From positions 1 through 46,831 of the forward strand of contig DASYZR010000086.1 of the NCBI GenBank assembly GCA_035945995.1: a stretch of DNA of 46,831 bases. The letters are read 5' to 3'. The position numbers were made by a program, and so were the translations under genes. Numbering within the stretch: the first letter of the stretch is position 1; each line of letters opens with the position of its first letter. Shown here piece by piece: positions 1 through 46,831 of the stretch. A model generated the notes under the pieces. It ran no database searches, had not been told where the DNA came from, and was given only the letters and a program-made list of their open reading frames with translations. The DNA comes from a bacterium (GTDB lineage: Bacteria; Sysuimicrobiota; Sysuimicrobiia; Sysuimicrobiales; Segetimicrobiaceae).

Positions 1-1
1 C

Positions 2-109
2 GTTATGTCTCCTCCGAGCAACCTCATGCGGGCCTTGAAGGGCGTCTTTGGTCTTGAACGTCACTTAACGAAGAACGACATCAAAGGTGCCTTGGTGTAT
101 CTCCGATGA
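2..109 (+). CDS. Small or 5'-truncated ORF of unknown function
   Basis: A reading frame is open from the window edge and stops with TGA at 107-109. An internal ATG at 5 would give a 34-residue peptide, but the frame may continue upstream of the window. The visible residues are mixed charged and hydrophobic, with no motif I recognise. The stop lies 19 bases before the next ORF's ATG at 129, so the two could form a small cassette, for instance of toxin-antitoxin type; that is inference from layout only. It could also be non-coding. Confidence 0.3.
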   Translation, partial: VMSPPSNLMRALKGVFGLERHLTKNDIKGALVYLR

Positions 110-128
110 ATGCTATACTAGGAGCGAT

Positions 129-311
129 ATGGCAACCAAGAAGCGCAAGCCCAAATCCCTCGCCCGTCCTGGCGAACCGTCCCAGAAAACGCGGACGGGA
201 CTAGAGATCCCAGTCCCGACGCGCACCGAACTGTTCGGCTTTCTGGGCAAGGTCATTCGGAAGCAGAAGCCTTCGCGCCGTCCTTCGAAACGAGCCCGAG
301 CCATGCATTGA
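129..311 (+). CDS. Small basic hypothetical protein, 3' end overlapping the transposase gene
   Basis: This encodes about 60 residues, strongly basic, with a Lys/Arg/Pro-rich N-terminus followed by a short segment reading GLEIPVPTR and then LFGFLGKV. The start is the ATG at 129 because GGAG lies 4 bases upstream; a GTG at 87 in the same frame has no such support. Small proteins with a K-rich head and an 'EIPVP' segment occur in many bacteria without a known role; I recall this only in general terms. Its last ~20 codons (253-311) are antisense to the end of the transposase gene, so its natural C-terminus may have been replaced when the element inserted. Function unknown. Confidence 0.45.
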   Translation: MATKKRKPKSLARPGEPSQKTRTGLEIPVPTRTELFGFLGKVIRKQKPSRRPSKRARAMH

Positions 312-1197
312 ACACGCCCTCGGGGCGCTTCCGGGTGTTGTAGCGGAAAGCGTATTCGTCCAAGTAGGCTTGCAGGTGCTTGGTCGAAACGCCGTGGTAA
401 ACCCCGCCAATCCCGTTCTTGACCAAGGCCCAGAATCCGTCCACGGTGCTGGTATGAATGTCACCCTGGACGTAGACCTTCAGACTATGGTAAATGCGGC
501 GGTGCGTGTGCCCCGCGTTAAGACGCCCGACCGCGTTGTAGATTGGCGATTCGTCCGTATAGATCATGGTCTGGGGCAACACCCGTTCCTTGACATGCGG
601 CATGACCGATGTGGTTTTGGCCCCATCGGGAATCGCCACGACCCGCACCCGCCCCGCTTTGCCGGCCCGCTTGCGTTGGGTCATGCCGAACACCGGAACG
701 TTGTGTTCCCTGTCGCGCCCGATATATGTCTCGTCCATTTCGACGGACTCCCCTCGCCCGCCGAGGAACGGCGCGCCGGTTTCGGCCTTCGACGCCAGCC
801 CGCGAATCTTGTTGAACATGCGCCATGCGGTCTTGTACGTGACGCCGAGTTCCCGCTCCAGTTGCTTCGCGGAGATTCCGCACCGCGTGCTGGCCATCAG
901 GTACATCGCGTAGAACCACAGTTTCAGCGACGTAGCCGAGTCCTGAAAGATCGTCCCCGCCATCGGGTGTTCGTGATGTCCGCAGTATTGGCAGGCGTAG
1001 GCAGGGCGCGCTCTCTCCCGATGGTGCTTCGTTGTCGCCCGGCACGTCGGGCAGTAAATGCCCTTCGGGTACAGGGTCTTGACGAGGTAGTCCAGGCACG
1101 CCGCGTCATCAGGAAACATCCGCTCGAACTCCATGAGCGACGTGCGGGACTCAGAGGCCCGCGACCGCTTCGGATCGTTTCGATTCACTTTAGACAT
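253..1197 (-). CDS. IS1595-family (ISXO2-like) transposase
   Basis: A 314-residue DDE-type transposase. An N-terminal zinc ribbon is visible (C49-x2-C52 and C69-x2-C72), typical of the IS1595 family. It is followed by a helical region and the catalytic core: D155 in MDETYIG, D215 in YTDES, and a C-terminal block around HTSTVDGFW (248-256) with the downstream YHGVS and YNTR elements of the ISXO2 type. The third acidic position is D253 (DGFW), where relatives usually have E. The start is ATG at 1197 with GAGGGG upstream; M22 is an alternative. The frame is full length with no frameshift, so it may be active. I could not define terminal inverted repeats or a target duplication, so only the gene is annotated, not the element. 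Confidence 0.9.
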   Translation of the reverse strand: MSKVNRNDPKRSRASESRTSLMEFERMFPDDAACLDYLVKTLYPKGIYCPTCRATTKHHRERARPAYACQYCGHHEHPMAGTIFQDSATSLKLWFYAMYLMASTRCGISAKQLERELGVTYKTAWRMFNKIRGLASKAETGAPFLGGRGESVEMDETYIGRDREHNVPVFGMTQRKRAGKAGRVRVVAIPDGAKTTSVMPHVKERVLPQTMIYTDESPIYNAVGRLNAGHTHRRIYHSLKVYVQGDIHTSTVDGFWALVKNGIGGVYHGVSTKHLQAYLDEYAFRYNTRKRPEGVFNAWLGLVSKDGAKASASE

Positions 1198-1305
1198 GGA
1201 CGATGCCCCTCATGATCGTTTTGGTGCGCTGTATCGAAACGGGCTTTGTGGTCGAGTCGTTAGCGGACGGAACCGCTAAGCATTTCGAGCGAATCGAAGA
1301 TGTGC

Positions 1306-1503
1306 TCAAGCACCTTGAACAGGTCTTGCTTTTGCTGCGTCTCGATGTTCAATCTCGGCCAGAGAGGTTGCGATAGATTCGATGTTCTTGTCCATGTGCT
1401 CCAGCCGCGCAACGATTCGAGCCATGTCAGCCAAGAATTGCATGAACTGTTGGGCTGTCACACCGCCGTGGATCGGTTCGGGAGTTCCCGGGATTGGTGA
1501 CAT
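1306..1503 (-). CDS. Small coiled-coil hypothetical protein
   Basis: A 65-residue ORF with a strong ribosome binding site (AAGGAGGG about 8-10 bases before the ATG at 1503). Residues ~18-55 form an amphipathic helix rich in Ala, Leu, Met, Arg and Glu with roughly heptad spacing (FLADMARIVARLEHMDKNI), so a short coiled coil is likely. It lies ~110 bases upstream of the transposase in the same orientation and could be a passenger of that element or a remnant of a phage or plasmid module. No catalytic motif, signal peptide or membrane segment is seen. Function unknown. Confidence 0.6.
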   Translation of the reverse strand: MSPIPGTPEPIHGGVTAQQFMQFLADMARIVARLEHMDKNIESIATSLAEIEHRDAAKARPVQGA

Positions 1504-1713
1504 ATCGCCCTCCCTCCTTGGAGGAGCGTTCTTGTATCACCAGTATGGCAGAAAGATATACTGCCGTCAAGGGGATAATTGCCATGTAGACTGCCGGTTC
1601 TTCCAATCCACACACGGACACGCGTCCTGGTCTGTTCTGAGGGTTTCGGGGGTCTCCCCTGCCAGTCGTGGAGCCGCGTGATCATACAGGCCCCCGGTTC
1701 CCGGAGCCTCGCA

Positions 1714-2598
1714 TCAGATCGCGATCGTCTCCTGGGTTTGCCGGCTGGCGTTGAAGATCGTCTTCGGGACGCGCAGGCGTTCATCCCGATAGATCTCCCG
1801 AAGTTCCGCCAGCGCGTCATCGCCGGCAAGCGTGAGTTCGGCCACCCGGTCGAGCAGGATGGCTTCCTCGATGCTGATCTCGGTGGTCGGCTTCGGCATC
1901 ATTCCCCACACGTCCCAAGCCAGCATCTCCATGCGATTGAGGGACGCGAGATCGCGAATGAGGTTTTGGGCGATCCACCACATGCCCTGCTCGTTGATAA
2001 GCGAGAGGCCGAAGAGATCGGGATCGGCCCGACCGCTGCGGCACATCTGCCACGCGTCGCCGGCGATGATAAAACGGTCGCGCGGAACGTCGAGCGGATC
2101 GAAATCGAGCCTGAACGCCCCGCGCTGTACCGCATCGACCTGAGCATCGACCAGAATCCAGCGCTTTTGCGAGGCGTTCCAATACTCCGCAACCCAGTGG
2201 TCTTCGAATCTGCCCGGAGTGAAGTACGCGCCGAAGCCGCATCGGGCGCGCGCCGGCACACCCTGCTCGCGCAGGATACTGCAGAGCAGGGTCGCAAAAT
2301 GCGTGCAGATGCATGGCATCCTCAAGCCCGGCTCCCGTCGCTCGGTCAGCGGGCGCGTATCGAGAGCCCCCATCTGCACCAGCATCTTCGCGACCGATCG
2401 GATATTGGCAGCGTCGCGTTGTTCGTCCGAAAGCTTGAGATCGTACAGCCACGGCGCGATGTCGCGATGAATCAGCACGCCCTGAACAATCTCGCACAAC
2501 GCCGCGATGTCGCGAGGCAGTCTGCGAAGCTCGGCGGCCTTCGCGCCCGCGGCGCTCATGGTACCGTGTCCTCGGTAATAGTCTTGAGCCGTCTCCAT
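1714..2598 (-). CDS. Transglutaminase-like (papain-fold) domain protein
   Basis: A 294-residue protein with a transglutaminase-like core in the middle. The likely nucleophile is C98 in CICTHFATLL, aligning with the 'C-x-x-x-A-x-L-x-x-x-L-R' start of these domains and followed by 'REQGVPARARCGFG'. H134 (EDHWVAEYW) and D151 (WILVDAQ) complete a Cys-His-Asp triad. The protein ends in a helical region and has no signal peptide, so it is probably cytoplasmic. Family members are usually proteases or peptide-bond-modifying enzymes rather than true transglutaminases; the substrate cannot be told. The start is ATG at 2598 with GGGAGG 5 bases upstream. It is a single gene on its strand. Confidence 0.8.
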   Translation of the reverse strand: METAQDYYRGHGTMSAAGAKAAELRRLPRDIAALCEIVQGVLIHRDIAPWLYDLKLSDEQRDAANIRSVAKMLVQMGALDTRPLTERREPGLRMPCICTHFATLLCSILREQGVPARARCGFGAYFTPGRFEDHWVAEYWNASQKRWILVDAQVDAVQRGAFRLDFDPLDVPRDRFIIAGDAWQMCRSGRADPDLFGLSLINEQGMWWIAQNLIRDLASLNRMEMLAWDVWGMMPKPTTEISIEEAILLDRVAELTLAGDDALAELREIYRDERLRVPKTIFNASRQTQETIAI

Positions 2599-2714
2599 GC
2601 CGACCTCCCGGCGCGATCGCGGCGCCGGCAGAATAGACTTTCGAAGAAACCGCCGCTATCCTTTCTGAGGATCAATGCCGAAGCCGGCGGCCGGGCATCG
2701 GATCGGGGTGGTCG

Positions 2715-3173
2715 ATGGGCGTAATGGTCATGTCATTCGTGTTCGATGCAGCGGTACTGGATTGGCTCAAGGCGGAAGGCGTGGACGCGCCTCCCGACTT
2801 CCGGCAAAGCCGGTGGCCGTCCCCCAACGAACTGCGGACGATCCTCGAGTCGCTCCCGGGGTACGCCGTCAGCTACCGAAGCAAACAGGGACACGATTGG
2901 GACGCCGAGGTGGTCGATGCGACACGCGGCTACGACGGCATGAGCGCGACGATCTGGGTCAAAGGCGTGCAGGATCCGGATGCGCCGCATCCGTTCAGCT
3001 TCCATAAGCCATGGCCCGAACTGGCGGTGGCGATTCTCGAGGTGATCTCCCGAACATGCGGCCCCCGCGTGGTGACCGACGATGTGTACGTCCGACCCGT
3101 GGTCATCACGGCGGGGTGCGATCCACGCGAGCGGACCGCATGCCTCGGCGATCCCAAACGCCCTCGCGGGTGA
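2715..3173 (+). CDS. Hypothetical protein, about 150 residues
   Basis: The protein has an N-terminal helix (FDAAVLDWLKAEG), a predicted mixed alpha/beta middle with several aromatic residues, and an Arg/Pro/Gly-rich tail. I recognise no family; no metal-binding cluster, signal peptide or membrane segment is evident. Three ATG codons lie in frame at 2715, 2724 and 2730; a GGGGTGG stretch before 2715 is close, so 2724 or 2730 may be the real start. It is divergent from the transglutaminase-like gene, with about 115 bases between, and precedes the decayed permease copy by ~70 bases. Codon use and composition fit the chromosome, so I take it as a real gene of unknown function. Confidence 0.55.
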   Translation: MGVMVMSFVFDAAVLDWLKAEGVDAPPDFRQSRWPSPNELRTILESLPGYAVSYRSKQGHDWDAEVVDATRGYDGMSATIWVKGVQDPDAPHPFSFHKPWPELAVAILEVISRTCGPRVVTDDVYVRPVVITAGCDPRERTACLGDPKRPRG

Positions 3174-3244
3174 ACCGCCGCATCCAGGCCGGGAACGGGT
3201 CGAGCCGGCGTGGCTGACACACCTCCAAATACCCCCGATCGCAC

Positions 3245-3635
3245 ATGGCCGCGGCGCTCATCCTGATTTCGGCCTGCCTTTACGGGATCTCGCCGATCCT
3301 GGCCAAGACGGCGTACGCGTACGGCGTCACGCCGCTCGTGCTCTTGACGTGGCGCGTCACGATCGCCGGCGACGCTGTTCTGGACGGTGTGCCTCGCGCT
3401 GCGGCAGGTGTCGCGGCTCGAGCGCCGCCTTCGCGCTCTCCATACTGCCGGCGTCCACCGCGTCCATGGTCGTCAATACCTCGCCGGTCCACGTCGCCTG
3501 GATGGAACGCCTCATGCTCGGCGAGCGGACGGCGCCGGGCGAGCTCGTCCTGCTCGGGATGATTGTGGCCGGCGCGGTCCTCGTGGCCGGGGACGCCCCG
3601 CCGCCGCTGCTGCTCGCCGTCATCCAAACGTGCTC
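3245..3635 (+). pseudogene. Decayed 5' copy of the DMT/EamA permease gene
   Basis: This stretch is a second, broken copy of the permease gene at 4348. Bases 3272-3366 match the intact copy without a difference, then one extra C (about 3367) shifts the frame. At 3431/3432 it lacks 62 bases of the intact gene (4534-4595) at a CTT microhomology. Near 3588-3592 it lacks a net 99 bases between two CCGGGACG repeats (4751 and 4851 in the intact gene). Homology stops at about 3635, where the vapC stop codon begins, so the 3' half is missing. All three frames are used in turn, so no permease can be made. It is probably a duplication remnant; a sequencing error could explain the single base but not the two deletions. 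Confidence 0.85.
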
Positions 3636-4065
3636 AGGGCAACCAGCGGACTCGAAGAGGACTTACGTCCCGGAGTTCCCGGGTCTTCAAAAAAGCCCGA
3701 ATATCCTCGTAGTGCTCATCCGGAAGAGACCATAGTTCGGCACCGGAGTGGATGGACGCCGCGGCGAGTATCAGGTCGACCGTCTTGCTGGTCTTGCCCG
3801 CGCCGGCCAACGCCCGACCGATCCGGGCGGCCGTGTAGCCGACCTCCTCGTCGGTTGCGACGTGCGGCAACGCCCGGAAGTCGGTTTGCCGCGCAGCGTA
3901 TTCCGACGCGTCTCGAATGCCGGCGAGCACTTCGGCGACGATCGGCGTCGCGACGGCCGCTTCCCCGGCCTTGAGCGCCTCGTGCACGGCCGCGACGAGC
4001 CGCGCCGCCGGTTGGGGGCGCAAGTACGAAATCCAGATCGACGAATCGATGAGCCGGAGCGACAC
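3634..4065 (-). CDS. vapC: VapC-like PIN-domain ribonuclease toxin
   Basis: A 143-residue PIN-domain protein, the expected size for VapC. The first conserved Asp is in LIDSSIWI at the N-terminus; a Glu follows in IVAEVLAGIR and an Asp in VDLILAAAS, giving the acidic Mg2+ site that cleaves RNA. The final Asp region is less clear (W-SLPDEHYEDI). The GTG start at 4065 directly follows the TAG stop of vapB, so the toxin is translationally coupled to its antitoxin. In this family VapC cleaves tRNA or rRNA unless bound by VapB. The 3' end coincides with the end of homology of the broken permease copy. A cytoplasmic toxin role is inferred from domain and partner. Confidence 0.85.
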   Translation of the reverse strand: MSLRLIDSSIWISYLRPQPAARLVAAVHEALKAGEAAVATPIVAEVLAGIRDASEYAARQTDFRALPHVATDEEVGYTAARIGRALAGAGKTSKTVDLILAAASIHSGAELWSLPDEHYEDIRAFLKTRELRDVSPLRVRWLP

Positions 4066-4272
4066 CTACCGTCCCTCGCGCATGGCACGGAGGTCCGCCC
4101 GGGTCCACCGCATGGAACTCTTGCCGGCCGCGGCGACTAGGCGCTCGACGCGCCGGCGCCGAACGAATTCGCGCAGGGCGATCTGGACGGCTTCGCGCTT
4201 GGTCGAGACCTTTGCGAGCCTGCGCGCTTCGTCGAGGAGTCCTTCGTCGATGTCGATGAGTGTCTTGGCCAT
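4066..4272 (-). CDS. vapB: VapB-like ribbon-helix-helix antitoxin
   Basis: A 68-residue protein beginning AKTLIDIDEGLLDEARRLAK, the short beta strand plus two helices of a VapB-type ribbon-helix-helix DNA-binding domain (residues 2-45). A C-terminal tail (about 46-68, WTRADLRAMREG) is of the kind that wraps the PIN toxin. The ATG at 4272 has GAGGTGGG upstream. The gene sits immediately before vapC, and a promoter with repeated GATATATAC sites lies just upstream, so autoregulation of the pair is likely, as is usual in this family. Confidence 0.87.
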   Translation of the reverse strand: MAKTLIDIDEGLLDEARRLAKVSTKREAVQIALREFVRRRRVERLVAAAGKSSMRWTRADLRAMREGR

Positions 4273-4294
4273 GAGTGCCCACCTCGCCGCCCGA

Positions 4295-4324
4295 AGTATA
4301 TATCACATCAGTATATATCGTCAA
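4295..4324 (-). promoter_or_regulatory. vapBC promoter with repeated operator-like motif
   Basis: Reading the minus strand, TTGACG (4319-4324) and TATACT (4295-4300) are separated by 18 bases, close to a sigma-70 promoter. The spacer and -10 contain two direct copies of GATATATAC (plus-strand positions 4311-4319 and 4296-4304) 15 bases apart, each centred on a TATATA palindrome. This is a plausible binding site for the VapB ribbon-helix-helix dimer, so the operon is probably self-repressed. The AT-rich island stands out in GC-rich DNA. It also lies directly upstream of the divergent intact permease gene (start 4348). Confidence 0.6.
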
Positions 4325-4347
4325 TATATTCGAACGGGGTCAGGCAG

Positions 4348-5286
4348 ATGGCCGCCGTTCTGATTCTCGTCTCCGCCTGCCTTTACGGGATCTCGCCGAT
4401 CCTGGCCAAGACGGCGTACGCGTACGGCGTCACGCCGCTCGTGCTCTTGACGTGGCGCGTCACGATCGCGGCGACGCTGTTCTGGACGGTGTGCCTCGCG
4501 CTGCGGCAGGTGTCCCGGCTCGAACGCCGCCTTGCCGGGACGCTGGTGGTGTTGGGGACGATCTTCGTGCCCCTCCAGGTGTACTCGTACTTCTTCGCGC
4601 TCTCCATACTGCCGGCATCCACCGCGTCCGTCGTGGTCAATACCTCGCCGGTGCACGTCGCCTGGATGGAACGCCTCATGCTCGGCGAACGGGCGGCGCC
4701 GGGCGAGCTCGTGCTGCTCGGGATGATTGTGGCCGGCGCGGTCCTCGTGGCCGGGACGACTCCGCACGCCGGTCACACGCTCGGCCTGGCGGCCCTCGGC
4801 GTGGCCACGCTGGGGTCGGCCTTCTATCTGGTGGTACAGCGCCGGCTCGTCCGGGACGCCCCGCCGCTTCTGCTGCTCGCCGTCATCCAGACGTGCTCGG
4901 CGGCCGTGTACTGGGTCGCCGGCCTGGTGACGGGCCGGGCCGCGGTCCTGCCGCCGGCCGCGGCGTTCGCCGCAATCGCGGGATCGGCCGTCGCGGCGTC
5001 ACTCGCCTCCCTGCTCGTTCTCATCGCGCTTCGGACGCTCGCCGCGACGCGCACGGCCATGCTGGGCATGCTGGAACCGGTCGTGACGGTCGGTCTCAGT
5101 GTCGCCCTGCTCGCCGACACAATGACCTGGCCGCGGGCGGTGGGCATCACGACCGTCCTTGCCGGCATCACGGTTTTCTACTGGCGGTTGTGGCAGGCCG
5201 GTCCGGCGACCGCCCTCCCGGAGCCGGACGCGGCGGGAGGACCGTCGCGGGGTCTCGGCGGCGGGTCCCCTACTCCGCGCGCATGA
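4348..5286 (+). CDS. DMT-superfamily (EamA) permease
   Basis: A 312-residue inner-membrane protein with about ten hydrophobic segments in two repeated halves, the EamA arrangement of the drug/metabolite transporter superfamily. It starts in a membrane helix (LILVSACLYGISPILAK), and each half carries the conserved pattern near A-L-x-x-L-P-A-S/T (SILPASTASVVVNTSPVHVAWMERL in the first half, MLGMLEPVVTVGLSVALLADTM in the second). Family members export amino acids, nucleotides or drugs; the substrate cannot be inferred. The start is the ATG at 4348, with only a weak upstream AGG. The 3' end overlaps the end of the converging STAS gene by 17 bases. A broken copy lies 1.1 kb upstream on the other side of vapBC. 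Confidence 0.88.
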   Translation: MAAVLILVSACLYGISPILAKTAYAYGVTPLVLLTWRVTIAATLFWTVCLALRQVSRLERRLAGTLVVLGTIFVPLQVYSYFFALSILPASTASVVVNTSPVHVAWMERLMLGERAAPGELVLLGMIVAGAVLVAGTTPHAGHTLGLAALGVATLGSAFYLVVQRRLVRDAPPLLLLAVIQTCSAAVYWVAGLVTGRAAVLPPAAAFAAIAGSAVAASLASLLVLIALRTLAATRTAMLGMLEPVVTVGLSVALLADTMTWPRAVGITTVLAGITVFYWRLWQAGPATALPEPDAAGGPSRGLGGGSPTPRA

Positions 5287-5626
5287 GCGCGAGCGCCTCC
5301 TCGACGCTCGTGTCGAGCGGGACGACCGCGTCGACGTGCGTGAGCAGCAGGATGCGGCGGATCAGCGATTTCTCCGGCAGCGCGATCCGGAACTTGAGAT
5401 GCCGCATCTTGAGCCGTTCGGCGAGCTCGAGGATCAACTGCACGCCCCGGCTGTCGAGATAGGTCACGCCGCTCAGATCGAGGACCAGCCCCGGCGCGGC
5501 ATTGGAGACCATGCCGAAAATCTGGCCGCGCACGTCGGCCGCATTGGCGAGATCGACCTCGCCGTCCAGCGCCGCGACCGGGATCCCGGCGTCTTCCATG
5601 ACGCGGACTTCGACCGCGGCCGTCAT
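5270..5626 (-). CDS. STAS-domain anti-sigma factor antagonist (RsbV/SpoIIAA type)
   Basis: A 118-residue single STAS domain. The conserved switch region LSGVTYLDSRG (51-61) holds the phosphorylatable Ser at position 59, followed by the helix that in RsbV contacts the anti-sigma kinase. In this family the unphosphorylated protein sequesters an RsbW-type kinase and frees a sigma factor; phosphorylation by the kinase reverses this and a PP2C phosphatase resets it. The ATG at 5626 overlaps the stop of the upstream PP2C/HATPase gene (ATGA), and GAGGAC lies upstream, so the two partners are translated together. It ends converging with, and overlapping by 17 bases, the permease gene. Confidence 0.93.
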   Translation of the reverse strand: MTAAVEVRVMEDAGIPVAALDGEVDLANAADVRGQIFGMVSNAAPGLVLDLSGVTYLDSRGVQLILELAERLKMRHLKFRIALPEKSLIRRILLLTHVDAVVPLDTSVEEALALMRAE

Positions 5627-7695
5627 GCCCGCACACGTCCTCTCTGCGCGATCCGGCGGCGCATCTGCACCACCGTGCCGCCGGGTCCGGACCCTACCTC
5701 CACGTCTCCCATGAGCGCCTCCATCAACTTGAGGCCGTGGCCCCGGTATTGCCCGCGCGCCGGCCGCCATTGCCCGCCGTCGCGGACCGCGGCCGTCAGG
5801 ACGTCGCCGGCGAACGACAACTCGCACTCGAAGGTGCCGTCGGTCGGGCCGTAGGCATGTTCGATCGCGTTGGCGCAGGCCTCGTTGATCGCCGTCGTCA
5901 CGTCGTAGGCGTCTTCGAGTTTGACCTCGGCGGCCTCGAGCCAGCGGCGGAGCGTCTGGCGCATCTGCGCGAGCGACGCCGGCACGGCCGGAAGCCGGAT
6001 CTGCAGACGGTCCGGCGTCAGGGGGGCCAGCCGCAGGGCGACGAGCGCGACATCGTCCTCGGCGGTCCGACCCTCGAGGGCCGCGGTCAGCACCCGGTCG
6101 ACCAGGCCGTCGATCGGGGCGTCGCCGTTCTCGGCCAGCGCCGCCGTCACCCGGGCCAGCCCCTCGTCGATGCTCTCGCGGCGGGCCTCGAGCAGGCCGT
6201 CGGTGCAGACGAGGATCGTCGAGTGCGGCGCCAGCGCGGCCGTCTCCTCGCGGTAGGTGATCCCGCGCACCCCGAGCGGCGGCGCGCCGCCGTCGAGTTG
6301 CGTCACGTCCCCCTCCGGGCCGACAACCAGCGGCGGCACGTGCCCGAGGTTCAGGTATCGCACGGTCCGGGTTTCGGGGTCGACGATCAGATACAGCAGC
6401 GTGGCCATCGTGCGATCGTCGACGAGCCGGGTCAGGCGCTCGGCGATCAGCGCCGGCGGATTGCCTTCGAGCGCGTAGGCGCGCACCGCGTTGCGCAACT
6501 GACCCATGACCGCCGCCGCCCATACGCCCCGGCCGGCGACGTCCCCGATGACGAGCCCGATCTGGCCGGCCGGCAGCGTGAGCACGTCGTACCAATCCCC
6601 GCCCACGGCTTCCTGGTTGCCCGGCAGGTACCGCGCGGACAGGGCCATCCCGGGAATCTCGGGCAGGCGCTCCGGCATCAGGCTTCGCTGGAGCGTCTCA
6701 GCGGTCCCGCGGGCGCGTTCGTAGAGGAGGGTGTTCTCCAGCGCGACGGCGAGTTGGAGCGCGAGGGCCTCGATATGCACGCGCGCCTCGGGCGCAAACG
6801 CCGCGCCGGCGGGGCGCGCCAGGATCATGGCCCCCAGGATGTGCCCGCTCCGCCCCCGGATCGGCAGCGTGAGGAACGACGACAGCGGACCGTCGCCGTT
6901 TGCGCGGGTCTCCGCCAGCGGTACCAGGACGGTTTCGGGCAGGCGGCCGGGACGGTGCTCCCCACAGATCGCCGCGAGCATGGGCGTGAGCACCTCGTCG
7001 GAGATGCCCGCCGATGCCACGTGGGGCGCGATCGCGATCTGCCAGCGCTCCCCGTCGGCGAACGCCACGGGCCCTCCATCGCCCCGGTAGAATCCCGCCA
7101 CCGCCAGGTCGGCGTCGGACAGCCGGCATGCCGCGTCGACGACGGAGCGCAGCACTTCCTCCACCTCGTGCGCCCCGTGAATGGCGGCCGCGACGTCGGT
7201 GAGCGCCCGGAGGTGTTCGATCGTCTGCCGCAACTCGGTCGTGCGCTCCTGCACCGTTTCCTCGAGGCGTCCGGCGTGGCGGGCGAGCGCGGCCTGCTGT
7301 TCGCCGATCTGCCGGCGCAGCTGACGCACCTGGACGGCCCGCCCGAGCGACGCGGCAAAGTAGTCGCGGTCGATGGGCTTTTGCACGTAGTCGTAGGCGC
7401 CGGCCCGCAGCGACCGGATCGCGAGGTCGTGCTCGCCGTGGCCGGTGATGAGCAGCACGGGCGTGTCCGGCCGGGCCGCGCGCACCTGCGCGAGGAGCGC
7501 CAGGCCGTCCGTTCCCGGCATCTTGATGTCGCTGACAATGGCATCGTAGTCGACGGCCGCGATCCGCTCCAGGGCCGGCGCGGCAGAGATGCAGGTGTCC
7601 ACGGTCGTGCCGGGCAGCCGGAGACGGATGGTCTCCGGCAGCGCCTCGAGCAGCGCCGGGTCGTCGTCGACGACGAGGACGCGGGGAGCGCTCAT
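5623..7695 (-). CDS. Receiver-GAF-SpoIIE phosphatase-HATPase fusion (RsbU/RsbW-like switch protein)
   Basis: A 690-residue signalling protein with four domains. Residues 1-120 form a response-regulator receiver: acidic pocket D10-D12, phospho-acceptor D56 in SDIKMPG, T84 and K106. Residues ~122-165 are a coiled coil, ~165-345 a GAF domain. Residues ~350-560 form a SpoIIE/PP2C serine phosphatase with metal-binding blocks GGDWYDV, IGDVAGRG, CTDGLLEAR and AEDDVALV. Residues ~570-690 form an RsbW-like ATPase with the N-box NEACANAIEHAY and GHGLKLMEAL. Phosphorylation of the receiver should control dephosphorylation of the STAS partner, while the ATPase domain could rephosphorylate it or bind a sigma factor. 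The ATG at 7695 overlaps the kinase stop (ATGA). Upstream in-frame codons belong to the kinase's other frame. All key residues appear intact. Confidence 0.93.
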   Translation of the reverse strand: MSAPRVLVVDDDPALLEALPETIRLRLPGTTVDTCISAAPALERIAAVDYDAIVSDIKMPGTDGLALLAQVRAARPDTPVLLITGHGEHDLAIRSLRAGAYDYVQKPIDRDYFAASLGRAVQVRQLRRQIGEQQAALARHAGRLEETVQERTTELRQTIEHLRALTDVAAAIHGAHEVEEVLRSVVDAACRLSDADLAVAGFYRGDGGPVAFADGERWQIAIAPHVASAGISDEVLTPMLAAICGEHRPGRLPETVLVPLAETRANGDGPLSSFLTLPIRGRSGHILGAMILARPAGAAFAPEARVHIEALALQLAVALENTLLYERARGTAETLQRSLMPERLPEIPGMALSARYLPGNQEAVGGDWYDVLTLPAGQIGLVIGDVAGRGVWAAAVMGQLRNAVRAYALEGNPPALIAERLTRLVDDRTMATLLYLIVDPETRTVRYLNLGHVPPLVVGPEGDVTQLDGGAPPLGVRGITYREETAALAPHSTILVCTDGLLEARRESIDEGLARVTAALAENGDAPIDGLVDRVLTAALEGRTAEDDVALVALRLAPLTPDRLQIRLPAVPASLAQMRQTLRRWLEAAEVKLEDAYDVTTAINEACANAIEHAYGPTDGTFECELSFAGDVLTAAVRDGGQWRPARGQYRGHGLKLMEALMGDVEVGSGPGGTVVQMRRRIAQRGRVRA

Positions 7696-8903
7696 GAGAT
7701 GCTGGGCTCGAGCACCGCTTCCTGCATTTGCGGTAGCTGCACCAGAAACGCCGCGCCGGGCGCGTCCTGCCTGACGCAGGTGATCGACCCTCCGTGGTCC
7801 TTGAGGATCCCGTACGTGATTGCGAGGCCGAGGCCGGTCCCCTTCCCCACCCCTTTGGTCGTGAAGAACGGATCGAAAATGCGCCGCTCGAGGCCGGGGA
7901 GGATCCCGGGGCCGGTGTCGCGCACGAGGACGTCGGCCCACCCCGGCCGGGCCGTGCTGCGGATCTCGATGCGCCGGTCGCCCGCCGCCTCGGCCAGCGC
8001 GTCGCGCGCGTTGGTCAGCAGGTTGATGAACACCTGCTCCAGCTGGATCGGGCTCGCGGCCACGATCATGTCCTCGGTCGAGAGGTCGAGCGCGACGTCG
8101 ATGTCGCGGAGGCGCAACTGCTCCTGCATGAGCGACAGCGCGTGCAGCACGACGTCGTTGATCGAGACCGGCTCGCGGCCGACCGGCGCGGTCCGGCCGA
8201 ACGTCCGCAGGTGCGAGATGATCTCCGTCGCCTTCCGGACCTGCCCCATCGCGCGATCCAGATCCGTCACGATCCGATCCAGGTCGAGGTCCTGCTCTGC
8301 CCGGCGGATGCGGATCTGGTCCAACACGTTGCCGATGAACAGACCGATGTTGTTGAGGGGGTTGTTGAGCTCGTGCGCCACGCCCGTGGTGAGCTCGCCG
8401 AGCGTGGCCAGTTTGCCGGCCTGCACGAGCTGTTCCTGCTTGTCGCGCAGATCCTGCTCGCGGCGCTGCATTTCGAGCGAGATCTCGTGCAGATCGCTCA
8501 TGATGTGGATCATCGCGCGGCGCGCCTGGCCGAGCCGCAGATTGGAGCGGTGTGAGTCCTGCAGGATGTGCAGCAGCGCGCGCCGCGAATTGTCGAGCCG
8601 CTCCGTCTGATGCGCCAGGCGCCGCCGGTCCTGCTCGTAGTCGACGAGAATGTGCAGCATGGCCTTGCGCTGGTTGCCCAGCCGCCGGTTCACGTCGCGC
8701 AGGTCGGCCATGATGTGGAGCATCGCGCGGCGCTGCTCGTCGCGCTGGCGCAGCCGCGACTCCAGTTCGGCGATGCGGGCGCGCAGCCGGGCGTGCTCGG
8801 CCGGCCGGCCCTCCTCGTCCGCGGCGTGGTCCGCGAACCGCGGCGGTGCGGGCTCCCCTACTGCTGCGATTCGCCCCGCAGCCGCTCGACCTCGCTCTGC
8901 CAC
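7692..8903 (-). CDS. Soluble histidine kinase with four-fold His-containing coiled-coil repeat
   Basis: A 403-residue kinase. The C-terminal half is a standard HisKA-HATPase pair: phospho-acceptor H177 in GVAHELNNPL, N-box NLLTNARDAL (~294-303), DTGPGI (329-334), FDPFFTTK and GTGLGLAI. There is no membrane helix or PAS domain. The N-terminal half (~40-160) is a long coiled coil with four copies of R-R/K-A-M/L-L/I-H-I-M/L, their histidines at 63, 84, 112 and 133, i.e. 21, 28 and 21 residues apart, all multiples of seven. The GTG at 8903 is preceded by AGAGGTGGAG and lies inside the PAS gene (46-base overlap); no better start is in frame. It probably phosphorylates the receiver encoded next and takes input from the PAS protein. 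Confidence 0.92.
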   Translation of the reverse strand: MAERGRAAAGRIAAVGEPAPPRFADHAADEEGRPAEHARLRARIAELESRLRQRDEQRRAMLHIMADLRDVNRRLGNQRKAMLHILVDYEQDRRRLAHQTERLDNSRRALLHILQDSHRSNLRLGQARRAMIHIMSDLHEISLEMQRREQDLRDKQEQLVQAGKLATLGELTTGVAHELNNPLNNIGLFIGNVLDQIRIRRAEQDLDLDRIVTDLDRAMGQVRKATEIISHLRTFGRTAPVGREPVSINDVVLHALSLMQEQLRLRDIDVALDLSTEDMIVAASPIQLEQVFINLLTNARDALAEAAGDRRIEIRSTARPGWADVLVRDTGPGILPGLERRIFDPFFTTKGVGKGTGLGLAITYGILKDHGGSITCVRQDAPGAAFLVQLPQMQEAVLEPSIS

Positions 8904-10180
8904 CGCTCCACCTCTTTTTCGAGGGCGATCATCTTGATTTCGCGGCCGACCACGACCTCCTCGAACTTCTCGAGTTCGAGGATCTTCTCTTGAAGCTCGA
9001 GCTTCGACTTCTCGAGGTCGCGGACGACGCGCTCGTAGGCGCGCATGTCGCGAAGGATGCCGATGACGCCGATGACCTTGCCGTCGGAGTCGCGGAGCGC
9101 CGAGGCGTTGAGGCCGGTGGGGATGACTTCGCCGGTGGCCGCCCGCGGGTTGAGGCGGACGTTGCGGATGACGCCGCGCTCGACGACTTCGCGCAGCGCG
9201 GCGAGGAACTCACGGGTCTCCTGCGGCGAGATGAACCGGGACAGCGATTGCTCGATCACCTCGTCGCGGCGGAACCCGAGCACTTCCGACACCGCGTCGT
9301 TGGTGTGAAGGATCTTGCCTTCGAGGTCGGAGACGAACACGGGGTCCGGGGCGTTCTTGATGAGGCTCTCCGCGTAGGCGCGGGCCTTGTCGAGCTCGCG
9401 CATGTCCCGGAGGATGCCGATCGCGCCGATCGCCTTGCCGTCGGAGTCGCGGAGCGCCGAGGCGTTGAGCGTCGTCGGGATCCCCTCGCCGGTGGCGCTG
9501 CGCGGGTTGAGGCGGACGTTGCGGATGACGCCGCGCTCGACGACTTCGCGCAGCGCGGCGAGGAACTCGCGGGTCTCCTCGGGGGAGATGAACCGCGAGA
9601 GCGACTGCTCGATGACTTCGTCGCGGCGGAACCCGAGGAGCTGCGACACGGCGTCGTTGGACTCGATGATCTTGCCTTCGAGGTCGGAGACGAACACGGG
9701 GTCCGGCGCGTTCTTGATGAGGGCTTCCGCATAGGCGCGGGCTTTGCCGATTTCGCGCATGTCCCGGAGGATGCCGATCGCGCCGATCACTTTGCCGTCG
9801 GCGTCCCGGAGGGCGGACGCGTTGAGCGCCGTCGGAATGATCTCCGCGGTCGCACTCTTGGGGTTGAGGCGGACGTTGCGGGTGACGCCGCGCTCGACGA
9901 CTTCGCGCAGCGCGGCGAGGAACTCGCGGGTCTCCTCGGGGGAGATGAACCGCGAGAGCGACTGCTCGATCACCTCGTCCTGACGGAAGCCAAGCAGTTC
10001 CGAAACCGCGTCGTTGGCCTGGAGGATGCGGCCCTCCAGGTCGGAGACGAACACCGGATCGGGCGCGTTCGCGATAATGATGTTGGCGTCGAGAATGCCC
10101 CCCACCCTCGCACCGTCAAGCCGGTCGTGCGCGACACGCGTGCTCTGCAAGACGTCTGTGGATTGCCGTTTCCGTTCCAC
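8858..10180 (-). CDS. Triple-PAS sensor protein without kinase domain
   Basis: About 440 residues: a short N-terminus, three consecutive PAS domains and a C-terminal coiled coil (last ~55 residues, rich in Glu, Lys, Leu). Each PAS copy begins NAPDPVFVSDLEG, carries NDAVS, GFRxDEVIEQSL and a second block ending DGKxIGxIGILRDM; the copies start 119 residues apart and differ at only about 11-13 of 105 positions. There is no transmembrane segment, kinase, GGDEF or output domain. The GTG at 10180 is chosen because GGAG lies 5 bases upstream; a GTG at 10186 is too close to that site. The end overlaps the kinase start by 46 bases, so the coiled coils of the two proteins may pair to form a split sensor kinase. 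Ligand unknown. Confidence 0.88.
   Translation of the reverse strand: MERKRQSTDVLQSTRVAHDRLDGARVGGILDANIIIANAPDPVFVSDLEGRILQANDAVSELLGFRQDEVIEQSLSRFISPEETREFLAALREVVERGVTRNVRLNPKSATAEIIPTALNASALRDADGKVIGAIGILRDMREIGKARAYAEALIKNAPDPVFVSDLEGKIIESNDAVSQLLGFRRDEVIEQSLSRFISPEETREFLAALREVVERGVIRNVRLNPRSATGEGIPTTLNASALRDSDGKAIGAIGILRDMRELDKARAYAESLIKNAPDPVFVSDLEGKILHTNDAVSEVLGFRRDEVIEQSLSRFISPQETREFLAALREVVERGVIRNVRLNPRAATGEVIPTGLNASALRDSDGKVIGVIGILRDMRAYERVVRDLEKSKLELQEKILELEKFEEVVVGREIKMIALEKEVERWQSEVERLRGESQQ
9038..10069 (-). repeat. Three tandem 357-bp PAS-coding repeats
   Basis: DNA units at 9713-10069, 9356-9712 and about 9038-9355 encode the three PAS copies. Long stretches are the same base for base between units, for instance the segment coding for SRFISP to VVERG. 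The third unit is shorter because its final linker diverges into the coiled coil. Such similarity implies recent triplication or ongoing gene conversion, and makes copy number prone to change by recombination. Confidence 0.9.
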
Positions 10181-10530
10181 AGCCACTCCCCCCGATCGGA
10201 TGCGGTAAACGTTCCGCGTTCGCGGCTCTCAAAAGCCCCTAATGTGAAAATCTCCCCCTGCGCGACCTCGTTCAAACGTGAATAATGCAGGCGCCGCACC
10301 ATGTCTGACGATCGGCGGCTCGTTATACGATCAAGTGTTCGGTAACGGGCGGCCAACAGCGGGAAGGCTCGGGTCGTGACCGCTGGAGCACCCGATCGCT
10401 CGCTACGCCGCCCGGCCGGCGCGTTCGCGCGCCGCAGGACCGCTCTTTCCTGTGGGCGAACGACCTCCGGGCCGCGCCTCACGGTGACGCGGCCCAAGCC
10501 GCCCGCCCGGGCGCCTCGGGGTGACGATCG
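10181..10530. other. Intergenic region between divergent PAS and M24 genes
   Basis: This 350-base gap separates the divergent signalling operon (minus) and the M24 peptidase gene (plus), so both promoters should lie here. A TATAAC-like -10 on the minus strand (plus positions 10322-10327) has no good -35, and I see no convincing promoter, hairpin or small ORF. Short open frames over the right half lack ribosome binding sites. Confidence 0.4.
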
Positions 10531-11712
10531 ATGCTGCCATTTGACGGCGAACGGCTCGCCCGCCTGGCCCGCGGGCAGCACGTCGACGTGGTGCTGGCCA
10601 GCACGCGGCACAACGTCCGCTACCTCACCGGCGGGTACTACGTGTCGTTTTTTGCCCGCGCGGCCCGGTTCGGCGGGGGCCGGTATCTCTCGTTCGTGGC
10701 GCTGCCGGTCGCCCGGCCGGCGGGCGCGTTCTACGTGGGGCGCCGGGATGAGGTGTTCGACGAGCAGCACTACATCGACGCGTTCGGGCCGTTCTGGATC
10801 GCGGAACGGCACTGGGTGCCGCGCGGTCCGAGCATGTCGGAAGATGCGGCGACCGTGGCCGCCCGCGCGCTGCGCGCGGGCGGCCACGGAGCGGCGACTA
10901 TTGCGATCGAGTCCTCGTTTCTGCCGGCCGACGCGTACGAGGCGCTGCGCCGCGAGTTGCCCGAGGCCACTTTCGTGAACGCCGCGCCGCTGCTCGGGGA
11001 ACTGCGGGCCATCAAGCAGCCGCGCGAGCTCGAGCGGCTGCGCGAGGTCCACCGCCTGACGGCCGAGACCATCCGGCAGGTCTTCCGCGACGGCGCCGCC
11101 GCCGATACGACGCGGGAAATCTCGGGCAGGATCGAGCGGTACCTCGGCGCGCGCGGCGGCGTGTTCCTGTACGCGCTCATCAACGTCGGTCCGGGCCTCC
11201 TCCGGGCGGCGTCGTCCCAGACGTGGGGCGAACGCCGTCCGATGCATCTCGACGTCGGCGTCGAGCTCGACGAGTACGTCGCGGACATCGCCCGGATGGG
11301 CTCCATCGGCGCGCCGCCGGCCGAAGCGGCGGCGCTGTTCGACCTGTGCGTCGCGGCGCAGACCCGCGCGCGCGCCATTGTCGGGCCGGGCGCGTCCTGC
11401 GGCGATCTGTGGCGCGCCGGGACGGAGGCCGTCACGGCGGGCCCCGGCGCGGAGTACGGCCGGTTCCTCGCGCACGGCCTGGGGATGGTGAGCCACGAGC
11501 CTCCGGTCGTCGCCCGCGACAGCCCGCGGCGGCTCGAGCCCGGCATGGTCCTCTCGATTGAGACGGAGGTTCGTCACCCCGACGTCGGGCACATCAAGAT
11601 CGAAGACAGCGTGGTCGTCACCCCGGGGGGCTGCGAGGGACTCGGCGACGTCGACCGGGAGTGGTGCGTCGTGCCGCCGGGCCGGCCGGGTAGGACGCCT
11701 TCCGCGCCGTAG
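10531..11712 (+). CDS. M24-family metallopeptidase (Xaa-Pro aminopeptidase/creatinase-like)
   Basis: A 393-residue protein with the two-domain M24 layout: an N-terminal creatinase-like domain (~1-165) and a pita-bread catalytic domain (~170-380). The five dimetal ligands are visible: D241 (HLDVGVE), D252 (VADIAR), H315 (LAHGLGMVSHEP, with second-shell H322), E344 (SIETE) and E358 (KIEDSV). It is expected to remove N-terminal residues from Xaa-Pro peptides or to cleave a related C-N bond. No signal peptide, so cytoplasmic. The ATG at 10531 has GGGGTGA 6 bases upstream. The class III aminotransferase follows 54 bases later on the same strand, and the two may be cotranscribed for amino-compound catabolism. 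Confidence 0.88.
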   Translation: MLPFDGERLARLARGQHVDVVLASTRHNVRYLTGGYYVSFFARAARFGGGRYLSFVALPVARPAGAFYVGRRDEVFDEQHYIDAFGPFWIAERHWVPRGPSMSEDAATVAARALRAGGHGAATIAIESSFLPADAYEALRRELPEATFVNAAPLLGELRAIKQPRELERLREVHRLTAETIRQVFRDGAAADTTREISGRIERYLGARGGVFLYALINVGPGLLRAASSQTWGERRPMHLDVGVELDEYVADIARMGSIGAPPAEAAALFDLCVAAQTRARAIVGPGASCGDLWRAGTEAVTAGPGAEYGRFLAHGLGMVSHEPPVVARDSPRRLEPGMVLSIETEVRHPDVGHIKIEDSVVVTPGGCEGLGDVDREWCVVPPGRPGRTPSAP

Positions 11713-11766
11713 AGAACTGTACCGGGGCCGGCGCCGCGCCATCGGGAGCCGGCGGAGGGAGCCCGC

Positions 11767-13116
11767 ATGGCCGCCACCAGGGAGTTGCTCGCGCACGATC
11801 AGCGCCACCTGATCCACCCGCTTCACCATCCGAGCGACCATCAGGACCCCCTGCTCCTTGTCGAGGGCCGCGGCGCGATCCTCAAAGACGCGGACGGCCG
11901 CGAGTACATCGACGGGCTCGCGGGGCTCTGGAACGTCAACGTCGGCCACGGGCGGGCGGAACTGGCGGAGGCCGCGGCGGAGCAGATGCGCCGGCTGGCG
12001 TTCAATTCGAGCTACGCCGGGGCGTCCAATATCCCGTCGATCCGCCTTGCCGAGCGGCTCGTCCACCTCGCCTACCCCAGCACCTCCGGCGTGTACTTCA
12101 CGACGGGCGGGGCGGAATCGAACGAGTCGGCATTCAAGACGGCACGCTACTACTGGAAGGTGCGCGGCCAGCCCGACAAGGTGAAGATCATTTCACGCGT
12201 GCACGGCTACCACGGCGTCACGATGGCGGCGATGAGCGCGACCGGCATGGCCGTCTTCCACAAGATGTTCGGGCCGCTCGTCCCGAACTTTGTCCACATC
12301 CCGGCCCCGTATGCCTATCGCTGGCCCGGGGGCGGCGACGTCGCGGTCGAGGCCGCCGATGCGCTGGAACAGGCGATTCTGCGGGAGGGACCGGAGACCG
12401 TCGCGGCGTTCCTGGCGGAGCCCGTCCTGGGCGCCGGCGGTGTGATCCCCCCGCCGGCGGGCTACTTCCCGCGCATCCGGGCGATCTGCGACAAGTACGA
12501 CGTGCTGTTCATCTCCGACGAAGTCATCACCGGGTTCGGGCGCACCGGCCGTTGGTTCGCGCTCGGTCACTGGGGCGTGCAGCCCGACATCGTGTCCTTC
12601 GCGAAGGGCGTGACGAGTGCGTACCTGCCCCTCGGCGGCATCCTGCTCTCGGACCGCGTTCACGGGACGATGCTCGAAGCGCCGCCGGACAGGAAGTACA
12701 TGCACGCGGCGACCTATTCCGGTCATCCGGTGTGCTGTGCGGTCGGCCTCGCGAACGTCGACATCATCGAGCGCGAGGGACTGGTGGAACGCGCCGGCGC
12801 GATCGGGCGGCGACTGCTTGCCGGCCTCGAGACGCTGCGGGAGGTCCCGGCGGTCGGCGACGTGCGCGGGCTGGGTCTCATGTGCGCGGTCGAACTCGTC
12901 GAGGATCGGGCGACGAAGAAGCCGGCGATCGGTCTCGGCGGGCGCGTGGTGCGCGAAGCGCGGTCGCGGGGGCTGATCACAAGGATCCGGGGCGGGTCCG
13001 CCGACCCGGCGGTCGGGGACACGATCTGTCTTGCGCCTCCGCTCATGACGCCGGAGGAGACGATCGATCGGATCCCGGTGATTCTCAGGGAGTCATTGAC
13101 GGCCGCGTTGCGCTGA
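11767..13116 (+). CDS. Class III pyridoxal-phosphate aminotransferase (omega-aminotransferase type)
   Basis: A 449-residue enzyme with all class III hallmarks: FTTGGAESNESA (cofactor phosphate binding), HGYHG (~146-150), ISDEVITGFGRTG with D251 contacting the pyridine nitrogen, and K280 in SFAKGVTSAYLPLGG forming the Schiff base. The closest general type is the beta-alanine/taurine/putrescine-pyruvate transaminase group; the substrate cannot be fixed. Its 450-residue length is normal. The ATG at 11767 has GGAGGGAG 7 bases upstream. The 3' end overlaps the converging zinc-ribbon gene by 24 bases. Position after the M24 peptidase suggests use of small amino compounds. Confidence 0.92.
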   Translation: MAATRELLAHDQRHLIHPLHHPSDHQDPLLLVEGRGAILKDADGREYIDGLAGLWNVNVGHGRAELAEAAAEQMRRLAFNSSYAGASNIPSIRLAERLVHLAYPSTSGVYFTTGGAESNESAFKTARYYWKVRGQPDKVKIISRVHGYHGVTMAAMSATGMAVFHKMFGPLVPNFVHIPAPYAYRWPGGGDVAVEAADALEQAILREGPETVAAFLAEPVLGAGGVIPPPAGYFPRIRAICDKYDVLFISDEVITGFGRTGRWFALGHWGVQPDIVSFAKGVTSAYLPLGGILLSDRVHGTMLEAPPDRKYMHAATYSGHPVCCAVGLANVDIIEREGLVERAGAIGRRLLAGLETLREVPAVGDVRGLGLMCAVELVEDRATKKPAIGLGGRVVREARSRGLITRIRGGSADPAVGDTICLAPPLMTPEETIDRIPVILRESLTAALR

Positions 13117-13395
13117 CCGGCCGGGCCGCCCCGACTCCCGGCTCGGGGCGGCCTCGTCCCCGAGACGTCCCGGACGTTTCTCGCGCGTCGGGCCCTGCGT
13201 GCGGCCCGTGTATTCGTGCCATGCCATCCGCGCGGAGGGTGGGAGCTTGGCGTAATCCTCCGGGCACAGCAAGATCCGGCGGAGCGGCGCGTCCGTGCGC
13301 CCGCTGGTGATGTCGCCTTCGAGCCGGGCAACCCAGCCCTTCGCCCCGGGCGTGTACGGCCGGCCGCACTTCGAGCAGAGTTCCGTTGTGGCCAT
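13093..13395 (-). CDS. Small zinc-ribbon-like protein
   Basis: A 100-residue protein with C7-x2-C10 near the N-terminus (LCSKCGRPYTPGAKGW) and a third Cys at 44 (ILLCPEDYAKLPP), suggesting a small treble-clef or incomplete zinc-binding site. The C-terminal third is Arg/Gly/Pro-rich and probably disordered. The ATG at 13395 has GGGGAGGGG 3-4 bases upstream, a strong site that fixes the start. It is divergent from the recombinase gene and its end overlaps the aminotransferase end by 24 bases. Function unknown; nucleic-acid binding is a guess from the basic tail. Confidence 0.75.
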   Translation of the reverse strand: MATTELCSKCGRPYTPGAKGWVARLEGDITSGRTDAPLRRILLCPEDYAKLPPSARMAWHEYTGRTQGPTREKRPGRLGDEAAPSRESGRPGRSAQRGRQ

Positions 13396-13539
13396 GCTCC
13401 CCTCCCCTGATGCGTGGCGCCGCGTCGAAGACGGTGCCCTGTCCCGGTTTTGGTCCCGCTCGGGACAAATCCTCCGCCGCGCGGCGGCGCTGGGGCGTAC
13501 GCGGCCGGTTCGCGCGGACAGTACAGGAGAAGGCCCGCG

Positions 13540-14508
13540 GTGCTGCGAACCCCCGACCACATGGCAGCGCGCCGGCGGCGCAGGTCGCCCGTTCCGTCGA
13601 CCCATCCGCTCCTCCTGGAGTGGTGGACCGATCTCGAGGGAGCCGGCCGCTCGGTCAACACGCGGCTCGCATATGTCAGGGACGTCACCGACTTCGCCGC
13701 GTACATGAACGGCAACCTCGCCGACGCCCGGCCCGACGATCTCTGGCAATTCACCCGCCGAATGACCGAAGCCGGACTGTCGGTCGCGACGCGCGCCCGA
13801 CGGATCACGGCGCTGCGGCAGTTCTACGAGTGGCTCCGGCACCGCCAGCAGCGCCCCTTTTCCGCGGCGCTGGATCTTCGGCCGCCGCGGCGCGCGCGGC
13901 GTGTCCACCGGTGGTGGACTGAAGAGCAGGTGGCGCGTTTCCGCGCGGCGTTCGAGGGCGACCGCCCGCGCGTGCTGCGCGATCGGGCGATGGCGGAGCT
14001 CGGGCTCATGGGCCTGCGGGTCGGGGAAGTGATCCGGCTCGACATTGAGCGCGTGATCGCGCTGTCCGATCCCGACCGCGCCGCGATCGTCGTCTGGCGC
14101 AAGGGCGGCAAAGAGCAGGTGCTGCCCCTCGCCGCGGATGCGCGCGCCGCGCTGGCACGGTGGCTGGCCGCCCGCCCGACCGTGCCGACCACCGCGCTGT
14201 TCTTCCGGATGCCCTTTCAACACCGGCGGCCTCGACTGCACTACGCGAGCGTGGAGAAGATCTTCAAGCAGTACGCGGCGCGGGCGCGGGTCCCGATTCC
14301 CGAGGGCATCGCCTTTCACCACCTCCGCCACACCGCCGGCCAGCAGATGGCCAACGTCGGGCTCGGCATCGAGGAGGCGCAGCGGCTGCTCGGACACGAA
14401 AGCCCGGTGACGACGCAGGTCTACTACGAGGTCTCGGACGCCAGGCTGCGTCAGGCCGTGCGCCGGCTGCGGTACGGGACGCCGGCCGGGCGCACCAAAG
14501 GAGGCTGA
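13540..14508 (+). CDS. Tyrosine recombinase/integrase (XerC/D-like)
   Basis: About 322 residues: an N-terminal SAM-like core-binding domain (~22-105, with WWTDLEGAGRSVNTRLAY) and a catalytic domain. The active-site set is complete: R160 in LMGLRVGEV, K188 in WRKGGKE, H260-x-x-R263 in FHHLRHTAG, H286 in LLGHESP and the nucleophilic Tyr at 295 or 296 in QVYYE. It is probably a site-specific strand exchange enzyme. The GTG at 13540 follows GGAGAAGG, while ATG 13561 lacks a clear site; either may be used. No tRNA, attachment repeat or phage gene is nearby, so it is not clearly an element integrase, and it lies only 4 bases before a metabolic gene. Confidence 0.87.
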   Translation: MLRTPDHMAARRRRRSPVPSTHPLLLEWWTDLEGAGRSVNTRLAYVRDVTDFAAYMNGNLADARPDDLWQFTRRMTEAGLSVATRARRITALRQFYEWLRHRQQRPFSAALDLRPPRRARRVHRWWTEEQVARFRAAFEGDRPRVLRDRAMAELGLMGLRVGEVIRLDIERVIALSDPDRAAIVVWRKGGKEQVLPLAADARAALARWLAARPTVPTTALFFRMPFQHRRPRLHYASVEKIFKQYAARARVPIPEGIAFHHLRHTAGQQMANVGLGIEEAQRLLGHESPVTTQVYYEVSDARLRQAVRRLRYGTPAGRTKGG

Positions 14509-14512
14509 TCCG

Positions 14513-15718
14513 ATGAGCTCCGGCTCGGCCGGTCTCGACACGAAGGCGCTCAAGACCCGGGCGCTGGCCGCCCTCGACGCGGTGGCGGTGGAGGCCCGGG
14601 AGCTCGCGCTGCGCATCCACGCGCATCCCGAGGTCGGGTTCGAGGAGCGCCAGGCCGCCGCCTGGGTGAGCGAGGCGCTCGAGCGCCACGGCTATGCCGT
14701 GGAGCGCGGCGTCGCCGACATCGAGACCGCGATCGTCGCGCGCGCGGAGGGACGGCGCCCCGGTGCGACGGTCGGGTTGATCGCCGAGTACGACGCGCTC
14801 GCGGGCCTCGGCCACGCCTGCGGACACAATCTGATGGCGGCGGGAATGCTGGCCGCCGCCGCCGCGCTGCGGACGGTGCTGCCGGAGCTCCCCGGCGCCG
14901 TCGTCTACTACGGCACGCCGGCGGAGGAAGGCGGCGGTGGCAAGATCCTCATGCTCGAACGCGGGGCGTTTGCCGGCCTCGACGTGGCGCTCCAGTACCA
15001 CGCGGGCGACGACGTCTCCGTGGCGACCGGCTGCCTCGCCGTTCAGGGGGTCGAGGTCGCGTTCACCGGGAGGCCCGCCCACGCGGCGGCCGGGCCGTGG
15101 AACGGCGTCAACGCCCTCGACGCGGTGATCCTCACCTTCAACGGCATCGGCGCGCTCCGGCAGCAGTTGCGGTCCGACGCCCGCGTGCACGGCATCATCA
15201 CGGACGGCGGGCAGGCGGTCAACATTATTCCCGAACGCGCCGCGGCCAGTTTCGGCGTGCGGGCCCGGGACGGCGAGTACGTCCGGTATCTCGCGGGCCG
15301 CGTCGAGGCCTGCGCGCGCGCGGCGGCCGAGGCGACCGGGGCGCGTGTCGAGACCGCGCGCGGGATGTTCTTTGATGCGTTCCGCTACGTCCCGTCGCTC
15401 GCCGGCGTCGTGCGCGACAACGCGGCGGCCCTCGGCTTCGAGATGCAGGAACGGTTCGTGGGGGCCTCGACGGACCTCGGCAACCTGAGCCAGGCTGTGC
15501 CGACGGTCAGCTATACGCTGCCGACATGTCCCCCCGGGGTCGGCATGCATACGCGCGAGGCGCTCGAGGCCGGGAAGGCCGAGATCGGGCTCGCCGGGAT
15601 GCTCAACGACGCCAAAGTCATGGTGATGTCGGCCATCGATCTGCTCGCCTCGCCGAGCGTGCTCGAGACGATCCGGGTCGACTTTCAGGGGAACTCCGCG
15701 GCCCCCCCGCGCGCTTAA
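14513..15718 (+). CDS. M20-family amidohydrolase (AbgB/M20D type)
   Basis: A 401-residue zinc/manganese amidohydrolase. Metal-binding and catalytic elements: C103 and H105 in GLGHACGHN, E138/E139 in TPAEEGGGG, H163 in LQYHAGDD and a C-terminal His in VGMHTREA. The 'AEYDALAGLGHACGHN' start places it with aminobenzoyl-glutamate and N-acyl amino acid hydrolases. The dimerisation insert spans ~175-290. It should cleave an amide bond of an N-acylated amino acid or related compound in the cytoplasm. The ATG at 14513 has AAAGGAGG 8 bases upstream, inside the recombinase end. Its coupling to the recombinase gene is unusual. Confidence 0.9.
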   Translation: MSSGSAGLDTKALKTRALAALDAVAVEARELALRIHAHPEVGFEERQAAAWVSEALERHGYAVERGVADIETAIVARAEGRRPGATVGLIAEYDALAGLGHACGHNLMAAGMLAAAAALRTVLPELPGAVVYYGTPAEEGGGGKILMLERGAFAGLDVALQYHAGDDVSVATGCLAVQGVEVAFTGRPAHAAAGPWNGVNALDAVILTFNGIGALRQQLRSDARVHGIITDGGQAVNIIPERAAASFGVRARDGEYVRYLAGRVEACARAAAEATGARVETARGMFFDAFRYVPSLAGVVRDNAAALGFEMQERFVGASTDLGNLSQAVPTVSYTLPTCPPGVGMHTREALEAGKAEIGLAGMLNDAKVMVMSAIDLLASPSVLETIRVDFQGNSAAPPRA

Positions 15719-15812
15719 GGAGGAAGCCGCGTTGTAGGCCGCCGGGACACAGGCGGGACGAAGCCCGACGCCCGGGCCGGCACCGCGGATTCGCTTGGGG
15801 GAGGTTTGACGC

Positions 15813-17216
15813 ATGGCCGGGCCCCTCGACCCGTTTGTCCCCTCGTCCTCCGATCCATGGGACGCCCGCAAGGCGGCCCATCTCCTGCGCCGCGCCGGGT
15901 TTGGCCCGCTCCCCGACGAGGTCGCGCGCGCCGTGGCCGCCGGCCCCGACCGCGCCGTGGAGGCGCTGTTCGCCTTTCCGCCCGAGCCGTCGCCCCCGGC
16001 CGCTTTCGATGATGTGCGGGCCGCCGAGAATCAGCTGGACTCGACGCTCGACGCGCTGCGCGCGAGCCACCAGCGGATCGATCTCAAGACGCACCCTGAG
16101 TTGCGCACGTTGTTTCAGGAGGTCGGGCGGTCGCAGGGGCGCGCCCTCGCCGCGCTCGCGGCGTGGTGGCTCGACCGTATGGCCAACACCCCCGCGCCGC
16201 TACAGGAGAAGCTGGTGTTGTTCTGGCACGGGCACTTCACCAGCGCCTTCGGCGACGTGCACGACGCGATCGCGATGTTCAATCAGAACCAGCTCTTCCG
16301 GCGGAACGCGGCCGGGAACTTTGCCCGCCTCCTAGACGGCGTCGCGCGCGACCCGGCGATGCTCCTCTACCTCAACAACGACGAGAACCGCAAGGGCCAC
16401 CCCAACGAAAATTGGGCCCGCGAGCTCATGGAGCTGTTTTCGATGGGGATCGGCCACTATACCGAGACGGACGTCAAAGAATCGGCGCGCGCCTGGACCG
16501 GGTGGAGCCTGCGCGAGTTCCGGCCGGGCGAAGGCCGGCGCACCTTCGCCTTCCGCCCGGAGATCCACGACGGCGGGCCGAAGGTGTTCCTCGGACAGGC
16601 GGGCGCCTGGGACGGGACCGACATCATGCGGATCATCCTGGCGCATGAGGCGACGCCGCGGTTCATCGCCGGCAAGCTGGCCGCGTTCTTCGTCGCGCCC
16701 CGCCCCGATCAGGCGCTCGTCGACGCGATGGCGCGGCGGTTGCGGGCGGCCAACTACGACCTCGCGCCCGTGCTGAAGTCGATGTTTCGATCCAGGACGT
16801 TCTACAGCCGGGACGTGATGTTGGCGCAGGTGAAAGGGCCGGTCGAGTTCGCCGTGGGCGCGGTCCGCCATCTCGGCGTGAACGCCCCGGCCTGGGTGCG
16901 CGTGTACCAGGCCGCGGGCGCGATGGGACAGCAGCTGTTCTTCCCGCCGACCGTCGCCGGCTGGCACGGCGGGACCGCGTGGATCAACGCCGGGACCGTG
17001 TTCGCGCGGGCCGATCTCGCCGCGGCGCTTATCTCGGGACGCCTGGGTCCGGTCGATGACGGCGCGTTCCCCACGCTCGATGCCGCGATCACCCGGCTCC
17101 TCGGGCGCCCGCTGCCGCCCCAGCGTCGTGTGAGGTTCACGGAGGCGACCGGCGGGCGGGTGTCGAGGGAGGCCGTGCATCTGATCATGAGCCTGCCCGA
17201 CTACCAGGTCGCCTAA
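15813..17216 (+). CDS. DUF1800 family protein
   Basis: A 467-residue protein matching DUF1800: the opening HLLRRAGFGPLPDEV, the central LVLFWHGHFTSAFG, LLYLNNDENRKGHPNENWARELMELFSMG, YTETDVKESARAWTGW and the late FFPPTVAGWHGGTAWIN are all diagnostic blocks. The function is not established; these proteins are nearly always encoded beside a DUF1501 protein, as here (109 bases downstream). No signal peptide is visible, whereas the partner carries a Tat-like signal, so it may be exported with the partner or stay inside. The ATG at 15813 has GGGGAGG 8 bases upstream. Length is on the usual scale. Confidence 0.93.
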   Translation: MAGPLDPFVPSSSDPWDARKAAHLLRRAGFGPLPDEVARAVAAGPDRAVEALFAFPPEPSPPAAFDDVRAAENQLDSTLDALRASHQRIDLKTHPELRTLFQEVGRSQGRALAALAAWWLDRMANTPAPLQEKLVLFWHGHFTSAFGDVHDAIAMFNQNQLFRRNAAGNFARLLDGVARDPAMLLYLNNDENRKGHPNENWARELMELFSMGIGHYTETDVKESARAWTGWSLREFRPGEGRRTFAFRPEIHDGGPKVFLGQAGAWDGTDIMRIILAHEATPRFIAGKLAAFFVAPRPDQALVDAMARRLRAANYDLAPVLKSMFRSRTFYSRDVMLAQVKGPVEFAVGAVRHLGVNAPAWVRVYQAAGAMGQQLFFPPTVAGWHGGTAWINAGTVFARADLAAALISGRLGPVDDGAFPTLDAAITRLLGRPLPPQRRVRFTEATGGRVSREAVHLIMSLPDYQVA

Positions 17217-17325
17217 CGCGGCGCCAATCACGACAGTTCTGACGACACAGATCGAGCAGTTGACCCAGGCGGCACTGGATGCGAGGCGGTGCTGACCGAC
17301 GCGCTCTGATGGAGGAGATCCGACG

Positions 17326-18615
17326 ATGCGCACGATGACGACGCGGCGCGAGTTTCTGACGAAGGGGTTGACCATTCTGGCCGCCGGCGCCACCGCGCCG
17401 ATGTTTCTCACGCGGACCGCGCTCGCGCTCAACAATCCGTGGGATCTCCGCCTGACCGCGTCCGCGGCCGGCCGGCCCGACTGGCCGACGCTGGTCGTGG
17501 TCCAGCTCGGCGGCGGCAACGACGGCCTGAACACCGTCGTGCCCTTCCTGCACGACGAATACTACCGCGCGCGCCCGAGGCTGGCCGTGCCGCACGAGAA
17601 AGTGCTGCGGCTCACCGACGAAGTGGGCCTGCATCCGGCCCTCACCGCCATCAAGAGCGCGTACGACGACGGCCGCGTGGCCGTCGTCCAGGGGGTCGGC
17701 TATCCCAACCCGAACCGCAGCCACTTCCGGTCGATGGAGATCTGGCAGACTGCGGATCCGGCCGGGACCGGCCCGAAGAGCGGGTGGCTCGGCCGCCTCT
17801 TCGACAGTGAATGTCCCGACTGTGGGGCGACGGCGGGCATGACGCTGTCCCCGGACATGCCGCTGGCCATGCAGGGCAACTCGCCGCGCGTGGTGGCCGT
17901 GCCGAACATCGCGCAGTTTGGGTTCCATCCTGTCCAGGGCGGCGGTCCGCAGGAACTCGAAGCCTTCCGCCGCCTCCTGCAGCCGGTGCCGGGCGACGAG
18001 CCCGTGGTCGACTTCCTCACGCACACCGAGATGAACGCGCTGCTTGCCGCGGCGGACCTCAACAGGCTCGCCGGACGGCTGACGCAAGACGCCGGATCGG
18101 GGTATCCGAAGGATCCCTTCGCGCAGAAACTCCGGATCGTGGCCGAGTTGATCGCGGCGGGGTCCCCGACGCGCGTGTACTACGTCGGCCTCGGCGGCTT
18201 CGATACCCACGTCACCCAGGCGGGCCGGCACGACCGGCTGCTCGAGTCGCTCGGCGGCGGGTTGGGCGCGTTCCTGGCGGACCTGAAGACGAAAGGCCTG
18301 CAAGACAAGGTGCTCCTCATGACGTTCTCGGAGTTCGGCCGTCGCGTCGCCGAAAACGCCTCCGGCGGCACCGACCACGGCACCGCCGCGCCGATGCTCC
18401 TCGTCGGCGGCCAGGTGAAGCCGGGCGTCCACGGCGGGCAGCCGAGCCTGACCGACCTGGATCAGGGTGACCTCAAGTACGAGACCGACTTCCGCAGTGT
18501 GTACAGCACCGTGCTGGAGCAGTGGCTCGGCGTGCGGAGCGATGCGATCCTCGGCGGCAGATTCGATCCGCTCGACGTGATCAAGCCGCACACGGCGGCG
18601 GCGGTCGGCGGCTGA
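17326..18615 (+). CDS. DUF1501 family protein with Tat-type signal
   Basis: A 429-residue protein. The N-terminus TTRREFLTKG followed by a hydrophobic stretch (to ~residue 35) is a twin-arginine export signal. The rest matches DUF1501, a sulfatase/alkaline-phosphatase-like fold: VVVQLGGGNDGLNTVVP near the start, FDTH (GLGGFDTHVTQAGRH), MTFSEFGRRVAEN and TDHGTAAPMLLVGG. Biochemical role unknown. It likely folds in the cytoplasm and is exported, working with DUF1800. The ATG at 17326 has GGAGG 9 bases upstream; ATG at 17335 is possible but would still keep the RR motif. Confidence 0.93.
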   Translation: MRTMTTRREFLTKGLTILAAGATAPMFLTRTALALNNPWDLRLTASAAGRPDWPTLVVVQLGGGNDGLNTVVPFLHDEYYRARPRLAVPHEKVLRLTDEVGLHPALTAIKSAYDDGRVAVVQGVGYPNPNRSHFRSMEIWQTADPAGTGPKSGWLGRLFDSECPDCGATAGMTLSPDMPLAMQGNSPRVVAVPNIAQFGFHPVQGGGPQELEAFRRLLQPVPGDEPVVDFLTHTEMNALLAAADLNRLAGRLTQDAGSGYPKDPFAQKLRIVAELIAAGSPTRVYYVGLGGFDTHVTQAGRHDRLLESLGGGLGAFLADLKTKGLQDKVLLMTFSEFGRRVAENASGGTDHGTAAPMLLVGGQVKPGVHGGQPSLTDLDQGDLKYETDFRSVYSTVLEQWLGVRSDAILGGRFDPLDVIKPHTAAAVGG

Positions 18616-18637
18616 CGCTCCGTCCGGGCAGGGTCGC

Positions 18638-19111
18638 TCAGCCGTCACCGGCGCACGAGTCGTTGGCCGCGGCTTCGATCGCGTCACAGACCGCCGGAAA
18701 CAACTGTTCCGAAACCCGGTCGCACTCGATCTGCGCCCCTCCGTCGAAGGCCATGTCGTTCCACGAGCCCATGCCCCCGAACACCCACGCCGACTGAGAG
18801 GCGTCCAGCAGACACGTCGCAAGAGCCGGGAGGCACCCGTCGGGGGCCAAATCCCTGTGATAGCCGTGCCCCTTTTCTCCCCGGGAATCAAGAGTCTCGA
18901 TCGCCTTCGCAAACGACGTGACGAACCCGTCACACCGGTGCCGTACGGCGAACGCGTAAGTATCCCCGAGCGCGGTGCGAAAGCGGGCCGCCAACGACGC
19001 CAGCGCGGTGGTCGCCGCGGGTGAGGACTGGGGCGCCTCCGTGCCCCAATACGGCACCCGCCAGATTCGGCGCTCGGGGGCGTGCTGATTCCACACTTCC
19101 CACCGGGACAC
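18638..19111 (-). CDS. Hypothetical protein, about 157 residues
   Basis: A soluble protein with several Trp residues and Gly-rich turns (VFGGMGSWNDMAF near residues 109-121). I do not recognise a family. No membrane segment or metal-binding cluster is seen. The GTG at 19111 is the only plausible start: no start codon lies in frame between it and the end of the upstream gene 45 bases away, although its ribosome binding site is weak. It probably follows the 170-residue gene in a two-gene operon and converges with the DUF1501 gene. Composition fits a real gene; function unknown. Confidence 0.6.
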   Translation of the reverse strand: MSRWEVWNQHAPERRIWRVPYWGTEAPQSSPAATTALASLAARFRTALGDTYAFAVRHRCDGFVTSFAKAIETLDSRGEKGHGYHRDLAPDGCLPALATCLLDASQSAWVFGGMGSWNDMAFDGGAQIECDRVSEQLFPAVCDAIEAAANDSCAGDG

Positions 19112-19156
19112 CCAACGGACGGGACCGTGCGGACGGTGGTTGCCCCCGGCCGTCGT

Positions 19157-19669
19157 TCAGGTCTCTCGGGGCGACGGGTTCGCGGCCGCGACCAGCGCGT
19201 TTCGAAGCGACGCCACGATCTCGGCGATGCCCTGGCCGAGCAGCATCGCTTTCGTCCCCGGCAGATCATGCCCGGGAATGGTCACGAGGTACGGCGGTGC
19301 GTGGGGCGGCAGCGTTGGGGGCGGCTCGAACGCCTCCCGCGCGAGACTGGAGGTCAGTCGCTCGAGCGCGGCCAACCGGCCGGCCAGCGCCGCCGGTCCT
19401 TCGTCGGCGGAGACCCCGGGCGGCGCAGCTCCGTTGGGGAGGATCGCAGGCAGGAGCCGGTTCGCGTCGGCGAACGCCGTTGCCAGCTCGGCAAAGACCT
19501 CGCGCAGCTCATCGGCATGGGATCTCCCGACATGTGCGTGCGGATAATCGGGCCGCGGCTTCAGCAACGGCTCTTCCTGTGAGAGCCGCCGGAGATCGCG
19601 CGCCCGCGCTTCCAACACGTTGAGCGCGCCCCACAGCTGCCGCCAGGCCGCTTCGTCCATCGCAGGCAC
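19157..19669 (-). CDS. Hypothetical helical protein, about 170 residues
   Basis: Mostly alpha-helical with Ala/Leu/Arg/Glu-rich segments (residues ~5-30, 50-75 and 88-112) and a short Pro-rich break (PPPTLPPHAPPY). The pattern could be a helical bundle; no family is recognised. The GTG at 19669 or the ATG four codons later (19660) may start it; neither has a clear ribosome binding site. It lies 6 bases downstream of the P-loop kinase gene, so the two and the following unknown gene look cotranscribed. Confidence 0.6.
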   Translation of the reverse strand: MPAMDEAAWRQLWGALNVLEARARDLRRLSQEEPLLKPRPDYPHAHVGRSHADELREVFAELATAFADANRLLPAILPNGAAPPGVSADEGPAALAGRLAALERLTSSLAREAFEPPPTLPPHAPPYLVTIPGHDLPGTKAMLLGQGIAEIVASLRNALVAAANPSPRET

Positions 19670-19675
19670 ATAGTA

Positions 19676-20200
19676 TCATCCAGTCAGCCGCGCCAGCCAT
19701 GCCGTACATTCCCGCGGGGACCGCAGGCGCACCAACGTCAGGTGTGCCCAGGTCGGGTTTCCGGGAATCGCGGCGTAGGTGCGGCGTAGCGGCCGGTAGG
19801 TCTGGAGCGCCCAGAGAACAATCGAATCCCGGCTGAACAGAATGCGTACACTCTCCCGGTTCCCGGCCCAGAGTTCCTCGCCGGTCGCGACCCGCCCGAA
19901 CGTCCGCCGCACCAGCCGCCATAGAATGAGGGGCAGCGAATAGTCGAGCCAGACGATGGTGTCCGCTCGAGTCCATACGATGTCTCGTACCTTGGCGTAG
20001 TTCCCGTCGACGACCCACTCGTCGGCGTCGAGCGCCCGCACGACGCGTCCGCGAAACGTCTCGATCGGAACGTTCGTCCAGTTGGCATTCCAGTTAAGCG
20101 CGTCGAGCTCGATGTGCGGATACCCGAGACGCTCGGTAAGCCGGCGCGCCAGCGCTGTCTTGCCGGAGCCGCTCGTGCCGACCACGACGATCCGCCGCAT
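19676..20200 (-). CDS. P-loop nucleotide kinase (adenylate-kinase/FlaR-like)
   Basis: A 174-residue P-loop protein. The Walker A motif GTSGSGKT is at residues 8-15 of MRRIVVVG-, followed by LARRLTERLGYPHIELDALNW, the pattern of the 'topology modulation'/FlaR and small adenylate-kinase-like group. A DGNY block (EWVVDGNYAKVRDIVW) and VWLDYSLPL supply the substrate-binding and Walker B-like regions. The real substrate of this group is not established. The ATG at 20200 is chosen because it sits right before the Walker strand; the open frame continues upstream without good signals. First gene of a probable three-gene minus operon, divergent from the reductase gene. Confidence 0.8.
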   Translation of the reverse strand: MRRIVVVGTSGSGKTALARRLTERLGYPHIELDALNWNANWTNVPIETFRGRVVRALDADEWVVDGNYAKVRDIVWTRADTIVWLDYSLPLILWRLVRRTFGRVATGEELWAGNRESVRILFSRDSIVLWALQTYRPLRRTYAAIPGNPTWAHLTLVRLRSPRECTAWLARLTG

Positions 20201-20315
20201 CCACCAACCACGCAGGTCAAATGTGCAGGATAGCTTACCATTTGAGCTTGTATTTAGGAACCCAAGACGCGAGCGTTGAGTCGCCACCATTACCCGGGGG
20301 GCACGCGGCATATCC

Positions 20316-21179
20316 ATGAGCGGCGCCGGCTGGAAGCAAACCCTCTCCCTCCCTCCCACCGTCCGCCTCGTGTGGCATGTTGCCGAGCCGTATCCGCGCG
20401 ACGTGCCGCTCGACGACCTCTACGCGTCCGTCGAGGTGCCGCGGAGCCGCGACGGCCTGCCGGCCGTGTTCGCCAACATGGTGATGACGCAGAACGGCGA
20501 GGCGACGATCGAGGGCAAGGCGGCGCCCATCGGGACGCCCGTCGACCGCTTTGTCCTCATGCGGTTGCGGCGGTCCGCGGACGTGCTGCTCTCCGGTACC
20601 GGCACGATGCTGGCGGAAGACGTGCACGCCGCGATGCCCGAGGAGGAGACCGCGCGCCGGATCGCCGCCGGACGCCCGGCGAGGCTGCTCGTGGCGCTGA
20701 TGGCGACCGACGTCGCGTGGGGCGACGACGTGCTGGAGCGCCGGTTCTTCACCGACGCACGGTTCGACCGGCTCATCATCACCGGGGCTCGGCCGTCGGC
20801 GGCGGCCGTCCGGCGGATCGAGGCCCTCGGGGTCGAGGTCGTCCGCGTCGAGGAGGGCCCGGACGGCCGGCCCGCGGTGCGCGGCGCGCTCGGGCTGCTC
20901 GGGGCGCGGGGAGCCCGGCTGGTCCTCACGGAGGGCGGACCCTGGATCCTGGCATCGCTCCTGCGCGAGCGTCTGGTCGGCGACTATTTCCTGACGACCA
21001 GCCCGCTTGCAACGGGCGATCCGCGCGCGCCGTCGCCGATCGGCACGGATGTCTCGGTCGGCGGGCGCCCGCTGCTCCTCTCGCGCCTGAGCCGGTACGA
21101 GTTCGCCTTCCGCGACCCGGCGACGGGCGCGGCGCTCATCGAGGCGTACGATCGGTTTCGGGTGGTGTACCCGGTCTAG
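20316..21179 (+). CDS. RibD C-terminal/dihydrofolate-reductase-like oxidoreductase
   Basis: A 287-residue protein with the RibD_C reductase fold: AVFANMVMTQNGEATIEG near residue 50, RSADVLLSGTGTMLAED (the cofactor phosphate loop), RPARLLVALMATD and LVLTEGGPWILASLLRERLVGDYFLTTSP. Family members reduce a pyrimidine or pterin-like ring with NADPH; stand-alone forms often have unknown substrates, and no riboflavin gene is nearby. No deaminase domain is fused. Start ATG at 20316; the upstream ribosome binding site is weak. The N-terminal ~45 residues extend beyond the core fold. It precedes the M20 peptidase on the same strand by ~110 bases. Confidence 0.85.
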   Translation: MSGAGWKQTLSLPPTVRLVWHVAEPYPRDVPLDDLYASVEVPRSRDGLPAVFANMVMTQNGEATIEGKAAPIGTPVDRFVLMRLRRSADVLLSGTGTMLAEDVHAAMPEEETARRIAAGRPARLLVALMATDVAWGDDVLERRFFTDARFDRLIITGARPSAAAVRRIEALGVEVVRVEEGPDGRPAVRGALGLLGARGARLVLTEGGPWILASLLRERLVGDYFLTTSPLATGDPRAPSPIGTDVSVGGRPLLLSRLSRYEFAFRDPATGAALIEAYDRFRVVYPV

Positions 21180-21290
21180 CCGGTCCGCGGACCTCGCCGG
21201 CGCGCCGGCGGTCGCGTGGACGAACCGCAGGGCGGGTGCGGCCCGCAGCGAAGCATGTCTTCGCGCCAGACATCGGGGAGGGATCGAACA

Positions 21291-22424
21291 GTGCCGGACA
21301 TGGCAGCGTATCTCGAGCGGACGCTCTGCGACCTGGTGGCCATCCGAAGTGTCACCGGGGAGGAGGCCGCGATCTCGCAGCACATTCATGACGCGCTCAA
21401 ACACGCGGACGTGCACGTCGAGCGCGACCCTGAGGGCAACGTGACCGCCGAGGTCGGCGCGGGGGATCCCGGCTCCGCGGGACGGGACGGCCGGCTGCTG
21501 GTCGTGAACGGCCACATGGACACGGTCCCGGCGGTCGACGGATGGACGCAGGATCCCTTTTCCCCGCGCGTCGAGAACGGCCGCATCATCGGACTTGGAG
21601 CCTCCGACATGAAGGCGGGACTTGCCTGCATGATGTGGCTCGCACAGCACGTGCGCCCGAAGATCCGCGTGTGGTTCGCCTTCACCAACAACGAGGAAGG
21701 CGGGGCCGTCACCCCCCGCAACGGCGTGCGCCGGCTGATCGGGCGGGCGTCCCCCGACTATGCGATCACGACCGAGCCGTCCTACGACGAGGCGAAGAAG
21801 CGCCTGTCGATCGGCATCGGCTGTCAGGGCCGTGCGATCGGCCACCTCGTCGTGCGCGGACGAAGCGGACACTCCTCGGATTGGCGCCGCGCCGACAACG
21901 CGATCTACCGCGGTGTGGACGTGATCTCGCGGATCGCCGAAACGGCCAGCCGCCACAGAAACGTGGAAGTGGCCCCCGGGGTCCAGAGCGTGCCGTCGCT
22001 CTCCGTCGTTGCCGCGCGCGCCGGGCTGGCCGACAACATCATTCCGGACCGCCTGCAGCTGACGGTCGACCGGCGGCTCGCCCCCGGGGAAGACTACGGA
22101 ACGTTCGAAGGGGAGCTGCTTACCGCGGCCGACGGCGTCGCCCACGACCTGCAGGTGACGAAGCTCTGCCTGCCCACGCTCGCCGACCGCGCCGGGCACA
22201 CCCTCGCCGTCGTCCGTGACGCGCTGGCTCGGTTGCAGGGTGAGGCGCCGCTCCAGTTCTCCCAGGGCCGGCAGGACCTGTCGATCTTTGCCGAGCGGAC
22301 GCGCGACTTCTGCAACATCGGTCCCGGGTCGTCCGGGCAGGCGCACAACGCGGGCGAGCACGCGACCGTGGCGGGGATGGTCGCGGCGGCGACCGTGCTC
22401 AAAGCCGCGATCGACGCGATGTAG
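21291..22424 (+). CDS. M20-family peptidase/deacylase (ArgE/DapE type)
   Basis: About 377 residues with the dinuclear-metal M20 site: H75 and D77 (NGHMDTVP), D106 (GASDMKAG), E135/E136 (TNNEEGG), E162 (TTEPSYD) and a C-terminal His in AHNAGEHA. A dimerisation domain lies in the middle (~175-285). It should hydrolyse an N-acyl amino acid or a dipeptide; context does not identify which. The GTG at 21291 has GGGGAGGG 9 bases upstream and is preferred over ATG 21300; the frame's upstream ATG (21216) would add a low-complexity leader. It converges with the paa operon with 13 bases between. Confidence 0.9.
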   Translation: MPDMAAYLERTLCDLVAIRSVTGEEAAISQHIHDALKHADVHVERDPEGNVTAEVGAGDPGSAGRDGRLLVVNGHMDTVPAVDGWTQDPFSPRVENGRIIGLGASDMKAGLACMMWLAQHVRPKIRVWFAFTNNEEGGAVTPRNGVRRLIGRASPDYAITTEPSYDEAKKRLSIGIGCQGRAIGHLVVRGRSGHSSDWRRADNAIYRGVDVISRIAETASRHRNVEVAPGVQSVPSLSVVAARAGLADNIIPDRLQLTVDRRLAPGEDYGTFEGELLTAADGVAHDLQVTKLCLPTLADRAGHTLAVVRDALARLQGEAPLQFSQGRQDLSIFAERTRDFCNIGPGSSGQAHNAGEHATVAGMVAAATVLKAAIDAM

Positions 22425-22437
22425 GCCCGGCGGCGGG

Positions 22438-22923
22438 CTACGGCTCGGCCGGCGGCTTGAACCGTTCGAAGGGATTCCGGCAGTGCCGGCACAGATACGT
22501 AGACCGGCACAGCGTGGGGCCGAACAGGCTCTCGATCGCGACGTCGTGCGAGCCGCAGTACGGACAGACCGGCGGCTCGGCGAACCGGCACGCCGGCACC
22601 GCCAGGCCGTGCGCCGCCAGTTGTTCCCGTCCCCTGCTCGTCATCCGCTCGAGCGTCCACGGTTCGTCGTAGGTGTAGTCGACCGACACGTCACGCACCC
22701 CGGGGACGGCGAGCAGACCCTGCCGGACCCGGCTGCGAATGACCGCGAGCGCGGGACAGGCCGTCCACGTCGGCACGAGCCGAACGTGCACGCGTGCGGC
22801 GTCGTCGACGCGCACGTCGCGCACCAGTCCCAGATCCGTGATCGCGATCGGCAGCTCCGGGTCTTCGACGCTGCGCAGCACGTCCCAGGCGGCCTGCTCG
22901 AGCGTGGCGGTCTCGGGGCTCAC
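22438..22923 (-). CDS. paaD: Phenylacetyl-CoA epoxidase subunit PaaD
   Basis: 161 residues. The N-terminal half is a DUF59/MIP18-like domain (VEDPELPIAITDLGLVRDV, PTWTACPAL with the conserved Cys), and the C-terminal half carries two Cys pairs (CPYCG at ~120-123 and CRHC ending near 148) of a zinc or iron-sulfur ribbon, as in PaaD. In characterised systems PaaD is needed for maturation, probably FeS delivery, of the PaaABC oxygenase. The GTG start at 22923 overlaps the paaC stop (GTGA). Last gene of paaABCD; no reductase paaE follows in the window. Confidence 0.93.
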   Translation of the reverse strand: MSPETATLEQAAWDVLRSVEDPELPIAITDLGLVRDVRVDDAARVHVRLVPTWTACPALAVIRSRVRQGLLAVPGVRDVSVDYTYDEPWTLERMTSRGREQLAAHGLAVPACRFAEPPVCPYCGSHDVAIESLFGPTLCRSTYLCRHCRNPFERFKPPAEP

Positions 22924-23702
22924 CAGCGCGCCTCGGGATCGGATCCCCAGACTTCGGTCATCTGCGCGTGCATCGCGACGAGGTCCGGCGTGTGCAGGCC
23001 TCGGCGGCCCCCGTCGCACGGTTCGGCGGCCGGGACGGTGAGACGACAGCGCGCGAGCAGCGGGCGCACCTCCGCCTCCCAGACCTCGCGCTGTCGTGTC
23101 CCCGGATCCCGGAGCAGTCCGGCGCCGAGAAGCAGATCGTCGGCGGGCGTCGTTTCGAACATCCCGAGGGCATACGGCCAGGCCGCCTCGAGGGCCGCCT
23201 GCACCCGGGCCCGCGCGTCGTCCGATGGCCCGCACAGCCGCTCGAGCCACGTCGACGCGAAGAGCCCGTGATACCGCTCCTCGCGCGCCAGCGTCGCGGC
23301 CAGTCCGGCGACGGGCTCTTGCCCGCAGGCGGCAAGCAATCCGAGACGCAGGCCTTCGAACGGCTCGTAGAGGGCCAGCCGGACGATCGAAAATTCCCAC
23401 CCCCGGTTCGGTTGTTCGAGGAGGACGGCGTTGCGGAATTCTTCAGGCGGGCGGCCGAAGGCCAGACGGTCGACGCCGCCGGGCTCGTCCGCGGCGATCT
23501 GCTCGTAGAAGACGCGGGCGTGACCCATCTCTTCCTGGGCAATGCTGCTCATCGCGACGTCGCTCTCGATGTCGGGCCCCACGCCTGTCCACTCGGAATG
23601 CCGGTGGCCGATGGTGAGCTCGTCATCGGCGACGCGGAGCAGCCACTCCCGAAAGGCGGTGCGGACGCTCGGGTCGGCGATGGCGGCCAGCGGGGCGGGC
23701 AC
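22920..23702 (-). CDS. paaC: Phenylacetyl-CoA epoxidase structural subunit PaaC
   Basis: A 260-residue ferritin-like subunit, matching the usual ~250. It contains two degenerate ExxH blocks (QEEMGHARVFYEQ and REERYHGLF) and the WLLRVADDELTIGHRHSEW opening diagnostic of PaaC. In known systems PaaC is the non-catalytic partner that holds PaaA in shape. The GTG at 23702 comes 2 bases after the paaB stop, with GAGGAC upstream inside paaB. The stop overlaps the paaD GTG. Part of a single transcript starting upstream of paaA. Confidence 0.94.
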   Translation of the reverse strand: MPAPLAAIADPSVRTAFREWLLRVADDELTIGHRHSEWTGVGPDIESDVAMSSIAQEEMGHARVFYEQIAADEPGGVDRLAFGRPPEEFRNAVLLEQPNRGWEFSIVRLALYEPFEGLRLGLLAACGQEPVAGLAATLAREERYHGLFASTWLERLCGPSDDARARVQAALEAAWPYALGMFETTPADDLLLGAGLLRDPGTRQREVWEAEVRPLLARCRLTVPAAEPCDGGRRGLHTPDLVAMHAQMTEVWGSDPEARW

Positions 23703-23704
23703 GG

Positions 23705-24040
23705 CTAGCGGTCGTCCTCCGGCGGGGCGGTCTGGTAGCTTCCGCGATAGACGCGCTGCTGCTGGCGGTACGATCCGCCGAAGCGGTAGCTCTTGTCCGT
23801 CGCCGGTTCGAACATCTCGACCGCGTCGCCGGGCGTCGCGCGAATCTCCGCCGCCGGAACGACCCAAAGGCTCACGCAGGGATCGCGCCGGGCGTAGCTC
23901 TCTTTCGCCAGGACGAGCGCCATTTCGGCGTCGGGCGCGTGGACGTCGCCGACGTGCACGTGCGGGTCCCGCCGGCGCCCCTGCAGGAAGACCGCCCACA
24001 CGTCCGGCGGCGCCCCGAGCGTGCGGATCCAGGGGGTCAC
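23705..24040 (-). CDS. paaB: Phenylacetyl-CoA epoxidase subunit PaaB
   Basis: A 111-residue small subunit, normal length for PaaB (~95-110). Diagnostic segments are WAVFLQGRRRDPHVHVGDVHAPDAEMAL, AKESYARRDPCVSLWVV and the C-terminal DKSYRFGGSYR. PaaB bridges PaaAC heterodimers in the multimer; it has no active site. The GTG at 24040 overlaps the paaA stop (GTGA), so translation is coupled. The C-terminal tail after YRFGGSYR is a little longer than in typical copies. Confidence 0.95.
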   Translation of the reverse strand: MTPWIRTLGAPPDVWAVFLQGRRRDPHVHVGDVHAPDAEMALVLAKESYARRDPCVSLWVVPAAEIRATPGDAVEMFEPATDKSYRFGGSYRQQQRVYRGSYQTAPPEDDR

Positions 24041-24981
24041 GCCGCGACCGCGTTCCACCGGCTCAGCGCCTCCCGCACCCAGGCGTGCTGGCGGTAGAAC
24101 GACTGCCGGAGGGCCAGCCGTTCGGCGCTCTTCGGGCCGCCGTTGCGGCCCACGCGCTTGAGCTCGTCCCAATCGGGCTCGGTGTAGACGTACCGCTGGT
24201 CGGCGTCGACCCAGCGCAGGCCGGGATCCGGTACCACGAGCCCGTACTCGAGAATGATCGGCACGAAGCGCCGGAGGAACTGCTGGCGGAGCTCCTCGTT
24301 GGACTTCACCTTGAGCCGCCAGGCGAGCATCGTTTCGGTGTGCGGCGAGACCTTGTCCGGCATGCCAAAGAAGTGGATGATCGGAGTCCACCAGCGGTTG
24401 AGCGCGTCCTGGAGCATCGCGCGCTGCGCCGGCGTGCCTTCCGCGAGCGACCGCCAGACGTCCAGTCCGAGCTGGATGTGGAAGTCCTCTTCGTAGCAGA
24501 TGCGCTTGAGGACCCGCGAATACGGTGCGTACGAGCACGACCGCAGCGCCCCCTGCGTCTGCATCGCGGCGCCGTCCACAAAGACCTGGATGATCGCCAC
24601 GTCCGCCCACGTCTCGGCAGGATAATGAAAGACGTTGTGGAACCGCGCGCGCCCCTCGACGAGCTCGGCGTACATCTCCTCACGAGGGCGGCCGAGGGTT
24701 TCGGCGACGCGGTACAGCAGCATCCCGTGGCCCACCTCGTCCTGCACCTTGGCCGTCAACGCCATCTTGCGCGCCAGCGTCGGGGCCCGGGGAATCCACT
24801 CCCGCTCGGGCAGCGCACCCATGATCTCCGAGTTCGCGTGCATCTGGATGAGGCGCTGCGCCTCGAAGCGGTACGGTTCAGGGAGCCACTCCCCCGCTTC
24901 GATCTGGTCGCCTGCGGCGATGCGCGCGTTGAAGCGCTCGAGCCGCTCGGGATGGTCGTGCGTCGCGGGGACCGTTTCCAT
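24037..24981 (-). CDS. paaA: Phenylacetyl-CoA epoxidase catalytic subunit PaaA
   Basis: About 314 residues, matching PaaA. The diiron ligands are visible in DEVGHGMLLY (first ExxH) and YEEDFHIQLG (second), with ENSEIMGALPE-like HANSEIMGALPEREW ahead of them and the long FVDGAAMQTQGAL helix between. The subunit epoxidises the ring of phenylacetyl-CoA with O2, the entry step of aerobic phenylacetate breakdown. The ATG at 24981 has GCGGAG upstream; a TTG at 25014 would add 11 residues and looks less likely because it falls within the operator region. First gene of paaABCD. No paaK, paaG, paaZ or paaE is in the window. Confidence 0.96.
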   Translation of the reverse strand: METVPATHDHPERLERFNARIAAGDQIEAGEWLPEPYRFEAQRLIQMHANSEIMGALPEREWIPRAPTLARKMALTAKVQDEVGHGMLLYRVAETLGRPREEMYAELVEGRARFHNVFHYPAETWADVAIIQVFVDGAAMQTQGALRSCSYAPYSRVLKRICYEEDFHIQLGLDVWRSLAEGTPAQRAMLQDALNRWWTPIIHFFGMPDKVSPHTETMLAWRLKVKSNEELRQQFLRRFVPIILEYGLVVPDPGLRWVDADQRYVYTEPDWDELKRVGRNGGPKSAERLALRQSFYRQHAWVREALSRWNAVAA

Positions 24982-24998
24982 ACTAAAGACTCCGCAAT

Positions 24999-25038
24999 TT
25001 GTGACGTTCTGCAACTCGAGGGCACAAAGGCGTCACAA
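24999..25038 (-). promoter_or_regulatory. Inverted-repeat operator candidate of the paa operon
   Basis: TTGTGACG at 24999-25006 and its exact complement CGTCACAA at 25031-25038 form a perfect 8-base inverted repeat with a 24-base centre. It covers the predicted transcription start and leader just downstream of the -10 box, the expected location for a repressor site, for example of a PaaR (TetR) or PaaX (GntR-like) regulator that responds to phenylacetyl-CoA. No such regulator gene is in the window. The same arms could instead pair as an RNA hairpin in the leader. Confidence 0.5.
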
Positions 25039-25041
25039 GTC

Positions 25042-25070
25042 ATTCTAGGGACGTCCACGGCGAGTGTCAA
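25042..25070 (-). promoter_or_regulatory. Strong sigma-70-like promoter of paaABCD
   Basis: On the minus strand a perfect -35 TTGACA (plus 25065-25070) and a -10 TAGAAT (plus 25042-25047) are exactly 17 bases apart. Transcription would start near 25035, about 55 bases before the paaA ATG. It is the best promoter match seen in the window. Confidence 0.8.
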
Positions 25071-25156
25071 CCCGCGCCGGCTCTGCGGCCCTGCCCCGAT
25101 CGAGGGCGCGCATGATGTCCGCTTCTCATGTTCTCGGGGGCATACTACCGATCTAG

Positions 25157-26758
25157 ATGGCTGACTCTGTGGTCGCCTCTGCTTCAGCATTGGCTCCGGC
25201 CGTCCCGTCCGAGGGACACAGTGTGTCGGAGACCGAGGGGGCGGCGACGCGCGTCCGTCCCGTGCGGCTGTGGTCGGCCATGATCCGCTTCGTGATTCTC
25301 CTCACGCTCATTCCGGCCACGTGGCTCGGGATCATCGTCGTTCCGCCCGCCGCCGCCGCGGCCACCTTCGTCATTCTGGTCGGGTATGTCGTGGTGCTGG
25401 CGGCCGGTCCGCGGCGCGTCCCCGCCCTCGCCCGCGCGGACCTGGTGCTGGTTCTCGATCTCGTGGTTATTACGGCGCTGCTGCTCCTCTCCGGCACCTT
25501 GAACAGCCCGTTCCTGTACCTCTACTATCTCGCGATCTTGGAAGCGGCCGTCTCGCTCGACCTGCGCCAGGCGCTTGCGGCGGCCGTCGCGACGGTGTGC
25601 CTCTTGATCTTGCTGTGGACGCTCGGCGGCCAGGCGGCGACGTTCGAGACCGCCGGGTTCCGGCTCGGCGCGTTCATCGCCGGCGCGTTCCTGCTCGCGC
25701 TGGTCCTCGGCATGCTCGTCAACGAGCACCGGGCGAGCAGCCAGCAGGCCCGGTGGAACGTCGAGTTGGATCGCCGCCTTCGCGACGCCACGCGCGAGCT
25801 CGCGGCCCACGTGCAGGAGCTCGAGACGTACAACGCGCTCGCCGGGGCGCTCAGCGGGGAGCTCCGGGTCGACGGCGTGATGGAAACATTGCTGGACGCG
25901 TTTTGCCGGCTGACCGGCGTCGAACGGGCCGCGGCCCATGTCGTCATGGACGACGGCAGCCTGCACACGAGCGTGGCCCGCGGGTCGCTGCCCCGCGACG
26001 CGGCCGGCGCCCTCGTCCTGCCGGCGCTGCCCGGCGCCACGGAGGGCGGTGAGATCCGCGTGCAGCCGTTGGGGTCCCCGGAGCAACCGGAGGGCTGGTG
26101 GTGCGCCGCCGCGCTCGTGCGGTCGGGCAAACCGCGCGCGTGGCTCACCGGCCTCTGCGAGCAGCCGCCGGAGTTCTCCGAGACGGCGCGGCGCCAGCTT
26201 CGCGGCGTCGCGACCCAGAGCGTGGCCGCGGTCGAGGCCGCCCGCCTGCATGAAGAGGTCCAGCGGATGATCCGCAGCGATCCGATGCGCGCGCTGTGTC
26301 CGTGGCCGACCTTCGAGCTGTTGGTCCGGGAGGAGATCGACCGCTGCCGGTCGCTGCTCCTCGTCTTCTCGATCGCCGAAATCCAGTTGGAAGACTACGC
26401 CACCACCGGGGCGGACGCGGAGGACCGCGACCTCGCGCTTCGCCGCGCGGTCAAGATCCTCCAGGCGGCGATCCGCCGCGTGGACGTCCTCTCCTACGAC
26501 GGGGCCGGCCGGTTCGCGCTGCTGCTGCCGCGCCTTCCGAAAGTCCGCGCGCTCGATATGACCCAGGATCTCGTCTCGCGCCTCGAACACGACGACGTGG
26601 CCCGCCGCCTTTTCCAGGTGGAGCGCGTGGCGCAGAGCGCCGGCGTGGTGTCGTTCCCGGAGGACGGCACGACCCCGTCCGACCTCTCGGCCGCGGTCGA
26701 GGCCCTGCTCGTTCTGGGCCCCACCGCGCCCGCGCGCGTGCAGGTGCCGGCCTCCTAG
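25157..26758 (+). CDS. Membrane protein with GAF and degenerate GGDEF domain
   Basis: A 533-residue signalling protein. Residues ~38-195 hold about six hydrophobic segments, followed by a coiled coil (~200-225), a GAF domain (~228-370) and a C-terminal domain (~375-525) shaped like GGDEF: YDGAGRFALLLP sits where an active cyclase has YGGDEFALLLP, so the signature is lost, and the metal Asp region is also altered. It is therefore unlikely to make cyclic-di-GMP, and may bind GTP or act as a partner. Start ATG at 25157 with a weak binding site. It is divergent from paaA, about 175 bases away, and converges with the thioredoxin-like gene. Confidence 0.8.
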   Translation: MADSVVASASALAPAVPSEGHSVSETEGAATRVRPVRLWSAMIRFVILLTLIPATWLGIIVVPPAAAAATFVILVGYVVVLAAGPRRVPALARADLVLVLDLVVITALLLLSGTLNSPFLYLYYLAILEAAVSLDLRQALAAAVATVCLLILLWTLGGQAATFETAGFRLGAFIAGAFLLALVLGMLVNEHRASSQQARWNVELDRRLRDATRELAAHVQELETYNALAGALSGELRVDGVMETLLDAFCRLTGVERAAAHVVMDDGSLHTSVARGSLPRDAAGALVLPALPGATEGGEIRVQPLGSPEQPEGWWCAAALVRSGKPRAWLTGLCEQPPEFSETARRQLRGVATQSVAAVEAARLHEEVQRMIRSDPMRALCPWPTFELLVREEIDRCRSLLLVFSIAEIQLEDYATTGADAEDRDLALRRAVKILQAAIRRVDVLSYDGAGRFALLLPRLPKVRALDMTQDLVSRLEHDDVARRLFQVERVAQSAGVVSFPEDGTTPSDLSAAVEALLVLGPTAPARVQVPAS

Positions 26759-26765
26759 ACGCCCG

Positions 26766-27326
26766 TCAGTCGCCGTGCTTCTCCCGGAGCCGCCGGGACA
26801 GCCGGAGCATCAACTGAATGCGCTCGAACTGGCCCACCCACTCCGCGGTCACCGCCTGGAGGAGCGCCGGTCCGGGCGGCACGATCCCGGTCGGACACGC
26901 GGGCCCCAGCCGGTCCGCGGCCATCTGGCGGTAGGTGGCGAGCGCGCGGTCGCCGTACCGGCCGCACTCCTGATCGTCCTCGCTCAGGAACACCACGACC
27001 GGCACCCGCCGGCCGAGGTTCAGCACGACGGCGTCCTGCGCCGCGGCCTGGACGTCGCGGTCGACGAAGCGGAGCTGGACCTTCGGGCTCTCCTCGGCGA
27101 TGCGCTGCATGATCGGACACTGATTGACGCAGTCGCCGCACCACGCGCCGGCGATCACGAGGACGTGCATCTCGCGGACGAAGCCGCCGATGAGCTCCCG
27201 CTGCTCCGCGGTGAGCGTCGCCTTGTCGTAGACGCCCTTCCACCGCGTCCGGTGCTCGGCGGTGCCGTGCCGCTCGAGGAATTCGTCATAGCTCAGTCCG
27301 TCCGCGAACACCCGACCCCAGTCCAT
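26766..27326 (-). CDS. Thioredoxin-fold protein with CGDC motif
   Basis: A 186-residue cytoplasmic protein. The active-site motif is WCGDC in IAGAWCGDCVNQCPIM (~68-72), followed by RFVDRD and the cis-Pro region RVPVVVFLSED, all features of a thioredoxin fold; the sequence between the two Cys is G-D rather than G-P, as in a group of uncharacterised 'thioredoxin family' proteins. An N-terminal helical extension (LSYDEFLERHG) precedes the fold. The ATG at 27326 has GGGGAGG 7 bases upstream. It may act in disulfide exchange; partner unknown. Confidence 0.87.
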   Translation of the reverse strand: MDWGRVFADGLSYDEFLERHGTAEHRTRWKGVYDKATLTAEQRELIGGFVREMHVLVIAGAWCGDCVNQCPIMQRIAEESPKVQLRFVDRDVQAAAQDAVVLNLGRRVPVVVFLSEDDQECGRYGDRALATYRQMAADRLGPACPTGIVPPGPALLQAVTAEWVGQFERIQLMLRLSRRLREKHGD

Positions 27327-27397
27327 CCCGCGCCTCCCCGAACCGGCGGCGCCGCCGCGATGCATCCGGCGGCCTTTCCCTGTCGAACGCCGGCGGG

Positions 27398-27420
27398 GCG
27401 CGGCGGCATTCCCGCCGCGC
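27398..27420. repeat. Perfect 9-bp inverted repeat upstream of the enolase-superfamily gene
   Basis: GCGCGGCGG (27398-27406) and CCGCCGCGC (27412-27420) form a perfect stem with the 5-base loop CATTC, between two divergent genes and 40 bases before the enolase-superfamily GTG. With no T run on either strand it is not a typical terminator; it could be an operator or leader hairpin. Confidence 0.55.
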
Positions 27421-27459
27421 GGTCGAGGAAAGCCGGACGGTGGCCGCGAAGGCACCGGC

Positions 27460-28596
27460 GTGAAAATCGCGTCCGTCACCTGCACGCCGCTCGCGGCCGC
27501 GGCGCCCCGGGCGGTGGAATTTTCCATCGGCACGTTCCCGACGTTTTTCGCGGCCGTAGTCCAGGTCCGAACCGACGACGGGCTCGCCGGCGCGGGCGAG
27601 TGCATCGTGCGCCGCGCGCCCGAGATGGTCACGGCGGTCGTCGACCGGCTGCTCGCGCCGCTCGTCCGCGGCCGCGATCCATGGGACGTCGAGGGCCTCT
27701 GGGACGAGATGCTCGGCCTGCTCCGCCGGTGGGGACATACGCGCGGTTTGGTCCTCGAGGCGATGAGCGGCATCGACACCGCGATTTGGGATCTCCTGGC
27801 CCGCGCGGCGGGGGTCCCGCTGTACAAGTTCCTGGGCGGCGCCGGCCGCGAGCGCGTCCGCTGCTACGTCTCGAAGGTGTACTTCGACGAGATCGCGCGG
27901 ATGGCCGACGAAGCGCGCGCGCAGGCGGCCCGGGGATTCTCGCAGATCAAGGTGCAGCTCGGCTGGCCGGCCGCGCGCGGCGGCGACCGCGCCGACGTCG
28001 CGACCGCCCGGGCGGTGCGGGAGGCGGTCGGCGCCGACGTCGCGCTCATGTTCGACGCCAACGGCGCCTACGACATCGGCACGGCGGTGCGCGTGGGGCG
28101 GCAGATCGAGGAGCTCGACGTGACGTGGCTCGAGGAGCCGGTCCCCGCCGACGACCTCGACGGCTACGCCCACCTCCGCCGGGCCGTCCGCGTGCCGCTC
28201 GCCGCGGGGGAAACCGAGTTCGGGTTGTTCGGCTTTCGGGATCTCATCGCGCGGGGGTGCGTCGACGTGCTGCAGCCCGAAGTTGCCCGCATCGGCGGGA
28301 TCACGCCCGCGCGGCGCCTGTGGGCCCTCGCCCACGCGCACAACCTCGCCTACGCCCCGCACACCGGGTTCAGCGGCGGCGTGGCGCATCTCGCTTCGCT
28401 GCACCTCGCCGCGGCGGCGCCGAACTTCTGCACCTACGAGTACATGGGGACGGCCTACGTCGAGAATCCGCTGCGTGAGATCTTCACGCGGCCGTTTCCC
28501 GTCCCGCACGAGGGGATGATCACGCTGCCCACGGGGCCGGGGCTCGGCCTGGAGCTCGATCCGGTGAAACTCGACCGCTACAGCGTGGGGCCCTGA
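27460..28596 (+). CDS. Enolase-superfamily enzyme, mandelate racemase subgroup
   Basis: A 378-residue enzyme with a capping domain (~1-125) and a TIM barrel. Metal ligands are D199 (MFDANGAYD), E225 (LEEPVPADD) and E251 (AAGETEFG). The catalytic Lys is K164 in IKVQLG, and H301 in APHTGFSGG is the opposite base, with D269 as its likely partner; the second Lys of the KxK motif is replaced by Q166. Members abstract a proton next to a carboxylate, usually to dehydrate or racemise acid sugars. Substrate unknown. The GTG at 27460 follows a hairpin. No sugar-acid permease or aldolase is adjacent. Confidence 0.88.
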   Translation: MKIASVTCTPLAAAAPRAVEFSIGTFPTFFAAVVQVRTDDGLAGAGECIVRRAPEMVTAVVDRLLAPLVRGRDPWDVEGLWDEMLGLLRRWGHTRGLVLEAMSGIDTAIWDLLARAAGVPLYKFLGGAGRERVRCYVSKVYFDEIARMADEARAQAARGFSQIKVQLGWPAARGGDRADVATARAVREAVGADVALMFDANGAYDIGTAVRVGRQIEELDVTWLEEPVPADDLDGYAHLRRAVRVPLAAGETEFGLFGFRDLIARGCVDVLQPEVARIGGITPARRLWALAHAHNLAYAPHTGFSGGVAHLASLHLAAAAPNFCTYEYMGTAYVENPLREIFTRPFPVPHEGMITLPTGPGLGLELDPVKLDRYSVGP

Positions 28597-28597
28597 G

Positions 28598-28954
28598 TCA
28601 CCGGAGCGGCTGCTGCCCGGCGGTGCGGGCGGCCGCGCACGCCTCGCATTCGCAGAGCGTCCGAAGCAGCGGAAACGTGTAGATGCCGGTCATGTGGCCG
28701 TCCGACCACGTGAAGCGGAGGGCGTAGGCGCCGACCCGGCCGACTTCCCTTGGCCGCACGTCGGGCGGCACGCGGCTCGGGTCGAGGAGGCGCTCCCCGG
28801 TCCACTCGTGCACGCACATCGCGCACGGACAGGCCTGCCGCAGCCGCCGGTACGTGTAGCGGCTCAGGTGCCCGTCGCTCCACGTGATGCGCAGTTCCCC
28901 CGCGCCGCGATCTTCCGCGATCTCGGTGGGCGTGGGCATCGTGCGCCTGGCCAT
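28598..28954 (-). CDS. DUF971 domain protein
   Basis: 118 residues with two similar blocks: LRITWSDGHLSRYTYRRLRQACPCAMC (20-46) and LRFTWSDGHMTGIYTFPLLRTLCECEAC (79-106), the layout of DUF971 (also the N-terminal domain of gamma-butyrobetaine hydroxylase). The Cys clusters (CPCAMC, CECEAC) may bind zinc or an iron-sulfur centre. In several bacteria DUF971 proteins are linked to FeS cluster assembly or repair, so a link to the molybdenum hydroxylase genes 100 bases away is plausible but unproven. The start is ATG 28954; ATG 28939 is an alternative. Its end is 2 bases from the end of the enolase-superfamily gene. Confidence 0.85.
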   Translation of the reverse strand: MARRTMPTPTEIAEDRGAGELRITWSDGHLSRYTYRRLRQACPCAMCVHEWTGERLLDPSRVPPDVRPREVGRVGAYALRFTWSDGHMTGIYTFPLLRTLCECEACAAARTAGQQPLR

Positions 28955-29056
28955 CTCGTTAGCTAGTGTAGCACGCGCGTCAGCGGAGGAGCGCCTTGCC
29001 GCCGGACCGAATCCGCGGAGAGGACGTCTTCGTACGCATCCCCAGAGGAGGGTTCC

Positions 29057-29581
29057 ATGCCGAATGTTTCCGCGTCGCCCCCTGACGAGGGCGGGCCGGA
29101 CGCGCCGCCCCCTGACGAGGGCCGGCGCGCCGTCGCGCTGACCGTGAACGGCCGGTCCGAAACGCTGCACGTGTCGCCGCGCCGGTCGCTGCTCCACGCG
29201 CTCCGTGAAGATCTCAGTCTGACGGGCACGAAGGAGGGCTGCGGCGTCGGGACCTGCGGCGCCTGCACCGTGCTGCTGGACGGCCGGCCGGTGTTGGCGT
29301 GTCTCGTGCTCGCCGTGCAGGCGGCCGGCCGCACGGTGGAGACGATCGAGACGCTGTCTGAGGCCGGCCGGCTCGCGCCGATCCAGGAGGCCTTCATCCG
29401 GCACGACGCGCTGCAGTGCGGGTTTTGCACCCCCGGCCAGATCATGGCGCTCGAGGGGCTGCTGCGGCGGACGGCGCATCCCTCGGCGGAGACGGTGCGC
29501 CGCGCGCTCGAGGGCAACGTCTGCCGGTGCGGGACGCAGTTGCGGATTCAGGCCGCGGCACGAGAACTGGCGGGAGGATAA
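29057..29581 (+). CDS. Molybdenum hydroxylase small (2Fe-2S) subunit
   Basis: 174 residues, two [2Fe-2S] domains. The plant-ferredoxin-like N-terminal domain carries KEGCGVGTCGACTVLLDG (cluster II), and the C-terminal helical domain carries CGFCTPG and the CRCG pair (cluster I), as in xanthine dehydrogenase, aldehyde oxidase and CO dehydrogenase small subunits. It passes electrons from the large subunit towards FAD. The leader (about residues 1-25) is Pro/Asp-rich with a PPDEG repeat, encoded by a duplicated CCCCCTGACGAGGG. ATG 29057 has AGAGGAGGG 5 bases upstream. The large subunit follows after 4 bases. Confidence 0.93.
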   Translation: MPNVSASPPDEGGPDAPPPDEGRRAVALTVNGRSETLHVSPRRSLLHALREDLSLTGTKEGCGVGTCGACTVLLDGRPVLACLVLAVQAAGRTVETIETLSEAGRLAPIQEAFIRHDALQCGFCTPGQIMALEGLLRRTAHPSAETVRRALEGNVCRCGTQLRIQAAARELAGG

Positions 29582-29585
29582 CGCG

Positions 29586-31889
29586 ATGCCGCGGATCGTC
29601 AAGCAGAACGTCGAGTTTGAAGGTCGCGTCGAAGAGCGCGAGGTGGTGCTCGAGGGCGACGACGCGCCGATCTGGCAGGCCGATCAGACGTTTCGCGTGG
29701 TGGGCACGCCGGTCGCCCGGGTGGACGGCGCGGAGCGCGCCTCCGGGACGGCCCGGTACACCGCGGATCTCTACCCGGCCGGGACCGTGCACGGCGCGGT
29801 GCTTCGCTCACCGCATGCGCACGCGCGCATCCGGCGCCTCGACGTGTCCCGGGCCGAACGCGCCGACGGGGTGCGCGCGGTGCTGTCGCACCTGAACGTC
29901 ACCGGCCTGCCCTGGTACAATGGCCTGAGCGCGCTGTTCGACGTCGAGCTGCGGTACGCGGGCGACGAGGTGGCCGCGGTCTTCGCCGACACGGCCGCGG
30001 CGGCGCGCGACGCCCTCGACCTCATCGACGTGGAGTACGAGGTCCTGCCCCATGTGGTCGATCCCGACGCCGCGCTCGCGGACGGGGCGCCGAAGGTGCA
30101 GCCGGCCGGCAACGTCCTCGGCGGCGAGCCCGAGCGCTACGCGCGCGGCGACGCCGGCCGCGGGTTCGGGGAGGCCGAAGTGACGGTGGAGCTCGACGCC
30201 GACACGCAGGACGTGTTGCATCACAGCATGGAGACGCACGGCTCGCTCTGCGAATGGAACGGCGATCGCCTGACGATCTGGGATTCGACGCAGCACATCT
30301 TCGGCGTGCGCCGCCAGCTCGCCGCCGCACTCCGCATTCCGATGGATCACGTGCGGGTCCTGAGTCCGTTCATGGGCGGCGGCTTCGGCAGCAAGAACCA
30401 GGCCGGCAAGTACACGGTCATCGCCGCGCTCGCCGCGCGGCTGACCCGGCGGCCGGCGAAACTGATGTTTACGCGGGCGGAGGAGAGTCTGGCCGCGGGC
30501 AAGCGGCCCCGAAGCCGCCAGCACATCCGGCTCGGCGCGCGCCGCGACGGGCGGCTCGTCGCGCTCGACTACCGCGGCGTGTCGGGACTCGGCGCCTACC
30601 GGGCGGTCGGGTCGCCGATCGCGGGGCCCGCGAAGGAACTGTACGCGTGTCCGAACGTCCGGACGGAAGTGTGGAACGTCTTCACCAACACCGGGCCGAG
30701 CGCGGCCTTTCGCGCGCCGGGATTCGTCGAAGGCACCGTCGCGCTCGAAGGCGCGATGGAGGCTCTCGCCGACCGGCTGGGCATCGACCCCCTCGAGCTG
30801 CGGCTTCGCAACTACGCCGAGACCGACCAGGTGCTCGGCCGGGGGTATTCGAGCAAGTTCCTGCGCGAGGCGTACGACATGGCGGCCCAGGCCGCCGGCT
30901 GGGGGCGCCGCGCGCGCACGCCGCAGGTGCCGGTCCGGACCGGCGGCCCGCGCCGCGGATTCGGCATGGCGACGCAGATCTGGGGCGGCTCGGGCTCGGC
31001 GCCGGCGTACGCCGAGGTGCGGCTCAACGCGGACGGCAGCGCCGAGGTCCGGATCGGGACGCAGGACATCGGGACGGGCGCCCGCACCGCGCTCACGCAA
31101 ATCGCCGCGGAGGTGCTGACGCTGCCGATCGAGCGGGTCACCGTCCGGATCGGCGACACCGACTTCCCCTACAGCCCGCTCTCCGCCGGCAGCCAGACGA
31201 TCGCGTCGTGCGGCCCCGCCGTGCGTGTGGCGGCGGAGGAAGCGCGCCGGCATCTCCTCGAGACCGCCGCGTCGGTGCTCGAGGCGGCGCCGTCCGACGT
31301 CCGGCTCGAGGACGGGCGGCTCGCCGTCGCCGGCGTGCCCGATCGGAAGATCGCGGTCCATGAGCTCACCGGCCGCATGGGGAATTTTACGATCGCCGGG
31401 CGCGGATTCCGCGGCGCGAACCCGGACGGGGTGACCATCCGGACGTGGGGCGTGCAGATCGCGGAAGTCGAGGTGGACCCGGAGACCGGTGAAGTGCGCG
31501 TCGTCAAGATCACCGCCTGCCACGACGTCGGCCGCGTCATCAACCCGCTCGGCTATGCGAGCCAGATTCAGGGCGGCGTGATCCAGGGGCTGGGGATGGC
31601 GCTGTGCGAGGATCACGTGACGGATCCGGAGAGCGGCACGGTGATGGATCTCGGGTTCGACGCCTACGCCCTCCCCCGGCCGTCGATCCTGCCGGAGATC
31701 GAGGCCCTGGCCGTCGGGCGGCCCGATCCCATCTCCAATAACCTTGGCGTGAAGGGCGTCGGCGAGCCGCCGATCATTCCGACGCCCGCGGCGATCGCCA
31801 ACGCGATCGCGAACGCGGTCGGCGTCCGGGTCACCTCGCTGCCGATCACCCCAGCCAAGATTCTGCGGGCGCTCGCTGGACCGGCCTAG
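29586..31889 (+). CDS. Molybdenum hydroxylase large (molybdopterin) subunit
   Basis: A 767-residue catalytic subunit of the xanthine dehydrogenase/aldehyde oxidase family. It has the molybdopterin-binding GGGFGSKNQ, the substrate-loop AFRAPGF, the RIGTQDIGTG cofactor segment and the catalytic Glu in GVGEPPIIP near the C-terminus. The form I CO dehydrogenase active-site motif with Cys (AYRCSFR) is absent, so it should hydroxylate an aldehyde or N-heterocycle rather than CO. No medium FAD subunit and no maturation genes lie nearby, so electrons may go to another acceptor or an FAD subunit encoded elsewhere. After the stop, GGCGG-ACTA-CCGCC (31894-31907) could be a weak terminator, without a T run. 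Confidence 0.92.
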   Translation: MPRIVKQNVEFEGRVEEREVVLEGDDAPIWQADQTFRVVGTPVARVDGAERASGTARYTADLYPAGTVHGAVLRSPHAHARIRRLDVSRAERADGVRAVLSHLNVTGLPWYNGLSALFDVELRYAGDEVAAVFADTAAAARDALDLIDVEYEVLPHVVDPDAALADGAPKVQPAGNVLGGEPERYARGDAGRGFGEAEVTVELDADTQDVLHHSMETHGSLCEWNGDRLTIWDSTQHIFGVRRQLAAALRIPMDHVRVLSPFMGGGFGSKNQAGKYTVIAALAARLTRRPAKLMFTRAEESLAAGKRPRSRQHIRLGARRDGRLVALDYRGVSGLGAYRAVGSPIAGPAKELYACPNVRTEVWNVFTNTGPSAAFRAPGFVEGTVALEGAMEALADRLGIDPLELRLRNYAETDQVLGRGYSSKFLREAYDMAAQAAGWGRRARTPQVPVRTGGPRRGFGMATQIWGGSGSAPAYAEVRLNADGSAEVRIGTQDIGTGARTALTQIAAEVLTLPIERVTVRIGDTDFPYSPLSAGSQTIASCGPAVRVAAEEARRHLLETAASVLEAAPSDVRLEDGRLAVAGVPDRKIAVHELTGRMGNFTIAGRGFRGANPDGVTIRTWGVQIAEVEVDPETGEVRVVKITACHDVGRVINPLGYASQIQGGVIQGLGMALCEDHVTDPESGTVMDLGFDAYALPRPSILPEIEALAVGRPDPISNNLGVKGVGEPPIIPTPAAIANAIANAVGVRVTSLPITPAKILRALAGPA

Positions 31890-32040
31890 CGGTGGCGGAC
31901 TACCGCCAGGTCATCTGCGACGAGGATAGCATCGCTTTACGTCCTCATGTCTATGCCCGACGGCCGGACGGGCACAAGGAGACTGGGAAACAGGGCTGTT
32001 CGTCGGCCCATGATGGATCACGCGGATGGCGGAGCCTGTG

Positions 32041-33015
32041 ATGCGGTTATCCGATGGGGCTGATAAAGCGCTGGAGTTCCTGGCAAGGCTCGCGCGCCAG
32101 TTCACGGCGGTGCTGAGCCTCGAAAATCTGGTGACGGAGGTCTTGGAGTCCCTGCGCGAGGCCGCCGGGTTCGACTCCTGCACCATCGGGCTCATCGACG
32201 AGCACGACCCCGATTTGCTCACGATCGTGGGGGCCACCGGGCTGTGCACATACGCCCGGGACGGCGCCGTCCGCAACGGACGCGGCCCGCTGTGGGCGAC
32301 CATCGACGCCCGAGTGCCGCTGAGCATCCCCGACATCCACGTCGATCCCCGCGCGCGCGGGCAAGGCGAGCAGGTCGGCTCCGGCATCTATGCGCCGCTC
32401 CTCGCGACCGGTCATCCGATCGGAGCGATCGGCGCCCACCGCTCCGCGGTGGCCGCCTTCGCGGCCCGGGACCTCGATCTGCTGTCCCTCCTCGCCACGT
32501 ATCTGGGCAGCCTGTTCGAGGCGGCACAGGCCCACGAACGGCTGGCCGAATTGGCCTTTGCCGATCCGCTCACCGAACTGCCCAATCGCCGGGCGTTTCT
32601 CGATCGGCTCGGCGTGGAACTGCTCCGGAGCCGCCGGACCGGCCGTCCCCTCAGCATCGCCCTTGTGGACCTGGACGGTTTCAAGGCGGTGAACGACCGG
32701 TACGGGCACGCAGCCGGCGACGCCGCGCTGCGAGACGTCGCCCACACGATGAAGCGACGTACCCGCGGCTACGATCTCGTCGCGCGGTATGGCGGGGACG
32801 AGTTCGCGTTGTTGTTCCCGGACACCCCAAGGCAGATCGCCGACACGATTGCCGGACGCTTTCGGGAGATTCCCCGCGCCGGCGAGTTAGGGGAGATGCC
32901 GACGACCCTGATCTTGTCCTGGGGGATCGCGTCTCGTCCCGACGACGGCGATGCGGCGGACGTGTTGCTCGCCGCCGCGGACGCGCGGTTGTACGAGACG
33001 AAAGGTTCCCGTTAG
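32041..33015 (+). CDS. GAF-GGDEF diguanylate cyclase
   Basis: About 324 residues. A GAF domain spans ~20-165 (LVTEVLESLREAAGFDSCTIGL to SLFEAA), followed by a GGDEF domain (~168-320) with DPLTELPNRRAF, the metal-binding LVDLDGFKAVNDRYGHAAGD and the intact signature YGGDEFALLFP. It should make cyclic-di-GMP in the cytoplasm in response to a GAF ligand. The ATG at 32041 has GGAG 6 bases upstream; ATG 32026 would add five residues but has no such site. It stands alone and converges with the O-antigen-ligase gene (16 bases between ends). Confidence 0.9.
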   Translation: MRLSDGADKALEFLARLARQFTAVLSLENLVTEVLESLREAAGFDSCTIGLIDEHDPDLLTIVGATGLCTYARDGAVRNGRGPLWATIDARVPLSIPDIHVDPRARGQGEQVGSGIYAPLLATGHPIGAIGAHRSAVAAFAARDLDLLSLLATYLGSLFEAAQAHERLAELAFADPLTELPNRRAFLDRLGVELLRSRRTGRPLSIALVDLDGFKAVNDRYGHAAGDAALRDVAHTMKRRTRGYDLVARYGGDEFALLFPDTPRQIADTIAGRFREIPRAGELGEMPTTLILSWGIASRPDDGDAADVLLAAADARLYETKGSR

Positions 33016-33031
33016 TCCCCCGTTCTGCCCG

Positions 33032-35047
33032 CTACGGAGCCCGCCCGAGCTGCGTGAGCGCGCGCTCGACTTCGTCGAGTTGCGCCTTGGAGACGGCATA
33101 GCGGTCGCTTTGACCTTCGTGATGCACGATCATGACGAGCTCCACGGGATACAGACGGGCCGCTTCCTCGTACTCGCGCCGTGCCCCATCTCGGTCTCCG
33201 GTGATGCGGAGCACGTCCGCCAGCCACAGACGGTACCGCGGCGTGTAGGCGTCGCGCCGGATCGCCTCCCGGAAAGCGGCAATCGCGTCGGGATAGCGGT
33301 GTTCGTCTCGGCGTAGGCGTCCCAACTCGGCCCACGGATACGGGTCCCAGGCGTTGGCCGCGATCGCCTGCTCATACAGCCCGGCGGCGACATCGCGCAT
33401 GGATTGCCAAGGTCCCAGCGCGGTGGTGAGCCGCCGCCGGTACAGGTCGGCCGCGAGGTCGCCCATGTACGCCGGGATGACGCCATTGAGCGGATCGAGC
33501 GGCCGCGCGGCGCGGAAGGTCGCGACGGCGTCCGTGAACCGAAGGGCGGCCACCTCGGCGGTCGCCTCGTTGTGCAGCACGGTGGCCACGACCGGCGGCG
33601 CCAGTAGCGGCGGCAACGCGGCGACGACCACGCCGGCCGGCAGAACGAAGAGCCGTTTCCACAGCCGCAGCCGCGGCCGTGCGCGGCGCGTCACGTACGC
33701 CGCCACGACCGCCGCGAGCGCGACCAGCATGACCAGGTTGCTGACCACATAGAGATTCTCGTCGACGAGGCTCGTGACACCGATGCCGGCGGCCGCGGCC
33801 ACGCCGGCCCCGATCCAGAGGCGGTCGTCCGTGTCGCCGCATCGGTAACGGAGCGCGGCGCGCCACACGCCCCACAGGAGCGCGGCGGCGAACACGCCGG
33901 CCCCGACGGCGCCTGTCTCGGCCAAGACCTGAAGATAATCGTCATGCGCCGAGCCCGGGACCGGGAGGATGGCATACGTGGCCAGGACATCCGGCGGCCG
34001 GTATGCCGAGTAGACGATGTTGAACGTGCCGAGCCCGGTGCCCCAGACCCGATGATCCGCCCACACCCGGCCCGCCGCCCGCCAGATGAACCGGCGGCTG
34101 GTCGCGGTATCTTCCTGCGCCGGCGCCAGGCTCTGAGCGCGAACCGCGACGGCGGGCAGGCGCGCCAGCGCGACGACGGCCAGGACCGCGATGAGGGCGA
34201 GCACCCACCAGGCCCGCGCGCGGACCGGGATGAGGGTGACGGCGGCGACGACCACAAACGCCGCCAGGCCGGCGTAGCCGCCGCGCGAGTAGGTCAGCAT
34301 CAACGCGATGACTTCCCCGGTTAGGACGGCGGCGGCGATCGGCCGCAGGAAGACCGGGAGCGACATCGCGAGCAGGGCGGCGCCGGCGATGCCGAAGAGG
34401 AGGAAGCCCGCGAGAACGTTCGGGCTGGCGAGCGTGCCGTACACGCGCGTGTGGATCAGGCCGGCGAACGACGGACTCAGCCAGTACGCCGGCGTCGCCG
34501 TCCCGGCCCGAAACTGCCCCAGCCCCTGCAGCGCTTCCCAGAAGGCGATCAGGACGAGGCCGGCGAGAAACGCCTGCGTCTTGACCGCGTCGCCGAGCAC
34601 GATGAGCAGCCCGAACGCGAACATCGCCAGCGCGAGGATGAGAAAGATCTCCTCGCGCGTCGCGTAGAGGTTGGTCGTGTGCCCGAGGGACAGCAGACAC
34701 ACGCCGGCGACGGCGGCCAGCGCCGCGACGGGCGCCCCGGGCAGCGCCCGGCCGCCGAACAGCCAGCGGATGCCCGCCGCACCGCCGACCGCGAGCGAGG
34801 CCTGCTCGAACACGAGCAGTGGAACCCGGTGCGTGAGGAACCCCGCGGCCGGCAGAAATGTGAGCCCCATCGCGACGGTCCACGCCAGCAGCGCGAGCGC
34901 GCCGAGCAGGACGATCCAGTCCAGGACCTCGCCGACCGCCGCATGAAACGGCGGGGGCGCTCCGTCATCCGCGTGCCGCGGCGTGTCCGGCCGGACCGCC
35001 TGCTGATCCGGTTCGACGGGAGCCGCCCGCGTTACCGGGCGAGCCAT
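33032..35047 (-). CDS. O-antigen ligase/polymerase-like membrane protein with C-terminal TPR repeats
   Basis: About 671 residues. Residues ~40-480 contain around a dozen hydrophobic segments and the Wzy/WaaL-type region, with a periplasmic loop including SRRFIWRAAGRVWADHRVWGTGLGTFNIVYSAYRP. The last ~170 residues form tetratricopeptide-like helices (NPYPWAELG-like DPYPWAELGRLRRDEHRYPDAIAAFREAIRRD). This architecture links or polymerises surface glycans or glycosylates proteins; the substrate is unknown, and no glycosyltransferases are adjacent. The ATG at 35047 overlaps the end of the kduD-like gene by 16 bases, so the two are likely cotranscribed. The in-frame stretch upstream of it is the dehydrogenase gene in another frame. 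Confidence 0.87.
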   Translation of the reverse strand: MARPVTRAAPVEPDQQAVRPDTPRHADDGAPPPFHAAVGEVLDWIVLLGALALLAWTVAMGLTFLPAAGFLTHRVPLLVFEQASLAVGGAAGIRWLFGGRALPGAPVAALAAVAGVCLLSLGHTTNLYATREEIFLILALAMFAFGLLIVLGDAVKTQAFLAGLVLIAFWEALQGLGQFRAGTATPAYWLSPSFAGLIHTRVYGTLASPNVLAGFLLFGIAGAALLAMSLPVFLRPIAAAVLTGEVIALMLTYSRGGYAGLAAFVVVAAVTLIPVRARAWWVLALIAVLAVVALARLPAVAVRAQSLAPAQEDTATSRRFIWRAAGRVWADHRVWGTGLGTFNIVYSAYRPPDVLATYAILPVPGSAHDDYLQVLAETGAVGAGVFAAALLWGVWRAALRYRCGDTDDRLWIGAGVAAAAGIGVTSLVDENLYVVSNLVMLVALAAVVAAYVTRRARPRLRLWKRLFVLPAGVVVAALPPLLAPPVVATVLHNEATAEVAALRFTDAVATFRAARPLDPLNGVIPAYMGDLAADLYRRRLTTALGPWQSMRDVAAGLYEQAIAANAWDPYPWAELGRLRRDEHRYPDAIAAFREAIRRDAYTPRYRLWLADVLRITGDRDGARREYEEAARLYPVELVMIVHHEGQSDRYAVSKAQLDEVERALTQLGRAP

Positions 35048-35793
35048 CCGCCGTCGACGACGAGGAGGTGGCCGTGCACGTAGTCGGATGCGCTGGAAGC
35101 GAGGAACACCGCGGCGCCGGCGAGGTCGTCGGGCCGGCCCCACCGGCCGGCCGGGATGCGCGCGAGAATCTCCGGACCACGCACCGGGTCTTCCCGCAGC
35201 GGTCGCGTCAGGTCGGTGGCGATGTATCCGGGGGCGATCGCGTTGACATTGACGCCGTGCGCCGCCCATTCGTTGGCGAGCAACTTCGTGATTTGTCCCA
35301 CGGCGCCCTTGCTCGCCGTGTACCCGGCAATGTTGATGCCGCCCTGAAAACTCATCATTGACGCGATGTTGATAACCTTGCCGCGTCCGCGGGGCAGCAT
35401 GTCACGGGCCGCGGCCTGGCACAGGCTGAAGACCGCGTGGAGATTGACCTGGAGGACGCGGTGCCAGTCGTCGGGCGTCACGTCCAGCGCCGGGCCGCGG
35501 GTGGCTGTGCCCGCGTTGTTGACGAGGATGTCCACGCGGCCGAACGCGCGCACCGCCTGGGGAATCACCCGGTCTACATGCGCCGGATCGGCGAGATCCG
35601 CCTCGACCGCGAGGCAGCGGCGCCCCAGCCGCTCGACGTCCGCCGCCAGGTCGTCCGCCGCTGTCCGGCTCACGACGACCAGGTCGGCGCCGGCCTGTGC
35701 GAGGCCAATCGCCAGGCTTCGGCCGATGCCGCGGCGGGCGCCCGTCACGACGGCGACCCGGCCGGTGAGGTCGAACCATTGGGCCGCGTTCAT
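35032..35793 (-). CDS. kduD: Short-chain dehydrogenase, KduD-like (2-dehydro-3-deoxy-D-gluconate 5-dehydrogenase)
   Basis: A 253-residue SDR enzyme: cofactor motif TGARRGIGRS near residue 18, NNAG in the middle, catalytic Ser (IASMMSFQGG) and Y-x-x-x-K in GYTASKGAV. The blocks SFQGGI, NEWAAHGVNVNAIAPGYIATD, RIPAGRWGRPDDL and the terminal DGGWLAR match KduD, which interconverts keto-deoxy sugar acids in pectin or uronate breakdown. No uronate lyase or kduI is nearby, so the assignment rests on motifs. The ATG is at 35793; the upstream binding site is weak. It overlaps the membrane-protein gene. Confidence 0.82.
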   Translation of the reverse strand: MNAAQWFDLTGRVAVVTGARRGIGRSLAIGLAQAGADLVVVSRTAADDLAADVERLGRRCLAVEADLADPAHVDRVIPQAVRAFGRVDILVNNAGTATRGPALDVTPDDWHRVLQVNLHAVFSLCQAAARDMLPRGRGKVINIASMMSFQGGINIAGYTASKGAVGQITKLLANEWAAHGVNVNAIAPGYIATDLTRPLREDPVRGPEILARIPAGRWGRPDDLAGAAVFLASSASDYVHGHLLVVDGGWLAR

Positions 35794-35840
35794 GCGTAGA
35801 CAGTTCGGACCCGCACCGGGCGGTCCTCCGGCGCGGTCGG

Positions 35841-35889
35841 CGCCTTCAGCGAGCGGATGGCGGTGCTGGCCGACGCCTTCAGCGAGCGG
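35841..35889. repeat. 16-bp direct repeat in the kduD / transporter intergenic region
   Basis: CGCCTTCAGCGAGCGG occurs at 35841-35856 and again at 35874-35889, a 33-base period, about 85-130 bases before the solute-binding protein ATG. The spacing is near three helical turns, so a pair of sites for one regulator is possible; a small local duplication is the simpler reading. Confidence 0.7.
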
Positions 35890-35973
35890 CGCAGATCGTG
35901 CCGTTCAGATAGGAAGGGTCTCGCGCTTCGCCGAAGGCCGACTCACGTTGCGAGCCGATCAAGGAGTCCCACG

Positions 35974-37272
35974 ATGAACCGCCGACGTGCCGCCGCGGCC
36001 GCTGTCGCCGTCGTTGTGCTTGTCTCCGCCGGAGCGTCCCCGCTTCTCTTCGCCGGGCCGTCGCCGGCCGGGAGTGTGCCCGCCGCTGAGGCCGCGCCCA
36101 CGACGACGCTCGAGTTCTGGACGATCTCGCTGCAGCCGTTTTTCACGAAGTTCATCAACGGCCTGATCGACCGGTACCGGCACGATCATCCCGGCATTCG
36201 GATCCGCTGGATCGACGTGCAGCCGCAGGCGCTCGATCAGAAGCTCCTGTCGTCCATCGCCGGCGGGGTGGCGCCCGACGTCGTCAACCTCAACACGGAG
36301 ACGACGCTGCGGCTGGCCGAGGCGCACGCGCTCGTCGACATGGACGCGGCGGTGCCGGCCGCCGCGCGCGCCCGATACTTCCCGAACATCTGGGCCTCAC
36401 AGCGGCTCGACGGGCGCGCCTACGGGGTGCCCTGGTACGTCGTGCCCGACGTGCTCGCGTACAATCAGGCGCTGTTTCGCCGGGCGGGGTTGGACCCCGC
36501 CCATCCGCCGGCCACGACGGACGCGTTTGCCCGGGCCGCCGCGGCGGTGAAACAGAAGACCGGTGTCTACGGTTTCATGCCCAACATCGACGGGATCCGG
36601 TTTCTCAAGGTCTTCCAAGAGGAAGGCCTGCCTGTGTTGAGCGCGGACCGGCGGCACGCCGTGTTCGACAGTCCCGCGCACATCGCGCTGCTGGCGCGAT
36701 ACGTCGATCTCTACAAGCACGACGAGTTTCCGGACGACACGCTGCGCCGCGGTTACCTCGGGGCGACCGAACGGTTCGGCGGCGGCCAGCTGGCCATGCT
36801 GACGACGGGGCCGCAGTTCCTCCTGCGCGTGCGGAACGACAACCCGGACGTCTACCGCGAGACCGCGGTGGCGCCGGCGCCGCTCGGCGCGGGCCACGTG
36901 CTCGACCTGCCGACGATGGACCTCGCGGTGCCGACGGCCAGCCGGCACCGCGCCGAGGCCGTGGCGTTTGCGCTCTACGTCACCGACGACGAAAATCAGC
37001 TCGCGTTCTCGAAACAGGTGGTCATCTTCCCGTCGACGCGCGCCGCGGCGGGGGACCCCTACTTCACCCATGCCGGCGCCGGCCCGGAGGACCGTGCGCG
37101 CGTCGTCGCCGCCCGCGAACTCGCGACGGCGCGGGACCTGACGGTGGTCGTGCCCCACAGCGACGACCTGTATCGGGTGTTCCGCGAGGCGATCGAAAGC
37201 GCGTTCTACAGGAAGATGACCCCGGGGCAGGCCCTGCAGTGGGCGGTCCGCGAGTGGAACGCCAAGCTCTGA
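35974..37272 (+). CDS. ABC transporter extracellular solute-binding protein (sugar type)
   Basis: About 432 residues. A signal peptide (Arg-rich start, hydrophobic stretch, then ~35-40 before LEFWTISLQPF) leads a family 1 solute-binding fold: LEFWTI, LIDRYRHDHPGIRIRW, APDVVNLNT, YGVPWYVVPDVLAYNQALFRRAGLD, which is the pattern for maltose/oligosaccharide-type sugar binders. The ATG at 35974 has AAGGAG 8 bases upstream; the earlier in-frame ATG (35857) would bury the signal. The first permease starts 4 bases after its stop. It should deliver an oligosaccharide or amino sugar to the permeases; no ATPase gene is present. Confidence 0.93.
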   Translation: MNRRRAAAAAVAVVVLVSAGASPLLFAGPSPAGSVPAAEAAPTTTLEFWTISLQPFFTKFINGLIDRYRHDHPGIRIRWIDVQPQALDQKLLSSIAGGVAPDVVNLNTETTLRLAEAHALVDMDAAVPAAARARYFPNIWASQRLDGRAYGVPWYVVPDVLAYNQALFRRAGLDPAHPPATTDAFARAAAAVKQKTGVYGFMPNIDGIRFLKVFQEEGLPVLSADRRHAVFDSPAHIALLARYVDLYKHDEFPDDTLRRGYLGATERFGGGQLAMLTTGPQFLLRVRNDNPDVYRETAVAPAPLGAGHVLDLPTMDLAVPTASRHRAEAVAFALYVTDDENQLAFSKQVVIFPSTRAAAGDPYFTHAGAGPEDRARVVAARELATARDLTVVVPHSDDLYRVFREAIESAFYRKMTPGQALQWAVREWNAKL

Positions 37273-37276
37273 GCCC

Positions 37277-38221
37277 GTGCCGGGGCGTCCCGCCGGCCGC
37301 GTGACCCAAGACCGCCGAGGGCGGAAACCCGCCGTGGGGCGGGGTCGGCCGGCCGTCGCCCGCACGGCGATCGCGTACTTGTTCCTCACGCCGGCGCTGG
37401 TGCTGCTGGCCGTCTTTACATTCTATCCCGTCGTCTTCGGTACGGCGCTCAGCCTGTTCGACTACAACGTCATCTCGCCGCCCCGGTACGTCGGCCTGAG
37501 CCAGTTCGCGGCGCTGTGGCAGGACCGCTACTTCTGGACGGCGCTGCGGAACAGCGCCGTCTATCTCGCGGTCGTGCCGGCGCTGCAGCTCTCCGCGATC
37601 GTGGTCGCGCTGTGGGTGCGGCGCCCCCTCAGGGGCATTGCCTGGTTCCGGGTCGCCTACTACGTGCCGGTCGTCACGTCGATCGTCGTGGTGGGACTCA
37701 TGTGGCGCTGGCTGTACGATGAAGCCGGGCTGCTGAACTACGTGCTGCTGCGGCTCGGACTGATCCACGGCCCGATTCACTGGCTCAGCGATCCCGGGCT
37801 GGCGCTGTACTCGGTCATGCTCGTGACCTGGTGGAAGGGCGTCGGCTACTACATGGTCATCTACCTCGCCGGTCTCGAGGCCATCCCCGCCTATTACGAG
37901 GAGGCCGCGGCCCTGGACGGGGCCGGGCCCGTCGCCCGGCTGTTCCGGGTGACGATCCCGCTGTTACGTCCCAGCATCTTGCTGGCCAGCACGATCTCGA
38001 TTCTCGCGGCGCTGCGCGTCTTCGAGGAAGTCTACGTCATGACCGGCGGCGGTCCGATCTTCTCGACCTACACGATCTTCTATTACATGTTCGATCAGGC
38101 GTTCAACTCGCTGCATCTGGGCTACGCCGCCGCGATCGGCGTGGTCCTCGCGGCGATCACGGCGCTGTTTTCCGCCGTGAACTTCCGCCTGATGCGCCAC
38201 GGAGGATTGTCCTATTATTAA
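37277..38221 (+). CDS. Sugar ABC transporter permease (MalF type)
   Basis: A 314-residue inner-membrane protein with about six hydrophobic helices. The EAA-loop contact for the ATPase is YYEEAAALDGAGPVARLFRVTIPLLRP, with the G-x9-I/L-x-L-P spacing of carbohydrate uptake permeases. The N-terminal ~30 residues are basic and cytoplasmic. The GTG at 37277 comes 4 bases after the solute-binding protein stop. It pairs with the next permease to form the translocation channel. Confidence 0.92.
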   Translation: MPGRPAGRVTQDRRGRKPAVGRGRPAVARTAIAYLFLTPALVLLAVFTFYPVVFGTALSLFDYNVISPPRYVGLSQFAALWQDRYFWTALRNSAVYLAVVPALQLSAIVVALWVRRPLRGIAWFRVAYYVPVVTSIVVVGLMWRWLYDEAGLLNYVLLRLGLIHGPIHWLSDPGLALYSVMLVTWWKGVGYYMVIYLAGLEAIPAYYEEAAALDGAGPVARLFRVTIPLLRPSILLASTISILAALRVFEEVYVMTGGGPIFSTYTIFYYMFDQAFNSLHLGYAAAIGVVLAAITALFSAVNFRLMRHGGLSYY

Positions 38222-38255
38222 ACCCGCCGTCCGGCGTCGCGCGGGCACGGCCGGG

Positions 38256-39047
38256 ATGTACCTTCTCCTGACCGCGCTCGCCGTGGTGACCGTGTTCCCG
38301 TTCCTCTGGCTGCTCGCGACCGCGCTCGGCTCACACGGCGCCGTCTTTGCGTTTCCGCCGGCGCTGATTCCGCGTCCCGCGACGCTGGCCAACTTCGCCG
38401 GCGTCTGGCAGACGATGCCGGTGGGCCGGTTTTTCTTGAACACCGCGTACATCACGGGGATGGGCATCGTGCTCACGCTGCTCGTGAGCGCCGCGGCCGG
38501 CTACCCGCTCGCGCGCATGCGTTTCCCCGGGCGCGACCAGATCTTCTACGCCATCGTCGCGAGCCTCATGCTGCCGCAACACGTCGGGCTGATCTTGAAC
38601 TTCGTAACGATGATGCGGCTGCACCTCGTGGACACCTACGCGGCGGTGTATCTGCCGAGCCTGGCCAGCGTGTTCGGGATCTTTCTGCTCCGTCAGGCGT
38701 ACCTCGTCGTCCCCGCGGAGATCGAAGACGCCGCGCGGATCGACGGTGCCGGCGAGTTCCGCCTCTGGGCCCAGGTCATGCTGCCGCTCGTCGCCCCCGC
38801 GCTGGCGACGCTGGCCATCATCGAGTTCTCGGCGTACTGGAACTCGTTTCTGTGGCCGCTCATCGTGCTGAAGTCGCCGGACCGGTATCCGCTCGCGGTG
38901 GGGCTGCTCTACCTGTCGGGGCTGTTTGCGTTCAACACGCGCTACATCGCGGCCGGGGCCGTGCTGATGACGGTGCCGGTGATCGTGGTGTTCGTGGCGC
39001 TGCAGCGCTACTTTCTCCGCGGCATCATGCTCGGGGCGGTGAAGTGA
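38256..39047 (+). CDS. Sugar ABC transporter permease (MalG type)
   Basis: At least 263 residues, about six hydrophobic helices; EAA loop EIEDAARIDGAGEFRLWAQVMLPLVAP present. Starting at ATG 38256 leaves no cytoplasmic N-terminus before the first helix. The frame continues upstream as a basic 13-residue leader starting at an ATT codon (38217) that has GGAGG 11 bases upstream, so a rare ATT start would give a more typical protein. Its stop at 39045-39047 overlaps the GTG of the DUF4127 gene. It completes the membrane part of the transporter, again with no ATPase in the window. Confidence 0.9.
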   Translation: MYLLLTALAVVTVFPFLWLLATALGSHGAVFAFPPALIPRPATLANFAGVWQTMPVGRFFLNTAYITGMGIVLTLLVSAAAGYPLARMRFPGRDQIFYAIVASLMLPQHVGLILNFVTMMRLHLVDTYAAVYLPSLASVFGIFLLRQAYLVVPAEIEDAARIDGAGEFRLWAQVMLPLVAPALATLAIIEFSAYWNSFLWPLIVLKSPDRYPLAVGLLYLSGLFAFNTRYIAAGAVLMTVPVIVVFVALQRYFLRGIMLGAVK

Positions 39048-40531
39048 GAATTGCGTTTCTGCCACTCGACGGCCGGCCCGTCACGCGGGGCGCTTTCCTC
39101 CGGCTGGCCGCGATCGCCGGCGCCGACGTCCTGACCCCGGCGCCCGAGCACCTCGGCGATCTCAAACGGCCGGCGGACGTCGAGGGGCTGTGGGCGTGGC
39201 TCGCCGGACCCGGCGCGCACGCGGACCTCGTCGTGGCCTCCGCGGAACTGCTGATCTACGGCGGCCTGGTACCCAGCCGGGTCGGACACGAGCCCCTCGA
39301 CCGATGCCTGGCGCTCGCCGCCCGATGGGGCGAGGCGCGGCGCGCGCGGCCGCGCCGGCGTCTGTACCTATCCGCGAGCAATTTGCGTCTTCCGCGGACC
39401 GCGGACGCCACCGAGGAACCCGACTACTGGACGGAGTACGGGCCGGACATCTTCGCGCACAGTTACGACGACGACCGCTACGCGGCGACCGGCGACCCGA
39501 CGTCCCGGACACGGGCGGCCGCGGCGGCGGCCGCCGTGCCGGCGACGGTGCTCGCCGATGTGCGGTGGCGTCGCGAGCGAAACCTCGCCGTGCTGCAGCG
39601 CCTCGTCGAGCTCGCCGGCGAGGAGATCTTCGACGCGCTCTTGATCGGGCAGGACGACGCGGCCGAATACGGCTGGACGCGCCGCGACCTGCGGGCGCTG
39701 GCCGCCGCGGTCGCCTCATGTGGCGCCGGGTCGCGCGCCTGGGTCACGTACGGCACGGATGAGCTCGCGGCGCGGCTGCTGGCCCGCGCGCTCGTGACTG
39801 AGCGGCGGGATCCACCGCGGGTGCAGGTGACCTACTCGGCCCCGGCGTTCCGCGACGTGATCCCGCGGTACGAGGGCCAGGCGCTGGATCTCACGGTGAC
39901 TTCGCACATCGCGACGGCCGGGTGCGGGCGCGTGAACGCTTCGCCCGATCTACATCTCTTCGTCCACAACTCGCCGGGCGAGCAGCAGGAGGCGCCGCAG
40001 CAGGCGCCCTACCCCCGCTCCGAACTCGACGGCCTGTTCGAGGCGCTTACCGGCGGGGTCGCGTCGGGGACCCCGTGCGCCCTGGCCGACGTCCGGTACA
40101 GTAACGGCGCGGATTGTACCTGCGTCGCCCGTCTGCTCGAAGCACCGCGGGCCTCGGGCGTTTGCGCCTACGGCGGGTGGAACACGATGAGCAACACCCT
40201 CGGAATGGTGCTCGCCCAGGCCCTCATCTCCGTGGGGGGCGGCGAGCGGGCCAACCGCGATTTTACGATCCTGCGCTTCCTCGACGACTGGGGGTATCAG
40301 GCCGTCGTGCGGCAGCGTCTCCTGCAGGAGGTCCTGCCGCGCTACTCGCGCGCAGGGTACCCGGACAGCGGGCCGGCCTACGACGCGTGCGCGGAGGCCG
40401 CGCGCGCGTGGCTCCAGGAGACCTGCGTGCCGCCGATCGCCCGCTCGTTCGCGGTGCCGATCGTCATCGACCGCGTCGGATTCCCGTGGAAACGGCTCTT
40501 CCACGCCGCCCTCGACATGCGGGTCGGATGA
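39044..40531 (+). CDS. DUF4127 family protein
   Basis: A 495-residue soluble protein starting VRIAFLPLDGRPVTRGAF, the 'LPLDxRPV' opening typical of DUF4127. Other conserved blocks are LIYGGLVPSRVG, RRRLYLSASNLRLPRT, DALLIGQDDAAEYGWTRRDL, GTDELAARLLARAL and YGGWNTMSNTLGMVLAQAL. The family has no established activity that I know of; it may be a sugar- or cell-wall-related enzyme given its neighbours. The GTG at 39044 overlaps the permease stop, and its own stop overlaps the GNAT ATG, so it is made in step with both. No signal peptide, so it should act on imported material. Confidence 0.88.
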   Translation: MRIAFLPLDGRPVTRGAFLRLAAIAGADVLTPAPEHLGDLKRPADVEGLWAWLAGPGAHADLVVASAELLIYGGLVPSRVGHEPLDRCLALAARWGEARRARPRRRLYLSASNLRLPRTADATEEPDYWTEYGPDIFAHSYDDDRYAATGDPTSRTRAAAAAAAVPATVLADVRWRRERNLAVLQRLVELAGEEIFDALLIGQDDAAEYGWTRRDLRALAAAVASCGAGSRAWVTYGTDELAARLLARALVTERRDPPRVQVTYSAPAFRDVIPRYEGQALDLTVTSHIATAGCGRVNASPDLHLFVHNSPGEQQEAPQQAPYPRSELDGLFEALTGGVASGTPCALADVRYSNGADCTCVARLLEAPRASGVCAYGGWNTMSNTLGMVLAQALISVGGGERANRDFTILRFLDDWGYQAVVRQRLLQEVLPRYSRAGYPDSGPAYDACAEAARAWLQETCVPPIARSFAVPIVIDRVGFPWKRLFHAALDMRVG

Positions 40532-41511
40532 CGGAGGGCATCCACCTGCGGCCGTTCGACGCCGGCCGGATCGGCGAGATCGTCCGACTCTGGAACGCCG
40601 CGGCCGGTGCCGCCTTCCCGCTCAGGGAGGCGCTCCTTCGGCAGAACACCGTGCTCGATCCACACTTCGACCCCGAGGGGGCATCGCTCGCCTGCGCCGC
40701 GTCGACGGACCGCGTCGTCGGATGCTGCATCGCCAAGATTGCGCGGGAGCCGCTCGGGGCCGACGGCCTGGCGGCCGACCGGGGATGGCTCAGTCTCGTC
40801 GCCGTCGACCCGCAGCACCGGCGGCGCGGAATCGGGAGGTCGCTCGTCGGCGCCGCGGAGGCATTTCTCCGCACCAGGCACCGGGCGAAGGCGGTCCTGG
40901 GGTCCGATCCGGCGCACTTCTTTCCCGGCGTCCCGGACGCCACGGACGCGGGCGGGTTTTTCGAAGCGTGCGGCTATCGTTTTCGGGGCGAGGCCTACGA
41001 TCTGCACCGATTCCTAAGGGACTATCGCACTCCGGAAGCGGTGACGGCCCTCTTGGCACAGCACCACGACATCGAAATCCGGCCGCTCGCCCCCGGCGAC
41101 CGGCCCGCGCTGCTCGCGTTCCTCACCGCGGCGTTTCCGGGGCGCTGGCGGTACACGATCGAACGGTTTCTGGCCCGCGGAGGACCCATCGGCGACGTGA
41201 TGGGCGTCACGCGGGACGGGACGATCCGCGGATTCGCGCTGCTCTTTCACCCGCAGTCGCGCTGGATTGGGCCGAGCATCGCCTGGGCCTCCTATCCCGC
41301 GGCGGCGGCCGGAGGTCTCGGACCCATGGGCTTGTCCCCCGAAATCCGCGGCCGCGGCCTTGGCCTTGCCCTCCTCGATCGGGCTATGGTTCATCTCGCC
41401 GGGCTCGGCGTCGATGAGATGGTGATCGACTGGACGATTCTGCTCGACTTCTACGGAAAACTCGGCTTCGCGCCGCACCGGCGCTACCGTCACGGCGAGC
41501 GGCTGCTATGA
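40528..41511 (+). CDS. Tandem GNAT acetyltransferase
   Basis: A 327-residue protein with two GNAT folds. The first (~1-165) has WLSLVAVDPQHRRRGIGRSLVGAAEAFL, a clear acetyl-CoA loop (Q/R-x-x-G-x-G/A), and the second (~175-327) has MGLSPEIRGRGLGLALLDRAM with the same loop. Such fused pairs acetylate amines or transfer N-acyl groups; placed between DUF4127 and a NagZ-like hexosaminidase, an amino-sugar substrate is an attractive guess. The ATG at 40528 overlaps the DUF4127 stop (ATGA) and its own stop overlaps the GH3 ATG. Confidence 0.88.
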   Translation: MTEGIHLRPFDAGRIGEIVRLWNAAAGAAFPLREALLRQNTVLDPHFDPEGASLACAASTDRVVGCCIAKIAREPLGADGLAADRGWLSLVAVDPQHRRRGIGRSLVGAAEAFLRTRHRAKAVLGSDPAHFFPGVPDATDAGGFFEACGYRFRGEAYDLHRFLRDYRTPEAVTALLAQHHDIEIRPLAPGDRPALLAFLTAAFPGRWRYTIERFLARGGPIGDVMGVTRDGTIRGFALLFHPQSRWIGPSIAWASYPAAAAGGLGPMGLSPEIRGRGLGLALLDRAMVHLAGLGVDEMVIDWTILLDFYGKLGFAPHRRYRHGERLL

Positions 41512-43061
41512 TGCCGGGCTCGGTCACGCCGCCGTCGGATCTCATCGGCCAGCTGTTCATGGTGGACTTCACCGGCCTCGAACCGTCGCCGGACGTGGAC
41601 CGTCTGATCCGGGACGGCGCCGGCGGCATCGTGCTGTTCGATAAGAACATCGCCGAGCCGGTCCAGATCGCGGCCTTGACCAACGCGCTCCAACGCATCG
41701 CGGCAGACGCCGGGCAGCCGCCGCTCCTGATCAGCATGGACCAGGAGGGCGGTCCGGTCGTGCGCCTGCGCGCCGGCGCCACCCACTTCCCGAGCGCGAT
41801 GGCGTTCGGCGCTGCCGGCAGCGAGGCCCTGGTGGCCTCCGCGGCCGGCATCACCGCGCGGGAGCTGCGCGCGGTCGGCGTGCCGATGAATTTTGCGCCC
41901 GTGCTCGACGTCAACACGAATCCGCGGAATCCTGTCATCGGCGTGCGGTCGTACGGCGAAGACCCGGACCGCGTCGGCCGGCTTGGCGCCGCAGCGGTCC
42001 GGGCAATGCAGGTCTCGGGCGTCGCGGCGACCGTCAAGCACTTTCCCGGACATGGGGACACGGCCGTCGACTCGCACGTCCGATTGCCCACCGTGAAGCA
42101 CGACTTCCGGCGGCTGGACAGGGTCGAGCTCGCCCCCTACCGGGCCGCCATCGCCGCGGGGTGCGCCGCGGTCATGACGGCGCACATCATCTTCCGGGCC
42201 CTCGATCCCGATCGCCCGGCCACCGTCTCCCCCGCCGTGCTCGGGTTCCTGCGCGAGCGCCTGGGTTTTGGCGGGGTGATCGTGACGGACTCGATGGCCA
42301 TGGACGCGATCAGGGGGTACGCGCGGCCCGGCGAGGCCGCGGTGCAGGCCGTGCTGGCCGGCGCCGACATCGTGCTCGCGTGCGGGGCGCTCGACGCACA
42401 GCGGGAGGCCCTCGCCGCGGTGCGCGAGGCGGTGGCGAGCGGCCGCATTCCGCCGACCAGGATCGCGGACGCCGTCGCGCGGGTGGACGCGCTGAAGCGG
42501 CGGGTCAAACTGGCCGAGCGGGCGACCGTACGGGTCGAAGACGTTGCGCGCCGGGTCGGCGTGCCGGCCCACCTCATCGTCGCCGACCGGGTGGCCGAAG
42601 CCGCCGTGACCCTGGTCCGCGATCCCGGCGCGTTGCTCCCGTTGTGCTCCGGGCCGGTGGCAGTCGTCGACGGAGCGGCAGGTGACGGCACCGCGGGTCG
42701 GCTGGCCGAGGCGCTGCGGGCGGCGGGGCGTGAGGCGGTCTGCGTGCCGCTGGTGGCCGGGCAGGCGCCCGGCGACGGGGTCCTCGTCCTCCCGGTCGGG
42801 CACGCGCGGCGCGACACGGCAGAGACGCGCACGACTGCCGCGCGCGTCGCACAGGCCGCGGCGGAGACCGGTCCGCTCGTCGTCATCGCGACCGGCGCCC
42901 CGTATGTCCTCGCGGACGTGCCGCCGCAGGCGACGTGTCTTGCGGTCTACGGCGACGACCCGGCCTCGCTGCGCGCCGGGGCGCGCGCGCTCGCCGGCCT
43001 CGTCACGGCACAGGGAGTGCTGCCGGTCTCCCTTCCGGAGCCCGGCTCATCTGTCCCCTAG
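41508..43061 (+). CDS. nagZ: Glycoside hydrolase family 3, NagZ-like beta-N-acetylhexosaminidase
   Basis: A 517-residue GH3 enzyme. The catalytic barrel (~1-340) includes LISMDQEGGPVVRL, NFAPVLDVNTNPRNPVIGVRSYGED, KHFPGHGDTAVDSH (the NagZ signature with the acid/base His) and IVTDSMAMDAI, holding the nucleophile Asp. A C-terminal domain (~360-517) is smaller. No signal peptide, so it cleaves imported N-acetylglucosaminides or muropeptide-type sugars in the cytoplasm. The ATG at 41508 overlaps the GNAT stop. It is the last gene of the operon that begins with the solute-binding protein. Confidence 0.9.
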   Translation: MMPGSVTPPSDLIGQLFMVDFTGLEPSPDVDRLIRDGAGGIVLFDKNIAEPVQIAALTNALQRIAADAGQPPLLISMDQEGGPVVRLRAGATHFPSAMAFGAAGSEALVASAAGITARELRAVGVPMNFAPVLDVNTNPRNPVIGVRSYGEDPDRVGRLGAAAVRAMQVSGVAATVKHFPGHGDTAVDSHVRLPTVKHDFRRLDRVELAPYRAAIAAGCAAVMTAHIIFRALDPDRPATVSPAVLGFLRERLGFGGVIVTDSMAMDAIRGYARPGEAAVQAVLAGADIVLACGALDAQREALAAVREAVASGRIPPTRIADAVARVDALKRRVKLAERATVRVEDVARRVGVPAHLIVADRVAEAAVTLVRDPGALLPLCSGPVAVVDGAAGDGTAGRLAEALRAAGREAVCVPLVAGQAPGDGVLVLPVGHARRDTAETRTTAARVAQAAAETGPLVVIATGAPYVLADVPPQATCLAVYGDDPASLRAGARALAGLVTAQGVLPVSLPEPGSSVP

Positions 43062-43067
43062 TTGCTG

Positions 43068-43095
43068 TTAGGCAAGCTTCGAGCCACGGTATAAC
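43068..43095 (+). promoter_or_regulatory. Weak promoter candidate upstream of the efflux pair
   Basis: TATAAC at 43090-43095 is a good -10 box; the best -35 at suitable distance is TTAGGC (43068-43073, spacer 16), a poor match. The 81-base gap after the GH3 gene is the only place for a promoter of the HlyD/MFS genes, unless they are read through. Confidence 0.3.
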
Positions 43096-43142
43096 CTGAG
43101 CAGCCGTTCAGTACAGCACGTCCGGGACCGTGGTGATGCACC

Positions 43143-44249
43143 ATGCCGAATCCTCCGCGCCATCCTGCTCCATCCGAGATCAGCCAGTCCGGCGCACCGC
43201 CTGACGCCGGCGCGTCGGCGTCAGGCACGCCTCCGGATCAGGCTGGCGTGCGGCGCGAGGCACCGTGGATGCGCCGCCGCTGGCTCTTCCTCGGCGTCCT
43301 CGTCGGCGTGGCGGCGGCGGCAATATACGCGGTGCACTACTTCAGCTACGCCGCGACCCACCCGAATACCGACGATGCGTCGGTGGGCGGCGACACCGTC
43401 GCCATCAACGCCAAGATTTCCGCGCGCGTGACCCAGGTGCTGGCGAACGGCGATCAGCACGTACGGCGGGGAGACCTGTTGGTCACGCTGCTCCCATCGG
43501 ACGCGCGCGTGCAGGCCGACCAGGCGGCGGCCGCGGCGGCGCAGGCGATCGCCGCCGAGGGTCAGGTCCGCGCCGCGGAGGGTAACGTGGCGGCTGCGGA
43601 CGCCGCGCTCACCAAGGCGCGTCGGGATCTTGCCCGTCAGCAGACTCTGTATCGCGCCGGGGCCGTCGCGGCGATGGATCTTGACGCGGCGACGGCCGCC
43701 CAGGACACCGCGGCCGCGCAGTATCGGGCGGCACAGGGGCAACTGGCTGCCGCGATCGATCAACAGCGGGCCGCCGCGTCGCAGGCGCAGGCGCAGCGCA
43801 TTTCCGCGGCCGAGGAAGCGCGGGAGACCCGGATCGTCGCGCCGGCCGACGGCGCGATCGCAGACCAGGTGCCTGTTCAGGTGGGACAGGTCGTGCAGCC
43901 CGGCCAAACGCTCATGACGCTGGTCCCCTTCTCTCCCCGCTGGATCGACGCCAACTTCAAGGAGACGCAACTGCGGTACGTTCGGGTGGGGCAGCCTGCG
44001 CTGGTCCACGTCGATTTGCTCAATCAAACCTTCCACGGGCACGTCGAGCGACTCGGGCCCGCGACCGGCGCGGCGTTATCCCTCCTCCCGCCCGAAAACG
44101 CGACCGGCAACTACACGAAGGTCGTACAGCGCGTGCCGGTCCGGGTCGCGCTGGATGATCCCGCCGGCCGCGCGCTGCAGGTGGGGCTGTCGGTCGAGGT
44201 GACGATCGACACAACGCAGCCCGGACGGACGGCCCAGGCCGCTCCCTAA
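43143..44249 (+). CDS. HlyD/EmrA-type membrane fusion protein
   Basis: A 368-residue periplasmic adaptor with one N-terminal membrane helix (~46-66: WLFLGVLVGVAAAAIYAVHYF). It has the EmrA-like start THPNTDDASVGG, a lipoyl/barrel-sandwich domain split by a long Ala/Gln-rich coiled-coil hairpin (~120-225), then RIVAPADGAIADQVPVQVGQVVQPGQ and WIDANFKETQLRYVRVGQPA. It should bridge the MFS pump to an outer-membrane or envelope channel. The ~45-residue cytoplasmic head is Pro/Ala-rich, encoded around a 10-base inverted repeat. The MFS gene follows 11 bases later. Confidence 0.92.
   Translation: MPNPPRHPAPSEISQSGAPPDAGASASGTPPDQAGVRREAPWMRRRWLFLGVLVGVAAAAIYAVHYFSYAATHPNTDDASVGGDTVAINAKISARVTQVLANGDQHVRRGDLLVTLLPSDARVQADQAAAAAAQAIAAEGQVRAAEGNVAAADAALTKARRDLARQQTLYRAGAVAAMDLDAATAAQDTAAAQYRAAQGQLAAAIDQQRAAASQAQAQRISAAEEARETRIVAPADGAIADQVPVQVGQVVQPGQTLMTLVPFSPRWIDANFKETQLRYVRVGQPALVHVDLLNQTFHGHVERLGPATGAALSLLPPENATGNYTKVVQRVPVRVALDDPAGRALQVGLSVEVTIDTTQPGRTAQAAP
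43199..43226 (+). repeat. Perfect 10-bp inverted repeat inside the 5' end of the HlyD gene
   Basis: GCCTGACGCC (43199-43208) and GGCGTCAGGC (43217-43226) are exact complements around an 8-base loop, within codons ~20-28, the part encoding the low-complexity head. A stable stem this close to the start could slow translation or serve as a protein site; no T run follows. Confidence 0.6.
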
Positions 44250-44260
44250 AGGTCCCGATC

Positions 44261-45844
44261 GTGACATCTTCGGCCGCTCCGGCGATCACCGCGGCCCCCG
44301 ACGGAGGCACGCGGAACAAATGGCTGGTCACCGCCGCCGTGACCGTCGGGACGCTGATGGGGACGGTGGACACGTCGATCGTCAACGTGGCCCTTCCCAA
44401 CATCCAGGCGAACTACGGCGTGACGATCACCGAAGTCGCGTGGATCTCGACCGGCTACCTGATCGCGCTCGCCATCGTGCTGCCGCTCACCGGTTGGCTG
44501 TCGTCGGTCTTTGGGCGCAAGCGGCTCTACCAGACCTGCCTGCTCGTCTTCATCGGCGCCTCGGCGCTGGCCGGCCTGGCCCCGTCGCTGCCGTTCCTGA
44601 TCGCGGCGCGCGTGCTGCAGGGGCTCGGCGCCGGCGTCCTCAGCCCGACGGAGCAGACAATCCTGCGCGAAACGTTTCCCCCCGAGGAGCAAGGTCTGGC
44701 GACCGGCCTCTACGCGCTCGTGGTCGTGCTGGGGCCGACGATCGGGCCGCTCATCGGCGGGGCGATCACCGACAACTACACTTGGCGCTGGATCTTCTTC
44801 ATCAACCTGCCGGTCGGCATCATCGGGTCGCTCATGGTGGCGGCGTTCGTCCCGGACCCCGCTCACGCGAGAGCCCGGCCGACCACGGTCGATGCCGTCG
44901 GCATCGGCCTCGTCAGCGTGGGCCTGGCCGGCCTGCTGGTCGTCCTCGAACAGGGCAACGAGTGGGGGTGGTTCGATTCTCCGCTCGTGTGGGGGATCGG
45001 CCTCACGGCGATCTCGTGCCTCGTGCTCTTCGTGCTGTGGGAGCTCCTCGGGACCGACACCCCCGCGGTCGATCTCCGCGTGCTCGCCCATCCGCCGTTT
45101 GCCGCGGCCTGGGCCGGCGTGTCCCTCATGGCGTTCGGACTCATCGGGGCCTTGCTGCTCCAATCGTTGTTCCTGCAGGAGGTGCTGGGGTATACCGCCA
45201 CGCAGACGGGGTGGGCGTTTCTGCCGCGCGGACTCATCACCATGTGCATGAGTCCGCTGGCCGGCCTCCTCATGCCCCGTGTCGGCCCGCGCGCGATGGC
45301 CACGGTCGGCGTCGCGTCCGTCACGACCGGCGTGTTTCTCATGTCGCGGTGGACGCTGGACACGGGCCCGCCACAGATCCTCCTCGCCTTGATGGTCAAT
45401 GGCTTCGGTCTGTCGCTGCTGTTCCTTCCGCTGTTCACGTCGGGGCTGGCGACGTTGGACCGCCGCCGGCTCACCGGGGCGGCCGGTCTGCTCAGTCTTC
45501 AACTCCAACTCGGCTCGGCATTTGGCACCGCGGTGCTCGCCACGATGCTCCAAGACGGCATGCAGCGCTACCACGCCCTGCTCGCCGTCCACACCGCCCC
45601 GACGGATCCTCAGTTCACATCGCGGCTCCAACAACTCCAGGCACTCGCGGCCGGCCGGGGCGGCGATCCGGTCGCGGCCCAGCACCAGGCGGCCGCCATT
45701 ATCAACGGAATGATCAGCCAGCAGGCCTCGGTGCTCGCGTTCGAGCATGCCTTTCAGGTCGTGCTGGTGGGGGTGCTCGCGATGGCGATCTGCATCCCGT
45801 TTTTCCGCGTGCCGTCGGGGCGCCGCGCGGCGCCGATGCATTAG
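44261..45844 (+). CDS. EmrB/QacA-type MFS drug exporter (DHA2 family)
   Basis: A 527-residue membrane protein with 14 predicted helices, the DHA2 arrangement. The family motifs are visible: LMGTVDTSIVNVALPNIQANYGVT in helix 1, GWLSSVFGRKRLY (motif A) after helix 2, LVVVLGPTIGPLIGGAITDNYTWRWIFFINLPVGI (motif C region). It should export drugs or other amphipathic compounds using the proton gradient, with the adjacent HlyD-type adaptor. The GTG at 44261 has AAAGG upstream. The end overlaps the converging exonuclease gene by 4 bases. Confidence 0.94.
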   Translation: MTSSAAPAITAAPDGGTRNKWLVTAAVTVGTLMGTVDTSIVNVALPNIQANYGVTITEVAWISTGYLIALAIVLPLTGWLSSVFGRKRLYQTCLLVFIGASALAGLAPSLPFLIAARVLQGLGAGVLSPTEQTILRETFPPEEQGLATGLYALVVVLGPTIGPLIGGAITDNYTWRWIFFINLPVGIIGSLMVAAFVPDPAHARARPTTVDAVGIGLVSVGLAGLLVVLEQGNEWGWFDSPLVWGIGLTAISCLVLFVLWELLGTDTPAVDLRVLAHPPFAAAWAGVSLMAFGLIGALLLQSLFLQEVLGYTATQTGWAFLPRGLITMCMSPLAGLLMPRVGPRAMATVGVASVTTGVFLMSRWTLDTGPPQILLALMVNGFGLSLLFLPLFTSGLATLDRRRLTGAAGLLSLQLQLGSAFGTAVLATMLQDGMQRYHALLAVHTAPTDPQFTSRLQQLQALAAGRGGDPVAAQHQAAAIINGMISQQASVLAFEHAFQVVLVGVLAMAICIPFFRVPSGRRAAPMH

Positions 45845-46831
45845 TCGCCGAGCCGAGCGACCCTCCGACGCAGCCGCTCCATCGGGCCGGATAGGCCGAG
45901 CCGTCCCGCCAACGCAAGAGCCTCCGCGGCCGCGCGCCGCGCACCGGTCCGATCACCGGCGCGCGCCCTCGCCTTCCCGGCTTCTTCGAGCACGTGCATG
46001 CGATACCGATCCGGCGCCGGCCACGCCGCCGCCTCGGCTTCCCATCGCGCGTGCCGCCGCGTCTCGTCTCCGAGCAGGCGGTACGCGCGGGCCAGGCGCT
46101 GCAGCGCCCGCCAGCGATCAGCAGGATCGGCCGCGGCGTCTACGGCGCGCTCGAGGCACGCCGCCGCCCTGGGGTGCTCGCCGCGGCGCACGAGCAGCAC
46201 GCCGGCCCCTTCCCAATCGAAGGGGACTCGCGAGCGCTCCGGGTCGCGCAGCGTCCTCACGACTTCCCCGTGGAGCGCCACCATCGCGAGCAGGTCGGCC
46301 CGGTTGTGGGCGACGACCGGGTCCAGCGATGCGCGGTCTCCCGAGCGGAGGTACTCGACGTAGATGCCGGGGATCAGCCATCCCGGGACGTCGCCGTCCC
46401 TGGGTGCCCCGATCACTTCCGCTTCGAGCGTGCTGAGCCGGTGCGTGCCGAGGACCCGGTGCCACAACCGCCGCGCCGGCGTGATCAGGTCGGTGTGGAC
46501 CGCGGGCACGGCCGGCTGCTGGCGCGACAGGATGAATCGCGACTCGAGAATGGGCCAGTCGAACCGTTGGCCGTTGAAGGTGACGAGATGCGGGCGTCCG
46601 GCGAGGCGCTCAGCCACCGCGGCGAGCAGGCGCGCTTCCGAGCGCAGGCGCCGCAGCAGGAACTGTTCGGTGACCAGCGCCTCGCCGTCGAGATATGCGA
46701 GCCCGATGAGGAACGCGTAGGTTCCCGTGCCGGCGGCGAGGCCGGTCGTCTCCGTATCCAGCCACACCATTCCCGTCGCGGTCCCGGCGTGGTCCGCGGC
46801 GACCCACTCCAGGCTCGCGCCGAGATCCACG
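45841..46831 (-). CDS. YprB-like RNase H-fold exonuclease, 5' end at or beyond the window edge
   Basis: At least 329 residues; the frame is open to the window end, so the N-terminus may lie outside. A GTG at 46830 could be a start but is not supported. The DEDD-type core is seen: WLDTETTGL (D and E), TFNGQRFDWPILESRF, and HNRADLLAMVALHGEV holding the last Asp, with W/Y-rich GWLIPGIYVEYLRSGD between, matching the YprB ribonuclease-H-like family. A C-terminal helical, TPR-like region (~215-329, WRALQRLARAYRLLGDETRR) follows. It probably trims 3' ends of nucleic acid, target unknown. Confidence 0.85.
   Translation of the reverse strand, partial: VDLGASLEWVAADHAGTATGMVWLDTETTGLAAGTGTYAFLIGLAYLDGEALVTEQFLLRRLRSEARLLAAVAERLAGRPHLVTFNGQRFDWPILESRFILSRQQPAVPAVHTDLITPARRLWHRVLGTHRLSTLEAEVIGAPRDGDVPGWLIPGIYVEYLRSGDRASLDPVVAHNRADLLAMVALHGEVVRTLRDPERSRVPFDWEGAGVLLVRRGEHPRAAACLERAVDAAADPADRWRALQRLARAYRLLGDETRRHARWEAEAAAWPAPDRYRMHVLEEAGKARARAGDRTGARRAAAEALALAGRLGLSGPMERLRRRVARLGD

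Follow-up and report, generated by a model that had tools for sequence, protein, structure and literature searches.

The four histidine-bearing motifs of a soluble histidine kinase, encoded in the stretch of bacterial DNA analysed here (46,831 nucleotides, “the window”), are probably the histidine version of a 21-residue docking repeat, and the coiled coil carrying them would be a docking or receiving platform for a PAS protein; this reading was drawn from the sequences of the kinase and its relatives. The results support a two-protein sensor kinase module, made up of a PAS array with a coil, a repeat-coil kinase and a REC protein.

In most kinases, the signal comes from a domain in the same chain. 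Pfam detected HisKA and HATPase_c, and nothing else, in the kinase of the window:

7692 to 8903, minus strand: soluble histidine kinase, carrier of the repeats (403 aa, GTG start)
8235 to 8402, minus strand: HisKA/DHp domain (Pfam HisKA, residues 168-223)
8373 to 8375, minus strand: phospho-acceptor His177, in the motif AHELNNPL
7728 to 8051, minus strand: HATPase_c catalytic domain (Pfam, residues 285-392, E 7.5e-20)

With HisKA (DHp), HATPase_c and the phospho-acceptor histidine all present, the protein is a HisKA-type kinase. The HisKA match (E 1.5e-5, 25.4 bits) was slightly below the Pfam cut-off of 26.9; the AHELNNPLN phospho-acceptor motif was invariant in the family alignment except at one column position, and ordinary histidine-kinase structures were among the best 50 matches listed in a fold search with the kinase model. 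The GTG start is preceded by AAAGAGGTGGAG. The kinase gene shares 46 nt with the PAS gene and 4 nt, as ATGA, with that of the response regulator.

An earlier note, made from the DNA alone, had described four R-R/K-A-M/L-L/I-H-I-M/L-x-D motifs in kinase residues 58-140 (8732-8484), with histidines 63, 84, 112 and 133 spaced by 21, 28 and 21 residues. Both the residue range and the positions were recovered as claimed:

8703 to 8732, minus strand: repeat motif 1, RRAMLHIMAD, residues 58-67, His63 (codon 8715-8717)
8640 to 8669, minus strand: repeat motif 2, RKAMLHILVD, residues 79-88, His84 (codon 8652-8654)
8556 to 8585, minus strand: repeat motif 3, RRALLHILQD, residues 107-116, His112 (codon 8568-8570)
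8493 to 8522, minus strand: repeat motif 4, RRAMIHIMSD, residues 128-137, His133 (codon 8505-8507)

The repeats are far above chance: the internal repeat score of the coil was reached by none of 2000 full shuffles and by none of 2000 shuffles which kept the heptad phase of each residue. The plus-strand echo of the motif was also present in the DNA (8502, 8565, 8649 and 8712), but one copy is AATGTGCA and not GATGTGCA. Both CAC and CAT codons were used at the four main histidine sites in the family, so the constraint is on the protein and not on the DNA. Two extra histidines, His118 and His139, are located at +6 from His112 and His133; the first is conserved and the second is not.

The motif occupied fixed heptad places (n = 51 four-repeat members): Arg at e, Arg/Lys at f, Ala at g, hydrophobic residues at a and b, His at c, Ile at d, a hydrophobic residue at e and Asp at g. 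Position a was hydrophobic in nearly all heptads, from the repeats through the DHp domain, in the same members. The hydrophobic moment was about 160 degrees away from the ladder histidines, which take the outer c position; the ladder would therefore be on the outside of a two-helix coil. Heptad analysis and helix prediction bore out the heptad register, the long coil and the location of all the histidines on one face. The predicted helix was as follows:

8331 to 8789, minus strand: residues 39-191, predicted by AlphaFold2 as one helix linking the repeats with the DHp helix

The AlphaFold2 monomer of the coil segment was one helix (2-154 of 155 residues, pLDDT 85.5), and the model of the longer protein showed the same helix with a short low-confidence break at 120-123 (pLDDT about 55). 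A hairpin fold of the coil was set aside, given the coil-only model without the 120-123 break and the deletions in heptad steps. In the monomer model, one long predicted helix enters the DHp domain (an S-helix being defined as a parallel coil of about 40 residues ahead of a signalling output domain); a parallel strand orientation and the partner of the kinase coil are presumptive.

Sixty-one distinct His-type relatives, spread over several phyla, were gathered from a scan of a genome collection and from further genome searches. About 43 motif-bearing relatives came from the scan, most of them with 55-72% identity, including isolates of Ktedonobacteria (Dictyobacter, Tengunoibacter, Thermosporothrix and Ktedonobacter) and metagenome bins labelled Rokubacteria, Gemmatimonadetes, Acidobacteria, Actinobacteria, Armatimonadetes, Betaproteobacteria and Thermomicrobiales; some of the bins apparently came from one soil project, and their taxon labels may be wrong. 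The kinase tree was ordered partly by phylum (12 changes vs. a minimum possible of 9). The nearest kinase outside the genus was that of Centralia_MAG_45 (L002), in a group also containing two “Armatimonadetes” groundwater bins (L003, L012).

The 21/28/21 spacing was identical in 50 of the 61 relatives, with the histidines at -114, -93, -65 and -44 from the phospho-acceptor histidine. The remaining 11 had whole-repeat deletions, or a motif missed by the search pattern owing to an Arg to Ser change (L084, L085). Shortened forms had lost exactly 21 (L034, L036, L037), 28 (L039, L040, L041) or 49 residues (L089, L090, L091), and heptad phase was therefore kept. Only one non-histidine residue was seen in the ladder, an Asp in repeat 1 of L032, which belongs to the 50 with unchanged spacing. 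Mean pairwise identity was 0.77 in the coil, 0.775 in the DHp domain and 0.655 in the CA/ATPase region. The outward c, b and e positions of the coil were conserved (n = 51 four-repeat members), and a plain dimer coil need not conserve them.

The repeats (residues 58-140) had no match above the cut-off in Pfam, NCBIfam or PHROGs, and in these three collections the claim that the ladder belongs to no described repeat family held. No description of the histidine ladder, the 21-residue repeat, a detached PAS sensor or the PAS/kinase pair was found in the open-licence literature under the terms searched. A paper on a “split histidine kinase” reportedly concerns the splitting of a kinase's own catalytic domains, which is different from the PAS/kinase pair.

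A search with the coil profile revealed a second soluble kinase in genome G024, encoded elsewhere than its normal His-type pair and carrying six 21-residue units, RALLNILEDFxxEKxxLE. Further kinases of this Asn-type were found with the G024 sequence in phylum samples of Ktedonobacter, a gp5 Acidobacteria bin and Desulfonema. Thirty-nine units gave the consensus TQ[RK]A-V-L-N-I-L-[ED]-D-F-x-x-E-[KR]-x-x-L-E, spaced by 21 residues in 28 of 29 cases (the sole spacing of 42 skips a unit, RATSNILED, missed by the pattern), and the Asn was also on the outer face (152 degrees). The His-type and Asn-type profiles aligned with an hhalign probability of 97% (E 3e-11). Asn-type repeat kinases occurred in several phyla, no name or family model for them was encountered, and none of their repeats were found in plasmids and viral contigs.

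The two types share the 21-residue length, the A-x-x-[N/H]-I-L-x-D core, a soluble kinase and an upstream tandem-PAS/VGRE-coil gene. In the Asn-type, by contrast, Asn replaces His, the 2-6 repeats are uniformly spaced by 21 residues, and the kinase cores belong to other subfamilies (HisKA carrying AHDLRAPL, HisKA_2-like, PAS-containing). On these alignments, both kinases can be assigned to a RAxL[N/H]I[L/M]xD coil of three-heptad tandem units, with R/K at -4, A at -3, N/H at 0 and D at +4; within this class, the His-type has one 28-residue step. Histidine is not essential to the repeat, and the ladder is a variant of a wider 21-residue repeat. The earlier claim that no kinase input of this form had been described stood insofar as no known family was matched, but the input form is more widely distributed and not specific to histidine.

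The gene preceding the kinase encodes the proposed partner:

8858 to 10186, minus strand: soluble protein with three near-identical PAS domains and a C-terminal coil, proposed sensor (Pfam and copy comparison)
8861 to 9031, minus strand: proposed docking partner, the coil at the C-terminus of the PAS protein (ELEKFEEVVVGREIKMIALEKEVE, residues 386-442)

Tandem-PAS proteins of the family end in a coil of the form “VGRE..MI.LKKE”. The PAS/VGRE-coil gene was directly upstream of the kinase in 59 of the 60 testable His-type loci (L006, which begins at a contig edge, was left out), often with overlapping start and stop codons, and both proteins co-occurred in exactly the same 10 of the 61 relatives' genomes. 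All 11 Asn-type loci (L092 (G024:C161), L110, L111, L113, L132, L142-L144 and L146-L148) had a tandem-PAS protein directly upstream, with the coil RLAELERFQKLTVGRELKMIELKKEIEEL or near it, and the PAS and kinase genes overlapped by ATGA in 8 of the 10 examined. Within the Desulfobacterota sample, the closest VGRE-coil matches came from the three genomes that have Asn-type kinases. The number of PAS domains (2-4) was not correlated with the number of repeats (2-4) in the His-type loci. No fusion of the PAS protein and the kinase in one chain was seen among the relatives' loci; long open frames in L010 and L038 were ruled out as fusions, since the PAS gene is read in a different frame. Gene neighbourhood is evidence of shared function and not of contact; the earlier guess that the kinase coil pairs with that of the PAS protein is favoured by this genome context, and direct contact is proposed.

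Identity among the three PAS copies (8858-10186) is 80-87% for the protein and 79-86% for the DNA, and the PAS proteins of relatives have 2-4 similar copies, which suggests repeated duplication or homogenisation. The His-ladder kinase of a relative of the Ktedonobacteria (L183 in G288, 2915-4075, minus strand) was found without the partner PAS gene at that place, an unrelated PAS kinase of another type being located 300 bp upstream instead; it is a natural exception for whether the ladder needs the PAS partner.

The repeats may be regarded as a docking surface because their outward residues are conserved, the length of the coil changes by whole units, and the repeat is linked to the VGRE coil in two diverged subfamilies. 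We infer physical docking with one site per repeat, a switch mechanism and a sensor role for the PAS protein. A parallel dimeric repeat coil would run unbroken into the DHp helix of a kinase devoid of a sensor domain of its own, and the separate upstream tandem-PAS protein would be the sensor. Its C-terminal VGRE coil would lie against the outer face of the kinase coil, one contact per repeat, on a surface formed by Arg -4, Ala -3, His/Asn 0 and Asp +4 together with the hydrophobic b/e residues that flank them. By twisting or shifting the kinase coil, a change in the PAS array would set kinase activity towards the coupled REC protein. More tentatively, and with somewhat less than even chances, these kinases may form an unnamed class of two-protein sensor kinases, in which a modular rod of 21-residue repeats on the kinase offers several docking sites to the VGRE coil of a tandem-PAS protein, and His and Asn repeats are two interaction codes by which paralogous pairs within a cell are kept distinct; one pair of each type is present in G024.

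The coil carries two hydrophobic stripes (a/d and b/e) and a conserved polar stripe on one helix, and these stripes, like the change of repeat number by whole units, would also be expected if the outer faces of the dimers assembled into tetramers or chemoreceptor-like arrays independently of the PAS protein, with the repeats tuning cooperativity. Such higher-order self-assembly is unlikely, as it leaves unexplained the near-constant linkage to a VGRE-coil protein in both subfamilies.

The sensing of metal, haem or pH had been suggested as the reason for the ladder: the four histidines per chain (eight per dimer) would bind haem or metal, or titrate with pH, altering coil stability and kinase activity. 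Free histidines on a coil surface could titrate, and they are nearly invariant at four sites, at the same heptad position, over large distances; however, they take the outer c positions at intervals of 21-28 residues and have no His or Cys partner at i/i+3 or i/i+4, so that in the sequence register there is no neighbouring ligand pair such as a metal or haem coil has (His/Cys ligands close in space, in the same helix or opposite one another across the core). Furthermore, Asp was tolerated once (L032), and homologous repeats with the same partner gene carry Asn at each of these sites, so chemistry restricted to histidine is disfavoured. Sensing by the ladder is therefore disfavoured, and we consider it very unlikely. 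The least probable reading, with about one chance in ten, is a plain rigid rod or spacer, whose repeats would merely dimerise the kinase and set distance, their similarity reflecting recent internal duplication: the heptads are continuous into the DHp helix and length changes by heptad steps, but conservation of the coil equals that of the phospho-acceptor domain, outward residues are near-invariant, and histidine codons change synonymously freely.

The proposed output is encoded by the genes which follow the kinase in the window:

5623 to 7695, minus strand: response regulator REC-GAF-PP2C(SpoIIE)-HATPase_c_2, proposed output (shares ATGA with the kinase gene)
5270 to 5626, minus strand: putative STAS-type anti-sigma-factor antagonist, last of the coupled set (open reading frame; conserved next to the kinases L002, L003 and L012)

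Overlaps of 4 nt join the kinase gene to the REC-PP2C gene and the latter to the STAS gene, and the output here would be the REC-GAF-PP2C protein acting on the STAS protein. In the 15 relatives where it was identified, the gene after the kinase encoded a REC protein with a conserved receiver and a variable effector: GAF-PP2C-HATPase in the window, L002 and L135, PP2C-HATPase in L012, a second kinase in Ktedonobacteria and some others, and a sigma-54 activator in L005 and L024. The REC-GAF-PP2C regulator (5623-7695, minus strand) also has an ERT-containing helix between REC and GAF, near QERTTEL, which resembles an S-helix.

The S-helix is a parallel dimeric coil between input and kinase with a conserved polar constellation, proposed as a conformational relay; it is a segment of about 40 residues with an ERT signature at c-d-e of the central heptad, and its outer positions are the least conserved (Anantharaman et al. 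2006, PMC1592074). The repeat coil is similar in standing ahead of a kinase and in its conserved polar residues, but differs in its 2-6 tandem 21-residue repeats, in its conserved outer positions and in an input proposed to come from a separate protein; the ERT signature was absent from the kinase coil consensus. As in YF1/FixL-type PAS-coil-DHp kinases and LvrB, the coil runs into the DHp helix, and their structures (PDB 4gcz, 8vc9) aligned to the last 50 coil residues and the DHp domain; in those proteins a sensor domain is fused to the coil, whereas the coil of the window kinase has no domain at its N-terminus. The output resembles RsbU/RsbV/RsbW-type partner switching, in that the window encodes PP2C and HATPase within a single REC protein and a STAS-like protein after it, but here PP2C is in a REC-domain protein with a dedicated kinase, and other outputs occur in other phyla beside the same input module.

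The conservation of the gene pair points to a separate sensor and kinase which meet via a repeat coil lengthened or shortened in whole units, with interchangeable outputs. If true, this would provide a plug-in input for synthetic two-component circuits, would account for a set of soluble kinases without sensors in Chloroflexota, Acidobacteriota, Desulfobacterota and candidate phyla, and would make the role of the coil surface residue (His vs. Asn) directly testable.

Twenty other genomes of the Desulfobacterota sample, in none of which a repeat kinase was detected, encode proteins that end in diverged VGRE-like coils, in other gene settings where inspected; the coil is therefore not dedicated to such kinases. 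In several Desulfobacterota (L157, L158, L161, L162, L172), the diverged-VGRE-coil protein was directly before an aspartyl-tRNA synthetase-like gene. In L168, L169 and L171, it was directly before a small protein of about 181 aa, possibly V4R-like; these small proteins are perhaps another partner class of the VGRE coil.
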